In this document: in pieces, positions 1 to 64,000 of the stretch
Numbering within the stretch: the stretch's first letter is position 1
Layout of the letters: each line of letters begins with the position of its first letter
Assembly (NCBI GenBank): GCA_028284805.1
Contig: JANQQZ010000091.1
Location: 1-64,000 of the forward strand
Reading direction: 5' to 3'
Length of the DNA stretch: 64,000 bases
DNA from: Phycisphaerales bacterium
Lineage (GTDB): Bacteria; Planctomycetota; Phycisphaerae; Phycisphaerales; UBA1924
The notes under the pieces: generated by a model
Told to the model about the DNA's origin: nothing
The model's input: the letters and a program-made list of their open reading frames with translations, nothing else
Databases searched by the model: none
Translations under genes and position numbers: made by a program

Positions 1-281
1 GTGATCCCGCGTCGCCCGAGCTCCAACGCCAGCTCCCTGTCCAGGGCGATCTCGCGCAGGGCGGTATCGCCTGCCAGCTCGCCGAGAATGGGGAGAAGCT
101 CCCGATCCGGAACCGCCTCGCCCGCGACGATGGCGGCAGGACGCTGTACGGCCGAAACAGCGGGCTCACCGCGTTCAAGCCCCGATGTCGGGTTCCATTC
201 GTCGGAGGCGCAGCCCGGCAGAAACGCAGGGAGCAGGAGCGTCCCCAAGAACAGTGTTCGGCATCTGGGCCCGTCTCGCAT
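1..281 (-). CDS. Lipoprotein, N-terminal part (truncated by window edge), possibly SurA/PPIase-like
   Basis: Reverse-strand reading from ATG at 281: MRDGPRCRTLFLGTLLLPAFLPGCASDEWNPTS...VAGEAVPDRELLPILGELAGDTALREIALDRELALELGRRGI; lipobox LPGC; 'xxGExxxxxEL' resembles SurA N-domain. Confidence 0.55.
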   Translation of the reverse strand, partial: MRDGPRCRTLFLGTLLLPAFLPGCASDEWNPTSGLERGEPAVSAVQRPAAIVAGEAVPDRELLPILGELAGDTALREIALDRELALELGRRGI

Positions 282-427
282 AGACTGGATCAGAGCGCCG
301 GGCGCGAGTGACGTCAAGCCGGGATGTGTGGGCCGGAGCGAACGCCATCGACAACAGACCGCAACAACCCACCCCGATGTCTGGTGCCTCGGGCGATCCC
401 CGACCGGCCCAGGGCGGGGGTGGGGTC

Positions 428-1522
428 ATGGTGCTGTGCACCTATTGCGGGTCGCTTTCGGTGAGCACCAACCGGTGTTCGAACTGCAACGGGCACTTCG
501 ACATGCTCAGCCGCCAGCGCACCCAGAACGCAATGGGCCCGTGGTTCATACGCGACCAGGTCAACCCGTTCCGCCCGGGCTGCTCGTACGACACGCTGCG
601 GCGCATGGTCACGCGCGGCAAGGTCAGGCCCGACACGATCATGCGAGGGCCCACGACGCGCCAATTCTGGAGCTTCGCGCGCAACACGCCAGGCGTTGCC
701 CACCTGCTGGGGGCGTGCCACGCATGCCACGCAGAGGTCGACCCGAATGCCGTTGCCTGCCCGGACTGCAACGCGTCGTTCATCATCGGCAACGACCGGC
801 AGAATCTCGGGCTCGCGCCCTACCAGATGCTTCCAGGGGATTCGGATCCCGCCGCGGTCGCCGACGCGGCCTTCGGTCCGGCCCAGCCCCCGCGCGAGAG
901 CCCGCCCAGCGCGGTGCACGTCTCGGAGCAGCCGGCTCCGGAGCCGGCCGGGATTCCGTCTGGGCAAGCTGTTGCGCCGGAATCGATTCCCGCTCGCCCG
1001 GTCCGTAAACGGTCGATTGGCCCGATGGTCGCCGTCGCAGCATCGGTCGGGTGCGCTGCGATCGCACTCGGGGCCTTGGTGTACATGAACCGGTCCGGGA
1101 GCACGTCCGGGATCGTCGCGGCCGCTGAGCCCTCGCGCGACATCCAGTCCGGTGCGTCGCCCGAGCCGGGCCCTCCGCGTCCGTCGAAGGACGAGACCGA
1201 ACTGCCCGCACGAGAGCCAGAGGTGACACCCGAGCCGATCGATCCGTCCCCGGAGACCTCGGCGATCGAGGCCTCACACACGCCCGATGCGGCGTCCCCA
1301 GCCCCCGAGGTCGAAAAAGAGGTCCGCCCGCCCGCCCCGGCGAGTGAGGAGACCGAGCGGGCGGGTGGGGTCGGACTCATGACGCCCGAGGAGCTGTCCG
1401 AGGCCCGCGCCGAGTGGGCCCGTGCTGGGCGCAATGGGCTTGTCGGAGCCGTCGACCGAAGGCTCCAGCACCTCGAGCTGCGTCGAATGTTTGGAAAAAG
1501 TACGGATACAAGTGCTGACTGA
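428..1522 (+). CDS. Zinc-ribbon / GYF-like domain membrane protein
   Basis: CTYCG..CSNC and CHACH..CPDC flank a GPWFIRDQ.. segment; one TM (PMVAVAASVGCAAIALGALVYM); Pro-rich tail. ORF opens at 308; ATG 428 chosen as likely start. Confidence 0.6.
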   Translation: MVLCTYCGSLSVSTNRCSNCNGHFDMLSRQRTQNAMGPWFIRDQVNPFRPGCSYDTLRRMVTRGKVRPDTIMRGPTTRQFWSFARNTPGVAHLLGACHACHAEVDPNAVACPDCNASFIIGNDRQNLGLAPYQMLPGDSDPAAVADAAFGPAQPPRESPPSAVHVSEQPAPEPAGIPSGQAVAPESIPARPVRKRSIGPMVAVAASVGCAAIALGALVYMNRSGSTSGIVAAAEPSRDIQSGASPEPGPPRPSKDETELPAREPEVTPEPIDPSPETSAIEASHTPDAASPAPEVEKEVRPPAPASEETERAGGVGLMTPEELSEARAEWARAGRNGLVGAVDRRLQHLELRRMFGKSTDTSAD

Positions 1523-1642
1523 AGGCGTTTCTGGAACTCCGTGGGCGTTCCACACGAAGAATCTGGTAGACTCACGTCTGAGAAGATAGGGAGACGGGTT
1601 CTCCGTCTCGCACAGGTCCTTAATCCATTGGAGGTCGTCGCC

Positions 1643-2761
1643 ATGGCGAGGCGTCGTCGCACCGGCTTTACCCTGATCGAGTTGCTCGTGGTCATCGCGA
1701 TCATCGCGCTGCTGATCGGCATTCTGCTTCCCGCGTTGGGCAAGGCCCGCGACACCGCGAAGCTCGCGGTGTGTCTGTCGAACCTGCGCCAGCAGGGCAT
1801 CGCGCACGCCGCCTACGGCGCTGACAACGACAACCTCATCGCGACCTTCCAGGCCAAGCCCGGTCAGCTTCCGCAGCACAGCTCCGAGAACCGCGACCTC
1901 GCCCTGACCATCAAGGGACTGGCTGGGAACCAGACCACTCGCGCTGCTGCCCTTCAGCAGATGATGATCTTCCGGGATCTGTACCCGCGAGCCGATTGGC
2001 CCGACACCGAGATCCAGGGGCACACACCCTTCCCGCTGTACAGTCACATCGTGCTCCAGGCCTACGACGACGGTCGGCTCCCGGATCCCTCGATCATCTG
2101 TCCGAATGACCGCCCGCGCCAGGCGTGGCAGAGCGACGTCGATGAGTTCTTGGATGTCTACATTCCGGGAGACGATGGCTTCAACCCTGCCCCACCGGCG
2201 ACCGCGAACGGGCAAGGGCGTTTTCGCTGGGTCTTTAGCTCGAGCTACCAGATCATTGCCGCAGCACTCTCGAACGATATCGGGGGACCCCCGCCTGCCA
2301 ACAATCCTCCGAATCCGTTCCAGACGTATGAGAAGAGCCAGTCGAACAGGTACGCTGCGGCTGGGGAGCGCGGTGGTACGGCGACGCGCCGCTTCGACGA
2401 GGTGCGTTCACCCGGTTCCAAGGTCCTGCTTCACGAGGCCTATGACCGCCACTCCGACAAGGTCACGATCTACATGGGGTTCGAGAACGCCAGGATCCCC
2501 TCGCTTCTGTTCGATGGCAGCGCCGAGAACCTCGCGGTGAGGGATGCCAACATCGGCTGGCGCCCCAACAACCCGACCTTCCCAACGCCGTCGCACGCAT
2601 TCAATCCCGATCCGGTGTTCGACACCAGCAACACGCCCTTTACCAACCGGCTTCCGTTCCGGTTCGACCAGACGGCATGGGGACTGGAAGGCAACGACAT
2701 CCGCGGTCAGCGGATCACCGACGAGCGGCGTGCACAGGCGTTCCTGGATCGTTTGCCCTGA
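1643..2761 (+). CDS. Type II secretion-like pseudopilin (prepilin-type N-terminal methylation domain)
   Basis: [36 protein letters not shown]. Confidence 0.85.
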
Positions 2762-2785
2762 TTCGCTGCACGTCAGCCCTCGGCA

Positions 2786-2791
2786 TATCCT
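2786..2791 (+). promoter_or_regulatory. -10-like TATCCT, 6 nt before serC ATG
   Basis: TATCCT-GAGGGC-ATG. Confidence 0.45.
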
Positions 2792-2797
2792 GAGGGC

Positions 2798-3886
2798 ATG
2801 ACACGCGCCTTCAACTTCTCGGCGGGCCCGGGCGTCATCCCTGAGCCCGTGCTTGAGCGGGCCCGCGAGGACCTGTGGGATATCTTCGGCTCCGGCATCG
2901 GTGTGCTCGAGCACAGCCACCGGGGCAAGGAGTTCGATCGGATCCTCGCTGAGGCCGAGGCGGACTGTCGCGCGGTCGGCTCGATACCCGACAGCTACAA
3001 GGTCCTGTTCCTGCAGGGCGGGGCGACGACGCAGGCGTACCAGGTGCCGATGGCGTTCCTTCCCGACGGCGGGACCGCGGACTACTTCCACACGGGCAAG
3101 TGGGCGACCGAGGCGATGCACGAGGCGCGTCGGTACGGGACGGTGCACACCGCCGCGGGCTCGGAGGCGACACGCTTCGACCGGATCCCCGAGGACAGCG
3201 AGGTTCGGTACTCGGAGCGTCCGGTGTACGTGCAGTACACGAGCAACAACACGCTGATGGGCACGCAGTGGCACCGCCTTCCGCCCGCGCCGCCCGGCGA
3301 CGCGTGGTTCGTGTGCGACGCGTCGAGCGACATCTACAGCCGCCCGATCGACGTGACCCGGTTCGGGTTCCTTTACGCGGGCGGGCAGAAGAACCTGGGG
3401 CCCGCGGGGACGGTGCTGGTGCTGGTGCGCGAGGACGTGCTCGATCGCCAGGTGCGCGAGCTGCCCTGGATGCTCGACTACCGCGTGCAGGCGCAACGCG
3501 AGAGCCGGTTCAACACGCCTCCGACGTTCGGCATCTACCTGATGGGGCAGACCTTCAAGTGGATCCTGGGCGAGGGAGGTCTTGAGGCGATGCGGTCCCG
3601 CAACGAGGCCAAGTCGAAGATCGTCTACGATGCGTTGGACGCTTCGGGCTTCTACCGCCCTCACGCCAGGGTGGAGGATCGCTCGCACATGAACATCACG
3701 TTCTTCACGCCCTCGCCTGAGCTCGACGCGAGATTCATCGAGGAGGCCGACGAGGCGGGGCTCAAGAATCTGAAGGGGCACCGCGAGGTCGGCGGGATGC
3801 GCGCGAGCATGTACAACGCGTTCCCGAGAGCCGGTGCCGAGGCGCTGGCCTCGTTCCTGGCGGACTTCGAATCACGCCACGGCTAG
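2798..3886 (+). CDS. serC: Phosphoserine aminotransferase
   Basis: FNFSAGPGVIPEPVLE..., PLP region YAGGQKNLGPAGTVLV, C-terminal RASMYNAFP. Confidence 0.95.
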   Translation: MTRAFNFSAGPGVIPEPVLERAREDLWDIFGSGIGVLEHSHRGKEFDRILAEAEADCRAVGSIPDSYKVLFLQGGATTQAYQVPMAFLPDGGTADYFHTGKWATEAMHEARRYGTVHTAAGSEATRFDRIPEDSEVRYSERPVYVQYTSNNTLMGTQWHRLPPAPPGDAWFVCDASSDIYSRPIDVTRFGFLYAGGQKNLGPAGTVLVLVREDVLDRQVRELPWMLDYRVQAQRESRFNTPPTFGIYLMGQTFKWILGEGGLEAMRSRNEAKSKIVYDALDASGFYRPHARVEDRSHMNITFFTPSPELDARFIEEADEAGLKNLKGHREVGGMRASMYNAFPRAGAEALASFLADFESRHG

Positions 3887-4893
3887 AGGCGATCGAGCGA
3901 GGCCTGCTCGACCTCGTCCACGCTGATGCGTTCCATCATCGCGCGTCCGCTCTGGTGGTCCTTGTGCGTGAGCGCGTCGCCCGGCTCGGTGTGCTGGATG
4001 ACGTCCGCCTCCCGTCGGTAGGGCCCAACCCGGGCGGTGTCGGTCGGTCCGAAGAGCGCCACGATCGGGCGGGCGAACCCGACCGCGATGTGCAGAGAAG
4101 CGGAGTCGTTGGCGACGACCAGGCGTGACCGCTCGATGACCGCCATGAGTTCGCCCACGGAGGTCCGCCCGACCCGATCGACGACGGGCGTATCGCCTTC
4201 GAGCAGGGGCGTGCACTGGTCGCGCTCGCCCGGTCCGCCCACGACGACGATTGGCCCGAGCCCCCTCTCGTGGAGCCGGGCTGCGAGTTGAGCGAAGCGT
4301 GCAATGGGCCACTGCTTGCCCGGCCAGAGGCTGGTGGGCGCGAGCACGATCGGCCCGTCGCCCAGTTCGGCGTCATTCGCGACACTCTCGCGGGCTTCTG
4401 AGGGCGTGTGCAGCGTGAGGTCGTGCACCACGGGCACCCCCAGAGGGCCGAGCAGCGTGAGCATGCGGTCGACGGTGTGGGGTGAGGCGTTCGCGCAGAC
4501 CCGGTGGGTGAGCGGGAGCCAGCCGCCCTCGCGCGCGTCGCGGTGCCCGACGCGGATCGGAGCACGCGTGAGCCAAGCGGAGACGCCCGAGCGGGCGAGC
4601 CCCTGGGCATCGATCACGATGTCGTATCGGCGGTCGCGGAGCGTGCGTGCGAAGCGACGCAGCGGGTTCGGATCGAGCCGGGTAAGAGCGCGCGAGATGC
4701 CCCGGCGGTCGAAGGGCACAGCACGCGACACCGCTGGGTGCGAACGGACCGCGTCGGCAAAGGGCGCGTTGACGAGCCAGTCGATCTCGGAGTCGGGCCA
4801 GTGGGCCTTCAGGCTCGCGGCGATCGGCACGCTTCGGCAGACATCGCCCAGCGCGCTCGGACGGATGATCAGGATGCGCTCCGGGGCCCTCAC
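3883..4893 (-). CDS. Glycosyltransferase family 9 (heptosyltransferase-like)
   Basis: ILIIRPSALGDVCRSVPIAASLKAHWPDSEIDWLV; VANDSASLHIAVGFARPIVALFGPTD. GTG start 4893 chosen over the overlapping longer ORF. Confidence 0.85.
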   Translation of the reverse strand: MRAPERILIIRPSALGDVCRSVPIAASLKAHWPDSEIDWLVNAPFADAVRSHPAVSRAVPFDRRGISRALTRLDPNPLRRFARTLRDRRYDIVIDAQGLARSGVSAWLTRAPIRVGHRDAREGGWLPLTHRVCANASPHTVDRMLTLLGPLGVPVVHDLTLHTPSEARESVANDAELGDGPIVLAPTSLWPGKQWPIARFAQLAARLHERGLGPIVVVGGPGERDQCTPLLEGDTPVVDRVGRTSVGELMAVIERSRLVVANDSASLHIAVGFARPIVALFGPTDTARVGPYRREADVIQHTEPGDALTHKDHQSGRAMMERISVDEVEQASLDRL

Positions 4894-4899
4894 GTCCGC

Positions 4900-4905
4900 A
4901 GGGTA
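4900..4905 (-). promoter_or_regulatory. -10-like TACCCT, 6 nt before GT9 GTG
   Basis: TACCCT-GCGGAC-GTG (minus strand). Confidence 0.45.
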
Positions 4906-4913
4906 CGGCGGGC

Positions 4914-5711
4914 TCAGCCCGCTGGGTACGTGCAGCGGGTGCGATCGGTCTCCCACACCGTGACCGTGCGGAGCTTGGCACCCTCGCGTTCGACCGCGGG
5001 CCCGAGGATGCCGTGGATGACACGCGCGATGTTTTCGACGCTGGGGATGACACCCTGCTCGCCAAACTCGGTCGTGTCGAGGTTCAGATGGGTGTGGTCG
5101 AAGCGCTCGATGACGAGTTCGTGGCAGAGCCGCTCGAGTTGCCCCAGCCCGAAGGGCGGTGCGCCGTCAGAGACGCGGACCGCAACCGCGGGCTCGACGC
5201 GGTAGTTGTGCCCGTGCCCGGACGGGTTGTTGCACTTGCCGAAGACGCGTCGGTTCTCTTCGTCGCTGAGTTCGGGCGCGTGCAGGCGGTGCGCGGCGCA
5301 GAAGTCAAACTGCTGACGGATCACCACGTGCTCGGCGTCGTTCATGGCGTGTTCCAGACTGAAGTATGGGGACAGCACCCAGCGCACCCGGCTGACGGGC
5401 ACGGGCATCCGTTCCGCGACGGCGTTCGCCAGGTCGGGGAGCATTTCGATCGGCGATCCGTGTGGAGACTCGGCGTGCAAGCGGTGCACGGCCCGGACCG
5501 CCGACGACCGTGTGGCGACATCGATGTCCTTGATATTGATCAGGTACCCGGTCGCCGGGTCGGGTTCGCCCAGACAGGAGACCTCGAGCTCGTAGAACGC
5601 GCTGAGCCCCGCCATCGGTGGGGTGCCGCCGAAGCCGTTCCGCGGGCCTTCTGGCGGGTGCTGCGCCGCGCCCCCGGCCGCGAATCGGATCGTGCGGGTG
5701 AGTTCTACCAT
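4914..5711 (-). CDS. 6-pyruvoyl-tetrahydropterin synthase / 6-carboxytetrahydropterin synthase family, two-domain
   Basis: C-terminal half: FDFCAAHRLH...GKCNNPSGHGHNYRVE...FDHTHLNLD; N-terminal half is a degenerate copy. Confidence 0.85.
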   Translation of the reverse strand: MVELTRTIRFAAGGAAQHPPEGPRNGFGGTPPMAGLSAFYELEVSCLGEPDPATGYLINIKDIDVATRSSAVRAVHRLHAESPHGSPIEMLPDLANAVAERMPVPVSRVRWVLSPYFSLEHAMNDAEHVVIRQQFDFCAAHRLHAPELSDEENRRVFGKCNNPSGHGHNYRVEPAVAVRVSDGAPPFGLGQLERLCHELVIERFDHTHLNLDTTEFGEQGVIPSVENIARVIHGILGPAVEREGAKLRTVTVWETDRTRCTYPAG

Positions 5712-5717
5712 CGGATC

Positions 5718-5723
5718 ATCGTA
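5718..5723 (-). promoter_or_regulatory. -10-like TACGAT, 6 nt before PTPS ATG
   Basis: TACGAT-GATCCG-ATG (minus strand). Confidence 0.45.
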
Positions 5724-5763
5724 CGGCGATGACGCCGGCGTCGATTCACCTGGAGGCCGACCG

Positions 5764-6327
5764 ATGTTCTCAAGCACACTCGTTACGATCGCCGCGGCCT
5801 CCGCGGCACTGAGCGGAGACCCGATGGTGCTCGATCATGAGGCAACCCTGAGCGACGGCAGCACAGTCCGGCTCGATGAGGCGTACGCCGGGAAGGTCGT
5901 GCTGATCGTGAACACCGCGAGCCGCTGCGGCTTCACGCGTCAGTACGAGGGTCTCCAGGAGCTCCACGAGACCTACCGCGATGATGGCCTCGTGGTTCTC
6001 GCGTTCCCCTGCAACGACTTCGGAGGGCAGGAGCCGGGCACTGTGGACGAGATCGTCGAGTTCTGCAGCACGACCTACGCGGTCGACTTCCCGATCTTCG
6101 ACAAGGTGCGTGTGCTGGGCGACGAGGCCCACCCCCTGTATCTGGATCTGCGTTCTCAGCCCGATCCGATCGGAGGCCCGCCCAAATGGAACTTCACGAA
6201 GTTTTTACTTAGCCGTGACGGAGCCGTGATTTCCCGGTTCGAGCCCACGGACGAGCCCATGGGCGACGACATCCGTGAGGCGGTGGAGGCGGCCCTGGGC
6301 ACCGCGGCCCCGGACAGCGGGGGCTAA
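5764..6327 (+). CDS. Glutathione peroxidase family (Cys-type)
   Basis: NTASRCGFTRQYEGLQELH, FPCNDFGGQEPG, KWNFTKFLL. Confidence 0.92.
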   Translation: MFSSTLVTIAAASAALSGDPMVLDHEATLSDGSTVRLDEAYAGKVVLIVNTASRCGFTRQYEGLQELHETYRDDGLVVLAFPCNDFGGQEPGTVDEIVEFCSTTYAVDFPIFDKVRVLGDEAHPLYLDLRSQPDPIGGPPKWNFTKFLLSRDGAVISRFEPTDEPMGDDIREAVEAALGTAAPDSGG

Positions 6328-6393
6328 GCTGTCGCCCCCAGATCGAGCGAGTGCATCGACAGGGGCAGACGCTGTGCGCGGGAGAGAAATCAG

Positions 6394-7365
6394 ATGCTGA
6401 GCAGGCTTGTGGGTGGACTGGTCGTGTGTGTGATGGCTCTTGGCGCGGCCGGCGCGGAACCGGACACCGAGCTGATCGATCCGGCGCTGCCGAGCTACCA
6501 GCCGACCCAGGGGGTTTCGGGCTCGGTCAAGAGCGTCGGCTCGGACACCATGAACAATCTGATGACGTTCTGGGCGGAGCTGCTTCAGCGGTACTACCCG
6601 GGTGTGTCGGTCGAGGTCACGGGCAAGGGGTCGTCCACGGCGCCTCCTGCTCTGACCGAGGGGCAGGCGAGCTTCGGGCCGATGAGCCGCCAGATGAAGT
6701 CCAAGGAGATCGACGCGTTCGAGGCCGAGTGGGGTTACAAGCCCACGCTCCTTCGGACTGGCATCGACTGCCTCGCGATTTTCGTCCACAAGGACTGCCC
6801 GCTCGATGCGATCACGGTCGACCAGGTGCGTCTGGTGTTCTCTGTCGACGGGCCCGCCATGACCTGGGGCGACCTCGGGGTTGAGGATCCGGCGTATGCG
6901 TTCCAGCCCGTCGTGCTCTACGGGCGGAACTCGGCCTCGGGCACCTATGGGTACTTCAAGCAGCTCGCCCTCGCCGACGCGGACTACAAGCCGAGCGTCA
7001 AGGAGCAGCCCGGGTCGTCGTCGGTGGTGCAGGCCGTCGGGTCCGATCGCTTTGCGATGGGATACTCGGGGCTGGGCTTCCGGACACAGGAGGTCAAGCC
7101 TCTGGTGATCATCGATGCCTACGGGGATGCTGCGGCACCCAACGCAGAGAACGCCTTCAACGGCGCATACCCGTTCGCCCGGTTTCTATACGTGTACATC
7201 AACAAGGATCCCAACCGAGCGCTCGATCCGCTGCGTGAGCAGTTCGTGCGTCTGATCTTCTCGCGCGAGGGGCAGGAGTCCGTGCTCAAGGACGGGTACT
7301 TCCCGATCACGGCCGAGATCGCGCGCCAGCAGCTCAGCAACCTGGGTCTCGAGACCGATTTCTAA
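6394..7365 (+). CDS. pstS: Phosphate ABC transporter substrate-binding protein
   Basis: SVGSDTMNNLMTFWAELL...GKGSSTAPPALTEG; ASGTYGYF; followed by pstCAB. Confidence 0.93.
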   Translation: MLSRLVGGLVVCVMALGAAGAEPDTELIDPALPSYQPTQGVSGSVKSVGSDTMNNLMTFWAELLQRYYPGVSVEVTGKGSSTAPPALTEGQASFGPMSRQMKSKEIDAFEAEWGYKPTLLRTGIDCLAIFVHKDCPLDAITVDQVRLVFSVDGPAMTWGDLGVEDPAYAFQPVVLYGRNSASGTYGYFKQLALADADYKPSVKEQPGSSSVVQAVGSDRFAMGYSGLGFRTQEVKPLVIIDAYGDAAAPNAENAFNGAYPFARFLYVYINKDPNRALDPLREQFVRLIFSREGQESVLKDGYFPITAEIARQQLSNLGLETDF

Positions 7366-7379
7366 GTCAGGGCGACTGC

Positions 7380-10037
7380 TTGGGCACGGACGGATCGGAC
7401 AACGCATCGCCCGCTCCGCAGCGTGAAGAGGATGCCTTCCGCGGATCCGCTGCCGTGCGGGCGACGGATCACGCGGCGACGATCGTGATCTCGGCGGGCG
7501 GGCTGAGCGTCATCGCTGCCGTGCTCGGCATCTGCCTGTATCTGCTCTATGTCACCGTGCCCCTGCTCGCGCCCGGGCGGGCGGGCGTTTCTGGGCGAGT
7601 GGTGCTCCCGGATGCTCCCGAGGTCTTCGCGGTTGCGATCGACGAGTACCAGCGCACATCCATCTGGGTGAACGCCGATGGTTCGGTCGATCACCGCAGC
7701 GTTGCGACGGGCGAGCTGATCGGGTCCGACCCGGGACCGTTCGGCGACGCCCCCGGGGTTCGGGTGACCGGATTCGATCCGGTTTCCGGCATCGTGTCGG
7801 TCGCTGCGGATGGTGCGGTCGCGTGGGGACGCGTGGAGTTTCTCTTCACGATCAGTGATGAGGCATCGCCAACGCCGGATCGCGAGCTGCTCGAGGACGG
7901 GCGATCGCGCGTGACCGCGATCCGGTACGAGCAACTCGGGTCGGCACCGACCCCGGTGCCCGCCCAGATGACGGATGTCCTCGAGGAGCGTCTGCGCACG
8001 GTCGTCGCCGCCATAAGTACCGAAGGCGTGGTGCGCCTGTGGTCGGTCCGGAAGTCACGCTCCCTGATCGGGACGGAGGCGGCCTCGCAAGCGACCGCGA
8101 TCGAGGTTGTGGGTGCGGACCGGTTCGACGAGGCGTTCGGGCTCCGCTTGCTCAGCAATGGGGACTGCCTGGTGGTGTCGTGGGACGGCACGTTCACCAG
8201 GCTGCGTGTGGGGCGGTCGTCCGCGGAAGTGGTCGAGACCGGATGGCTCTGGGACGACGAGATCGAGGTCACGGCGCTGACTTCGCTCATCGGTCGGCGC
8301 ACGCTGGTCGCCGCGACCAGCGAAGGGCGGGTCGGGACATGGTGGGTCGGTCTTGATCCCGATGATCCAGCGGACCGTGGGCGACTTGTGTCCGGGCCCG
8401 CGTTGCAGAGCATTGGTTCGAGCGTGACCGCGCTCGCGGCCAGTCTCCGAGACCGCACGGTTCTGGTCGGCGATGCCGACGGAGGTGTGTGGTTCCTGCA
8501 CGCCTCGTCGGGCAAACAGATCGCCCGTGCGGAGGCGGGGGCACCGATTCAAGCGGTCGCGGTCGGTCCGAAGCTGGACGGTTTCCTGGCGCTGACCAGC
8601 GAGGGGCAGGTATCGGGCTCGCTTGAGGTCGGCCATCCCGACGTGACAACGCGCAGCCTGTTCGGCTCGATGCTCTACGAGGGGCAGCTCGAGCCGATGT
8701 ACAAGTACCAGGCCTCGGGCGCGACGGACGCAACCGAGCCCAAGCTGAGTCTCGTACCGCTGATCTTCGGCACGATCAAGGCGACGGTGGTCTCGATGCT
8801 GTTCGCGGCACCGATAGCCGTGCTCGCGGCGATCTACACAAGCGAGTTCATGTCGGGGCGCTTCCGGCGTGTCATCAAGCCCCTGATCGAGACCATGGCG
8901 TCGTTGCCCTCGGTCGTGCTGGGTTTCGTTGCGGCGATGGTCATCGCCCCGTTCGTTGCGGATCATCTGGGCGTCGTGCTGACGGCTTTCGTGGTCGTCC
9001 CGGCGGTCATCATGGTTGCGTCGGGCGTCTCGGGCCTCGTGGCGCACTCGCGCAGCGAAGCTGGGGGCAGCACGATGCTGCCGGCGTACGTCATCGCGGT
9101 GGGCGTACTGGGCGTGCTGCTCTCGGTCTGGGTGGCGGACCCGCTCGAGCGGGCGCTCTTCGGGCCGACTCGCGCCGAGGTCCTCACGCTCGCCGGATCG
9201 GTCGAGCCCGAACCGGTCACGGGCGAGCCGCGGGCGGTCGAGCCAAGCGATCAGGCGACGGCCGACCGGGTCGAGCTGATGTCAGACGAGTTCGGTGCAC
9301 CCTCGGTCAGCATCAAGAATTGGCTCGGCGGCGTGTACGGTGGTCCGGGGGCGGGCTGGTTTGTGCTCCTCGCGCCGGCGTGTGCGCTGCTGTTCTCGGT
9401 CGTTGGCTGGCCCATGCTCGCCCAGCGGCTGATGCCCGCCGCAGACTGGCGGTGGGGACCGCTCGCTCGTGTGCTCGTGTCCTGCGTGGTCGGGCTCGCC
9501 CTCGGCGCGGCCCTCGCGGTGATGCTGGAGCGCTGGGGGGTTGACGCGCGAGAGTCGATCCTGGGCACGTTCACGCAGCGCAACACCTTCGTGATCGGGA
9601 TCGTGATGGGATTTGCGATCATCCCGATCATCTTCACGATCAGCGATGATGCGCTGCAGAGCGTTCCGTCCAGCCTGCGGGCGGCTTCGCTCGGCGCCGG
9701 AGCAACCCGCTGGCAGACCACGATCCGTGTCGTGCTTCCCGTCGCTGCGAGTGGGATCTTCAGCGCGACCATGATCGGTCTTGGGCGTGCGGTCGGTGAA
9801 ACCATGATCGTGCTCATGGCGACCGGAAACACGCCCATCATGGACTGGAACATCTTCGAGGGGCTCCGGACGCTTTCAGCCAACATCGCGGTGGAGCTGC
9901 CCGAGGCCGAGCGGGGCGGCACGCACTACCGCCTGCTCTTTCTCTGCGGCGTTGTGCTCTTCGCGATGACCTTTGTGGTGAACACGACCGCGGAGATCGT
10001 CCGTCAGCGGTTCCGCAAGCGGAACGCGCTGCTGTGA
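7380..10037 (+). CDS. pstC: Phosphate ABC transporter permease PstC with very large extracytoplasmic domain
   Basis: Permease region PLIFGTIKATVVSMLFAAPIAVLAAIYTSEF...; EAA-like loop; about 440-residue domain after TM1; TTG start. Confidence 0.9.
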   Translation: MGTDGSDNASPAPQREEDAFRGSAAVRATDHAATIVISAGGLSVIAAVLGICLYLLYVTVPLLAPGRAGVSGRVVLPDAPEVFAVAIDEYQRTSIWVNADGSVDHRSVATGELIGSDPGPFGDAPGVRVTGFDPVSGIVSVAADGAVAWGRVEFLFTISDEASPTPDRELLEDGRSRVTAIRYEQLGSAPTPVPAQMTDVLEERLRTVVAAISTEGVVRLWSVRKSRSLIGTEAASQATAIEVVGADRFDEAFGLRLLSNGDCLVVSWDGTFTRLRVGRSSAEVVETGWLWDDEIEVTALTSLIGRRTLVAATSEGRVGTWWVGLDPDDPADRGRLVSGPALQSIGSSVTALAASLRDRTVLVGDADGGVWFLHASSGKQIARAEAGAPIQAVAVGPKLDGFLALTSEGQVSGSLEVGHPDVTTRSLFGSMLYEGQLEPMYKYQASGATDATEPKLSLVPLIFGTIKATVVSMLFAAPIAVLAAIYTSEFMSGRFRRVIKPLIETMASLPSVVLGFVAAMVIAPFVADHLGVVLTAFVVVPAVIMVASGVSGLVAHSRSEAGGSTMLPAYVIAVGVLGVLLSVWVADPLERALFGPTRAEVLTLAGSVEPEPVTGEPRAVEPSDQATADRVELMSDEFGAPSVSIKNWLGGVYGGPGAGWFVLLAPACALLFSVVGWPMLAQRLMPAADWRWGPLARVLVSCVVGLALGAALAVMLERWGVDARESILGTFTQRNTFVIGIVMGFAIIPIIFTISDDALQSVPSSLRAASLGAGATRWQTTIRVVLPVAASGIFSATMIGLGRAVGETMIVLMATGNTPIMDWNIFEGLRTLSANIAVELPEAERGGTHYRLLFLCGVVLFAMTFVVNTTAEIVRQRFRKRNALL

Positions 10038-12052
10038 GTTCCGACGCGGCCATCTCGAGCCGGTCGACGACCGGGCCGCGCTCGCTCGGCGTGCTGCCCC
10101 AGTGGATGATGGCGTTTGCGCTCTCCGTCTGCGCGATCATGATCGTGGGCCTTCTGGGTCTGATCGTGGCGCAGGGCGCGGCCTCGTTCTGGCCCAAGCC
10201 GGTCGACGAGATCACCCTCCACGACGGCGGGACCGTTCTTGGGATCCCGATCCGCTCGGGCGTGAACTTCGATGGCGACCCACAGACGCTCTACCGCATC
10301 GGCAACCGCGACCTGGGCCAGATCCCGTTCCGTTGGATCTCGGAGTCCGAGATCGAGAGCCGGTCCCGCCCGAGCGATGTTGTGCTCCTGGAACGTCGAG
10401 AGTGGGGCATTTTCATCGGGCGCCTCGCGCCCGATCCCGAGACGGGCGAGACAACCACGTGGGAGGGCTTCGCAGGCGACCTCGACGACGGGGCCCAGCG
10501 CCGGCGCGAGATCGATGGTCTGCGCGGCGGGGCGCTCGCACGGGTCAACCGCGAGCTGACCGTCAATCGTCAGCAGATCGCTGAGGCCGACTTGCGCCTC
10601 GCGGACGGCCAGCGGTCCGGGTTGGGATCGGCTCCCTGGGTGATCATTCTGGGCGCAGGGCTGCTCGCGTGCGGCGCGTCGTTCCTCTCGTTTGCACGCA
10701 GGGCGCGCCTCCGGGGCGCGCTGGTCGCGGCGGGGGGCCTGCTGGTTCTCTGGACGGCGCTCGAGCGCCCGGGGCTTGCCGAGAGCGAACTCGTGGAGTG
10801 GCACCAGGCCAGGGTCGAGTCGCTGGCGGATGAGCAGCGGGAGATCGAGCAGCGCTTCGTCACACTCAACGAGCGGCTGGTCACACTCGAGGACGCTGAC
10901 CGCCAGCACCGTGTCTCCGTCGCCGCGAGCGACGGCACGCTGGCCCCCGAGTCTCAGAGCGCTACGGACCGCCGGCTCATGGCGTCACAGGTGATCCGCG
11001 CGATCCGGCCGAACGCCATGTCGCTCTGGGACCGGTTTGGCGTGTTCGGGTCGCGCTGGGCGGAGTACCTGATCGACGACCCGCGCGAGGCGAACACCGA
11101 GGGGGGCATCTTCCCGGTGATCGTGGGAACGGTCACGGTTACGCTGCTGCTCACGGTCGTCGTCGTGCCGCTCGGGGTGCTCGCGGCGTTGTACATCCGC
11201 GAGTACGCGAAGCAGGGGGTGCTGATCAGCGTGCTCCGGGTTGCGATCAACAACCTCGCGGGCGTTCCGAGCATCGTCTACGGCATCTTCGGGCTCGGGT
11301 TCTTCTGCTACGCAGTGGGCGGGTACATCGACGGCGGCCCGGACGCATCGGTCACGATGGGCAAGGCGGCGTGGTGGATCGTCGCGATCGGGTGCGCGTC
11401 GGCATTCGTGTCGGCGTTGCTGTTCCGGTCGAAGGTCCGTGCGGCTGGCGTGCTCTGGGCGCTCGGCGCGACCGCGGTGCTGGTGCTCTTCGCGACATCG
11501 CCCTACTTCGACGGTTTCTTTCGCGTCAAGCTGCTCGACGGCGAGCCGACCTTCGGCTCGAGCGGGCTGCTCTGGGCGTCTCTGACTCTGGCGCTGCTGA
11601 CGCTGCCGGTGGTGATTGTCTCGACCGAGGAGGCGATCGCCGCCGTGCCCCAGAGCCTGCGCGAGGCGAGCTACGGGTGCGGGGCGTCGCGGTGGCAGAC
11701 GATCTCTCGGGTGGTTCTGCCCGGTGCGATGCCCGGGGTGATGACCGGAACGATCCTCGCAATGGCACGCGGCGCGGGCGAGGTGGCGCCGCTGATGGTG
11801 GTCGGGGCGGTCAAGCTGGCGCCGGAGCTGCCGATCGAGCCACGAGCGCCTTTCGTCTTCGCGGACCGCAGCTTCATGCACCTCGGGTTCCACATCTTCG
11901 ATCTCGGCTTCCAGAGCCCTGATTCCGAGGCGGCCCGCGGCATGGTGTGGACCACCACGCTTCTGCTGATCGTGCTGGTGGTTACGATGAACCTGGCGGC
12001 GATCTATCTGCGGGGCCGGCTGCGGTCGCGTCTCGTGGGCGGGCACTTCTAG
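10034..12052 (+). CDS. pstA: Phosphate ABC transporter permease PstA, extended
   Basis: [36 protein letters not shown]...[35 protein letters not shown]. Confidence 0.9.
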
Positions 12053-12062
12053 CGGCGGAACC

Positions 12063-12914
12063 ATGACGACCAACGCTCCGGCAACTCCACACAGAGTCCT
12101 TGACGCGGTGAACGAGGGCAAGCCGTTCGGCGCGGAGACGTACGGCCTTCCGGATGTCACCGATTGTATCTTGGACGTGGACCGCTTCAGCCTGTGGTAC
12201 GGCGCGGCGCAAGCGCTGTACGAGGTCTCGATGCGGGTGCCGAAGGGACGCGTCACCGCGCTCGTTGGGCCGTCTGGCTGCGGCAAGTCGACGCTGCTGC
12301 GCTCGGTCAACCGGCTCAACGATCTCGTCGCGGGCGTGCGCACCGAGGGCGACATGCTGCTCAATGCGCGTTCGCTCTACGCGCCCTCGGTCGATGTGAT
12401 CGCGCTCCGCAAGCGCGTCGGCATGGTCTTCCAGAAGTCGAACCCGTTCCCGATGTCGATCTTCGAGAACGTGGTGTATCCGCTGCGGATCGCGGGCGAG
12501 CGGCGTCGGGGCGTGCTCAAGGAAGTCTGCGAGCGCTCGCTCAGATCGGCGGCGCTGTGGGACGAGGTGAGCGACCGCCTGAGCGAGTCGGCCCTTGGGC
12601 TGTCGGGCGGGCAGCAGCAGCGGCTCTGCATCGCGCGAGCGATCGCCGCCGAGCCCGAGGTGCTGCTCATGGACGAGCCCTGCTCGGCGCTCGACCCGAT
12701 CGCGACCGCCCGGATCGAGGAACTCATCAGCGAGATCGCAGGGCGGTACACCGTGCTGATCGTGACCCACAACATGCAGCAGGCCTCGCGGGTCAGCGAC
12801 TTCACGGCGTTCATGTACCTGGGCAGGCTCGTCGAGTATGGGCCCACGGCGGATCTGTTCCAGACGCCTCGGCTGACCGAGACCGAGGAGTACGTCACCG
12901 GGCGGTTCGGGTGA
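12063..12914 (+). CDS. pstB: Phosphate ABC transporter ATP-binding protein
   Basis: Walker [13 protein letters not shown], signature [13 protein letters not shown], Walker [14 protein letters not shown]. Confidence 0.95.
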
Positions 12915-13053
12915 ATCAGAACGGACCGAATGGCCGATTCTGGTGATTTCCTGACCCGGCTGAACCGACCTCAGGGCTAGGATGCACGAATCCGGCCGAG
13001 GGCAGTCGTCGGCCGGGCGTCACGGAGCTGTTGCCCAGCGGCGAAGGACAGAC

Positions 13054-15882
13054 ATGTCAGGCGATCCACGGGCCATCGGCCCCAGTATCAACGGATGGAA
13101 CGGCGCCTACCTCGATGCTCAGCGTGAGGCGTACCGCCGAGACCCTCAATCAGTCCCGGCGGATGTTCGGGCCTTCTTCCAGGGATACGAGATCGGGACC
13201 TCGTCCGCCGACGGCGGGCCTGGCCGCGACCGCATCGATCTGGGGGCCGAGGCTCTGCTGATGGCCTATCGCGGGCGAGGGCACCTGGCCGCGAAGCTGG
13301 ATCCGTTCGACCGCGCCAGGAAGCGCCCCCAGGCGTTGACGCTCGAACAGTTCGGGCTGACCGACGCCGATCTCGACACCGCTGTCCCTTCGGCGCTGCT
13401 CGACCTGCCCGCTGGCAGCACCCTGAGCGATCTGATCGAGAAGCTGGAGCGGATCTACCTCGGTTCGGTCGGTGTCGAGTTCATGCACGTCGAGGACTAC
13501 GAGGAGCGCGACTGGCTCGTGAAACGCTGGGAGAGTCTCGACGGCAAGCCCAACCTGTCCCGTGGGCAGAAGGCGCACGTCCTCGAGCTCCTGCTGAACT
13601 CCGAGGCTTTCGAGGGCTTCCTCCAGAAGCGGTACCCGGGCGAGAAGCGCTTCAGCCTCGAGGGCGCCGAGGCGCTGATCCCGCTGCTCGACGAGGTGCT
13701 CGACTCGCTCTCGACACTCGGGGCCGACGAGATCGTGCTGGGCATGGCCCACCGCGGGCGTCTGAACGTGCTGAACCAGATCCTGGGCAAGACGCCCGAG
13801 CAGATCTTCACCGAGTTCGAGGACACCTGGGCCGACGATGCGTTCATGGACGAGGGCGGGGACGTCAAGTACCACCGCGGGTACTCGGCGAGCCGTCAGT
13901 GTTCGAGTGGGAACATCGTGCATCTCGCGATGGCCTCGAACCCGAGCCACCTCGAGGCTGTGGACCCGGTCGTGCTGGGGCGGGCCCGCGCCAAGCAGCG
14001 CCTGCGGGGTGACACGGAGCGGGCACGCGTGGTCCCCGTGCTGATCCATGGCGACGCCGCGATCGCCGGGCAGGGCATCGTTGCCGAGTGCCTGAACTTC
14101 TCGCAGCTCAAGGGCTACACGGTTGGCGGCACGATCCACGTCGTCGTCAACAACCACATCGGGTTCACGACGCGTCCCGAGGACGCCCGCAGCACGACGT
14201 ACTGCACAGACATCGCCAAGGGCTCGGGTTGCCCGGTGTTCCACGTCAACGGCGAGGATCCCGAGGCGGTCGTGCTCGTCGCCAAGCTTGCCGCCGAGTA
14301 CCGCCAGCGGTACGGCAAGGACGTGTTCATCGATCTGTGGTGCTACCGGAAGTACGGGCACAACGAGCAGGACGAGCAGTCGTTCACGCAGCCCGTCCTG
14401 GCCAAGCTCATCAAGGCCCGCGCGTCGGTGCTGAACGGGTACGCCGCCCGGCTGCTGGCGGAGGGCGTCATCACCCAGCACGATCGCGACGTGCTCGCTC
14501 AGCGTGTGGAGACGATGCTCGACGCGGCGCAGCAGACCGCTCGCTCGACGCCGCACGATCCGACCATCGATCCGGGCAGCGCCCGCTGGAGCGGGTACCG
14601 GCACGGGTACGCGTTCGAGCCCGTGAACACGTCGGTCAGCCCGGAGCTGATCCAGGAGGTGTGTGGAGCCCTGAGCCGCACGCCCGAGTCGTTCAAGGTC
14701 AACCCGAAGCTGAAGAAGCTGCTCGAGCAGCGGGGCTTGCTCTGGGACGGTGGAAAGATCAGCCACGCGGACGGCGAGATCCTCGCGTTCGGCACGCTGC
14801 TGGCCGAAGGCCGCGACGTGCGCGTCTCCGGGCAGGACTCCCGGCGCGGCACGTTCAGCTCGCGCCACGCGGTCTTCTACGACCACGAGACCGGCGAGCC
14901 CTACGAGCCCCTGAACAACATCCGTGAGATGGGCCTGTTCGGCAGCGACACCCCGCCCGGCTCGATCACCGACGACGGCAGGGCTCGCCAGGGCAAGCTG
15001 TGCATCTACGACAGCCCGCTCTCCGAAGCAAGCGTCCTCGGCTTCGACTACGGCTACTCGCTCGCGGACCCCAACATGCTCGTCTGCTGGGAGGCCCAGT
15101 TCGGCGATTTCGTGAATGGGGCTCAGGTCATCATCGACCAGTTCATCGCCTCCGCGCAGGTCAAGTGGGAGCGGTGGTCGGGTCTCACGATGCTGCTCCC
15201 TCATGGCTACGAGGGCGCGGGCCCCGAGCACTCGTCGGCCCGCCTCGAGCGGTTCCTGAAGCTCTGCGGGAACGACAACCTCCAGATCGTCTACCCGACC
15301 ACCGGTGCGCAGATCTTCCACTTGCTGCGACGCCAGTTGTACCGCGAGTTCCGCAAGCCGCTCGTCGTGATGACGCCCAAGAGCCTGCTTCGCACGCCGA
15401 CCAGCGATGTCTCGGAGCTGACAGCCGGACGGTTCCACGAGCTTCTCGATGATCCGGCCTTTGCGAAGGACTCGGACACGCGCGGGGTCACGCGGATCCT
15501 GCTCTGCTCGGGCAAGATCTATCACGAGCTGGCCGAGCGTCGGCGCCAGAACGGGCGCGACGACACGGCGATCATCCGCATCGAGCAGCTCTACCCGTTC
15601 CACGAGGAGCTGGCCAAGTCGATCCTCGCGCGGTACCCGGAGACCGCCTCGGTCGCCTGGGTGCAGGAGGAGCCCCGGAACATGGGCGCGTTCCTGTTCA
15701 TCACCGATGTGCTGCGGACGCGTCTCGGGCTCGAGTCGATCCAGTACATCGGTCGGGATGCGAGCGCGAGCCCGGCGCCGGGATCGAAGAAGATGGACCG
15801 CGCGCAGCAGGAGGCCGTCCTGAGCGCTGCGATGGGCGAGGCCGGGAGCCGGACCCAAGAGAAAGCTCGCGTCGCGGGCTGA
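13054..15882 (+). CDS. sucA: 2-oxoglutarate dehydrogenase E1 component
   Basis: NSWNGAYLDA-like N-terminus, GMAHRGRLNVLNQILGK, IDLWCYRKYGHNEQDEQSFTQP, LPHGYEGAGPEHSSARLERFL. Confidence 0.95.
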   Translation: MSGDPRAIGPSINGWNGAYLDAQREAYRRDPQSVPADVRAFFQGYEIGTSSADGGPGRDRIDLGAEALLMAYRGRGHLAAKLDPFDRARKRPQALTLEQFGLTDADLDTAVPSALLDLPAGSTLSDLIEKLERIYLGSVGVEFMHVEDYEERDWLVKRWESLDGKPNLSRGQKAHVLELLLNSEAFEGFLQKRYPGEKRFSLEGAEALIPLLDEVLDSLSTLGADEIVLGMAHRGRLNVLNQILGKTPEQIFTEFEDTWADDAFMDEGGDVKYHRGYSASRQCSSGNIVHLAMASNPSHLEAVDPVVLGRARAKQRLRGDTERARVVPVLIHGDAAIAGQGIVAECLNFSQLKGYTVGGTIHVVVNNHIGFTTRPEDARSTTYCTDIAKGSGCPVFHVNGEDPEAVVLVAKLAAEYRQRYGKDVFIDLWCYRKYGHNEQDEQSFTQPVLAKLIKARASVLNGYAARLLAEGVITQHDRDVLAQRVETMLDAAQQTARSTPHDPTIDPGSARWSGYRHGYAFEPVNTSVSPELIQEVCGALSRTPESFKVNPKLKKLLEQRGLLWDGGKISHADGEILAFGTLLAEGRDVRVSGQDSRRGTFSSRHAVFYDHETGEPYEPLNNIREMGLFGSDTPPGSITDDGRARQGKLCIYDSPLSEASVLGFDYGYSLADPNMLVCWEAQFGDFVNGAQVIIDQFIASAQVKWERWSGLTMLLPHGYEGAGPEHSSARLERFLKLCGNDNLQIVYPTTGAQIFHLLRRQLYREFRKPLVVMTPKSLLRTPTSDVSELTAGRFHELLDDPAFAKDSDTRGVTRILLCSGKIYHELAERRRQNGRDDTAIIRIEQLYPFHEELAKSILARYPETASVAWVQEEPRNMGAFLFITDVLRTRLGLESIQYIGRDASASPAPGSKKMDRAQQEAVLSAAMGEAGSRTQEKARVAG

Positions 15883-15897
15883 GACGGAGACCGCCGC

Positions 15898-17163
15898 ATG
15901 GCGACCGACATCGTTATCCCCACCATCGGCGAGTCCGTGACCGAGGGCGTGATCGCGACTTGGCTCAAGCAGCCAGGCGACTGGGTCGATCGCGACGAGA
16001 CCGTGCTCGAACTCGAGACCGACAAGGTCACGATGGAGATCCCGGCCCCGGCGGCCGGCGCGCTCGGCGCGCACGCGTTCGCCGAGGGCGACACCGTCGA
16101 GGTCGGCGCTGTGGTTTCGCAGATCGACGAATCGGCGCCGAAGCCCGAACCGGTCGCGGCGGCAGCTGACGCCAAGCCCGCCGAGGCAGCCCACGCGCCG
16201 AAGCCGGAGGCTCCTGCCCCGCCGAAGACTGAGGCTCCAAAGCCGCCGGCTCCGGCGCCGTTGAGCAACGGCGCAGCCAACGCCACCCCGCTGGCACGCA
16301 AGCTCGCCGACGACCACGGCGTGGATCTCGGGAATGTCACCGGAACCGGGGCCCACGGACGCATCCGCGAGCAGGACGTGCTCGCCTACGTCCAGGCCGG
16401 CGGGAACGGCAAGGCCCCGGGGGCCTCATCGGTACCCCAGCGCGCTGTTTCGGTTTCCCGCATGTCGCCCCTGCGTCAGCGTGTCGCCTCGCGCCTCGTC
16501 GAGGCCCAGCAAACTGCGGCGATGCTCACGACGTTCAACGAGTGCGACATGTCCGAGGTCATGGCGCTCCGCAAGAAGTACAAAGAGCCCTTCGCCGAGA
16601 AGCACGGCGTGAACCTCGGCTTCATGTCGTTCTTCGTCAAGGCTGTCGTCCGCGGGCTCAAGGCCCAGGGGAGCGTCAACTCCTACATCGTCGAAGACGA
16701 CGACGGCAAGCCCGCGATCCGCAGCCACGATTACTGCGATATCGCGATCGCGGTCGCGAGCCCCAAGGGCCTGGTTGTACCCGTGCTCCGCAACGCCGAC
16801 ACGCTCTCGTTCGCCGAGATCGAGGCCGGGATCAAGGATCTGGCGGTCCGAGCCCGCGACGGCAAGATCGCCCTCGAAGAGATGACCGGGGGCACCTTCA
16901 CGATCACGAACGGCGGCATCTTCGGCAGCCTCATGTCGACGCCCATCCTGAACCCGCCGCAGTCGGGCATTTTGGGCATGCACGCGATCAAGAACCGTGC
17001 GGTCGAGGATCCGAAGAGCCCGGGCCAGGTCGCGATCCGACCGATGATGTACCTCGCGCTGAGCTACGACCACCGGATCGTGGACGGCGAGGGGGCCGTC
17101 AAGTTCCTCGTCGCTGTCAAGGAAGCGATCGAGGAGCCCGAGACGCTGCTGCTGGACCTCTAG
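15898..17163 (+). CDS. sucB: Dihydrolipoamide succinyltransferase (2-OGDH E2)
   Basis: Lipoyl [34 protein letters not shown]-terminal [16 protein letters not shown]. Confidence 0.95.
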
Positions 17164-17633
17164 CTTTCGCGGGTAAGGTGCTCCAGCAGCCCGTTGCAGG
17201 CTGCAAGCAGCATGGCGTAGACGTGCTCGAATCCGTCGTCCCCGCCGTAGTAGGGGTCGGGCACGTCCTCCGCGTCCGCGGTTGGATCGAAGACGCGGAT
17301 CACACGGACTTTCGACGCGTCGAAGCCGAGATCGAGCAGGTCGATCCGGTTCTGTGTGTCCATCGCGAGCACCAGATTCCAGTGCTCGGTCTCATCGCCT
17401 CGCACCTGGCGGGCGCGAGAGGGCAGCGCGACGCCGTGCTTCCGGGCGACCGCGACAGATCTCGGATCGGGGCCCTTGCCGATGTGCCAGCCGCCGGTGC
17501 CTGCGGAGTCGACGCTGAACCGGTCGGCAACGCCTCGCTGCTGTGCGAGGTGCAGGAAGATCCCCTCGGCCAGGGGCGAACGGCAGATGTTGCCCAGGCA
17601 GACGAACAGCAGCGTTTGACTCGGCTGTCTCAT
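17160..17633 (-). CDS. Low-molecular-weight protein-tyrosine phosphatase
   Basis: [36 protein letters not shown]. Confidence 0.93.
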
Positions 17634-18340
17634 GCCTTGTCGCTCCGGGTTAACGCCTCGACGATTCGGCTGGCGACTGACAGTGGAGTGGCCGCCTCGA
17701 GTGCATCGATGCTGGGTGTGCCCGACGAGGCGACCGCTGAATCGATGGTTCCGCCTGGAGTGATCCCCAAGTCGAGCACGAGATCCGCGGAGGCGATGTA
17801 CCGCGGTGCGGGCAGGGGAAGGGCTTCTATAGGCAGGATCCGATCTGCTGCGGCGAGCCTGCGCCTGGCCCGACCGAGCTGTGCGAGCCCGGTCGGCAGC
17901 CCGATCAGGCAGCGCCCCCCGCCTGCCTCGATCAGCGCGGACGCCATGACCAGCGTGCAGGCATCGATTCGACCCGGTTCGCTTGCGATCGGGAGCACGA
18001 ACGGGCGCATAGGAGAGCGCGGTGCGGCAGGCTGGATCTCGGGGTCACTCGCAGACGACCAGAGGTCGCGTTCCAGCACGCCGGCGCTCCAGATCGAGAG
18101 CGGGACACACACTGGGTCACCGATGAGCTTGCGGAGGCGTCGGCGGATCAGGAACCTCGGGCCCGGGGAGACAGCGACGTGGCTGACGACCCTGACGCCC
18201 ATGTCGGCCGCGCGTTTCGGGGCGCCGCGGTCGCCGATCACAACTGCCGCATCGCAGGCTGCGGCGGCGAGCAGCTCGTCATCGTCGGCGGCACCGGGGG
18301 GCGGGGGCGTATCGGTCCAGCAATCCACGACGCCGATCAC
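17630..18340 (-). CDS. Hypothetical protein (possibly glycosyltransferase-like)
   Basis: Coupled ORF (GTG start, 4-nt overlaps at both ends); C-terminal SADLVLDLGITPGGTIDSAVASSGTPSI vaguely GT-B-like. Confidence 0.55.
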   Translation of the reverse strand: MIGVVDCWTDTPPPPGAADDDELLAAAACDAAVVIGDRGAPKRAADMGVRVVSHVAVSPGPRFLIRRRLRKLIGDPVCVPLSIWSAGVLERDLWSSASDPEIQPAAPRSPMRPFVLPIASEPGRIDACTLVMASALIEAGGGRCLIGLPTGLAQLGRARRRLAAADRILPIEALPLPAPRYIASADLVLDLGITPGGTIDSAVASSGTPSIDALEAATPLSVASRIVEALTRSDKA

Positions 18341-18993
18341 GGGCCGCGGTCCGCAACGTGCTGAGTGATCTCGTGCTCGTAGAACAGCTGTGCAGCGGCG
18401 ATCCCGGCCTTGTTCGCGACGGCGATCTCCGCTGCCGAACGCGCGCCCGCCGCGTTGGCGACGGCACCCCGGCGGATCGTGTCGCTTACGCGCACGGCGC
18501 GACCGGTCGGGGACTCGGGGTAGAGCAGTGTGTTTGCCTCGGTGTCGACGACGCGCACCCGGAGCGAGGCCGAGGGTTGCACGTCGCCCGTCGGCGTGGG
18601 GCGAACGAACTGGTCGACCGTCACCCAGACGACCACGTCGGCGTCGATCGACCGGCCGAGCTCGGTCACGGACATTTGCCCGCCCGAGCTATCGGCATCC
18701 GCGACCCGGATCGCGGCCTGCCCGTCGAGCAGATCGTCGACGAGGTTCTTGCGGAGCATCTCGTCTTGCACGGCTTCCAGCAGCCCGAGCCTGAGCGCAC
18801 GGCGAGGGAGCTGGCTCCTCGGATCGTCGACGAACACGACCGTGGTGCGTTCCTCGTCGAGCTTGTGCTCCGCCTCGAAGGTCTCGGGGCCGGCGACGAT
18901 GAAGAACAGCGGCGCAACGATGTTGCAGCCGCCGAGTGCGAGGGCCGAGCACGCGAGGACGGCTGCGACCGCCGGCTTAGTACGCAAGTTCAT
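18337..18993 (-). CDS. Lipoprotein, hypothetical
   Basis: Signal and lipobox VLACSALALGGC; paralogous in layout to the 18977..19639 ORF. Confidence 0.7.
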   Translation of the reverse strand: MNLRTKPAVAAVLACSALALGGCNIVAPLFFIVAGPETFEAEHKLDEERTTVVFVDDPRSQLPRRALRLGLLEAVQDEMLRKNLVDDLLDGQAAIRVADADSSGGQMSVTELGRSIDADVVVWVTVDQFVRPTPTGDVQPSASLRVRVVDTEANTLLYPESPTGRAVRVSDTIRRGAVANAAGARSAAEIAVANKAGIAAAQLFYEHEITQHVADRGP

Positions 18994-19639
18994 TCGGTAT
19001 CTCGGCGTCGTAGAAGGGCCAGGTGGCGCGGTTGACGAAGCGATTCATCAGTACGGACGCGACCTCCTGCTCGCTGTAGTCCTCCGGGCCGTAGCCTCCC
19101 GCGTCGGGGAAGGCGACGTTGACGAAGAACTCGAACGCGATGTCGTCGGGCGTGATGCCATCGGTCTCGATCACCGCGACCGTCGCAGCGGCGACCCCGT
19201 CGTAGAGATACCGGTTGCCCGGGTCGTTCAGGCGGAACTCCTGAACATCGACGACGACGAGCCTGTCGACGCCCAGCTCCTCGGCGACCTCGCTGAAGGC
19301 CTGCGCCGACCAGCCCGGGTTCTCGTACTGATACCGCAGCATCGTCGCGGCGGGGACGTAGCCGGTCGCCTTCGTCTCGGTCTTGAGTCGCTCGGCGACC
19401 TGCGTCGTGATCTGGGGGATGACCGCGGGGAAGTCGGCGTGCAGGCCGCGATGGCCCGAGACGAGGACCGCGAAGGTCTGGTCGTCCAGCCCGGTGTACG
19501 CGGCTGGCTCGATGTGGGACTGGGTCTTCTGGTACTCGTTGTAGGCGAAGAACGGGAAGGCGATGATCTCGCAGCCGCTGCTCGCGATCGCCATGACCGA
19601 CAGCGCAAACCACGGAGCGAAGCGTTTCGTGCGGATCAT
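18977..19639 (-). CDS. Lipoprotein, hypothetical (paralog of neighbour)
   Basis: ALSVMAIASSGCEIIAFPFFAYNEYQ; start at 19639 with upstream GGGAG. Confidence 0.7.
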   Translation of the reverse strand: MIRTKRFAPWFALSVMAIASSGCEIIAFPFFAYNEYQKTQSHIEPAAYTGLDDQTFAVLVSGHRGLHADFPAVIPQITTQVAERLKTETKATGYVPAATMLRYQYENPGWSAQAFSEVAEELGVDRLVVVDVQEFRLNDPGNRYLYDGVAAATVAVIETDGITPDDIAFEFFVNVAFPDAGGYGPEDYSEQEVASVLMNRFVNRATWPFYDAEIPNELAY

Positions 19640-19656
19640 GCCGGACTCCCGTGGGT

Positions 19657-20103
19657 TCAGGCGCCGTTCCAGACGGCGAGCTTGTACGCCCAAGCCGCCC
19701 CCGCGAGGACCGCCAGGATGATCAAGATCCTGGCGTTGACCAGCCGGACAGCGTGTTCGCCGAGACGAGATCCCGTGATCGCGACAAACAGCCCGATCCA
19801 GAAGACCGCCGCGGCCCCAACCGACAGAATCATACCAAGGGGCTGGGTCAGGAGCGACGTCCACAGCTCGCCGTGAGCGGCGTGCGTGAACGCGGTCGTC
19901 ATGCCGCAGGTCACGCACGGGGCGTCGAACGTCACGGCCCAGATGCAGGGGGGCAGGCCGAGCTGCTCGTGCGTCCCGTGCCCCGCTTCGTCGGCTGCGA
20001 GGGCAGATGCGGTCACCAGGACACCGGCGCAGAGCGCGGCGATCCCTCCGGCAAGCAGGCGGGGGCCCGGGCCGAGACGACGATCAGTCGAACTTGAAGA
20101 CAC
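19657..20103 (-). CDS. DUF2752 membrane protein
   Basis: FDAPCVTCGMTTAFTHAAHG motif plus TMs; GTG start overlapping nuoA 3' end. Confidence 0.75.
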   Translation of the reverse strand: MSSSSTDRRLGPGPRLLAGGIAALCAGVLVTASALAADEAGHGTHEQLGLPPCIWAVTFDAPCVTCGMTTAFTHAAHGELWTSLLTQPLGMILSVGAAAVFWIGLFVAITGSRLGEHAVRLVNARILIILAVLAGAAWAYKLAVWNGA

Positions 20104-20479
20104 CCTTGCGGAATCCGTACAGGTATGCCACGACCGTGGTGAACAGGAAGAACAGGATCCGCACCAGCCACTCGGCGGCTCCGGGCGCGGTGAAATCGAT
20201 GTTAGGGAACGTCACCGCCCAGGGGTAGAGGAACACGATCTCGACGTCGAAGACGAGGAAGACCATCGCGATCAGGTAGAACCGCACGTTGAACCGCTTG
20301 CGGGCGCTGCCCACCGGGTTCATGCCGCTCTCGTAGGGGATGCCCTTCACGGCGCCATCGCGCCGGGGTCCGAGGACGGTCGTGCCGACGATGTTCGCCA
20401 CTGCGAACGTGATCGCCATCAGGATGATGATGGCCAGCGGCAGATAGCTGCTGAGGTCGGTCGCGGCAAGCGTGAGCAT
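20084..20479 (-). CDS. nuoA: NADH-quinone oxidoreductase subunit A
   Basis: GIPYESGMNPVGSARKRFNVRFYLIAMVFLVFDVEIVFLYPWAVTF. Confidence 0.92.
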   Translation of the reverse strand: MLTLAATDLSSYLPLAIIILMAITFAVANIVGTTVLGPRRDGAVKGIPYESGMNPVGSARKRFNVRFYLIAMVFLVFDVEIVFLYPWAVTFPNIDFTAPGAAEWLVRILFFLFTTVVAYLYGFRKGVFKFD

Positions 20480-20485
20480 GGCGGC

Positions 20486-20491
20486 ATGGTA
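20486..20491 (-). promoter_or_regulatory. -10-like TACCAT, 6 nt before nuoA ATG
   Basis: TACCAT-GCCGCC-ATG (minus strand). Confidence 0.45.
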
Positions 20492-20534
20492 GCCCATGTC
20501 GCGGGTATCGGCATCGGACACGCATCATCTGGAA

Positions 20535-20557
20535 CGGCCTGCCAAGCTGGCAGGCCG
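20535..20557. promoter_or_regulatory. Perfect 10-bp inverted repeat, candidate operator/UAS
   Basis: CGGCCTGCCA-AGC-TGGCAGGCCG between divergent nuoA and groEL1. Confidence 0.55.
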
Positions 20558-20637
20558 ACGTTCGTTGCACGGTCCGGCGTGTCACACGGGTCGTCCACCA
20601 GGCCCGGTCTGAGGTCTCGATCGCCCGTCCGAACCGC

Positions 20638-20652
20638 TGGCACAGCCTTTGC
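20638..20652 (+). promoter_or_regulatory. Candidate sigma-54 (-24/-12) promoter for groEL1
   Basis: TGGCACAGCCTTTGC: TGGCAC plus TTGC with GG-N10-GC spacing, 83 bp before groEL1 ATG. Confidence 0.6.
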
Positions 20653-20734
20653 CAAGCTTTCAGGCACACATCGGTCTATTCCAACGCACCCGGCCCGAGG
20701 CACTCGCCCGGCCCCAAGCGGAGAGAAGCGTTCC

Positions 20735-22486
20735 ATGGCAGCCAAAGAGCTCACCTTCGATACGGATGCACGCCAGGCCCTGCTTGCCGGCGTCGAGAAA
20801 CTCGCCAAAGCCGTCAAGAGCACCCTGGGCCCCCGCGGCCGCACCGCGGTGCTCGACAAGTCCTGGGGTGGGCCCAAGGTCACCAAGGACGGGGTGACCG
20901 TCGCCGACGACATCGAGCTCGCCGACAAGGCCCAGAACATGGGTGCCCTGCTCGTCAAGCAGGCCGCCAGCAAGACATCCGACGACGCGGGCGACGGCAC
21001 CACGACCGCGACCGTCCTCGCCGAAGCCCTCTTCCGCCAGGGCCTGAAGTACATCGCCGCGGGCGTGGACGCCAACGCCCTGGTCAGGGGCATGAAGAAG
21101 GGCGTCGAGGCCGTCGCCAATGACATCGACGCGATGGCGACCCCCATCAGCACCACCAAGGACGTGCAGAGCGTCGCGACCATCTCGGGCAACAACGACG
21201 CCGAGGTCGGCTCGCTCATGGCCCAGGCCTTCGACAAGGTCGGCCAGGACGGCGTGATCACCATCGAGGAGGGCAAGAGCCTCGACTCGATCGTCAAGGT
21301 TGTCGAGGGCATGCAGTTCGACCGGGGCTTCCTCAGCCCCAACTTTGTGACCAACGCCGACGAGATGAAGGTCGAGCTCGAGAAGTGCCTCGTGCTCGTC
21401 CACGAGGACAAGATCGACAACATCACCAAGCTCGTTCCCCTGCTCGAGAAGGTGATGGAGGCCAAGAAGCCCCTGCTGATCATCGCCGAGGATGTCACGG
21501 GCGAGGCGCTCAGCACGCTCGTCATCAACAAGCTCCGCGGCACGCTCCAGGTCTGCGCCGTCAAGGCCCCGGGTTACGGCGACCGGCGCAAGGCCATGCT
21601 CCAGGACATCGCGGTGCTCACCGGCGCCGACCCGATCATGAAGGACCTGGGCACCGAGCTCGACACCGTCGAGATCGCGCAGCTGGGCCTCGCCAAGAAG
21701 ATCACGGTCGACAACGACAACACCACGATCGTCCAGGGCGCGGGCTCGCAGAAGGACATCGACGGTCGCGTCGAGCAGATCCGGCGCGAGATCGACAACG
21801 CCACCAGCGACTACGACCGCGAGAAGCTCGAGGAGCGCCTCGCCAAGCTGACCAAGGGCGTCGCGACCATCGAGATCGGCGCCGCGAGCGAGGCCGAGCT
21901 CAAAGAGAAGAAGGACCGCGTCGAGGACGCCAAGCACGCGACCCGCGCGGCGCTCGACGAGGGCATCGTCCCGGGCGGCGGCACCAGCTACATCCGCGCC
22001 CGCGCCGCGATCGAGTCGATCAAGGAGTGGAAGGCCGTCTTCGGCAAGGACGACGAGGTCTCCGCCGACGACATCGGGCACGCCAAGTACGACGTCGCCG
22101 CGGGTCTGAACGTGGTCTACAACGCACTCGAGGTGCCGCTCAAGACCATCGCGGAGAACGCCGGCGCCAAGGGCTCGGTCATCGCCGCCAAGGTCGAGGA
22201 GCACGAGGGCAACACCGGCTACAACGCGCTGACCGACACCTACGAGGATCTGGTCAAGGCGGGCGTGATCACGCCCGCGAAGGTCGACCGCCTCGCGCTC
22301 CAGAACGCCGCGAGCGTCGCGACCGTGCTGCTCACCGCCGACTGCATCGTGACCAGCAAGCCCGAGCCCGATGCCGAGGCCCCCGCGGGCGCCGGTGCCG
22401 GCATGGACCCGATGGGTGGCATGGGCGGAATGGGAGGCATGGGTGGTATGGGTGGCATGCCTGGCATGGGCGGGATGGGGTTCTGA
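20735..22486 (+). CDS. groL: Chaperonin GroEL (GGM-tailed)
   Basis: DAGDGTTTATVLAEAL; C-terminal GMDPMGGMGGMGGMGGMGGMPGMGGMGF. Confidence 0.97.
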   Translation: MAAKELTFDTDARQALLAGVEKLAKAVKSTLGPRGRTAVLDKSWGGPKVTKDGVTVADDIELADKAQNMGALLVKQAASKTSDDAGDGTTTATVLAEALFRQGLKYIAAGVDANALVRGMKKGVEAVANDIDAMATPISTTKDVQSVATISGNNDAEVGSLMAQAFDKVGQDGVITIEEGKSLDSIVKVVEGMQFDRGFLSPNFVTNADEMKVELEKCLVLVHEDKIDNITKLVPLLEKVMEAKKPLLIIAEDVTGEALSTLVINKLRGTLQVCAVKAPGYGDRRKAMLQDIAVLTGADPIMKDLGTELDTVEIAQLGLAKKITVDNDNTTIVQGAGSQKDIDGRVEQIRREIDNATSDYDREKLEERLAKLTKGVATIEIGAASEAELKEKKDRVEDAKHATRAALDEGIVPGGGTSYIRARAAIESIKEWKAVFGKDDEVSADDIGHAKYDVAAGLNVVYNALEVPLKTIAENAGAKGSVIAAKVEEHEGNTGYNALTDTYEDLVKAGVITPAKVDRLALQNAASVATVLLTADCIVTSKPEPDAEAPAGAGAGMDPMGGMGGMGGMGGMGGMPGMGGMGF

Positions 22487-22487
22487 C

Positions 22488-22781
22488 ATGAGGGATGAAG
22501 TCCGGCTAATCGTGCGATACAGCCTCGATAATCACAAGAAATCCGGTGCAACGTCGACTCACATTCGCACTGAGATTCTTGAGAAGCATGGGCTTTCGAA
22601 GGTCGGCACCGCTACGTTCGAGAACCTCGAACCGATTTCTGCAGCCGACGCGCAAGCGATTCTGACCGAGCTTGCGAAGATCGGTGATCCGTCCAACTAC
22701 GGCAAGGGTAACGAAGACTTGGACCACTTGTGGGTTTACATGACCCAGTGGCAGGACCATCTGCTAGATGGCCACGAATAG
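22488..22781 (+). CDS. Hypothetical protein, 97 aa, between groEL1 and groES
   Basis: MRDEVRLIVRYSLDNHKKSGATSTHIRTEILEKHGLSKVG...; lower GC than neighbours. Confidence 0.6.
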   Translation: MRDEVRLIVRYSLDNHKKSGATSTHIRTEILEKHGLSKVGTATFENLEPISAADAQAILTELAKIGDPSNYGKGNEDLDHLWVYMTQWQDHLLDGHE

Positions 22782-22794
22782 GGGAACGAATTCA

Positions 22795-23085
22795 ATGGCA
22801 GTCAAACCACTCGAAGACCGCGTCCTCGTCAAGCCGCAGGACCCGGAGACCATGACCGCGTCGGGCCTGTACCTGCCCGAGTCGAGCAAGGAGAAGCCGA
22901 TCCAGGGCACGGTCGTCGCCGTTGGCCCGGGCAAGCGGCTCGACAACGGGCAGACCGCGAAGCTCCAGGTGAAGAAGGGCGACACGGTCGTCTACAGCAA
23001 GTACGCGGGCAGCGAGGTGGAGATCAAGGGCGACACGCACCTGATCGTCCGCGAGAGCGAGCTGCTCGGCGTGATCGGGGGCTGA
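22795..23085 (+). CDS. groS: Co-chaperonin GroES
   Basis: VKPLEDRVLVKPQDPETMTASGLYLPESSKEKPIQGTVVAVGPG. Confidence 0.96.
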   Translation: MAVKPLEDRVLVKPQDPETMTASGLYLPESSKEKPIQGTVVAVGPGKRLDNGQTAKLQVKKGDTVVYSKYAGSEVEIKGDTHLIVRESELLGVIGG

Positions 23086-23094
23086 CGAGGACCG

Positions 23095-24105
23095 ATGTTC
23101 ACCGCCGTCCGCGACAACCTGCGGCGCTTCGCGCCCGAGCGGCTCCAGGCCAAGGGGCTCTCGCGCGCCATGCGCGACGCCTCGGGCGCCGAGGAGCCGT
23201 GGCGCATGCGCACGCTCGTCGACGGGAAAGAGACCGAGTACCGGTTCTTCTTCGTCTGCGGCTTCGGAAAGTCGGGCACGAACTGGGTGAACAACCTGCT
23301 CAACCTGCACCCTCGGGTCCGGTGCGACGGGGAGTACTTCCTCAATACGTTCGGTTGGGCGCTCGATCAGTTCACGGGCCCGCCGCACCAGAAGGGGCAC
23401 CACGAGCCCTACCGCACGATCGCGACCGAGGCCGTGCACGATTTGGTGCGCCGGGTGCTGCTGTGCAACCTGCGCGAGAACCCGGGCGCGACGGTGCTCG
23501 GTGATCGCTCGCCCAGAGGTCTGGCCGAGGTTCTGCCCGGCGCACCGACGATGTGGCTCCTCCGCGACGGGCGCGACGTGGTGGTGAGCTACACCTACCA
23601 CTACCTGCGGCTCAAGCCCGAGTTCAACCTCAAGCACTGGAGCGAGGGCATCCGCGAGTTCTTCATGCCCTACGCGGAGAGGTACAACGCGAGCCCGCCC
23701 GAGTCGTGCTACGAGACCGCCCGCGACCTGCTCGCGCAGAAGCGGTGGGTGGGCTTCGTGTCGAACCAGTGGGCCAAGCGCGTGACGCAGGACCTCGACG
23801 CGAAGGAGGGCTACACCTCGCCCCTGCTCGAGCTCCGGTATGAGGCGCTGCACGCCGACACGCAGGGGCAGGTCGCGAGCATGTTCGAGTTCCTCGGGCT
23901 CGATCCCGCAGAGGCGGCGCCGGTCGAGTCGGGCGGCAACACCAAGGCCGGCTTCGAGCAGGAACGCCCGAACGAGTTCTACCGCAAGGGGGCGGTGGGG
24001 GATTGGCAGAACTACGACACGCCCGCGTTCCGCGAGGCGTTCGACGAGTACGCAGGAGACGCCGCCGCCCGCGCGGGCTACGGCGAATGGACGACCGCGG
24101 CCTAG
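23095..24105 (+). CDS. Sulfotransferase family protein
   Basis: [31 protein letters not shown] (PAPS 5'-phosphosulfate loop); [13 protein letters not shown]. Confidence 0.8.
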
Positions 24106-24166
24106 CCGCCGAACGAACGAGACACACACGCCGGACCTCTCGGCGACGATCAGACGGAGATCACCA

Positions 24167-25780
24167 ATGGGTCAGAAGCAGCTGATGTTCGACGATTCCG
24201 CCCTCAACGAGCTGAAGAAGGGCGTCGACCGCCTCGCCGATGCCGTCAAGGTCACGATGGGCCCGAGCGGGCGTCACGTCGTGATCGACAAGTCCTTCGG
24301 CGGGCCGACCGTCACCAAGGACGGCGTCAGCGTCGCGAAGGAAGTCGAGCTGCCCGAGCCCTTCCAGAGCATGGGCGCCAAGATGGTGCACCAGGTCGCC
24401 AAGAAGACCGCCGACAAGGCGGGCGACGGCACCACCGCCGCCACCGTGCTCGCTCAGGCGATCTTCAACGAGGGCCTGCGTCACGTGATCGCGGGCGCGA
24501 ACCCCGTGCACCTGCAGCGGGGCATCAACGCCGCCGCCGAGGCCGCGGCCGGCGCGATCGACGCCATCGCCACCCCCTGCAAGGGCAAGGCGGATTACAA
24601 GAAGATCGCGACCGTGTCGTCCAACCACGACCCCGAGATCGGCGAGCTGATCGCCGAGGCGATCAACAAGGTCGGGCACGAGGGCGTTGTCGAGGTCGAG
24701 GACGGCAAGAGCGCCGAGACGACGCTCGACTTCGTCGAGGGCATGCAGTTCGACAAGGGCTATCTGTCGCCGTACTTCCTGACCGACCCGAAGACGGCCG
24801 AGGCAGTGCTTGAGGACTGCATGATCCTCATCCACGAGAAGAAGATCGGCAACATGGCCGACCTGCTCCCCCTGCTCAACAAGATCGCGGGCGGCAGCAA
24901 GCCCCTGCTCATCATCGCCGAGGACGTCGAGAACGAGGCCCTCGCGGCGCTCGTGATCAACCGCCTGCGCGGCACGCTCAAGGTCGCGGCCGTCAAGGCC
25001 CCTGGCTTCGGCGACCGGCGCAAGCAGATGCTGGGCGACATCGCCACCCTCACCGGGGGCACGTTCTTCGCCGAGGATCTGGGCCGCAGCCTTGAGTCGG
25101 TCGAGCTCAGCGAGCTCGGCAAGGCCAAGAAGATCGTCGTCGCCAAGGACGACACCACGATCATCAAGGGCGCCGGCAAGAAGGCCGACGTCGACGCACG
25201 CGTCGCCCAGATCGAGGCCCAGCGCGAGAAGTCGACCAGCGACTACGACAAGGAGAAGCTGGCCGAGCGCCTCGCGAAGCTCACGGGTGGCGTCGCCATC
25301 ATCAACGTGGGCGGCGCGACCGAGGTCGCGATGAAGGAGCGCAAGGACATGGTCGACGACGCGCTGCACGCCACGCGTGCCGCGGCCAAGGAGGGCTACG
25401 TCCCGGGCGGCGGCGTCGCGCTGCTCCGGGCCCAGGAGGCCATCATGGCCGGCGCCAAGAAGGCCAAGGGAGACGAGAAGTTCGGCTTCGAGATCGTCGC
25501 CCGCGCCGTCGAGGCCCCGCTCCGCCAGATCGCCGAGAACGCCGGCTTGGACGGCGACCTCGCCGTCGAGACCGTCAAGGAAGAGACCGGCAACACCGGC
25601 CTCAACGCCGCGACGGGCGAGTACCAGGACCTGGTCAGCACGGGCATCATCGACCCGGCCCTGGTCGCCAAGCAGGCCCTGATCAACGCCGCCTCGGTCT
25701 CGGGCCTGATGCTCACGACCGATGTGCTGGTGACGGACCTCAAGGAGGACACCGAAGAGGTCGCGGGCGCGACGGCGTAA
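24167..25780 (+). CDS. groL: Chaperonin GroEL (second copy, no GGM tail)
   Basis: [47 protein letters not shown]...; ends [18 protein letters not shown]. Confidence 0.97.
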
Positions 25781-25782
25781 CT

Positions 25783-25822
25783 AATCTCGATACTGATCAT
25801 TTGGAGAGATTCAGGTGATCAG
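25783..25822 (+). promoter_or_regulatory. Interleaved inverted repeats (possible H-type pseudoknot) upstream of orf238
   Basis: AATCTC(25783-88)/GAGATT(25806-11) interleaved with CTGATCA(25793-99)/TGATCAG(25816-22). Confidence 0.4.
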
Positions 25823-25824
25823 AT

Positions 25825-26541
25825 TTGGCTCTCGAATCGTTTAATCCTGGCTGGCTGATCGCGGTTGGATCGATTTCGTCTGCGGTTGTGGGAGCGGTTG
25901 CGCTGTGGGTAGCAATTCAGTCGCTCAGAGTGGCGCGTGCCGCCGCATCGCCCGATGTGCGTGTACGCGTCGAACTGGACTCAGATGCCACCACGCTGAT
26001 CAACATCGTTATCGAAAACGTTGGGCGATCGGTGGCGTATGACGTGAGATTCGAGCTTTCGAGGCCGATTCCTGAGCGTGCATTTGGCTTTGCAGACGGT
26101 GCAAGTGAGCAAGAAATCCAAGAGTCACTTCGCAAACTAGCTGGTTCATACGAAGAGATGCGAACGGGACCACTGTTTGATGGCATACCAGCTTTGGGGC
26201 CGGGAGAAAAACGCGTCCTTGTCTGGGGTCAGCATGCCGGCATACGTTCTTGGATCAAGAACGAGTATGTCAAGGTTTCTGCAACGTTCAAGGACGAGCG
26301 TCAGAGAGTTGTTCGCACACTCGGTGTTCTCGAGATGTCTTCGTTTTATGGGTGCGGACTCGGAAAGAATGATGCACTTTCCGGTATCAAGGCGGCTGTA
26401 GATAAGATCGCCCATTGCTTTGAACACGCAGCATCCGATTTCAAGCCGATTCATGTGCTAGCAGAGACTCCCGCAGAGCGTCGCGCGAGACAACAAGAGT
26501 TCGTCGAGATGATTGAGGCAAACCGTGCCAACAACGCGTGA
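25825..26541 (+). CDS. Hypothetical membrane-anchored protein, low GC
   Basis: TTG start; N-terminal [28 protein letters not shown]; 3' end overlaps dnaJ start. Confidence 0.65.
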
Positions 26542-27682
26542 CTACTACGAGATTCTTGGCGTCGAGAAATCCGCCGATGCCGACGAGATCAAGCGGGCGT
26601 ACCGCCGGCTGGCGATGAAGCACCACCCGGACCGCAACCCGGGTGACGCCGAGGCGGAGGCCGCGTTCAAGGAGGCGGCCGAGGCGTACGAGGTTCTGTC
26701 CGACCCGCAGAAGAAGCAGGTCTACGACCAGTACGGCCACGACGGGCTCCGCGGGCGTGGTGCGGCGACGCACGACTTCAGCCGCATGAACGTCGACGAC
26801 ATCTTCTCGATGTTCAACGACATCTTCGGCGGGGGCGGCGGCTTCGGAGGTACCGCACGCGGGCGAGGCGGGCGCAGAGTTGCCCGGGGCTACGACCTCG
26901 AGACCGAGATCCAGATCGACCTGAAGGACTGCCTCACCGGCACCGAGACCGACGTCGAGTTCACGCGGCTCGATGTCTGCGACACCTGCACCGGCAGCGG
27001 CGCCAAGCCCGGTTCGACGCCTGAGATGTGCGGCACCTGCGGCGGTCAGGGCAAGGTGCAGCAGGCCGGGCTGGGCGGCATGTTTCGCATGGTCACCGCC
27101 TGCCCGAACTGCCGGGGCCGGGGCACGATCGTCAAGGACAAGTGCGACAGCTGCCACGGCAAGGGTCGTGTCAGCAAGAAGCGTTCGCTGGGTGTGAAGG
27201 TGCCCGCGGGCATCAGCGATGGCCAGGTGATCCGCGTGCAGGCCGAGGGCGAGCCGCCCGCGCCCGAGCAGTCGCCCGGCGGCGAGGGCGTGCGGGGCGA
27301 CTTGCACGTCGTCGTCCGCGTGAAGGACCACGAGCTCTACGAGCGCGAGGGCGACCACCTGCTGCTCGAGATGCCCATCGGCTTCTCGCAGGCGGCTCTC
27401 GGCGCCAAGATCGAGGTCCCGACGCTCGAGGGCTCGCACGAGCTCTCGATCCCGAGCGGCACGCAGCCCGGGGCCATCTTCCGCGTCTCCGGCGAGGGCC
27501 TGCCCAATCTCCGCAGCGGACGGCGAGGTGATCTGGTCATGATCACCAAGATCGAGATCCCCAAGAAGCTGACCAAGCAGCAGGAGAAGCTCCTCCGCGA
27601 GTTCGCCGAGACCGAGGACAAGAGCGTGCTCCCCGAATCGCACGGCTTCCTCAACCGCGTCCGCGACTTCCTGGGCGGCTAA
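26525..27682 (+). CDS. dnaJ: Molecular chaperone DnaJ
   Basis: [35 protein letters not shown]; four CxxCxGxG-type zinc motifs. Confidence 0.95.
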
Positions 27683-27700
27683 TCTCTGACAGGTGCACCC

Positions 27701-28276
27701 ATGAGCAACGACACCGAACACCAGCACGACGACTCGCTCGATAACGGCGGCTTCGACGAGAAGGACCTGCCGCAGGAGTGGGACCTGGACATCGACCCGG
27801 ACGACGGTCGCGTCGCCGAGCTCGAGGCCAAGCTGGAGGACGCGGAGGCACGCGCGCTGCGAGCGATGGCCGACTTCCAGAACTTCCAGCGTCGCGCCGC
27901 GAACAACGAGGTCGAGGCCCGCAAGCAGGGGGTGACGGCGGTCGTTTCCGGTCTGCTTCCGGTGCTCGACAACTTCGAGCTGGCGCTGCAGCAGAAGGAC
28001 GCGGGCGGCACGGCCGAGCAGATCCTGGGTGGCGTCGAGATGGTGAAGGGCGAACTCCTTCGCGCGCTCGAGATGCAGGGCGTGACGCCCATCAGGCCCG
28101 AGCCTGGCGATGAGCTGGACCCGGGTGCGCACGAGGCGGTGAGCCAGATGCCCGCCGAGGGCATCGACCCGGGGCGGATCGCGCAGGTCTTCCAGGTCGG
28201 CTACATGTTTGGCGATCGCGTGCTGCGCCCCGCCAAGGTCATGGTTGCGAGCGAAGCGCCCGCGGACGCCGAGTGA
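27701..28276 (+). CDS. grpE: Nucleotide exchange factor GrpE
   Basis: RALRAMADFQNFQRRAANNEVEARKQG...LLPVLDNFELAL...HEAVSQ. Confidence 0.93.
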   Translation: MSNDTEHQHDDSLDNGGFDEKDLPQEWDLDIDPDDGRVAELEAKLEDAEARALRAMADFQNFQRRAANNEVEARKQGVTAVVSGLLPVLDNFELALQQKDAGGTAEQILGGVEMVKGELLRALEMQGVTPIRPEPGDELDPGAHEAVSQMPAEGIDPGRIAQVFQVGYMFGDRVLRPAKVMVASEAPADAE

Positions 28277-28665
28277 TGACCGCGCCGATCGGCCTCGGGA
28301 CCGATCTGATCGAGGTGCGCCGGATCGCGGATGCGATCGGGCGGCACGGCGACCGTTTCCTCGAACGGTGTTTCACCGATGACGAACGAAACGACGCGGA
28401 GCGTTCCGGGACCGAACGCGCAAACGAGCGATACGCGGCCCGGTTTGCGGCCAAGGAAGCGGTCCTGAAGGCTCTCGGCACAGGCTGGTCCATGGGCATC
28501 GGCTGGACCGACATCAGCGTTCATTCTGACACGTCCGGCGCGCCGAGCATCCGGCTGACGGGGCGTGCGGCGGAGATCGCGCAAGACCGGGCCATCCGCT
28601 CCTGGCTGTGCTCGATGACGCACACCGCGACACACGCGTCCGCGACAGCGATCGCGCTCGGTTAG
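28273..28665 (+). CDS. acpS: Holo-[acyl-carrier-protein] synthase
   Basis: IGLGTDLIEVRRIADAIGRHGDRFLERCFTDDE; RYAARFAAKEAVLKALGTG; SMTHTATHASATAIA. Confidence 0.93.
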   Translation: MMTAPIGLGTDLIEVRRIADAIGRHGDRFLERCFTDDERNDAERSGTERANERYAARFAAKEAVLKALGTGWSMGIGWTDISVHSDTSGAPSIRLTGRAAEIAQDRAIRSWLCSMTHTATHASATAIALG

Positions 28666-29594
28666 CCGGGCCCGGGGCTTTCTTCGGCGTCGAGCTTTGG
28701 TTCCAGTTCGCGCGCGTACCAATCCCGCCACGCGTTCGCGTCGTAGCCCAGATGACCCGTGGGTTCGCCCGCTGCCGCGGTGGTCATGTCGACCAGCACA
28801 CGGTGTACGTTCGTGCGGTACTCGTAGACGACGGCGTCCATCACGCGGAGCACGGTGCCGCTGGTCACCACGCCCACGGTGGGCTGGAACGCGACGACGC
28901 CGGTCGCGACGACGGGCGTGAGATCGGCGATGAACGCTTGCTGCGTGCCGACGACGATCTGGGCCAGGGCACCGGTTCGGACATTGCGTCCGCCCGAGTT
29001 TCTTGGCTGGAGCTGCGCCTGCGCGAGCAGGGGGACGGCACGGAGCAGGTTGTAGGTGCGTACGAGGTTGGCTGCGGCGTTGATCGGTCCGTCCTCGCCC
29101 GACCTGAGACCCATCGCCATCACACGCTGGGCGCCGAGGTCGGGCTTACCCTCGCCGACAAGACCGGCGAGTGTCGCCGACGCGTAGTCGCGGTGCGCCT
29201 CGTCGTCGTCTTCGAAGACGGCGATCCACGCGAGCATGGTCTGGGCGTGGATGCCCGCCTGCTCTGCAAACAGATCAACGAGGCCGTTGCGTACCGACAG
29301 AGGCTGACGCTCGAAAAGCTCGAGCAGAAGCGGGTAGATCCGGTCGTCGTGCATGAACGCGGAGAGTTCTTCCCAGCCGCGGCGGTAGGAGACCTCGCTT
29401 CGGCTGCGCTTGAAGAACTGCGCGAAGATCCTGCGGACGTTGCGTTCTGCCTCGAACTGCGGGCCGAGGGCCTGCTGCTGGGGGGCTGGCTGCGATGGAG
29501 CGTCGGTCTGTGCGGATGCCGGTGCCTGGGTGATACCCGCTGCGAGCAGGAGGCCGTACATCGCGGCGGTTGCGGGGCGTGCGGGTCGTGGCAT
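28662..29594 (-). CDS. Exported HEAT-like repeat protein, hypothetical
   Basis: Signal-like N-terminus, helical repeats; GAGGAG upstream of ATG 29594. Confidence 0.6.
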   Translation of the reverse strand: MPRPARPATAAMYGLLLAAGITQAPASAQTDAPSQPAPQQQALGPQFEAERNVRRIFAQFFKRSRSEVSYRRGWEELSAFMHDDRIYPLLLELFERQPLSVRNGLVDLFAEQAGIHAQTMLAWIAVFEDDDEAHRDYASATLAGLVGEGKPDLGAQRVMAMGLRSGEDGPINAAANLVRTYNLLRAVPLLAQAQLQPRNSGGRNVRTGALAQIVVGTQQAFIADLTPVVATGVVAFQPTVGVVTSGTVLRVMDAVVYEYRTNVHRVLVDMTTAAAGEPTGHLGYDANAWRDWYARELEPKLDAEESPGPG

Positions 29595-29649
29595 GGCCGG
29601 CTCCTCGTCGGTCATCGCGTTCGGACGCCCAATCTCGGAGCCGGTTCCG

Positions 29650-30366
29650 CTACTGGACGAGAACCACGGCGGTCTCGGTGTCGAGACGCGATGCCGCCGA
29701 GGTCGCCGCCGATCGGCTGGCGAAGGGCCCGGTGCGCACGGCGTACAGGGTCCTCGCCCCGCGTTGCACGGTCTCGATCCGTGGGGTGTCGAGCCCGCTC
29801 GAACGCGTCAGGCGTGACACCGCTTGTGCGTGGCGCTGAGCGCGGGCCTGGGTCGAGAACGATCCGAACTGTATCTGGTAGGCCCCGGGCTGCGAGGCGC
29901 TTCCAACAGAGTGGGTGCGTTGCGAGGGTTCGCTGGTTGCCGAATCGCGTGCCCGGAGCGCGTACCGGGCGGCCCACACACCGTCCGAACCGGCGAGCGA
30001 GTCGGATGCGATACCGAGCAGGCGGGAGGCCTCTGCATGGTCGCCACGCTCCTGCGCGATCAGCCCCAGCGTCGCCGCGGCTCTGCCCCGCACCTCGGGA
30101 TCCGATGACCGGATCAGCGGGTTGAGGAGCGAGACCGCCCGGTCGTGCTGCCCCAGTTCGGCCCGCGCCATGCCCTCGACGAGCCGCGCGTGCGTATCGC
30201 CAGCTGGAGCCCGCGAGGCAAGCGCAGCGGCCCCTGCATAGTCGCCGGACCTGTAGGCCCTCTTGTAATCAGAAGATGACGTGACAACGGGGGTTGGCGA
30301 GGTCGCGCACCCCGCGAGGAGCAGGGCGGCGATCAGGGCGGAGATCCCGGCGATCTTGTTCATCAT
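29650..30366 (-). CDS. Lipoprotein with TPR-like region and C-terminal SPOR domain
   Basis: ALIAALLLAGCATSP; GAYQIQFGSFSTQARAQRHAQAVSR...YAVRTGPFASRSAA. Confidence 0.8.
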   Translation of the reverse strand: MMNKIAGISALIAALLLAGCATSPTPVVTSSSDYKRAYRSGDYAGAAALASRAPAGDTHARLVEGMARAELGQHDRAVSLLNPLIRSSDPEVRGRAAATLGLIAQERGDHAEASRLLGIASDSLAGSDGVWAARYALRARDSATSEPSQRTHSVGSASQPGAYQIQFGSFSTQARAQRHAQAVSRLTRSSGLDTPRIETVQRGARTLYAVRTGPFASRSAATSAASRLDTETAVVLVQ

Positions 30367-30459
30367 GCATTTCCGATCGGCACGCCGAATGGTCATCCAA
30401 TAATCTCTCGGACCGGCTCCGGGCACCGGGGCCCTGGATGGCAAGGAGACGCCCACCCG

Positions 30460-31950
30460 ATGAGCGTGCACTGGCCCATTATCCGCTCTCTCGTGGCCCG
30501 CGCCAAGCAGCGGGTCGTCACCGACGACGCGCGGTCCTATCGCGGCATTGATCTGCTGGTCGCCGCGATGCACGTCGCGGGCGAGGTCGAGCGGACCTGT
30601 GCCTCCAGGCATGTCGGGCTGCTGCTGCCCACCAGCGGAGCCTTCCCCATCGCCGCCCTGGCCTCGTGGATGCTCGGCAAGGTCATCGTGCCTCTCAACT
30701 ACCTCCTCAAGCCCTCCGAGCTCGGGTACGTGATCGAGCACAGCGGCGTCGACACGGTCATCACTGTTCAGCCCATGCTCGACTTTCTGGGCTACGAGCC
30801 GGGTGGGTGCCGTCTGCTCCGCCTCGACCGGATCGACTTCCGCTCGGTCCCCGAGATGCGCTGGCCCGCGACCGCGACCGACGACGATCTGGCGATGATC
30901 CTCTACACCTCGGGAACCACGGGCCTGCCCAAGGGTGTCATGCTGTCGCACGGGAATCTCTCGGCCAACATCCGCCAGGGCATCGGGGGCATGGGAATCT
31001 CGAGCCGTGATGTCTTCCTCGGGGTCCTGCCGCAGTTCCACAGCTTCGGCGTCACGCAGCTCACACTGACGCCGCTCACGGTGGGTGGGCGGGTCGTCTA
31101 CACCGCGCGATTCCAGGCAAAGAAGATCCTCAATCTGATGCGCGAGCACGGCGCCACAGCGTTCGTCGGCATCCCCTCGATGTACAACGCGCTCGCGATG
31201 AGCAAGGAGGCTTCTGCCGAGGACGTCGCGCACATGCGGCTGCTGGTCTCGGGCGGCGAGCCGCTGCCCGATGCCGTACTGGAGCGGTTCGAGCAGAAGT
31301 TCGGCAAGACGATCTGCGAGGGCTACGGGATGACGGAGATGTCGCCCGCGACGCACTGTTGCACACCCGGGCAGCGTAAGCGTCACTCGGTTGGCCCGCC
31401 GCTGCCAGGTGTCGAGCAGCGGATCGTCGACCCTGAGAACGAGTCGGTGCTGGGCCCCAACGCCGACGGCGAGATCCGCATGCGTGGATCCAACATCATG
31501 CGCGGGTACTACCGCAACGCCGAGGCGACGGCGGAGGCGATCGATGCGCAGGGCTACATGCGTACGGGCGACATCGGACGGATCGACGACGACGGGTACC
31601 TGTTCATCACGGGGCGCCTGAAGGAGATGATCATCGTCGGGGGCGAGAACGTCTTCCCCCGCGAGGTTGAAGAGGTGCTTGTCAAGCAGGAAGCTGTTGC
31701 CGCCGCGGGGGTCTGCGGCGTGCACGACTCCATGCGCGGCGAGGTGGTGATCGCGTTCGTCGAGCTCGAGGAAGGGCTCTCGGCGACGCCCGAGGAGCTC
31801 CGGACCTGGTGCCGGGATCATCTCGCGGGCTACAAGTGCCCGCGCGAGGTGCACGTCGTTGACGAGCTGCCTCGCAACCCGACGGGCAAGATCATGCGCC
31901 GCGAGCTGCACACACTGCTGCCGAAACGCGACAACGCGTTGGCGGACTAG
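30460..31950 (+). CDS. AMP-dependent synthetase / long-chain acyl-CoA ligase family
   Basis: ILYTSGTTGLPKGVMLSHGNL; GYGMTEMSP; RTGDIGRIDDDGYLFITGRLKEMIIVGGENVFP. Confidence 0.92.
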   Translation: MSVHWPIIRSLVARAKQRVVTDDARSYRGIDLLVAAMHVAGEVERTCASRHVGLLLPTSGAFPIAALASWMLGKVIVPLNYLLKPSELGYVIEHSGVDTVITVQPMLDFLGYEPGGCRLLRLDRIDFRSVPEMRWPATATDDDLAMILYTSGTTGLPKGVMLSHGNLSANIRQGIGGMGISSRDVFLGVLPQFHSFGVTQLTLTPLTVGGRVVYTARFQAKKILNLMREHGATAFVGIPSMYNALAMSKEASAEDVAHMRLLVSGGEPLPDAVLERFEQKFGKTICEGYGMTEMSPATHCCTPGQRKRHSVGPPLPGVEQRIVDPENESVLGPNADGEIRMRGSNIMRGYYRNAEATAEAIDAQGYMRTGDIGRIDDDGYLFITGRLKEMIIVGGENVFPREVEEVLVKQEAVAAAGVCGVHDSMRGEVVIAFVELEEGLSATPEELRTWCRDHLAGYKCPREVHVVDELPRNPTGKIMRRELHTLLPKRDNALAD

Positions 31951-31979
31951 ACTCGGCGCACGCGAACCGGAGGGATGGC

Positions 31980-32624
31980 ATGGAGCTGTACGTCGATACC
32001 GCGAACCTGGACGAGATCAAGAAGGCCGCCGACCTGGGCGTGCTGGACGGCGTGACGACCAATCCATCCCTGATCGCCAAAGAAGGCATCGACTACGGCG
32101 AGCGGCTCGCCGAGATCTGCGAGGTCGTGAGCGGGCCGGTTTCGGCCGAGGTGATCGCGACCGACTACCAAGGCATGATGGCCGAGGCCGCGACCCGTAT
32201 CGGCATCGCGGAGAACATCGTCATCAAGCTGCCCTGCACCGCCGACGGCGTCCGCGCGTGCAAGTCGCTCGCTGATCAGGGCGTACGCACGAACATGACC
32301 CTCTGCTTCCAGCCGCTCCAGGCCTGGATGGTTGCCAAGGCGGGCGCGTTCCTCGTGAGCCCGTTCATCGGACGCATCGACGACATCGGGCAGGACGGCA
32401 TGGACCTCATCCATCAGATCCGCCAAGCCTACGACGCGCACGGCTACCAGACCAAGCTGCTCGCCGCGTCGATCAGGCACCCCAAGCACATGCTCGACTG
32501 CCTGCTCGCGGGTGCCGACGTTGCGACCGTGCCCTACAAGGTGATCGAGGGCCTGCTGAAGCACCCGCTGACGGATATAGGCCTGGAGAAGTTCCTCGCG
32601 GACTACGCCAAGGCGTTCAGCTGA
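31980..32624 (+). CDS. Transaldolase / fructose-6-phosphate aldolase family
   Basis: MELYVDTANLDEIKKAADLGVLDGVTTNPSLIAKEG; IVIKLPCTADGVRACK. Confidence 0.94.
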   Translation: MELYVDTANLDEIKKAADLGVLDGVTTNPSLIAKEGIDYGERLAEICEVVSGPVSAEVIATDYQGMMAEAATRIGIAENIVIKLPCTADGVRACKSLADQGVRTNMTLCFQPLQAWMVAKAGAFLVSPFIGRIDDIGQDGMDLIHQIRQAYDAHGYQTKLLAASIRHPKHMLDCLLAGADVATVPYKVIEGLLKHPLTDIGLEKFLADYAKAFS

Positions 32625-32628
32625 GGGC

Positions 32629-33096
32629 CTAGCTCAGTTCGAAGAGCACCTCGACCTCGACCGGTGTGCCAAGAGGCAGGGCGACCGAGCCGACCGCGGC
32701 ACGCGCGTGCCGTCCTGCCTCACCAAAGACCGCCTGCAGCAGCTCGCTCGCGCCGTTGGCGATGCCCGGCTGGGCCTTGAACCCCGGTGCCGAGGCGACC
32801 CACACGCCCACACGGACGACGCCGCTCAGCTCGCGACCTTCGGGGACGGCGTCGAGCGCCGCGGCGATCGCGCCGAGGGCGCACTGGCGGGCGCAGTCCG
32901 TCGCCTTTGCCTCGTCCACTCCGTCGGGCACGACGCCCTTGGCGATCAGCTTCCCATCGCGGATCGGGAGCTGCCCCGAGACGTAGACCAGATCGCCCGC
33001 GACCCGGGCCGGCACATATGCCGCGACGGGCGGGGTGGTCGCTGGGAGCTTCAGATCCATCCCGGCGAGGGCAGATTCGATCTGTGTTCGGTTCAT
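32629..33096 (-). CDS. RidA family protein
   Basis: GDLVYVSGQLPIRDGKLIAKG...AVFGEAGRHARAAVGSVALPLGTPVEVEVLFEL. Confidence 0.88.
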   Translation of the reverse strand: MNRTQIESALAGMDLKLPATTPPVAAYVPARVAGDLVYVSGQLPIRDGKLIAKGVVPDGVDEAKATDCARQCALGAIAAALDAVPEGRELSGVVRVGVWVASAPGFKAQPGIANGASELLQAVFGEAGRHARAAVGSVALPLGTPVEVEVLFELS

Positions 33097-33478
33097 CGGC
33101 ACCTTTCTTGCGGGACGTCCGAGATCACCTATACTACCAGTAGGAACCACGCACCCACTGGTGCGGATGGATCACTGGCATGCCAGAGGCGTGCGGAACC
33201 GGATCGGGTGGGCATTGAACGATGCTCTTATTCCGGCGGACCTCCGCCAATGCGATGAACCGGCCCCTTGGCCCGTGACGCACGCCGACAACCCGAAAGC
33301 CCCGCGTTGGCAGGACCCTCGGATAGGTGTTCCTTGTCTCCCTCGCGGGCTCTGGGATGCCCGGTGCGGCGTCTCGGGTGTCGGATTTCGGTGACGCGGG
33401 CGGTTGCCCCGTTGCCGCACGCACGGCGCGGTGATCCTCATGCGAACGGGGATGCCGCTCAGCCAAGGGAGGTTCATC

Positions 33479-34561
<1,083 letters not shown>

Positions 34562-34585
34562 TCTCGCCCGCAGTATGAACACTCT

Positions 34586-34617
34586 CTGGGGCCTCCGGCG
34601 ACCGCCGGGGGCCCCGG
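34586..34617 (+). terminator. 14-bp GC stem-loop between tandem pseudopilin genes
   Basis: CTGGGGCCTCCGGC-GACC-GCCGGGGGCCCCGG followed by CTTT. Confidence 0.5.
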
Positions 34618-34670
34618 CTTTGCGCACGACTCCACGCCCTGGCCGCGCACACCGTTCTCGGAGACCCGCC

Positions 34671-35714
34671 ATGCCGCGCCGCACCGTTCCGACTTCCGCC
34701 GCACGCCGCGCCTTCACGCTGATCGAGCTGCTGGTCGTCATCGCGATCATCGCGCTGCTGATCGGGATCCTGCTGCCTGCGCTGGCGGGGGCCCGCGCCT
34801 CGGCTCGCAAGGCCCAGGACAGCTCACAGATCCGCAACATCCTCAAGGGATTCGACACCTGGGCGCCCGACAACGACGGCTTCTACCCCCTGCCCAGCGT
34901 GCTCGACGCCTCCAACGCCACGATCGATACCAACGAGCCGCTCGAGAAGGACAACACGGGCAACATCTTCTCGATCCTGATCGCCGAGGGCGCTCTGCAG
35001 CCGGGCGAGTTCATCAGCCCCGTCGAGACGAACCTCGAGGTCGAGATCGACGAGGGGTACAACCGCGAGAACGACACCGGCGCGGGCGACCCGGCGCGGT
35101 CGGAGTTCTTTCTGTGGGATACCGGCTTTGCTGGCGTGACCGCCGAAGAGGGCACGGGCGGTGGCGACGAACGCGACCGGGTCGATGGCGTCGTCAAGGG
35201 CAACAACTCGTACGCCCACCTCCCCGCCTTCGGCGCGCGGCGCGGCAAGTGGCAGCAGGGAGGGGGCTCCAATCTCGCCCTCGCGAGCAACCGAGGCACG
35301 ATGTGGACCCTCAACACGTCCACCAACGCCTGGGACGTGCTCGAGATCGGGATCCCGGGCGGCGTTACCGGCTTCGATTCCAACGCCATGGAGTTCTACT
35401 CGCCTGGCGGCGAGTGGTCGGGCAACGTGGGGTTCGCCGACGGGCGCGTCGAGTTCGAGAACCAGCCCGACCCCGACGGCCTGCGCGTCGCGATCGACAA
35501 CGGAGACCAGACCATCTCCGACAACATCTTCTTCAACGAGAACGAGACGGGTGTCGCGGGCAGCGGCGGGCGCGAGAACCCCGACGAGGGCACCAACTCG
35601 TATCTCCGCCCGTGGTACGACGTGACCGCCGTTGCAGGGACCGAGGACGTTCGGGCGCTGCCCTGGGATCTTGCGGATTCCGGGCGTGCCAACGGCCGCG
35701 GCGGCGGCGACTGA
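34671..35714 (+). CDS. Pseudopilin, tandem paralog
   Basis: [65 protein letters not shown]. Confidence 0.88.
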   Translation: MPRRTVPTSAARRAFTLIELLVVIAIIALLIGILLPALAGARASARKAQDSSQIRNILKGFDTWAPDNDGFYPLPSVLDASNATIDTNEPLEKDNTGNIFSILIAEGALQPGEFISPVETNLEVEIDEGYNRENDTGAGDPARSEFFLWDTGFAGVTAEEGTGGGDERDRVDGVVKGNNSYAHLPAFGARRGKWQQGGGSNLALASNRGTMWTLNTSTNAWDVLEIGIPGGVTGFDSNAMEFYSPGGEWSGNVGFADGRVEFENQPDPDGLRVAIDNGDQTISDNIFFNENETGVAGSGGRENPDEGTNSYLRPWYDVTAVAGTEDVRALPWDLADSGRANGRGGGD

Positions 35715-35720
35715 CCCCGC

Positions 35721-37778
35721 CTACTCGACGTTGAGGCTTCGCACGTACTCGTTGAGTTCCGTCTCGCGCTGTGCGAGCTGCGATGACGCCTCAGTCCGCT
35801 CGGTGCGGATGGCTTCGAGCCGGTCCTCGTGCTGCTCGAGCGTGCGCAGGTACCGCCCGTGCAGGGTGTCCTGACGGCTGAGCGATCCCATGAGCCTCCG
35901 GACGCGTTCCTGGTCCTGAGCGAGGCGGCTGGTCTCGGCGTCGAGGCCCTGGATGCGTTTCTTGAGATCGTCGACCGCGCCGCGCCGCTCGGCGTAGCCC
36001 CGGAAGGCAGCCAGCACCTCGTCGGAGACCGACCCGTTGCGGTTGTACCGGATCATCTGCTCGAGGTCGAACGACATCAGGGCGATCCGGGTCGACGAGG
36101 TCCGGCTCTGGGTGGCCTCGAAGGCGACATCCTGCCCGGCGCCCGCGCCGATCTCGAACCGGTGGACCCCGGGGGCGGACTCGTAGAGCGGCGTCTTGGA
36201 ATCCAGATCCCAGCCCTCGAGCGCGTTGATCTCGAGGATCACGGTCCGCCCGCGCTGCTCGTCGTTGTTCGTGATCGTCACGCGGTCCACGACCTGGTTG
36301 AAGACGGTCTTGATCGCGACTCCGTCGCGGAAGCTGATCTTCTCGATGCGCTCGCGCCGGTTGACGGTGTTGCGCTCGATGCCGACGTCGAGGTCGACCC
36401 CGAAGGCGAGCATGCGGTCGTCGCCCGCGCCCACGTAGCCGATCTGGGCGTCGCCCGCGAACGCCGCGGCGTCGTAGACGCTCACCGGTCCAGGCATGAG
36501 CTTCAGGTCGGACGTGTTGGTCATCTCGAGCCCGCGCATGGGGTGATCGATGCCGTCGCTCGGGGACGAGATCGAGACGCGCCGTCCCGTGATCTCCTCG
36601 GTCAGGATAGGGATCATCGCGGACTGGCGCCTGCCCACGGTGACGGGGTCGTCGAGGCGGTAGAAGAAGACCTCGCCCGATTCGGCGGAGGACGCGCCGG
36701 CGACGAACGCGCCGGCGGCTTCCCGGAACGACAGACCGGGTGATGCCGGCACCGCATCGGCCATCTCGGTCACCACGGCTTCGCGGCCCGCGACGCTGCG
36801 CTGGAGGCCCAGCGAGTTCTGACCCGCTCCTCTGGCATCGAACCGATTGATCTCGGGATCGCGTCCGGCGGCGATGGTCCGCGGGCGCGCCGCGAGCTCG
36901 ACGGGCACGGGCACTGCCGGTCTCGGTGCGTAGAGCGGCTGAGAGAGCGGCATCGTGAACCCCACGGGCCGCCCCGCGACCAGGGAGAGGCTGACATCGT
37001 TCCAGTCGCTGTCCGTGGTGTTCTCGACGATCGCCCAGCCCTGCAGGCGGAGCGTGCCGTCGTCGTCCTCGGGGATCATCACGCGGTAACTGGTCTTCCA
37101 GACGGGCGTCTCCTGGGTGTAGACGGCGCTGACGCGTCGCTCGCCCGCCCCCCGGAGTTTGATCTCGAGCGAGCGGCTCTGCTCGGTCCGCTGCTCGGCC
37201 AGGGCGGCGAGCAGGGCCTCGAAGTCGGCCCGCAGTGCCTCGTCCTCGAAGGTGATCGAGGCGATCTCGTCGTCATGAACCGTGACGATGCCGCTCGGGC
37301 CCAGCAGGCTGACGCGGGCGCGGGTGGTGGTGCTGCCGTTGTCGTTCATCGTTGTGACGGCATCGGCGCCGAGGATCCGCCCAGGGATCGTGCCGCGCCC
37401 GGTGGCCTCGATCGTCACCTCGGCGCCCTTGAACCCGACCAGGATCAGGTTGAGCGTGAGCTGATTGGGCGACGAGACCCCGAGGGCCTCCAGCAGCCGA
37501 GCGACGGGTTCGTCGGCGGTGTAGGTCACCGCCCCGACCCGCCCGCCGTCGTAGTCGAGCACGACGAGCGACTTGAGGAGGTCGTCGATCTGGTCGGCTG
37601 AGGCATCGAGCTTCACGGTTGCGTCGCCCTGCACGGTGCCGCTCCGCTCGAACGCGCCGACGCCCGATCGGTAGAGGGTGACCGAGCTGACCGGGAGGGT
37701 CTGATCCTGCGCGGGCGCGAGCGCCGCGGGCATGCCTGCGAGCAGGGCGAGCGCGAGCGGTCGTCGGATGGCGTTCAT
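35721..37778 (-). CDS. DUF4139 domain exported protein
   Basis: SVTLYRSGVGAFERSGTVQGDATVKLDASADQIDDLLKSLVVLDYDGG; signal peptide. Confidence 0.75.
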   Translation of the reverse strand: MNAIRRPLALALLAGMPAALAPAQDQTLPVSSVTLYRSGVGAFERSGTVQGDATVKLDASADQIDDLLKSLVVLDYDGGRVGAVTYTADEPVARLLEALGVSSPNQLTLNLILVGFKGAEVTIEATGRGTIPGRILGADAVTTMNDNGSTTTRARVSLLGPSGIVTVHDDEIASITFEDEALRADFEALLAALAEQRTEQSRSLEIKLRGAGERRVSAVYTQETPVWKTSYRVMIPEDDDGTLRLQGWAIVENTTDSDWNDVSLSLVAGRPVGFTMPLSQPLYAPRPAVPVPVELAARPRTIAAGRDPEINRFDARGAGQNSLGLQRSVAGREAVVTEMADAVPASPGLSFREAAGAFVAGASSAESGEVFFYRLDDPVTVGRRQSAMIPILTEEITGRRVSISSPSDGIDHPMRGLEMTNTSDLKLMPGPVSVYDAAAFAGDAQIGYVGAGDDRMLAFGVDLDVGIERNTVNRRERIEKISFRDGVAIKTVFNQVVDRVTITNNDEQRGRTVILEINALEGWDLDSKTPLYESAPGVHRFEIGAGAGQDVAFEATQSRTSSTRIALMSFDLEQMIRYNRNGSVSDEVLAAFRGYAERRGAVDDLKKRIQGLDAETSRLAQDQERVRRLMGSLSRQDTLHGRYLRTLEQHEDRLEAIRTERTEASSQLAQRETELNEYVRSLNVE

Positions 37779-37854
37779 GGCGGGCTCCTTGGTCTGGAAA
37801 CATGCTACCAGACAGTTGGACGGCGCATCGCTCCGGACGGTTCGCGCGGGGCAC

Positions 37855-37860
37855 TAGGAT
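37855..37860 (+). promoter_or_regulatory. -10-like TAGGAT, 6 nt before FAD/Fe-S dehydrogenase ATG
   Basis: TAGGAT-CGGGTC-ATG. Confidence 0.45.
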
Positions 37861-37866
37861 CGGGTC

Positions 37867-40800
37867 ATGCCTGAGTTGCCGGTGCTGACCCCCCAGGACT
37901 TGGACCGCTTCGAGCGCGAGCGGGACACCATCGCCCGCGATCTGGCCAACGCGGTGCGCGGCGAGGTTCGGTTCTCGCCCCACGACCGAGGGCTGTACGC
38001 GACGGACGCCTCGATCTACCAGGTCGAGCCCCTAGGGGTGGTGGTCCCCGACTCGATCGAGGACGCGGAGGCGGCGGTGAAGTTCTGTGCCGGGCGGGGC
38101 CTGCCGATGCTGCCCCGGGGTGGGGGCACGAGCCTGGCCGGGCAGTGCGTGAACCGCGCGGTGGTGATCGATCTGTCCGCGCGGTGCCGGGGTGTGCTGC
38201 GCGTGAACGCGGAGGAACGCTGGTGCGAGGCCCAGAGCGGCACGACCATCGACGATCTGAACCGCCATCTCGCGGACACGGGGTTGTTCTTCGCTCCGGA
38301 CCCTTCGACGCTGCGTCAGGCGAACATCGGCGGGTGCATCGGGAACAACGCGGCCGGTACACGATCGGTCCGCTACGGGCGGACGTCCGAGAGCCTCCTC
38401 GCGGTCGATGCGATCCTGGCCTCGGGCATGCGCGTGCGGTTCGACAAGGGCGCAGCGACCCGCGACCCGGTCGCCAGGCGGATCACGGGCGACGTCATCG
38501 ATGTCGTTCAGCGCCACGAGCGGCTGATCCGCGAGCGGTTCCCGAAGACGCCCCGCCGAAATGCCGGGTACGCGCTGGACGCTGTATTGGCCCAGCTCGA
38601 TCAGCCCGGCTCGCCGCTCGAGAACGTCGATCTGTCGCAGCTGCTGTGCGGCTCTGAGGGCACGCTTGCGCTCACCGCCTCCGCCCGCCTGAAGCTTCAC
38701 CGGATCCCGACGCATAGAGCGCTCGCGGTCATCGGATTCGGCTCGGTCGACGAGGCGATCGCGATGGTCCCGGCGCTGCTGGAGGTCAGCCCCGGGGCGG
38801 TCGAGCTGCTCGACGATATGGTCATCGGCATGGCGCGCGAGAACCTGGAGTACCGGCGCTACGTCGATCTCATGCCCCAGCCGGGGACCGGTGACCTCGC
38901 GGCGGTTCTGTATGTCGAACTGCTTGAGCACGATCCGGGTGCGATCGATGAGGGTGAGCAGCGGGTCCGCGCAATCGCACAAGGCAGCCCGATCGAGGTG
39001 CACCGCGATCCGACAGCGATGGCCCGCGCGCTCAAACTCCGCCAGGCGGGCGAGCCCCTGCTGCACTCGATCCCGGGCGAGCGCAAGCCTCTGGGCTTCG
39101 TCGAGGACAACGCGGTGCCCGTCGAGAATCTCAGCCGCTTCGTGCGCGACTTCCGCGCGATCTGCGAGCGTCACGGCACCACCGCTGCATTCTACGCCCA
39201 CGCATCGGTCGGGGTGCTCCATGTGCGTCCGCTGCTGAGCCTGCGGTCCGCGTCCGATCGGGAGGCGGTTGTGAGCATCGCATCTGACGTTGCCGATCTG
39301 GCTAGATCCCTCGGTGGCGTGATGTCGGGCGAGCACGGCGACGGGCGTGCCCGGGGCCCTCTCCTCGAGCGGTACTTCGGGCCCGAACTGATGCGGGCTT
39401 TCGCGGAGATCAAGGCCATGTTCGATCCATCCGGGCTGCTGAACCCCGGGAACATCGTTGCGCCCTCCGCTCTCTCTTCGATCGTCGAGACGACGCGCGT
39501 GCACCCCTCCCGTGAGGAAGCCAGGGTGCCCCCGACCGAGACCTACTTCGAGTTTCGGGATCAGGAGGGATTCGGGCACGCCATCGAGCGATGCAACGGC
39601 GCCGGGGTGTGCCGCAAGACCACGGGGGGCACGATGTGCCCCTCGTACATCGCGACGATGGACGAGCGTCACTCCACGCGTGGGCGTGGGAACGCCCTTC
39701 GCCTGGCGGTGACCGGGCAGTTCGGGACACGAGGCGCCGCAGACTGGGACGACCCCGAGACGCACGAGACCCTTGACCTCTGTCTGAGCTGCAAGGCCTG
39801 CAAGGCCGAGTGCCCGAGCAACGTTGATGTCGCCCGGCTGAAAGCGGAGTACACGGCGCAGTCCTTTAGAGCCCGCGGGGGTGCCCCGCTGCAGGCAAGG
39901 GTGTTCGGGCACGTCCGCCTTGCGAACCGTCTTGGCTCTCTCGTTCCGAGCGTGAGCAACGCGGTCGCGAAGCTGTCGCCCGTGCGCGCGCTGATGAACC
40001 GTGCGCTCGGGCTGAGCCCAGAGCGATCGCTGCCCGTGTTCTCGCCCGCGCTTGGCCAGAGGCTCCGTCGCGAGGAGGAATCATCGGATGCGCTGCCGAC
40101 CGTGCTGCTCTACGGCGATTGCTTTACCGCTTACAACGAATCGGGGATCGGTGTTGCGGCGGCTCGCCTGCTGCGTGCGTTCGGGTATCGCGTGGTGTAT
40201 GCCGACGCGGGGTGCTGCGCCCGGGCGATGATCTCCACGGGACTGCTCCGCGACGCGATACGTGCGATGGAGAGGGGCGTCGTCAAGCTCGAACAGATGA
40301 TCGAGTCGCACAAGGCCAGGGCAGTGCTGGTGCTCGAGCCCTCGTGTCTCTCGGCGATCCGGGACGACTGGCTCGATCTGCGATCTGGCGTCTCACTCGA
40401 GCGGCGATCCGCGATCGCGGAACGGGCGATGCTCGTTGAGCAGTTTCTCGAAGCCCACTGGGACGCTCACCCCCGGCGCCCCGGGTTCGATCCGCCCGAG
40501 CGGCCCGTGCTCTTTCACGCGCACTGCCATCAGAAGGCGCTCTGGGGCAGCGAGTCGACGTCGGCGCTGCTCGAGCGGACGCTCGGGCAGGATCGTGTGC
40601 ACGCCCCCGACACCGGATGCTGCGGCATGGCAGGCTCGTTCGGCTATGCGCAACACCGCTACGAACTCTCGATGCGGATCGGAGAGCTGTCGGTCTTCCC
40701 GGCGATCCGCGATACGGAAGCCGGCGCCGACGTGCTTGCTTCGGGCACGTCCTGCCGTCACCAGATTCTTGATGGCACGGGGCGGCACGCCGAGCACCCG

Positions 40801-40878
40801 ATCGCGTACCTGGCCCGCAGGTTGACGCGGGCGCCCATGCACGAGACGGAGAGCCGGGCACCGCTCTTCCCCCGCTAG
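37867..40878 (+). CDS. Fused FAD-binding (GlcD-like) and Fe-S (GlcF-like) 2-hydroxyacid dehydrogenase
   Basis: PMLPRGGGTSLAGQCVN; GVMSGEHGDGRARGPLLERYFG; LSCKACKAECPSNVD; DTGCCGMAGSFGY. Confidence 0.9.
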   Translation: MPELPVLTPQDLDRFERERDTIARDLANAVRGEVRFSPHDRGLYATDASIYQVEPLGVVVPDSIEDAEAAVKFCAGRGLPMLPRGGGTSLAGQCVNRAVVIDLSARCRGVLRVNAEERWCEAQSGTTIDDLNRHLADTGLFFAPDPSTLRQANIGGCIGNNAAGTRSVRYGRTSESLLAVDAILASGMRVRFDKGAATRDPVARRITGDVIDVVQRHERLIRERFPKTPRRNAGYALDAVLAQLDQPGSPLENVDLSQLLCGSEGTLALTASARLKLHRIPTHRALAVIGFGSVDEAIAMVPALLEVSPGAVELLDDMVIGMARENLEYRRYVDLMPQPGTGDLAAVLYVELLEHDPGAIDEGEQRVRAIAQGSPIEVHRDPTAMARALKLRQAGEPLLHSIPGERKPLGFVEDNAVPVENLSRFVRDFRAICERHGTTAAFYAHASVGVLHVRPLLSLRSASDREAVVSIASDVADLARSLGGVMSGEHGDGRARGPLLERYFGPELMRAFAEIKAMFDPSGLLNPGNIVAPSALSSIVETTRVHPSREEARVPPTETYFEFRDQEGFGHAIERCNGAGVCRKTTGGTMCPSYIATMDERHSTRGRGNALRLAVTGQFGTRGAADWDDPETHETLDLCLSCKACKAECPSNVDVARLKAEYTAQSFRARGGAPLQARVFGHVRLANRLGSLVPSVSNAVAKLSPVRALMNRALGLSPERSLPVFSPALGQRLRREEESSDALPTVLLYGDCFTAYNESGIGVAAARLLRAFGYRVVYADAGCCARAMISTGLLRDAIRAMERGVVKLEQMIESHKARAVLVLEPSCLSAIRDDWLDLRSGVSLERRSAIAERAMLVEQFLEAHWDAHPRRPGFDPPERPVLFHAHCHQKALWGSESTSALLERTLGQDRVHAPDTGCCGMAGSFGYAQHRYELSMRIGELSVFPAIRDTEAGADVLASGTSCRHQILDGTGRHAEHPIAYLARRLTRAPMHETESRAPLFPR

Positions 40879-40879
40879 C

Positions 40880-41827
40880 TCACAAGGGCATAGGGGTCTG
40901 CTCGAGCACGTCACGGACGATGGCTTCGGCGTCGCCGAGCGACAGCCCGCCGTAGCTGCTCGCGCCGATGAGCCGGTGCGCCGTGACCGCGACGAAATGG
41001 TCGGTGATGTCGTCGGTGGTGACGTAGTCCCGGTCACGCACGCGGGCGGAGGCGCGTGCCATCCGGGCGACCGCGAGCGCACCGCGGGTGCTCACGCCCG
41101 CGGCGAGTTCCGACCGCTGCCTCGACGCGTCGGCCAGCGCGCGGATGTACTGAGCGAGAGGACGCTCAAGCGTCGTCGCGTCCGCGGTCTGCTGGAGCCT
41201 GAGCACGTCGGCGGGCGTTGTTACCGGCTCGAAGTCACGCAGGCGTTGGGTCGCGGGATCCTCGAGCAGCACCCGGATCTCCGACTCGCTGTCGAGGTAT
41301 CCCAGCGACGAGCGGACCAGGAACCGGTCGAGCTGGCTCTCGGGCAGCGGGTAGGCGCCGTGGTGGTCGGCGGGGTTCTGGGTCGCGATCACCAGAAACG
41401 GCGATGGCAGGGCGTGCGTGTGCCCGTCCACGGTGACGGAAGCGTCGTTCATCGCCTCCAGCAGCGCGCTCTGAGTCCGGGGTGGCGCTCGGTTGATCTC
41501 ATCGGCGATGACCACGTTGGCGAAGACCGGGCCCGGCACGAACCGGAATTCCCGCGTGGGCTCGTCGTAGAGCGAGACACCGACGATGTCGGCGGGCAGC
41601 AGATCGGAGGTCATCTGGATCCGCTTGTGCGTCCCGCCCATCGCCCTGGCGGCGATCGAGGCGAGCACGGTCTTACCCACCCCGGGGACATCCTCCAGCA
41701 GCAGATGCCCGCGCGCCAGCAGGCAGCACAGCAGACGGTCGACCGCCAGCGAGGGGCCCAGGAAGGCGGAGCGGATCGAGTCTCGGAGGGACACGATCAC
41801 GTCGGTTGGAGATACTTGGGTCGTCAT
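40880..41827 (-). CDS. MoxR-family AAA ATPase
   Basis: GHLLLEDVPGVGKTVLA; VIADEINRAPPRTQSALLEAMND; TQNPADHHGAYPLPESQLDRFL. Confidence 0.93.
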   Translation of the reverse strand: MTTQVSPTDVIVSLRDSIRSAFLGPSLAVDRLLCCLLARGHLLLEDVPGVGKTVLASIAARAMGGTHKRIQMTSDLLPADIVGVSLYDEPTREFRFVPGPVFANVVIADEINRAPPRTQSALLEAMNDASVTVDGHTHALPSPFLVIATQNPADHHGAYPLPESQLDRFLVRSSLGYLDSESEIRVLLEDPATQRLRDFEPVTTPADVLRLQQTADATTLERPLAQYIRALADASRQRSELAAGVSTRGALAVARMARASARVRDRDYVTTDDITDHFVAVTAHRLIGASSYGGLSLGDAEAIVRDVLEQTPMPL

Positions 41828-41881
41828 CGGACTCAGCTTCTGTTTATGATCGGCTCAGCACTTCTGTGAGGTCTCGGCAGG

Positions 41882-42829
41882 GTGAGCGATCCGACACACA
41901 ACTCTTCCGACGGATCGCCCGCAGAGCAGGGTAGCCCGGAACGATCGGAACTCGAATACGAGCTGTCCGGGCCGATGCCCTGCGCGACGTGCCGCTACAA
42001 CCTGTCGGGCCTTTCGATCCTGGGGCGCTGTCCGGAATGCGGCACGCTGATCCGGGACACGCTGCTCGTTCTCGTTGATCCATTCGCGGACTCGGTCCCC
42101 AGGGTTCGTCGCCCGCGGACGATCGCGGTTGCGGTCGTGGGCTGGTCGGGGGCGGCCCTGCTCGCATCGCTCGCGCTGATCGCCCACCGCTGTGCGCAGA
42201 TGCTCTGCGAGACGAGCCGGATGTTCTGCGGCGCAACGGCGTTGGGCGCGCTCGGTGTCGTGTGCGTGTACGCCTCGGCGTTCTTCGGGCTGGGCATGCT
42301 CCGCCCGATGCGTTCCACGCGCACGCTCGGCGTCGTCTGCTCGCTCGCGGCGTGTGCAGCGCTCGCGTTCTCGGGCACGCTGATGGCGATCACGCTCCTG
42401 ATCCGCGATCCGGCTCGCGGCTCGCCCTACACCGACCTCGCTGTGATCGACCCGCGCCGCGTTGGCGAGCATCTCGCCGCGCACGGGCTGCTCCTGCTCG
42501 CGACGCTCCTGTACCGCCCCAATGCGCGCGCGGTCTCGTCGGCCTCCTGGCGGCTGCGTGAGAATCACGCGAACAAGCAGCGGCTGCTTACGGTTGCAGC
42601 CTCGCTGGTCTCGATCATCGTGGGTGACGCGATCCTGCTGCTGAGCTCGGAGCTCGCCCGAGACACCAAGGTCGTGGTCTCCGTCGCGGGTCTCTTCCTC
42701 GTGCTCATCGGCTCGGGTGTGCTTGCCGTTGCGCTGTTTGGGGTTTTGCTCGATTCGATCAGCATTGCCCGGACGCTCTGGCGGGTCCCGGTCGCGTTCC
42801 GCGATGCCGTTCGGCGGGTCCGAGCGTGA
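41882..42829 (+). CDS. Membrane protein with N-terminal zinc ribbon, hypothetical
   Basis: CATCRYNLSGLSILGRCPECG plus multiple TMs; GTG start; TATGAT at 41845 upstream. Confidence 0.65.
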   Translation: MSDPTHNSSDGSPAEQGSPERSELEYELSGPMPCATCRYNLSGLSILGRCPECGTLIRDTLLVLVDPFADSVPRVRRPRTIAVAVVGWSGAALLASLALIAHRCAQMLCETSRMFCGATALGALGVVCVYASAFFGLGMLRPMRSTRTLGVVCSLAACAALAFSGTLMAITLLIRDPARGSPYTDLAVIDPRRVGEHLAAHGLLLLATLLYRPNARAVSSASWRLRENHANKQRLLTVAASLVSIIVGDAILLLSSELARDTKVVVSVAGLFLVLIGSGVLAVALFGVLLDSISIARTLWRVPVAFRDAVRRVRA

Positions 42830-43236
42830 AGACGGAAGATCGTCAGCTGTTCGACCGCTGCTTCGACGCGGTCATGGCCGGGCTGCCCCGGCACCTGATC
42901 GAGCTGATCGAGTCCGAGCTTGTGGTGCTCGTGGATGATGCGCCGACAGAGGACATGCTCCGTGAATTCGCGGAAGAGGACGGGGAGATCGCCTCTCCGG
43001 AATCGTTGCTCGGGCTGCACACGGGCGTGCCCGTCACGGAGTGGTCGGTCGAGGATCACGCCCGGGAGCCCCCGACGATCCATCTCTTCCGAGCGGGCCT
43101 TCTTGCCGAGGCAACGGACGAGTCGGGCGTCGATGAGGCCGAGCTCGAACTCCAGATTCGCGTGACGCTGCTGCACGAGATCGGTCATCACTACGGGCTC
43201 GACGAGGAAGATCTCGACCGGCTGGGGTACGGCTAG
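42826..43236 (+). CDS. Minimal-zincin metallopeptidase family
   Basis: VTLLHEIGHHYGLDEEDLDRLGYG. Confidence 0.85.
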   Translation: MKTEDRQLFDRCFDAVMAGLPRHLIELIESELVVLVDDAPTEDMLREFAEEDGEIASPESLLGLHTGVPVTEWSVEDHAREPPTIHLFRAGLLAEATDESGVDEAELELQIRVTLLHEIGHHYGLDEEDLDRLGYG

Positions 43237-43292
43237 CATCCTCCCGAACGGGCGTCGGTATGCCCCGTGCCTGACTGAAAGGACGCGTACAG

Positions 43293-45068
43293 ATGTGGAC
43301 CACCGCCTTCGCCGCTGCCCTGCTCGCCCACTCCGGCATTGCCCCAGCCACGATGGCGGATGCGTCTGATGACGCCGCGGTCGGGCTCATCACGCTCAGC
43401 GGCGGGCTCGCGGACCGCCCCGACCCCTTCGGCTGGCTCACAGGTGAGCCCGAGCTGACCCTGCGGTCCGTTGTTTCGGCGCTCGAGCACGCGGCCGACG
43501 AGTCGGACCTCGATGCGATGGTGCTCCAGCTCGAAGACGTGTCGTTCAGCCGGACGCAGATCGAGGAGATCGGTGCCGCGGCGCGCGATCTGAGCGAGTC
43601 GGGCATCCCGGTCTATGTGGTGACCGACGCGCTCGGGCCAGGCGAGGTGCTGCTCGGGTCGTACGCGGACACGGTCATCGCCCAGGCGGGTACCGGGCTG
43701 ATGATGCCGGGCATGTACATGGAGGAGCTCTACCTGCGGGACGCTCTCGAGTGGATGGGTGTCGAGCCGAGCTTCGTGCAGGTCGGGGCGTACAAGGGCG
43801 CCGACGAGATGTTCAACCGCTCGGAGCCCACTGCGCCGTGGGAAGAGAACATCAGCCAACTGCTTGACAGCCTCTATGGAAACATGCGGGCGCAGATCGA
43901 GAGCGGACGCGATCTCACGGGCGATGAGATGGACGAGGCGATGGCCCGGGCCTGGTTCGCAGAAGCAGAGGACGGCGTCGAACTCGGGCTCATCGATGAG
44001 ACCCTCGAGCTCAACGCGCTCACGTCGCAGATGGAGGAACGGCTCGGTCAGGACGTCAGCTGGGAAATGGACTACGGGCTCGATCAGGCGGGGATGACGA
44101 TCGATACCACGAACCCGTTCGCGGTCTTGTCGCTGCTCTCGAGCGACCCCTCGAATGATCCCACGGGGCCCACGATCGCGGTCTTGCACATCGACGGTCC
44201 GATCATGGACGGCGATTCGGTGCAGGGCGGCCTCTTCGGCTCCTCGTCCGTCGGCAGCCGCACCATCCGCCGGCTCTGCAAGACGCTTCAGAACGAGGAC
44301 CTGATCGAGGGCGTCGTGGTGCGCATCGACTCGCCAGGCGGCTCCGCGACCGCGAGCGAGGTCATCTGGCGGTCGATCCGCGAGCTCGCTGAGGACAAGC
44401 CGGTCTACGTATCCATCGGTTCGATGGCCGCCTCGGGGGGGTACTACATCGCGGTCGCCGGGGATCGGATCTTCGTGAATCCCTCGTCGATCGTTGGCTC
44501 GATCGGGGTCGTAGGGGGCAAGCTCGCGATCGCGGGGCTCTACGACAAGCTCCGGATCAACGTCGTCGAGCGGGCACGGGGCCCGCACGCCGATCTGTTC
44601 GGTTCGTCGCCCTGGAACGAGGCGCAGCGCGAAGTGGTGCGTGATAAGATGACCGAGACTTACGACCTGTTCACGAGCCGTGTCACCGCGGGGCGAACAG
44701 GCATCGAGCTCGACCGGGTTGCCGAGGGACGGCTGTTCACGGGCGACCGCGCGCTCGGGCTCCGCATGGCGGACGAGATCGGATCGCTCAACGACGCGAT
44801 CGCGGTGATGGCCGACGAGCTCGACCTGGCCTCGTACGACGTGCTGGACTACCCGGGGCCCCAGAGCCTCGAGGACCTGCTCGATCAGATGGTGCCTGGC
44901 GGGGTCTCGGCGTCCTCGCCGGCGCCCGCGGCTTCGGTGCTGGCCGCGGGCCTCGAAGCCATGGTGGGCGACGCATGGCCCTCGCTGCGCCAGCGGATCG
45001 ATGCGGCGATCATGCTCCGGAACCAGCCGGTCACTGTGCTCGAGCACCGCGTGCTGCACATCCGCTGA
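43293..45068 (+). CDS. sppA: Signal peptide peptidase SppA (S49), tandem-domain type
   Basis: VVVRIDSPGGSATASEVIWRSIRELAEDKPVYVSIGSMAASGGYYIAVAGDRIFVNPSSIVGSIGV. Confidence 0.92.
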   Translation: MWTTAFAAALLAHSGIAPATMADASDDAAVGLITLSGGLADRPDPFGWLTGEPELTLRSVVSALEHAADESDLDAMVLQLEDVSFSRTQIEEIGAAARDLSESGIPVYVVTDALGPGEVLLGSYADTVIAQAGTGLMMPGMYMEELYLRDALEWMGVEPSFVQVGAYKGADEMFNRSEPTAPWEENISQLLDSLYGNMRAQIESGRDLTGDEMDEAMARAWFAEAEDGVELGLIDETLELNALTSQMEERLGQDVSWEMDYGLDQAGMTIDTTNPFAVLSLLSSDPSNDPTGPTIAVLHIDGPIMDGDSVQGGLFGSSSVGSRTIRRLCKTLQNEDLIEGVVVRIDSPGGSATASEVIWRSIRELAEDKPVYVSIGSMAASGGYYIAVAGDRIFVNPSSIVGSIGVVGGKLAIAGLYDKLRINVVERARGPHADLFGSSPWNEAQREVVRDKMTETYDLFTSRVTAGRTGIELDRVAEGRLFTGDRALGLRMADEIGSLNDAIAVMADELDLASYDVLDYPGPQSLEDLLDQMVPGGVSASSPAPAASVLAAGLEAMVGDAWPSLRQRIDAAIMLRNQPVTVLEHRVLHIR

Positions 45069-45086
45069 GCGGACGGGAGGGCCTCG

Positions 45087-45653
45087 TCAGACTTCCATGA
45101 TCTCGGTGCTCTTGTCCTTGAGCATGGTGTCGATCTTGCCCTCGTAGCCCTTGAGGAGGTCCTGGATCTCGTCCTTGAGGGTCGAGACCTCGTCCTCGGA
45201 GATGTGCCCCTCGCCCTTTCCGAGCGCGTCGGCGTGCTTGTTCGCGTCGCGGCGGGCGTTGCGCATCACGACCTTCGAGTCCTCGGCCATCTTCTTGGCC
45301 TTGCCCACGAGCTGCTGGCGTCGATCGGTCGAGAGCGGGGGGACGTTCAGCCGGATCTGCTTGCCGTCGACGTTCGGGGCCAGGCCCAGGTCTGATTCCT
45401 CGATGGCCTTTCGGATCTCGCCGACAGCGCCGGCATCGAACGGCTTGATGAGGATCTGGGTCGGCTCGGGCGTGCTGACTGCGGCCAGCGACTTCAGGTC
45501 GGTCGGCGCGCCGTAGTAGTCGACCTTGATGAACTCGACCAGCGCCGTCGACGCACGCCCGCCTCGCAGGCCCTTGAACTCCTGCGCGAGGTAGTCCACC
45601 GCCTTCTTCATGTGCTCTTCGGCCTCAAGCAGGATCGTGTCGGGGTCGCTCAT
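45087..45653 (-). CDS. frr: Ribosome recycling factor
   Basis: GLRGGRASTALVEFIKVDYYGAPTDLKSLAAVSTPEP; VRNARRDAN-type motif. Confidence 0.95.
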   Translation of the reverse strand: MSDPDTILLEAEEHMKKAVDYLAQEFKGLRGGRASTALVEFIKVDYYGAPTDLKSLAAVSTPEPTQILIKPFDAGAVGEIRKAIEESDLGLAPNVDGKQIRLNVPPLSTDRRQQLVGKAKKMAEDSKVVMRNARRDANKHADALGKGEGHISEDEVSTLKDEIQDLLKGYEGKIDTMLKDKSTEIMEV

Positions 45654-45664
45654 CGGTGGTTCCT

Positions 45665-46384
45665 TCACATCGTGTCATCATCGGCGGAGACCAGCGTGCC
45701 GATCGTCTCGCCCGATACGGCTCGCTGGATGTTGCCGGGTTCGTCGTACTTGAAGACCCGGATCGGGATCGCTCGTTCCCGGCAGATCGTGAACGCCGTC
45801 GCGTCCATCACCGCGATCTCGCGGCGGATGGCCTCGGTGTACGTCAGGTGCTCGAACTTCGTGGCGTCCGGGTGCTTGGTCGGATCGCGGTCGTAGATCG
45901 CGTCAACCTTGGTGGCCTTGAGCAGGATGTCGCACCGCAGCTCGGTCGCGCGGAGAGCGGCGCAGGTATCGGTCGTGAAGAACGGGTTACCAGTGCCCGC
46001 GCTGAGCACGACCACGCGTCCACGCTCCAGGTGCCGGATCGCCCGATTCCGGATGAACGGCTCGGCGACCGCGTGGACTTCCAGCGCCGACATCACCCGG
46101 CTGTCGACCCCGATGGACTGGAGCTTCTCACGGAGCGCGAGCCCATTGATGATGGTCCCCAGCATGCCCATGTAGTCCGCGGTCGCCTGCTCGATGTCGC
46201 CCGACTCGGCGAGCCTCGCCCCGCGGATGATGTTGCCGCCGCCCACGACGACCGCGATCTGGGCCCCGCCGGAGTGGGCGTCGCGGATCTCGCTGGCGAT
46301 CTGGGCAAGGGGCGAGGCGTCGATGCCGAACCCGTGCTCGCCGCTGAAGGCCTCGCCGCTGAGCTTCAAGAGCACTCTTGCCAC
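45665..46384 (-). CDS. pyrH: UMP kinase
   Basis: VLLKLSGEAFSGEHGFGID; VVVGGGNIIRG; LSAGTGNPFFTTDTCAALRA. Confidence 0.95.
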   Translation of the reverse strand: MARVLLKLSGEAFSGEHGFGIDASPLAQIASEIRDAHSGGAQIAVVVGGGNIIRGARLAESGDIEQATADYMGMLGTIINGLALREKLQSIGVDSRVMSALEVHAVAEPFIRNRAIRHLERGRVVVLSAGTGNPFFTTDTCAALRATELRCDILLKATKVDAIYDRDPTKHPDATKFEHLTYTEAIRREIAVMDATAFTICRERAIPIRVFKYDEPGNIQRAVSGETIGTLVSADDDTM

Positions 46385-46531
46385 GACCGGTCCCTCACGG
46401 ATCGTCTCTATCCAGCGTTGCGACCGCCGGCCGCGGTACCATAGCCGCGTCCCTTTGGGCCGGACGCAGGCAGGGAACCAGGAGCGGCGGCTTGCGTCTG
46501 GTTCTCTCGACGCCCCCGCGGGGCACGCGCC

Positions 46532-47482
46532 ATGAGCACGGATGACCAGCGCCAACCCGAGAACGCCGATTTCTGGACCCGTGTCCGTCGGTGGGTGCTG
46601 CGTCTCTCCGTCGCGGGCCTGCTGATCTCGCTGGCCGTCCATGTCGGGATGCTCGTGCTCGCGGCCGTCTTCCTGGTGGGCGGCGGGGGCTCGGGCGGCA
46701 ATCAGGACGGCGACGCTCCGTCGGTCGTTGAGTTCGCCGTGATGCCCGAGAGCCAGTTCGAGGCGGTCAGTGAGGTCGAGATCGACATCCAGACGCCCGA
46801 CGTGGAGTCCCTGCTCGCTGAGGAGGCGATCGACGTCGAACTGACCGAGCTGGCGACCGAGCCGCTCAGCACACGCCAGCTCGATCTCGAGGTGACCTCG
46901 GGCTCGGGCGGAGACTCGTTGGAAGTCGAGGGCGTCTCCGGCAGCGGCGGCGCGACGGGCAATGCCGCGAGCTTCTTCGGGATCGAGGCCCGGGGCAATC
47001 GCTTCGCGTACGTCGTGGATGTATCCGGATCGATGGACCAGGACGGGCGCATGCGGGTCATGCTGACCGAACTCCAGCGGTCGGTCACCGAGCTCGGCAG
47101 CCACGCGAGCTTCTACATCGTCTTCTACAGCGACGACGCGTTCCCGCTGGGCAACCGACGCGAGTGGACCGACGCGACCGGTGACGGCAAGCGCTGGGCC
47201 CGTGAGAAGCTGGCTGCCGTGGAGGCGCTGGGCTCGACCCGTCCGCTGCCCGCGTTCGACCTGGTCTCGCGCATCCGGCCCAGGGCCGACGCGATCTACT
47301 TCATGACCGACGGGAAGTTCGATGACACAGACGTCGGCACGATTCTCTCCCAGAACCGCGAGCGCCCGACCCCGATCCACTGCATCACCTTCGTGACACG
47401 CGACGGCGAGGCGAACATGCGCCGGATTGCCGAAGCGACGGGCGGGACCTACACGCACGTCCCCGGGGGGGGCAGGCCTTGA
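46532..47482 (+). CDS. Membrane-anchored von Willebrand factor A domain protein
   Basis: TM LSVAGLLISLAVHVGMLVLAAVFLV; MIDAS FAYVVDVSGSMDQ; YFMTDGKFDD. Confidence 0.85.
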   Translation: MSTDDQRQPENADFWTRVRRWVLRLSVAGLLISLAVHVGMLVLAAVFLVGGGGSGGNQDGDAPSVVEFAVMPESQFEAVSEVEIDIQTPDVESLLAEEAIDVELTELATEPLSTRQLDLEVTSGSGGDSLEVEGVSGSGGATGNAASFFGIEARGNRFAYVVDVSGSMDQDGRMRVMLTELQRSVTELGSHASFYIVFYSDDAFPLGNRREWTDATGDGKRWAREKLAAVEALGSTRPLPAFDLVSRIRPRADAIYFMTDGKFDDTDVGTILSQNRERPTPIHCITFVTRDGEANMRRIAEATGGTYTHVPGGGRP

Positions 47483-48576
47483 TCCGTCTGGCGCTGGTCG
47501 TGTTGTTGCAGTTCCCGTTCGCGTGCATCGCGCAGCCTGCGGTCGTGCTGCGCGATGGGAGCACCAAGCCACTCGAGCAGATGGAGGTCGGCTCGGCCGG
47601 CGTGCAGGGCGTGGTGGGCGGCGTGCCCAGGCTGGTCACGTGGGACCGGGTTCGCGGACTCCAAGGCGTTGATGCAACCGGTGCGCAGGCCTATCTGTCG
47701 GCGGGCGAGGCCTTGTGGCGAGGCATCACTCGGCTCGACCGAGGCGACGCGATCGCGGCAATCGAACCGCTGGAGTCGGCCTTCGACACGTTCGCCGGGT
47801 TTGACGGCGCAACGACATCGATCGCGGCCGATGCCTTGCTGGCAGCGAGGCTTCGGCTCGGAGAAGCCGAGGGTTCCGTGCTGCCCTGGGTCGTCCGGCT
47901 CGAGCAGGACATCCGTTTGCTGGAGCCGCCCGCGGGTCGACGGGTGGACCTCGACCCCATGACCCGGCTGGTGCCAACACTGCCACCCGTGTTCGTCGGG
48001 GGGCGCAAGCCCGGTGCCGCGGCTGCCGAACTCGCCGATGGCGGCTTCGATCGGTGGACCGAGGGCCCGAACCGACGACTGGCAGAGTTGTACGCGTCGG
48101 CGATGCTGATTGCCGTGGGCGAGGACCCTCCGGTGATCCCGGACGATGTGGACGACGCGGGCATCCGGCTCGTACGAGCGATGGTGGTCTCGAGGCACTC
48201 GGATCCGGCGCTTCGAGAGGCCGCCAGGCGGGAACTCAGGCGGTTCCTCGCCGAGACAGAGCAGGAGTGGACGAGGGCGTGGTGCCACGCCGGGATTGGG
48301 CTGTCGCTGCTCCAGGAATCGGGATCCCAGCGCCTCGCGGGGGTGGGGCACCTGCTCATGCTGCCCAGCCGCTACGCGGAGTCGCAGCCCTATCTGGCAG
48401 GGGTGTGTCTGGCCGAGGCGGCGGTTGTACTCTACGAAACCGGGCGCACGGAGACGGCGCGGGCCCTCGCCGACGAGCTCGATGTACAGTTCCCGCTTCA
48501 TCCCGTGCGCAGGATGCCTGCGCTCAGAGCGATCCGCACGCTTCGCACCGCAGAGACCAACGGAACCGGACCATGA
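47479..48576 (+). CDS. Exported hypothetical protein of Exb-like operon
   Basis: TTG start, 4-nt overlaps both sides; signal peptide; helical repeat-like C-terminus. Confidence 0.65.
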   Translation: MIRLALVVLLQFPFACIAQPAVVLRDGSTKPLEQMEVGSAGVQGVVGGVPRLVTWDRVRGLQGVDATGAQAYLSAGEALWRGITRLDRGDAIAAIEPLESAFDTFAGFDGATTSIAADALLAARLRLGEAEGSVLPWVVRLEQDIRLLEPPAGRRVDLDPMTRLVPTLPPVFVGGRKPGAAAAELADGGFDRWTEGPNRRLAELYASAMLIAVGEDPPVIPDDVDDAGIRLVRAMVVSRHSDPALREAARRELRRFLAETEQEWTRAWCHAGIGLSLLQESGSQRLAGVGHLLMLPSRYAESQPYLAGVCLAEAAVVLYETGRTETARALADELDVQFPLHPVRRMPALRAIRTLRTAETNGTGP

Positions 48577-49292
48577 CGATGCTCAGCAGCCTCCCGTTTC
48601 TTCTTCAGCTCGCGCAGGACGATCCCGTCGGGCGGAAGTCGCTGTTCGAGCACATCGCCTCGGGCGGCCCGATCGGTTTCGTGATCATCCTGCTTTCGTT
48701 CGCTGCGATGGCGCTTGTGGTGATCCAGCTGATCCAGCTCCGCCTTGACCGTCTCGCACCGGATGAGCACGTCCAGCGTCTGGGCGAGATGCTGCTGAAC
48801 CGCCAGATCGATCAGGCGCGGGCCTACTGCCTCGAGCACGACCAGCCGAGCTTTCTCACGCACGTTGTCGGGTCCGCGCTCTCCAGGTGCGCGCGTTCAC
48901 CGTTCGGCCTCCTCGAGTTCAGGAGCGCTCTCGAAGAGTCCGGGCAGACCGAGGTCGGCAGGCTGATGCGATCCACCGAGGGCCTTGCGCTGATCGCGTC
49001 GGTCAGCCCGATGCTGGGTCTGCTCGGAACGGTCGTCGGGATGGTCGGCGCGTTCGACCGCCTCGGGTCGTCCGCGGGCGGCTTCGCGCGGCCCGATGAG
49101 CTCGCTGGCAGCATCTCGATCGCGCTCATCACGACCGTCCTCGGGCTCGTGGTCGCGATCCCCGTGACCGCGGCTGTCTCGCTGTTCCGGAACCGGATCG
49201 AGTCGCTCGCCGCCAGCGTCGCGGAGCGGACGGAGGAACTGCTCGGCTACGTCGAGAGCCATCAGGCCGCGGCGGATCGGGGGCGAGTGTGA
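48573..49292 (+). CDS. MotA/TolQ/ExbB proton channel family protein
   Basis: GLALIASVSPMLGLLGTVVGMVGAFDRLGSSAGG..LAGSISIALITTVLGLVVAIPV. Confidence 0.92.
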   Translation: MTMLSSLPFLLQLAQDDPVGRKSLFEHIASGGPIGFVIILLSFAAMALVVIQLIQLRLDRLAPDEHVQRLGEMLLNRQIDQARAYCLEHDQPSFLTHVVGSALSRCARSPFGLLEFRSALEESGQTEVGRLMRSTEGLALIASVSPMLGLLGTVVGMVGAFDRLGSSAGGFARPDELAGSISIALITTVLGLVVAIPVTAAVSLFRNRIESLAASVAERTEELLGYVESHQAAADRGRV

Positions 49293-49699
49293 TCGGGCGG
49301 CGCTCACATGTGTCGGCCTTCGATCTCACGCCCATGATCGATGTCGTGCTGCTGCTGATCATCTTCTTCCTGGTGTCGGCGCAGATCTCTCGGTCGATCC
49401 GTCAGCCGCTCGATCTGCCTGACCAGCCTGGCGCGTCGGAAGAAGCCGCCTCCGACGAGAGCGTGCTCGTGGTGGACCTGCTCCGGGGGGGCGTGCTGAG
49501 AGTTGACAACGAGGTTGTCGACTTCGAGACCTTTGGTGCGATGCTGGAAGCCGAATCGGGTGCCGAACGAGTCGTGCTCGTCCGGGCCGAGCAGGACACT
49601 CTGGCCAGACACCTGAACCGGCTGACCCGGCTGCTCACGGAGAAGGGCACGGTGACGTACCGGATCGCGACAGATCCCTCCGGGAGGAGCGGGGGATGA
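49289..49699 (+). CDS. ExbD/TolR biopolymer transport protein
   Basis: SAFDLTPMIDVVLLLIIFFLVSAQ. Confidence 0.9.
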   Translation: MIGRRSHVSAFDLTPMIDVVLLLIIFFLVSAQISRSIRQPLDLPDQPGASEEAASDESVLVVDLLRGGVLRVDNEVVDFETFGAMLEAESGAERVVLVRAEQDTLARHLNRLTRLLTEKGTVTYRIATDPSGRSGG

Positions 49700-50109
49700 G
49701 GTTTGTGCGTGTCGACACCGCCGACCGCGCCACGAGGCTGCCCCTCATCGGCATGATCGATGTGTTCTTTCTGCTGCTGGTCTACTTCCTGACGAGCGCG
49801 ACCATCACCCCACCCGAAGAGGAACTAGCGGCTTCGCTCTCGGCGGAGAAGGAAGACGCCGCAGCGGCGAGTCTGGAGCCGCAGGTCGTCACCGTCGGTG
49901 CGCCTGCGGCCGGTGTCGGTCGCTTCACGGTCTCCGGCGTCTCGCTCGGGACCCAGGCGGAGCTCGTGTCGTTGCTGTCGTCGCTGCCCAAGGAGCCGGG
50001 TGTGTTCATCCGGGCGAACGACGACGCACGCGTCGACGATGTTGCGGCGGCTCTGCAGGCAAGCCGCGACGCTGGGTTCGAGAGGATCACGTATGTTGCG
50101 CCGGAATGA
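49696..50109 (+). CDS. ExbD/TolR biopolymer transport protein (second)
   Basis: LPLIGMIDVFFLLLVYFLTSATITPPEEEL. Confidence 0.88.
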   Translation: MRFVRVDTADRATRLPLIGMIDVFFLLLVYFLTSATITPPEEELAASLSAEKEDAAAASLEPQVVTVGAPAAGVGRFTVSGVSLGTQAELVSLLSSLPKEPGVFIRANDDARVDDVAAALQASRDAGFERITYVAPE

Positions 50110-52699
50110 GCCATGGCTGGTCATCGCTGGCCTTCTGCTCGTGTGCTGCGGCGCTCGCGCTCAGGAAGACCGGCACGCTCGATACCTCAGCGACTTCGGC
50201 CTGGGTGATGTGTATGCCGAGTACCTGCTCGATCAGCTCGAGGGCAGCACGGGGGCCGAGCGAACCGCGATTGCTCAGGAACTCGCGGGGGTGTATCTGG
50301 ATCTGCTGCAGGAAGTCAGCGCTCCCTCGGACCGCCAGCGCTGGGCCGAGCGGGCGGCGGCGCTGCTGCGTGTTGTCCCAGAGGCCGATTCACCGGGCCT
50401 GCGTCTTGGGCTCGCGCAGGCCGCCTACTTCAAGGCAGAGGAGACAGCCGAGCGCAGCGTGCTTTTGCTGACGACCGAGCGGGAATCGGCCGAGGCTCAG
50501 CGGATCCTCAGGGAAGTCGGGCCGACCTTCGTTTCGATCGCGCAGCAGGCCCATCAGGAGGCGGACAGGCTCGAGCGTGAGCTGTCGAAACAGCTCGAGC
50601 GTGAGGAGGAGGACGATGTTGCCGCGCGGCTCGCCGAGGCGAGGCGCGTCCGTTCCATCGCGTTCTACTTCGCGGGTTGGTGCAGCTACTACACCGCCGA
50701 GCTCTCTGGCAACGAGGCCTCCGCGAACCAGGCGCTCCGTCACTTCGGCTGGATTCTCGGTGCACGCGATGGCTCTGCCGCGACGGTGGATCAGATGCAG
50801 CCGGGCCTGCTGCGGTACGAGCACGTGGCCCGATCCGCCATCGGCGCGGCGATGGCGTGCTCGATAACCGGACGGTCACTCGAAGCACGTGCATGGCTCG
50901 ATGCCGTAGCCCGCTCGACGGAAGCCCCGGAATCGATCCGGGCCACACTGCCGTCTCGGAGGGTGCGTGTCCTCGCGGCGGCCGGGGCCTGGCCCGACGT
51001 TGACACGATCGCTCGTCGTGCCCTCGCCTCAACGGCGACCCCCCCCGATACGACCTTCACGAGGCTGATCGCCGTGCTGTCGCTCGAGCGGCTTGACGCG
51101 GGCCCGGGGCGTCACACGCAGCTGGTCCGTCGCCTCGCAGAAGAGGCGCTCGCGAGCCTCGTGCGGGCCGCGGAGATCGGCCATGTGACGGATCTGGCCC
51201 GTCGGTTCGGCGGGGATCTGGTCGAGGGTGAAGGCTTCGTCCCGAGCTATGTCCGCGCGGTGATGCAGCACGAGGCCGCTCGCGAGATCCTCGATCGGTA
51301 CGGCTCGGGCGATGCAAGAGCCGCGACTGCGCTGCTCGAGGCTGCGCAGCAGCTCACGTCCGCGTCTTCGGCGCCCGACGCCGATCGGTTCCCGGAGGAG
51401 CGAGCACGGGCGTTGTTCGATGCTGGGCTCGCGCTGTACGAAGCGGGGCGTCTGACAGAGGCGGGGGAGTTGTTCGAGCAGTGCCAGGTGATGGCCAACT
51501 CTGACGAACAGCGTCGCGAAGCAGCCTGGATGCGTGTGGTCACGCTGGAGCGGGCCGTCGAGCAGGGTGATGCCGCGAGCGCCGAATCGCGCGACCAGGC
51601 GGCGCTGCTGTTTCTTTCGGCGCATCCCAACTCGGACGAGGCGGCGCAGCTTGCGTTGCGCCCGTCGACCGCGAGGCTCCTCACGGAGGGACAGGCTGTT
51701 GAGATCCTGCTGAGCGTCCCGCCTTCGGCGTCGAACTACGCCGCGGCACGCCGCCGTGCGTCCGCGCTGCTGTACCGCCGGTACCGTGCGGCGGACCCGA
51801 TCGATCGCCCGCTCGTCGCCGAGCAGTTCATGGCGCTCGCGGAGGAACTTGTGGCTCAGGACGGGGCGCAGCTGCGCGCCGTTTCCTCCGAGCAGGCGGG
51901 CACGATCGCCGAGGGTGTGATCATCAGCGCCCGGCGCCTCGCTGACGTTGCCCTCACGCTGCCAGAGCCCGATCTCGATCGGGCGATCTTCGCACTCGAG
52001 ACGATCGAACGCACTGCCGACTACGCCTCGATCGATCTCGGAGAGACCGCGGACGAGCTCCGCTTCAGGCGGCTGCAGATCGCTTCCGCACAGGGACGCT
52101 ACGACGAGGCGACCCGCCTGGCGGAGCAGATCGCGCAGGGCGGCAGCCCGTTCGCGACGACGGCGGTGCAGCTGATGTATCGCGATTCCGTTCGGGTTTG
52201 GATTGAGAGCCAGGGCGATCCTCAGTCCGCTGAACGGGTCGTTCGGTTTGGGCAGGCGGTGCGTGCGTCGCTGGCGGATCGACCCGCCGCGATCGCGAGT
52301 GTGCTTCAGACCGTCGCGCAGGCCGCCGACGTGCTCGCCCGCACAACGGGCGACGCCGAGCATGTGTCCGTGGCGGTGAGCGCGCGAGAAGAACTCCTCC
52401 GGATGGGCAGAGCGGACGACGCGTCGCTGCGTTCGCTCGCGCGGAACTACGCAACGCTTGGTGACGCGGGGCGTTCCGCGGAAACCTGGCTCACGGTGCT
52501 TCAGCGATCGGACCCCGCGTCGTTGGCGTGGTACGAGGCCAGGCTGGAGTCGCTCCGCCAGCTCGAGGTGTCCGATCCCGAGACCGCGCGCGATGCCGCC
52601 CGTCAGTTCAAGTCTCTTCACCCCGACTACGGCCCGGCGAAGTACCGCCAGGCCTTCCGTGACCTGCTCGGGCGTCTGCTCGTGGATGAGCCGGAGTAG
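50093..52699 (+). CDS. Exported large TPR-like protein
   Basis: Signal peptide MLRRNEPWLVIAGLLLVCCGARAQ; long all-helical repeat region. Confidence 0.7.
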   Translation: MLRRNEPWLVIAGLLLVCCGARAQEDRHARYLSDFGLGDVYAEYLLDQLEGSTGAERTAIAQELAGVYLDLLQEVSAPSDRQRWAERAAALLRVVPEADSPGLRLGLAQAAYFKAEETAERSVLLLTTERESAEAQRILREVGPTFVSIAQQAHQEADRLERELSKQLEREEEDDVAARLAEARRVRSIAFYFAGWCSYYTAELSGNEASANQALRHFGWILGARDGSAATVDQMQPGLLRYEHVARSAIGAAMACSITGRSLEARAWLDAVARSTEAPESIRATLPSRRVRVLAAAGAWPDVDTIARRALASTATPPDTTFTRLIAVLSLERLDAGPGRHTQLVRRLAEEALASLVRAAEIGHVTDLARRFGGDLVEGEGFVPSYVRAVMQHEAAREILDRYGSGDARAATALLEAAQQLTSASSAPDADRFPEERARALFDAGLALYEAGRLTEAGELFEQCQVMANSDEQRREAAWMRVVTLERAVEQGDAASAESRDQAALLFLSAHPNSDEAAQLALRPSTARLLTEGQAVEILLSVPPSASNYAAARRRASALLYRRYRAADPIDRPLVAEQFMALAEELVAQDGAQLRAVSSEQAGTIAEGVIISARRLADVALTLPEPDLDRAIFALETIERTADYASIDLGETADELRFRRLQIASAQGRYDEATRLAEQIAQGGSPFATTAVQLMYRDSVRVWIESQGDPQSAERVVRFGQAVRASLADRPAAIASVLQTVAQAADVLARTTGDAEHVSVAVSAREELLRMGRADDASLRSLARNYATLGDAGRSAETWLTVLQRSDPASLAWYEARLESLRQLEVSDPETARDAARQFKSLHPDYGPAKYRQAFRDLLGRLLVDEPE

Positions 52700-52702
52700 A
52701 CC

Positions 52703-55327
52703 GTGCGAGAGTCTCCGATCCAGCAGATTCTCGGTGTCGAGAACGCCGCCAACCCCTTCGAGGTGCTCGGGCTCCCGGTCGATGTGGTCTCAGACAGCGT
52801 TGTGGTCGACGCGCTCGCGGCGCGCGTCAAGGCGGTCGCTGCCCACCCGATGAGCGAGACCCCCGAGGGCAACGAGGTGCGTCTGGCTCTTCACGCCGCA
52901 GCGGCGCAGCTTCTTGATCCGAGGATCCGCCAGGCGCTGTATGACCGCGCCGGTCTCGCGCCGGATCGAGCCCCACCCGCCCGTGTGGTCTCGGGAAGTG
53001 CGCTGGGCCCGCGAGCGATGATGGTCATCGCGGCCGAAGGGGGCTGGAACGCACACGCGCTGCGCCGGCTCGCGATGCTGGCCCACGCCGAGGGGATCCC
53101 TTCTACGGCAATCCCACAGACTCTGCGTGGTCTGGTCGGCGAATCGCACGGGGCTCCGCCGGTCCCCCAGAGCGAACGACGCGGCAGAACGCCGAAGCAT
53201 CGAAGTGCCTCGCGAGAGTCGGACCGCATCGGGCTGGGCGTCACCGCGGGGATCACTGCTTTGGCGATCGTCATGCTCGGCGCAACGTGGCTGCTGCTCA
53301 GCCGGTCGCTCGGTGAGACTGCGCCCGCGGTCGTGCCGTCTCAGACGGTTGCTGAACAAGAGGTCGCTGAACTGGATGAGAGCCTTCACGAACTGCCGCC
53401 GCGGGACGCCTCCCCGAGCGAGCCTGCACCGGTCGCCGAGCCCGAAGAACCCGACTGGTCGGCCGCCCTGATCGGCGTGCGAGACGCGGGCGGCCCGATC
53501 GATGCACAGACTGTTCTGATGATCCTGGACGGGATCGCATCGGATTGGGCGCGCCTGGACGCGCGGCCTGTGCGCCGCGTCGTCTCCGCGTTCGTTGACG
53601 TGGTGTACCTGTTGCCCAACTCGGAAGCGCTCGGTCTTGTGAACACGATGGCGGACCTGATCCGCGACGACGACCCCGGGGTTGCCTGTCTCAACGCAGG
53701 CCTGCTCAGCCGTCTCGCGGTTGAGCGTTCGCTCCCGACGCAGTTGGACAACGCGGTGATCGCTGCGTTGGTGTCGACCATCGACACGAGCCGCACCGCC
53801 GCGGACGACGAGTTCATCCGGGGCGCCGCCGCTGGGCTGCGGTACAACGCGCGAGGCTGGGTTTCCGACCCGCCATCCGACGCGGAAGCCACGCGCTGGC
53901 TGGTAGTTGCTGATGCGATCGCGCGTCTGAGCCCCGATATCGGTGCGGTCTCGATCCGTGAGACGCTGGCAATGATGATCCGGTCCGGGCCGGACCCGCT
54001 CTCGAGCTCTGCAGCGCTGTCGCTGATCGAGCGTCTCGCCGAGCGTGTCAGCCCAACCGCGGATCCTGAGTCGGCTGGGCTTGTCCTGAGTCTGCTGTCG
54101 GATCAGGCTATCACGACCCGGGCCGTATCGGCTTTGGTCAATGCCATCGCGCGGCGGACCCCAGACGCACCGGGTGCGGAGCCGATCCGGCTCTCGCCGA
54201 CCGCGTCGGACTCGGAACGGGCGGACGTCCGCGCGCTGGCCTCGGAACGGTGGCTCGGTGCGAGCGCGCTCCCGGAAGAGCTCGGGGTTTTGCGCGAGGC
54301 GATCAGGGAGCATCTGCAGGGTGACGTGGGACAGACGCCGAGCGAGCAACTCGCGGACAGCGTCGTCAGCGCCGGATTGGCCAACGCGTGCAGGATGGTT
54401 CTCTGGGGCGATGCCGAGCGTGCGGTGCAGCTAGCCGAGGCCGGACGGAGTGACGTCGACGCGGTTCTGGCAGGTCGGCGGTCGTCTGGGAGCCCCCGCC
54501 TAAGCGACGGAAGCGAGCCCTGGGCCGTGAGGTACCTCGAGGCCAAGCGGAACATCCCGGTCCGGCTCTCGCTGCTGGGCGAGCTCGCGCAGCGTCCGCG
54601 TGAGGTCGGGCCGATCACTGCCGAGATCATCGTCGCCGAAGCCCTGAACGGGTCGCCCGCCAGGGTCCGCCGCGAGGCCCACACGGTGGTCGCGCGGCTG
54701 TCCAACCAGGCGACGGTACTCAACGGTCTGCTCGAGCAGTTGCCCACGGCGCCGCGCGTCCCCTCTGTGCAGGAACTCGTCGAGACCGCCGCCCAAACCA
54801 GTCTCATCGGCATCAGGGATCCCGACTGGCCCATGATGGCCAGACGCGCGATCGTCGATCGGCTGCTTGAGGTTCTCGCGGCCGATGGTTCGAGCGCTGC
54901 GATCGACACGCTCGCGGCGATGCTCTCCGACGAGTACGGCATGATGCTGGGGAATCCCCCGGGCAGCGGTGAGCGAGCCTCGGTCCTTGCCGAAGGGCTG
55001 GTTGAGGAACGTGTCGCCGAGATCCTGCGGACCGACCTTGCGGGGAACTCCTCGGCTTACGTCGACGCCCGCCTCCGCAGCCTCGCGGGCCGACGATCGC
55101 TCGCCGAGGGCACCGCGATGACCTTCGCGGCGGCGCAGGTAACGGCAACCGAGCTGCTCGCTGAGATCGTGGCGCTGGAGTACCCGCACAAGCGACCCGA
55201 ACTCGACCAAGTCCTCGGAACGTTGTCCGAATCGCGTTCGAGAGCTCGCTCGGTCTTCGAGCAGATCGCGGCCGCTGAACGCGCCTCGCTCCAGATCTGG
55301 GCACATCGTGTAGGAGTCGAGCCTTGA
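52703..55327 (+). CDS. Membrane protein with N-terminal J-like region, TM and long helical-repeat domain
   Basis: NPFEVLGLPVDVVSDSVVVDALAARVKAVAAHP...LLDPRIRQALYDRAGL; TM GVTAGITALAIVMLGATWLLL; GTG start. Confidence 0.65.
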   Translation: MRESPIQQILGVENAANPFEVLGLPVDVVSDSVVVDALAARVKAVAAHPMSETPEGNEVRLALHAAAAQLLDPRIRQALYDRAGLAPDRAPPARVVSGSALGPRAMMVIAAEGGWNAHALRRLAMLAHAEGIPSTAIPQTLRGLVGESHGAPPVPQSERRGRTPKHRSASRESDRIGLGVTAGITALAIVMLGATWLLLSRSLGETAPAVVPSQTVAEQEVAELDESLHELPPRDASPSEPAPVAEPEEPDWSAALIGVRDAGGPIDAQTVLMILDGIASDWARLDARPVRRVVSAFVDVVYLLPNSEALGLVNTMADLIRDDDPGVACLNAGLLSRLAVERSLPTQLDNAVIAALVSTIDTSRTAADDEFIRGAAAGLRYNARGWVSDPPSDAEATRWLVVADAIARLSPDIGAVSIRETLAMMIRSGPDPLSSSAALSLIERLAERVSPTADPESAGLVLSLLSDQAITTRAVSALVNAIARRTPDAPGAEPIRLSPTASDSERADVRALASERWLGASALPEELGVLREAIREHLQGDVGQTPSEQLADSVVSAGLANACRMVLWGDAERAVQLAEAGRSDVDAVLAGRRSSGSPRLSDGSEPWAVRYLEAKRNIPVRLSLLGELAQRPREVGPITAEIIVAEALNGSPARVRREAHTVVARLSNQATVLNGLLEQLPTAPRVPSVQELVETAAQTSLIGIRDPDWPMMARRAIVDRLLEVLAADGSSAAIDTLAAMLSDEYGMMLGNPPGSGERASVLAEGLVEERVAEILRTDLAGNSSAYVDARLRSLAGRRSLAEGTAMTFAAAQVTATELLAEIVALEYPHKRPELDQVLGTLSESRSRARSVFEQIAAAERASLQIWAHRVGVEP

Positions 55328-56205
55328 AGACGCTCGCCGCGTACGTTCTGATGCTCGTCGTTGTGCTCGCAGGGGGCGTCGGTGCTCAGACCCCAGAGGA
55401 GCGTTTCGAGGACCGACTCTCGACGCTCACGCCGAGCAATCCTGCGGCGTACTACCTTCTCGCGGAGGAGGTGGCCTACGCGGCGAGCACACCTGGGGAA
55501 CTCGACCTCGCGCGCCATCTGTACGTGCTCGCGTTCGTTCTGAGTGATCGCGATCCCGGTGTGCCCTGGTTGCGCCCGAGCTCGTGCGTCGCGCTTGCGG
55601 CTCTGGAGGTCGACCCCGCGCGGCGTCGCTGGCTCTACGCGGTTGCCGCCCTGATCGACGACCGGTACACGGGGCTCGCTGCGGAGGCGGATCACCTTGC
55701 GGAGGTGCCCGCCCCGACCAGGCTGGCGTTCGCGGAGTTTCTCGGTCTGACGCGTGCTGGGCGCGGTGCCCTTGCCCGCCAGCGTCTCGAGCTGCCCGGG
55801 ATGGACGAGCTGATCGACGCGATCAGTTCGGCTGTCGTCGGCAATCGGTCGGTCCCGTCGATCAACCGGATGCGCAGCGAGGCCGGCGTCTGGCCCTGCA
55901 AGCAGTGCAGCAACGCACGCTCCGTGCCCGATCCGTCCAGCCCAGAGACCGAACGCGTGCTGTGCCCGAACTGCCGGGGGAACCCGGGGCCCCTGCTCGA
56001 TACCGACGACCTCGTCGCCTACACCGCGCTCGAAGCGATCGTGCTCCGGGCCGACGGGCGCACCTGGTCGGCCGAGCACGCCATGCTCCGCACGGGCCCC
56101 CTCCGCGATCCGGATCTCGGGCAGGTCCCTCGCATGTTCGCGATCGATCCGACGCGATCGGTCTATAACTCGGGGCAGTGGGTCACCCCTGATCCCGACA
56201 CCTAA
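55324..56205 (+). CDS. Exported protein with CxxC...CxxC zinc-ribbon-like segment
   Basis: Signal peptide; WPCKQCSNARSVPDPSSPETERVLCPNCRGNPGP. Confidence 0.65.
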   Translation: MKTLAAYVLMLVVVLAGGVGAQTPEERFEDRLSTLTPSNPAAYYLLAEEVAYAASTPGELDLARHLYVLAFVLSDRDPGVPWLRPSSCVALAALEVDPARRRWLYAVAALIDDRYTGLAAEADHLAEVPAPTRLAFAEFLGLTRAGRGALARQRLELPGMDELIDAISSAVVGNRSVPSINRMRSEAGVWPCKQCSNARSVPDPSSPETERVLCPNCRGNPGPLLDTDDLVAYTALEAIVLRADGRTWSAEHAMLRTGPLRDPDLGQVPRMFAIDPTRSVYNSGQWVTPDPDT

Positions 56206-56220
56206 CCGCTGAGGACCTCC

Positions 56221-56589
56221 ATGGACACCGTGCCGCTGAAGCCCGAGATCTCGTTTGACGAGTTCGCCAAGGTCGACCTCCGTGTCGCGACGATCACCGA
56301 GGCCGAACCGCATCCCGATGCCGACAAGCTGCTCCGCCTGCAGCTGGACGACGGCAGCGGCGAGCCGCGGCAGATCTGCGCAGGTGTGAGGGCGTACTAC
56401 GACCCCGCGGAGCTCGTCGGCAAGCAGATCATCATCGTGGCGAACCTCGCGCCCCGGAAGCTGCGCGGTGAGGAGTCACGGGGCATGCTGCTCGCCGCGA
56501 GCGATGCGCCCAAGGACGCCGATGCCGAACGCAGTGTGGTCCTGCTCACGCCCATGGCGCCCACAGCGACCGGTTCGATCGTGTCCTAG
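56221..56589 (+). CDS. tRNA-binding domain protein (MetRS C-terminal / MetG-beta like)
   Basis: FAKVDLRVATITEAEPHPDADKLLRLQLDDG; QIIIVANLAPRKLRGEESRGMLLAAS. Confidence 0.88.
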   Translation: MDTVPLKPEISFDEFAKVDLRVATITEAEPHPDADKLLRLQLDDGSGEPRQICAGVRAYYDPAELVGKQIIIVANLAPRKLRGEESRGMLLAASDAPKDADAERSVVLLTPMAPTATGSIVS

Positions 56590-57344
56590 TCGCCTTCGGG
56601 GCCTACGCCCCGCCCGCGATCAGCGGCGGCCTGGATCCGACGGAGCAGCCGCTGAAAGTGCTCTTCGATGATGGAGTTCCGACCTGCTTCTGCGTCATCG
56701 AGACGCCGCTGCATGTCGCCGAGACGCTCGGTCGTGCGAGCGATCTCGTAGCGGAGCACGGCGCCTTTGGCGTCGAACCCATTCTCGACTGCCTGACGCA
56801 GCGCGCGCTCGGCAGAATCGATCTCGTCCGAGTCCGCGTCCGCGGTGAGCAGGTCGCGGAGCTGCCCGGCGTGGCGCAGCACCTCGAGACCGGCGCGCAT
56901 CTCGACACGCCGGATCTCGAACCCCTCGGGGTCACGTTCGCGCAGCTCCACGAGCTCGCGGAGACGCCCGAACACGGGCCCGGGCGACTCACGCCGCGCC
57001 GCTGCCATCTCGCGGATGCGCCCCGCCAGCTCGGGGTCGACCTCGGCCAGCCGCGTGAGCAGCAGCTCGCGTGTCTCGGGATCGAGCATCTCGCGCCGGG
57101 AGTCTCTGGGCGGTGCGCCGTCGGCGCCGTGCGCCGGAGGGGGCATGTCCCGCCCCGGGCCACGGCCACCACCAATCATGCGGACCGTGCCGGGCGGCAC
57201 CTCGCCGCTCAGCTCAGCGTCGATCTCAGCGAGGCGTTCTGCGAGGATGGCCCGGCGCTGCTCGAGCAGTTCGCGCCGCTCGTCAGCGGGCTGGCCCGAC
57301 ACGGCACCCGCGGTGAGCACACCCGAGATCAGGATCCGGATCAC
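56586..57344 (-). CDS. Exported coiled-coil protein (Spy/CpxP-like position), hypothetical
   Basis: GTG start coupled to upstream gene; signal VIRILISGVLTAGAVSGQ; Glu/Arg-rich helices. Confidence 0.55.
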   Translation of the reverse strand: MIRILISGVLTAGAVSGQPADERRELLEQRRAILAERLAEIDAELSGEVPPGTVRMIGGGRGPGRDMPPPAHGADGAPPRDSRREMLDPETRELLLTRLAEVDPELAGRIREMAAARRESPGPVFGRLRELVELRERDPEGFEIRRVEMRAGLEVLRHAGQLRDLLTADADSDEIDSAERALRQAVENGFDAKGAVLRYEIARTTERLGDMQRRLDDAEAGRNSIIEEHFQRLLRRIQAAADRGRGVGPEGD

Positions 57345-57760
57345 AGCGCATCTCCTGTATCCAGCCATTCGTCGAAGGACGTCGGATCGAGCGAGTCGAG
57401 ATCGGCGTCGGCGGACGCCATGTCACCTGTGAGACCGAACGTGTCGTCGAAGAGACCGAAGGAGGCGTCTTCGAGGGCTGCGAGGTCACTCGGAGCCTCG
57501 CGGACGGGCGTCACGGGCGGAGCGGGCAGGAGCAGGAAAACGACTGCGATCAACGCCGCGGCTCCTGTGAGCAGCGCGGGGGCGAGCGTGAGACGCCGAC
57601 GCCCAGGGACGCGAGCCTGGGCTCGGGATGCCGCGTCGGCGACGCGGGCCTCGAACCCAACGTCGGGCTCGGCTCGCTCCAACGCACCGAGCGAGTCGAG
57701 CATCGAGAGCACACGCGGATCGGGCTCGGGGGTCGTGCTGACTTCGTGCTTCTGGTCCAC
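57341..57760 (-). CDS. Single-TM putative anti-sigma protein
   Basis: Follows ECF sigma; TM LAPALLTGAAALIAVVFLLLPAPP. Confidence 0.6.
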   Translation of the reverse strand: MDQKHEVSTTPEPDPRVLSMLDSLGALERAEPDVGFEARVADAASRAQARVPGRRRLTLAPALLTGAAALIAVVFLLLPAPPVTPVREAPSDLAALEDASFGLFDDTFGLTGDMASADADLDSLDPTSFDEWLDTGDAL

Positions 57761-57762
57761 CT

Positions 57763-58332
57763 TTACGCCTCCGCTTGCTCGTGTTCGGGTTCCAGCATCG
57801 CCCGCAGCTTCCCGACTGCCCGGTGGTGCCTGGCGAGCACCGTGCCCAGCGGCTGCCCCAGCATCTCGGCGATCGCGCCGAACCCGAGCTGGGCGTGGTG
57901 TCTGAGCGAGAGCACCTCCTGATCCGCCTCGGGCAGCGACGCGATCGCGTCGCGCAGGGTCCGATTCGTGTCGGAACGCTCGCCCGCGTCGTGCGCCGCG
58001 TGGGGGTCGCCCGACAGCTCCAGGCTGTGCGTCCGGTGACGCTGCGTCCGCCTCACTCGATCGCGAACCCGGTTCATGGCGATCCGGAAGAGCCAGCTCT
58101 CGAACTGGCCCGTGTGGGTGTACCGCCCGGTCGAGATGTGCTCGAAGACCGTGACCATCACCGACTGGGTGACCTCCTCAGCGGCGTCCGGGTCGCGGAG
58201 CCGGCTCTTGGCCGCGGCGTAGACCCGGCGCGACCAGAGACCGACCAGCTGTTCCCAGGCACCGGACTCGCCGCGGATCGCGGCCTGTACAACCTGATCG
58301 GGATCCAGGGCTTCCGGTCTCGAATCGCTCAC
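57763..58332 (-). CDS. ECF RNA polymerase sigma factor
   Basis: DPDAAEEVTQSVMVTVFEHI...FESWLFRIAMNRVRDRVRR; LGFGAIAEMLGQPLGTVLARHHRAVGKLR. Confidence 0.9.
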   Translation of the reverse strand: MSDSRPEALDPDQVVQAAIRGESGAWEQLVGLWSRRVYAAAKSRLRDPDAAEEVTQSVMVTVFEHISTGRYTHTGQFESWLFRIAMNRVRDRVRRTQRHRTHSLELSGDPHAAHDAGERSDTNRTLRDAIASLPEADQEVLSLRHHAQLGFGAIAEMLGQPLGTVLARHHRAVGKLRAMLEPEHEQAEA

Positions 58333-58519
58333 GTGCCAACGCTCCCCGATTCGAGCCCAGACGCATGGATCCCCATCGGCCCAACGCTGCCCGGGGCTCC
58401 GGATTGCATCTCGCTCGGTCCGATTGGTTCCGATAGCCTCCGAGAGCCGATCGGGGCTTCAGGAGCGGGTTCTGCCCGGGCGACCGAACGATCGCGCCGC
58501 TGTGTCGTATTGACACTGG

Positions 58520-59239
58520 ATGACTCGTGCAGCGGCGAGAACTTGGACGCGGCCGGGCCTTGAGCCCAGGATCGGCACGCGGAGGGGCGGGGCCATCGCG
58601 CAGAACCGTGTGTCGCAACCTGACGAGCCCTCGCTTAGCGGAGAAACCGACGAGCAGTTGGTCCGCTTGTACGTCCGGGGCGAGCGTGAGGCCCTCCGCG
58701 TCATCATCGATCGCTACCAGGTGGACCTGATGCGGTTCCTGACCCGCCTGACCGGGGCGCGCGACGCGGCCGAGGACGCGTTCCAGGAGACCTTCCTCCA
58801 GTTCCACCAGTCCGCGTCCCGCTTCGACACGTCTCGGCGTCTCCGCCCTTGGCTGTTCACCATCGCCGCCAACAAGGCCCGCGACGGTCTCCGCAAGAAG
58901 GGGCGGCAGCCCTCGCTCACGCTCTCGCGCAACGTCGGCTCCGACGACTCGGTCGAGTTTGTCGATCTGCTCGAGATCGACACGCCCGCCCCGAGCTCGG
59001 GCGTGCTCGCCCGGGAGCAGCAGGCCTTGGTCGATCAGGCCGTGTCCAGGCTCTCTCACCCGCTGCGCGAGGTGCTGCTGCTCGCGTATTTTCAGCGTCT
59101 CAGCTACGCACAGATCGCCGAGGAACTGGGCATCCCGCTCGGCACGGTCAAGAGCCGCCTGCACGCCGCGGTGGCCTCCTTCGCGAAGCACTGGCAGCAG
59201 ATCGCCCACGCTCCCACCACCGAGGATCGCGATTCATGA
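58520..59239 (+). CDS. ECF RNA polymerase sigma factor
   Basis: GARDAAEDAFQETFLQFHQSASRFDTSRRLRPWLFTIAANKARDGLRKKG; LSYAQIAEELGIPLGTVKSRLHAA. Start uncertain (58520 or later). Confidence 0.92.
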   Translation: MTRAAARTWTRPGLEPRIGTRRGGAIAQNRVSQPDEPSLSGETDEQLVRLYVRGEREALRVIIDRYQVDLMRFLTRLTGARDAAEDAFQETFLQFHQSASRFDTSRRLRPWLFTIAANKARDGLRKKGRQPSLTLSRNVGSDDSVEFVDLLEIDTPAPSSGVLAREQQALVDQAVSRLSHPLREVLLLAYFQRLSYAQIAEELGIPLGTVKSRLHAAVASFAKHWQQIAHAPTTEDRDS

Positions 59240-60408
59240 GTCACGAAGAGCCCTCCTTTCAGCTCAGCACCGACGACCAGTTGGCCCTCGAGTGGCTCCT
59301 TGAGCACGGCCTCGATCCGTCGGGTGCCCCGAAAGAGCTGGCGGCCCGCGCTTCGCGCCTTGCCGCCCTGCTCGAGCTGGCCGGCGAGGCCGATGTGCCG
59401 CACGACGCCTCGCTCCAGCAAAGCGTGCTGGACCGTTTGGATGCCCTGCGTTCACCCGAGTTCGTGCTCAGCGAGGCAGACCAGGATGCGCTCGACGCGG
59501 TGATGATGACAGGCATGGACGCGTCGCGTGTGCCCAGCGCGCTCCGTGAGCGGACGGACCGCGTGCTCGCGCTGACCGCGCTGCTCGGCGGGGCGTCGCA
59601 GGCTCACGATTCGGCCCTGACCGACCGGGTGATGGCCGCCGTCGATGCGCAGGGGGCGGTGCTCGAGACCGAGCGACCCGTGCTCGCCCGGATCGGCGGT
59701 CGGTTTGCCGATCTGGTTTCCGTCGCGGCGGTGGTGCTGATCGCCGCCTCGGTGGTCTGGCCTGTGCTCACGACGGTCCGCCAGAACGCGGTGCGACAGG
59801 CGAACCAGGCCAATCTCGCTGTTGCGGGCCTGGGCTTCGGGGCGTATGCCGCCGACTACCAGGGCGAGCTTCCGCGGCTGAGCGATCGCGCGGGCGACGC
59901 CCAGTGGTGGAACGTGGGCGAGGATCCGAGCCAGTCGAACTCCGCGGGTCTCTACACGCTGGCGCGTCTCCGGTACACACCGATCGAGGCGCTCGCGAGT
60001 CCTGGCAACCCGTCGGCGCCGCGCGCGGTCGCCGATGCCGGCGCCCGTGATTGGCGGAGCCCCGACGAGGTCTCGTACAGCTACCTCCTGCCCTTCGCTG
60101 GTCCGAACACCGCCGCGGCTCCGGGCGTGGTCCTCGCGGATCGGTCGCCCGTTGTGGTGCGTCTGCTGGCGGGTGAGACGGTGCGGCTCTCCGAAAATTC
60201 TCCGAATCACGACGGGCGAGGGCAGCACATGCTCAAGGGCGACGGGTCGGTCCTGTGGACTACCGAGCCCTACACCGAGTACGGCGACCATGTGTATCTG
60301 CCGCGTCCGATCGAGCAGGCCGTGGAAGCACTCCGGCGTCAGATGCGCCTGAGCCTTGATCGCATGCCCCCGCCGAGCGGTCGGGCGGACGTCTTCCTCG
60401 GGCCTTGA
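59236..60408 (+). CDS. Anti-sigma-like membrane protein with pseudopilin-like extracytoplasmic domain
   Basis: ATGA overlap with sigma gene; TM LVSVAAVVLIAASVVWPVLTTVRQ; C-terminal SPNHDGRGQHMLKGDGSVLW. Confidence 0.7.
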   Translation: MSHEEPSFQLSTDDQLALEWLLEHGLDPSGAPKELAARASRLAALLELAGEADVPHDASLQQSVLDRLDALRSPEFVLSEADQDALDAVMMTGMDASRVPSALRERTDRVLALTALLGGASQAHDSALTDRVMAAVDAQGAVLETERPVLARIGGRFADLVSVAAVVLIAASVVWPVLTTVRQNAVRQANQANLAVAGLGFGAYAADYQGELPRLSDRAGDAQWWNVGEDPSQSNSAGLYTLARLRYTPIEALASPGNPSAPRAVADAGARDWRSPDEVSYSYLLPFAGPNTAAAPGVVLADRSPVVVRLLAGETVRLSENSPNHDGRGQHMLKGDGSVLWTTEPYTEYGDHVYLPRPIEQAVEALRRQMRLSLDRMPPPSGRADVFLGP

Positions 60409-60511
60409 GCCCGGTGTTGCCGGCTGGTTGGGCGGGGCCTAACATCACGGCCCGACGCCGGTTTCGTGCCTCGGGGAGTCATCACACGACCGCGCCGAGG
60501 GCCGAGCTGCT

Positions 60512-60811
60512 ATGCCGAAGAACAAGATCCACAAGGGCCTGCTGAAGCGGGTGCGCATATCCAAGACCGGCAAGGTCCGTCACCGCTCGGCCTACCACAA
60601 GCACCTTTCGAGCCACAAGTCGGGCAAGCGTCTGCGTCAGCTCCGCAAGGATCCGTACGCGGCCAACCCCGACGCCAAGCGCTTCGAGAAGCTTCTCTAC
60701 CGCCGTCTGCGTGGGCGCACCCAGCCTCTCGCGGCGATCAAGCGGAGCCCCTCGCCCGAGCAGCGCCGTGCGGCGCGCGAGGCCGCCGCCAAGGCTGCCA
60801 GCAACGACTGA
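60512..60811 (+). CDS. rpmI: 50S ribosomal protein L35, C-terminally extended
   Basis: MPKNKIHKGLLKRVRISKTGKVRHRSAYHKHLSSHKSGKRLRQLRK; directly before rplT. Confidence 0.88.
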   Translation: MPKNKIHKGLLKRVRISKTGKVRHRSAYHKHLSSHKSGKRLRQLRKDPYAANPDAKRFEKLLYRRLRGRTQPLAAIKRSPSPEQRRAAREAAAKAASND

Positions 60812-60888
60812 TTTCGTACGCACCGCCCGTCGGGACGCGAAAGACGGCTTGAATGCCGCTCCGCCGGGTGTGAAGGAAGGAACGACCC

Positions 60889-61263
60889 ATGCCCCGCGCC
60901 ACCAACGGCCCGACCCGTAACAAGGCTCGCAAGCGCATCCTGCGTGACGCCCGAGGCTACTACGGCGCCCGCTCGAAGCACCGCAAGCTCGCCAAGCAGC
61001 AGGTCATCCGCTCGGGCGTCTACGCCTACCGCGACCGCCGCCAGCTCAAGCGCGACATGCGGGGGCTGTGGATCACCCGCATCACCGCTGCCTGCCGGAT
61101 GCGAGGCACCCGCTACAGCCTGTTCATGAACGGCCTGAAGCTCGCGGGCGTCCTGCTCAACCGCAAGATGCTCAGCCAGATCGCGATCGAAGAGCCCAAG
61201 GCTTTCGACGAGCTGGTCAAGATCGCGACCGAGGCCTCGAAGGCCGAGCCCGCCAAGGCCTGA
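60889..61263 (+). CDS. rplT: 50S ribosomal protein L20
   Basis: RKRILRDARGYYGARSKHRKLAKQQVIRSGVYAYRDRRQLKRDMRGLWITRI. Confidence 0.96.
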   Translation: MPRATNGPTRNKARKRILRDARGYYGARSKHRKLAKQQVIRSGVYAYRDRRQLKRDMRGLWITRITAACRMRGTRYSLFMNGLKLAGVLLNRKMLSQIAIEEPKAFDELVKIATEASKAEPAKA

Positions 61264-61284
61264 TCGACGGCCGGTTTGCCCGGC

Positions 61285-61290
61285 TACCCT
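61285..61290 (+). promoter_or_regulatory. -10-like TACCCT, 5 nt before site-2 protease ATG
   Basis: TACCCT-CGTTC-ATG. Confidence 0.45.
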
Positions 61291-61295
61291 CGTTC

Positions 61296-61970
61296 ATGCT
61301 TGGCGGCTGGTGGGTTCAGAACGTTCTCGACAACCCGAATCTCGGCGTTGTCGGACTGGTGTCGTGGATCGTCGCTGTTATCGGTTCGATTGTCCTTCAC
61401 GAGCTCGCACACGGGTGGGCCGCGATCCATCAGGGTGACGCGACCCCGCAGTACACGGGTCACATGACCTGGAACCCGCTCGTGCATATGGGACAGATGA
61501 GCCTGATCCTGTTCGCGGTTCTTGGTATCGCCTTCGGCTCGATGCCCGTCGATCCCTCGCGGTTCCGGGGTCGCTACGGCGAGGCGTACGTTGCCGCCGC
61601 GGGGCCCGCGATGAACCTGCTCCTCGCGGCCGTCTTCATTGTCGTCGGCGGTTTCGTGGTCGCCTACGGGCAGCAGTTGGGCGACCCGCTCGGCCCGAAT
61701 CTCGCCACCTTCTGCTACATCGTGGTGTTCATCAACGTCACGCTCGCGCTCTTCAACATGATCCCCGTTCCGCCGCTCGACGGCTCGCGGATCCTGGGTG
61801 ACTTCGTGCCTTCCTACCGAGGCTTGTTCGAGCGTGAGAACGGCCAGTGGATCGGGTTGGGGCTTTTCGTGCTCGTGTTCTTCTTCGCTGGCCGGTTCCT
61901 CTTCGGCCCGGGCATGTTGGTGGCTGGCGAGGGGATCGCCGCCGTGGCCTCGCTGCTCAGACCTTCGTGA
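61296..61970 (+). CDS. Site-2 protease family (M50) membrane metalloprotease
   Basis: IVLHELAHGWAAIHQGD; NMIPVPPLDGSRIL. Confidence 0.92.
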   Translation: MLGGWWVQNVLDNPNLGVVGLVSWIVAVIGSIVLHELAHGWAAIHQGDATPQYTGHMTWNPLVHMGQMSLILFAVLGIAFGSMPVDPSRFRGRYGEAYVAAAGPAMNLLLAAVFIVVGGFVVAYGQQLGDPLGPNLATFCYIVVFINVTLALFNMIPVPPLDGSRILGDFVPSYRGLFERENGQWIGLGLFVLVFFFAGRFLFGPGMLVAGEGIAAVASLLRPS

Positions 61971-62907
61971 GCCGACCCTGAGACCGCAGCGCACACCCGG
62001 CCAGCTTGTAGAGCAGCCGCGCGCCGACATTCGCGTCCCACTCGTCCTCCGGATCCGGTCCGGGCGCAACCTCGACGAGATCGAAGGCGATCACGCGTCT
62101 GCCGCTCTCGGCGATCGCTCGGAGCAGCGCGCACGCTTGATTGAACGAGTGCCCGCCCGGCACGGGTGTTCCCGTGTTCGGGCAGAGCGACGGATCGAGG
62201 CCATCGATGTCGAACGAGACGTACAGATGCTCGGGCATCCCGGTGAGCACCTCGTCGAAGAACCGCCTCACCGAGCCGCCCCCGTCGGCAAGGTCCCACA
62301 GGTCCGCGTCGAACACCGCCGACACCCGTCCCTGTGAAGCCCGCGCGAACTCGATCTCTTCCTGACAGAAATCGCGCACCCCGATCTGCACGAGCCGGGT
62401 GAGCGTCGGGCACCGCTCGGCCGCGTTGCGCATGACGGACGCGTGCGAGAACCGGTGCCCCTCGTAGGCGTCACGCAGGTCCATATGGGCATCGACCTGG
62501 ATCACGCCGAGCGACGGCACCGATGCCGCTGCGGCCTCGATCGCGCCGAGCGAGACCGAGTGCTCCCCGCCCAGCACCGAGGGGATCTGGCCTGCATCGA
62601 GGCACGCTCGGACCCGATCGCGTACCTCAGCGAGGATGGCTTCGGCTGCCACGTCCGCATCGGTGTCGCTCGCTTCGACCGCACGCTGTTCGTGCAGCCC
62701 TGCCTTCCAGACATCCCCGAAGTGCTGGTCGAGCAGATCGACCTGGAGCGACGCCCGGCGCATCGCCGCGGGTCCGCCCGCTGTACCGCCGCCGTACGAA
62801 ACGGTGCCCTCGAATGGCACCGGGATGATCTGCACCGCGGCGTCCAAGTGCTCGGGCAGCCCGAAGAACGAATCGGACGCCGCGGCGGCGTTGGGATCGA
62901 ATGGCAC
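61957..62907 (-). CDS. speB: Agmatinase / arginase family ureohydrolase
   Basis: VLGGEHSVSLG; VDAHMDLRDAYEGHRFSHASVMRN; VSFDIDGLDPSLCPNTGTPVPGG. GTG start 62907 proposed. Confidence 0.88.
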   Translation of the reverse strand: MPFDPNAAAASDSFFGLPEHLDAAVQIIPVPFEGTVSYGGGTAGGPAAMRRASLQVDLLDQHFGDVWKAGLHEQRAVEASDTDADVAAEAILAEVRDRVRACLDAGQIPSVLGGEHSVSLGAIEAAAASVPSLGVIQVDAHMDLRDAYEGHRFSHASVMRNAAERCPTLTRLVQIGVRDFCQEEIEFARASQGRVSAVFDADLWDLADGGGSVRRFFDEVLTGMPEHLYVSFDIDGLDPSLCPNTGTPVPGGHSFNQACALLRAIAESGRRVIAFDLVEVAPGPDPEDEWDANVGARLLYKLAGCALRSQGRLTKV

Positions 62908-62929
62908 GGTTCGGCACTCCCGCTGCGGG

Positions 62930-62935
62930 TATCGT
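62930..62935 (+). promoter_or_regulatory. -10-like TATCGT, 5 nt before apgM ATG
   Basis: TATCGT-GGGGC-ATG. Confidence 0.45.
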
Positions 62936-62940
62936 GGGGC

Positions 62941-64000
62941 ATGAAGCTCGGCATCATTATCCCCGACGGCGCTGCCGATCTGCCGATCGCCGCGCTGGGC
63001 GGCAAGACGCCCCTCGAAGCCGCGATGCCCCCCAATCTCGACCGTCTCGCCGAGATGGGCCGGCAGGGCACCGTCAACACCACGCCAGGCGGCTTCGGTA
63101 CCGGCTCCGATGTCTGCTCGATGTCGCTGCTCGGGTACGACCCATCCGTCCATCACACGGGGCGAGCGCCCATCGAGGCGGCGGCGACGGGGCTCGTTGC
63201 CAGCCCGACCGATGTCGTCTGCCGCGTCAACCTCGTGAGCATCGAGGATGGCGTGATGCGCGACCATTCGGCGGGTGGGATCGACACCGCCTCCGGGCGA
63301 GCGCTGTTCGATGCGGTCGAGCAGGCCTGGCGTGGGGCGGGACTCTTCGACGGGCGATCGATCCAGCCTGGTGTCGAGTACCGCTGCTCGCTCGTCGATC
63401 GGACCGGAACGAGCTACGCCGATGTCCGCACCACTCCGCCGCACGAGATCCTCGACGAAGACGCAGGCCCGCACCGACCGACAGGCGGACCTGCTGCGCA
63501 GAGGCTCGATGAGCTCATGCGGGCCGCGAGGGACGTTCTCGCGTCTCACCCGATCAACGTCGCCCGTGCAAGCGAGGGCGAACGCCGTGCGACCGACGTC
63601 TGGATCTGGGGCCAGGGCGTGTTCCCGTCACTCCCGAGCTTCGAGAGCCGGTTTGGGCTGCGCGGGGCGATGACGACGGCTGTGGATCTCCTCGCTGGCA
63701 TCGCAACGCTGATCGGGTGGGACCGCATCGGCGTGCCCGGGCTGACCGGCTGGCACGACAACGACTACGCCGCCCAGGGCACTGCGAGCGTAAAGGCGAT
63801 CGACGGCTACGACATCGTGTGCTGCCACGTCGAGTCGCCCGACGAAGCCGCTCATCAGGCCAACCCGATGATCAAGACCGCCGCGATCGAGGCGATCGAT
63901 CGCCACTGCGTTGGCCCGATGCTCGATCGGCTTTCGCGAGAGCCGGCGTGGAGGCTGCTGGTCCTGCCCGATCACTACACGCTCTGCTCCACCCGCAAGC
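62941..64000 (+). CDS. apgM: Cofactor-independent phosphoglycerate mutase, archaeal/ApgM type (truncated at window end)
   Basis: MKLGIIIPDGAADLPIAALGGKTPLEAA...; GTGSDVCSMSLLGYDP; HVESPDEAAH; open to window edge. Confidence 0.88.
   Translation, partial: MKLGIIIPDGAADLPIAALGGKTPLEAAMPPNLDRLAEMGRQGTVNTTPGGFGTGSDVCSMSLLGYDPSVHHTGRAPIEAAATGLVASPTDVVCRVNLVSIEDGVMRDHSAGGIDTASGRALFDAVEQAWRGAGLFDGRSIQPGVEYRCSLVDRTGTSYADVRTTPPHEILDEDAGPHRPTGGPAAQRLDELMRAARDVLASHPINVARASEGERRATDVWIWGQGVFPSLPSFESRFGLRGAMTTAVDLLAGIATLIGWDRIGVPGLTGWHDNDYAAQGTASVKAIDGYDIVCCHVESPDEAAHQANPMIKTAAIEAIDRHCVGPMLDRLSREPAWRLLVLPDHYTLCSTRK

Follow-up and report, generated by a model that had tools for sequence, protein, structure and literature searches.

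What kind of machine is encoded by eight tightly packed genes in a planctomycetal genome, and what does it do in the cell envelope? The genes occupy positions 46532-56205 of the window, by which we mean the whole stretch of 64,000 nucleotides that was analysed; the host genome (Planctomycetota, 3.3 Mb) is 85% complete. We put at roughly 80% the probability that the cluster encodes a vWA force-transducer machine of the envelope, driven by the proton motive force and with the VWA protein as its arm.

The gene cluster and its conservation

The eight ORFs, all on the (+) strand, encode in this order a VWA protein, the exported protein p2, ExbB, ExbD, a second ExbD (ExbD'), a TPR-like protein of 868 aa, a HEAT-solenoid protein of 874 aa and the exported protein p8. 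The tight coupling claimed in an earlier note on this DNA is borne out, with ORF positions and overlaps as it gave them: consecutive genes overlap by 4 nt at the VWA/p2, p2/ExbB, ExbB/ExbD, ExbD/ExbD' and 874-aa protein/p8 junctions and by 17 nt at ExbD'/TPR, and the TPR and 874-aa genes are 3 nt apart. Clear Pfam matches are found in four of the eight genes (VWA, MotA_ExbB and the two ExbD). No match above threshold was obtained for p2, the 868-aa protein, the 874-aa protein or p8, and for the 874-aa and 293-aa (p8) proteins there was no meaningful Pfam match. A tRNA_bind-domain gene (CsaA/MetRS C-terminal-like, 56221-56589) follows 15 nt downstream of p8, a position that is kept in most loci of family f1; further on lie two divergent genes, read from the sequence only as ECF-type sigma factor-like (57763-58332, (-) strand, and 58520-59239, (+) strand).

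All 36 same-family relatives searched carry the gene for the 874-aa protein, as do members of other families of the order, among them family f2, which was added by profile search. Eight genes in the same order are present in nearly all of the loci of 20 relatives; one locus lacks ExbB and both ExbD genes (L037), another is cut at a contig end (L039), and p8 was undetected in a third (L038). A survey with a closer VWA alignment, which reaches the Phycisphaerae and near relatives, gave the exact eight-gene order in 50 of the 80 named Phycisphaerae loci. Of the others, 12 lack the motor genes alone, one keeps the order but with repeated ORF calls, and 17 run out at, or close to, an end of the contig or of the examined stretch. 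In loci that extend far enough, the 868-aa TPR gene is conserved. Two genomes from a different family, outside the class, have the complete set as well (L079, L081), and several further families of the Planctomycetota have a core of VWA, ExbB, ExbD and ExbD', in many cases accompanied by p2 and a long TPR gene. A locus titled Cyanobacteria (L156) is probably mislabelled, its TPR row being near-identical to that of a same-family relative (G033). The eight-gene order is conserved far beyond chance. The earlier note had proposed a survey of synteny and had named genes not conserved together as evidence against its own reading; the order turned out to be kept.

The motor and the VWA coupling helix

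The motor genes encode an ExbB/TolQ proton-channel subunit of 239 aa (48573..49292; PF01618, MotA_ExbB, 5.1e-26), an ExbD/TolR subunit of 136 aa with a GTG start codon (49289..49699; PF02472, 5.7e-16) and ExbD', a second ExbD/TolR subunit of 137 aa (49696..50109; PF02472, 7.6e-13), the profile of which matches solved ExbD and TolR structures. ExbB residues S42, T153 and T188 align with S28, T145 and T178 of TolQ and are invariant in 19 of 19 orthologs. The transmembrane aspartates D18 of ExbD and D22 of ExbD' both align with TolR D23, and each is conserved in 20 of 20 sequences, which answers the check on this residue proposed earlier. The pore threonine pair (T153/T188) and the transmembrane Asp that mark ExbB/TolQ-ExbD/TolR motors are therefore both present. 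In this respect the earlier note is well supported: ExbB, ExbD and ExbD' would form a proton-driven machine of the envelope, and its partners are conserved along with it. The host genome holds four MotA/ExbB genes, one of which is a flagellar MotA adjoining MotB.

The VWA protein of 316 aa (46532..47482; Pfam VWA_3, 5.3e-7) has a short cytoplasmic N-terminus, one transmembrane helix, a Gly/Ser-rich linker and a C-terminal VWA domain with a complete MIDAS (D163-x-S165-x-S167, T236, D260). Matches to Pfam VWA families were obtained for 19-22 of 23 members, and the family profile matches VWA proteins in the PDB at 3e-9. The transmembrane helix carries an S-x3-H motif (S33 and H37; codons for S33-L-A-V-H37 at 46628..46642) of the TonB/TolA motor-coupling type; TolA reads ISAVLHV at the corresponding place. 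S33, H37 and the five MIDAS residues are invariant in 20 orthologs and likewise in a set of 23 sequences in which several families and lineages of the phylum are represented. In this second set, the members of which are 22-42% identical to the protein of the window, no residue ahead of the VWA region other than Met1, S33 and H37 is invariant. Over 78 orthologs H37 is conserved in 100% and S33 in 97% (Thr otherwise). As a point against a TonB/TolA-like arm, the rest of the SHLS motif is not retained, L(+7) being replaced by A/S and S(+11) being variable.

In a structure of TolQRA, TolA S18 and H22 bond TolQ I29 and S28 (PMC12583513), and the TolA H22A substitution abolishes TolQ pull-down (PMC12965293). 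Because S-x3-H is invariant and is matched by an invariant ExbB Ser corresponding to TolQ S28, the VWA protein is most likely a TonB/TolA-type force transducer of the ExbB-ExbD-ExbD' motor. The same two features led us to reject a stand-alone MIDAS adhesin, the identity given to the protein in the earlier note, since they fit a transducer better. The accompanying statement that TonB and TolA are lacking stands by domain search, as the VWA domain occupies the C-terminus and a TonB/TolA C-terminal domain is missing from the protein, but the VWA protein does bear the TonB/TolA motor-coupling helix.

Some variants were noted. Thr replaces Ser in the S-x3-H of two loci in which the motor genes are present (L124, L129). 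The VWA transducers of the two genomes from outside the class (L079:4247-5287, L081:4818-5849) have an extra N-terminal cytoplasmic segment resembling a zinc finger with two CxxC motifs. Two tandem VWA genes lie by one ExbB-ExbD-ExbD' set at L091:8659-10907 and L196:8670-11314, which suggests two alternative transducers per motor.

A family of vWA transducers that includes Planctomycetes has already been proposed in silico by Williams-Jones et al. 2025, MBE (PMC12204202), with a TPR gene, one tolQ-like gene and two different tolR-like genes, and with a function given there as not known; an AF3 model in that paper puts the transducer at the edge of the motor. As far as its main text describes the family, our cluster shares with it the Ser and His of SHLS in the transmembrane helix, the linker and the C-terminal VWA domain as well as the adjacent tolQ-like gene, the two different tolR-like genes and the TPR gene. 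Unlike that description, the VWA gene is located here at the 5' end, SHLS is without its L and S, the motor genes are separable, and genes for p2, a HEAT solenoid and a zinc-ribbon protein, unmentioned in the main text of PMC12204202, belong to the cluster. Literature searches likewise gave no description of the p2, HEAT-solenoid and p8 genes in the accessible text of open-licence papers. The suggestion that the machine was undescribed holds to this extent for these three proteins and fails for the core. New are the three further conserved genes, a fusion of p2 to the TPR protein, and the repeated relocation or loss of the motor while the VWA protein keeps S-x3-H.

Partner proteins and role in the envelope

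The AlphaFold2 model of p2 (exported, 365 aa, TTG start; 47479..48576) consists of a small beta domain followed by a TPR-like alpha-solenoid (mean pLDDT 88.7), for which Foldseek gave generic TPR matches in the PDB, none at E <= 0.001. The 868-aa protein (50093..52699), also exported, has weak Pfam TPR matches below threshold, and its family profile matches consensus TPR proteins in the PDB at 2e-7, in agreement with a TPR-like alpha-solenoid. A single ORF encodes both p2 and the TPR protein in two genomes (L122 and L134, 1337 and 1350 aa), and this fusion is the best evidence that the two probably work together.

The 874-aa protein (52703..55327) is predicted by AlphaFold2 (mean pLDDT 80.9) to be a single-pass membrane protein with a degenerate J-like cytoplasmic helical domain (1-85), a transmembrane helix (178-201) and a periplasmic HEAT-like solenoid at about 250-870. 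Foldseek gave generic HEAT/ARM matches, none at E <= 0.001, and there was no meaningful Pfam match in 21 members of the family. In the J-like region HP is often retained, the third residue is variable and the HPD aspartate is not kept. A J-domain chaperone, as the label J-like in the earlier note implied, was rejected on this loss and on the lack of a Pfam J-domain match in all 21 members. The last protein, p8 (293 aa, 55324..56205), is an exported helical protein with a putative C4 zinc ribbon (C192, C195, C214, C217), assigned by Cys conservation: among 20 orthologs C195, C214 and C217 are invariant and C192 is nearly so. In family f4 (L039, L040, L041, L043, L044) the protein has four CxxC motifs, several members showing eight Cys, compared to two CxxC in the family of the window. 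A DnaJ zinc finger was rejected, as the Pfam profile CXXCXGXG found no match in 20 members. No meaningful homolog of the solenoid and zinc-ribbon families emerged from profile searches of the PDB.

The envelopes of Planctomycetota are unusual, as is the way they divide. The near-universal presence of the cluster in its family makes a housekeeping role in the envelope probable, and a Tol-like role is our best guess, reached mainly by exclusion and held at somewhat less than even odds. Similar to the Tol-Pal system (TolQRA-TolB-Pal-CpoB), the cluster has a motor of the TolQ/TolR type in which pore Thr and Asp are conserved, a TolA-type helix and a TPR protein; unlike it, VWA replaces the TolA C-terminal domain, there are two ExbD types, and pal is missing from the cluster. 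The machine may stand in for Tol-Pal, keep the outer membrane attached and constrict it when the cell divides; VWA would then take the place of TolA, and p2 and the TPR protein would take over the functions of TolB-Pal-CpoB. We regard this as plausible, though a little short of an even chance. It is favoured by the absence of the TolB_N domain from all 21 genomes searched, relatives included, and by the occurrence of the 874-aa gene in every same-family relative searched, which points to housekeeping; CpoB of Tol-Pal is a TPR protein as well (PMC12204202). Three OmpA-domain matches in the host genome, one of them the MotB beside flagellar MotA, provide possible peptidoglycan tethers; however, none is in the cluster, which is also without a Pal-like gene. 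Moreover, the Tol-like role could belong to a second motor locus of the host genome (L191, C14:1-7638). Its genes, in the order TPR-ExbB-ExbD-PD40, of which the last encodes a beta-propeller protein of 973 aa, recall TolQ-TolR-TolB, with neither TolA nor Pal; the genome G004 has a similar set (L194).

The AglRQS machinery of Myxococcus combines one TolQ-like with two TolR-like subunits. The cluster resembles AglRQS/Glt in this composition, with other partners, and the presence of VWA and TPR proteins would suit a machine for surface gliding or adhesion with VWA as the adhesin, a gliding role having been suggested for the transducer family in PMC12204202. Yet the VWA protein is anchored in the inner membrane by its N-terminal transmembrane helix with no sign of surface export, and we consider this alternative unlikely.

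With ExbBD-TonB the cluster shares the motor class and the S-x3-H coupling helix, so that the import of nutrients or macromolecules across the outer membrane, energised as by TonB, might be envisaged; uptake of large substrates was indeed the function that the earlier note entertained. It lacks backing here, because no TonB_C, plug or TolB_N domain was detected in the host genome, nor TonB_2 (provisional results, at 85% completeness). Plug domains occur in just 3 of 12 same-family relatives, which together gave a single weak TonB_C match, and the cluster has no transporter gene; elsewhere in the order, several genomes from other families do have TonB_C. Nutrient import was therefore rejected as very improbable.

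Clusters without a motor and the proposed mechanism

In the 12 loci from which ExbB, ExbD and ExbD' are missing (L121, L122, L134, L142, L144, L153, L157, L159, L160, L162, L163 and L168), p2 either is fused to the TPR gene or directly adjoins it. A tree of the TPR protein requires at least four changes in the motor genes, two of them forced by well-supported branches. In three genomes with motorless clusters an ExbB of the cluster type (257-286 bits) is encoded at another place, next to ExbD genes (L199-L201). The four genomes checked in one clade miss the cognate ExbB and possess only ExbB genes of another class (best 103-116 bits; L193, L202-L204); ExbD-like genes flank those at L193, L202 and L204, and this set is a candidate for a motor borrowed by the motorless clusters. 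In three genomes the other-class ExbB adjoins a tsaE-like gene. S-x3-H is kept in all motorless loci with an intact VWA N-terminus. It is also kept in VWA genes without an ExbB neighbour in other genomes (L085-L089, L094), and both of the genomes checked among these have a second VWA-ExbB-ExbD-ExbD' locus (L195, L197). In favour of a transducer, a further VWA homolog without neighbouring ExbB is without the motif (L090).

The cluster can evidently survive the loss of its own motor, a point against a motor-driven machine, and the motor may act in trans or be borrowed. The motorless loci could also mean that the genes are mere neighbours of a motor, with VWA, p2, TPR and solenoid proteins forming a motor-independent periplasmic complex, but this is hardly probable given the retention of S-x3-H and the three genomes that keep a cluster-type ExbB/ExbD set elsewhere.

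In the machine of the vWA force-transducer class that we prefer, ExbB would form a pentameric stator around an inner pair of ExbD and ExbD', presumably a heterodimer, in which both subunits keep the proton-carrying Asp. The VWA helix would dock on the side of ExbB via H37 and ExbB S42, the linker would span the periplasm, and the MIDAS-type domain would grip a periplasmic or outer-membrane partner. This partner is most likely p2 together with the TPR protein, because the two are one polypeptide in two genomes. The HEAT-solenoid protein and p8 may serve as scaffold or regulator. Sequence data back the proton path, the coupling residues on both sides, the gene set and the p2-TPR fusion; from there we infer that the proteins form a complex, that force is exerted on the partners, and that the role is Tol-like, in maintaining or constricting the envelope. 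Taken as a whole, a scheme for Phycisphaerales and some other Planctomycetota in which the VWA helix pulls a p2-TPR solenoid organised by the HEAT-solenoid protein and p8, replaces Tol-Pal, and in some lineages borrows ExbB-ExbD is tentative and less likely than not.

The cluster names three partners that are absent from the main text of the published description (PMC12204202). The natural cases of motor relocation and loss offer a way to test motor sharing, and the invariant coupling residues, VWA H37 and ExbB S42, are a directly testable candidate. Compact and near-universal, the cluster is a candidate for powering outer-membrane work in Planctomycetota without TonB or Tol-Pal.
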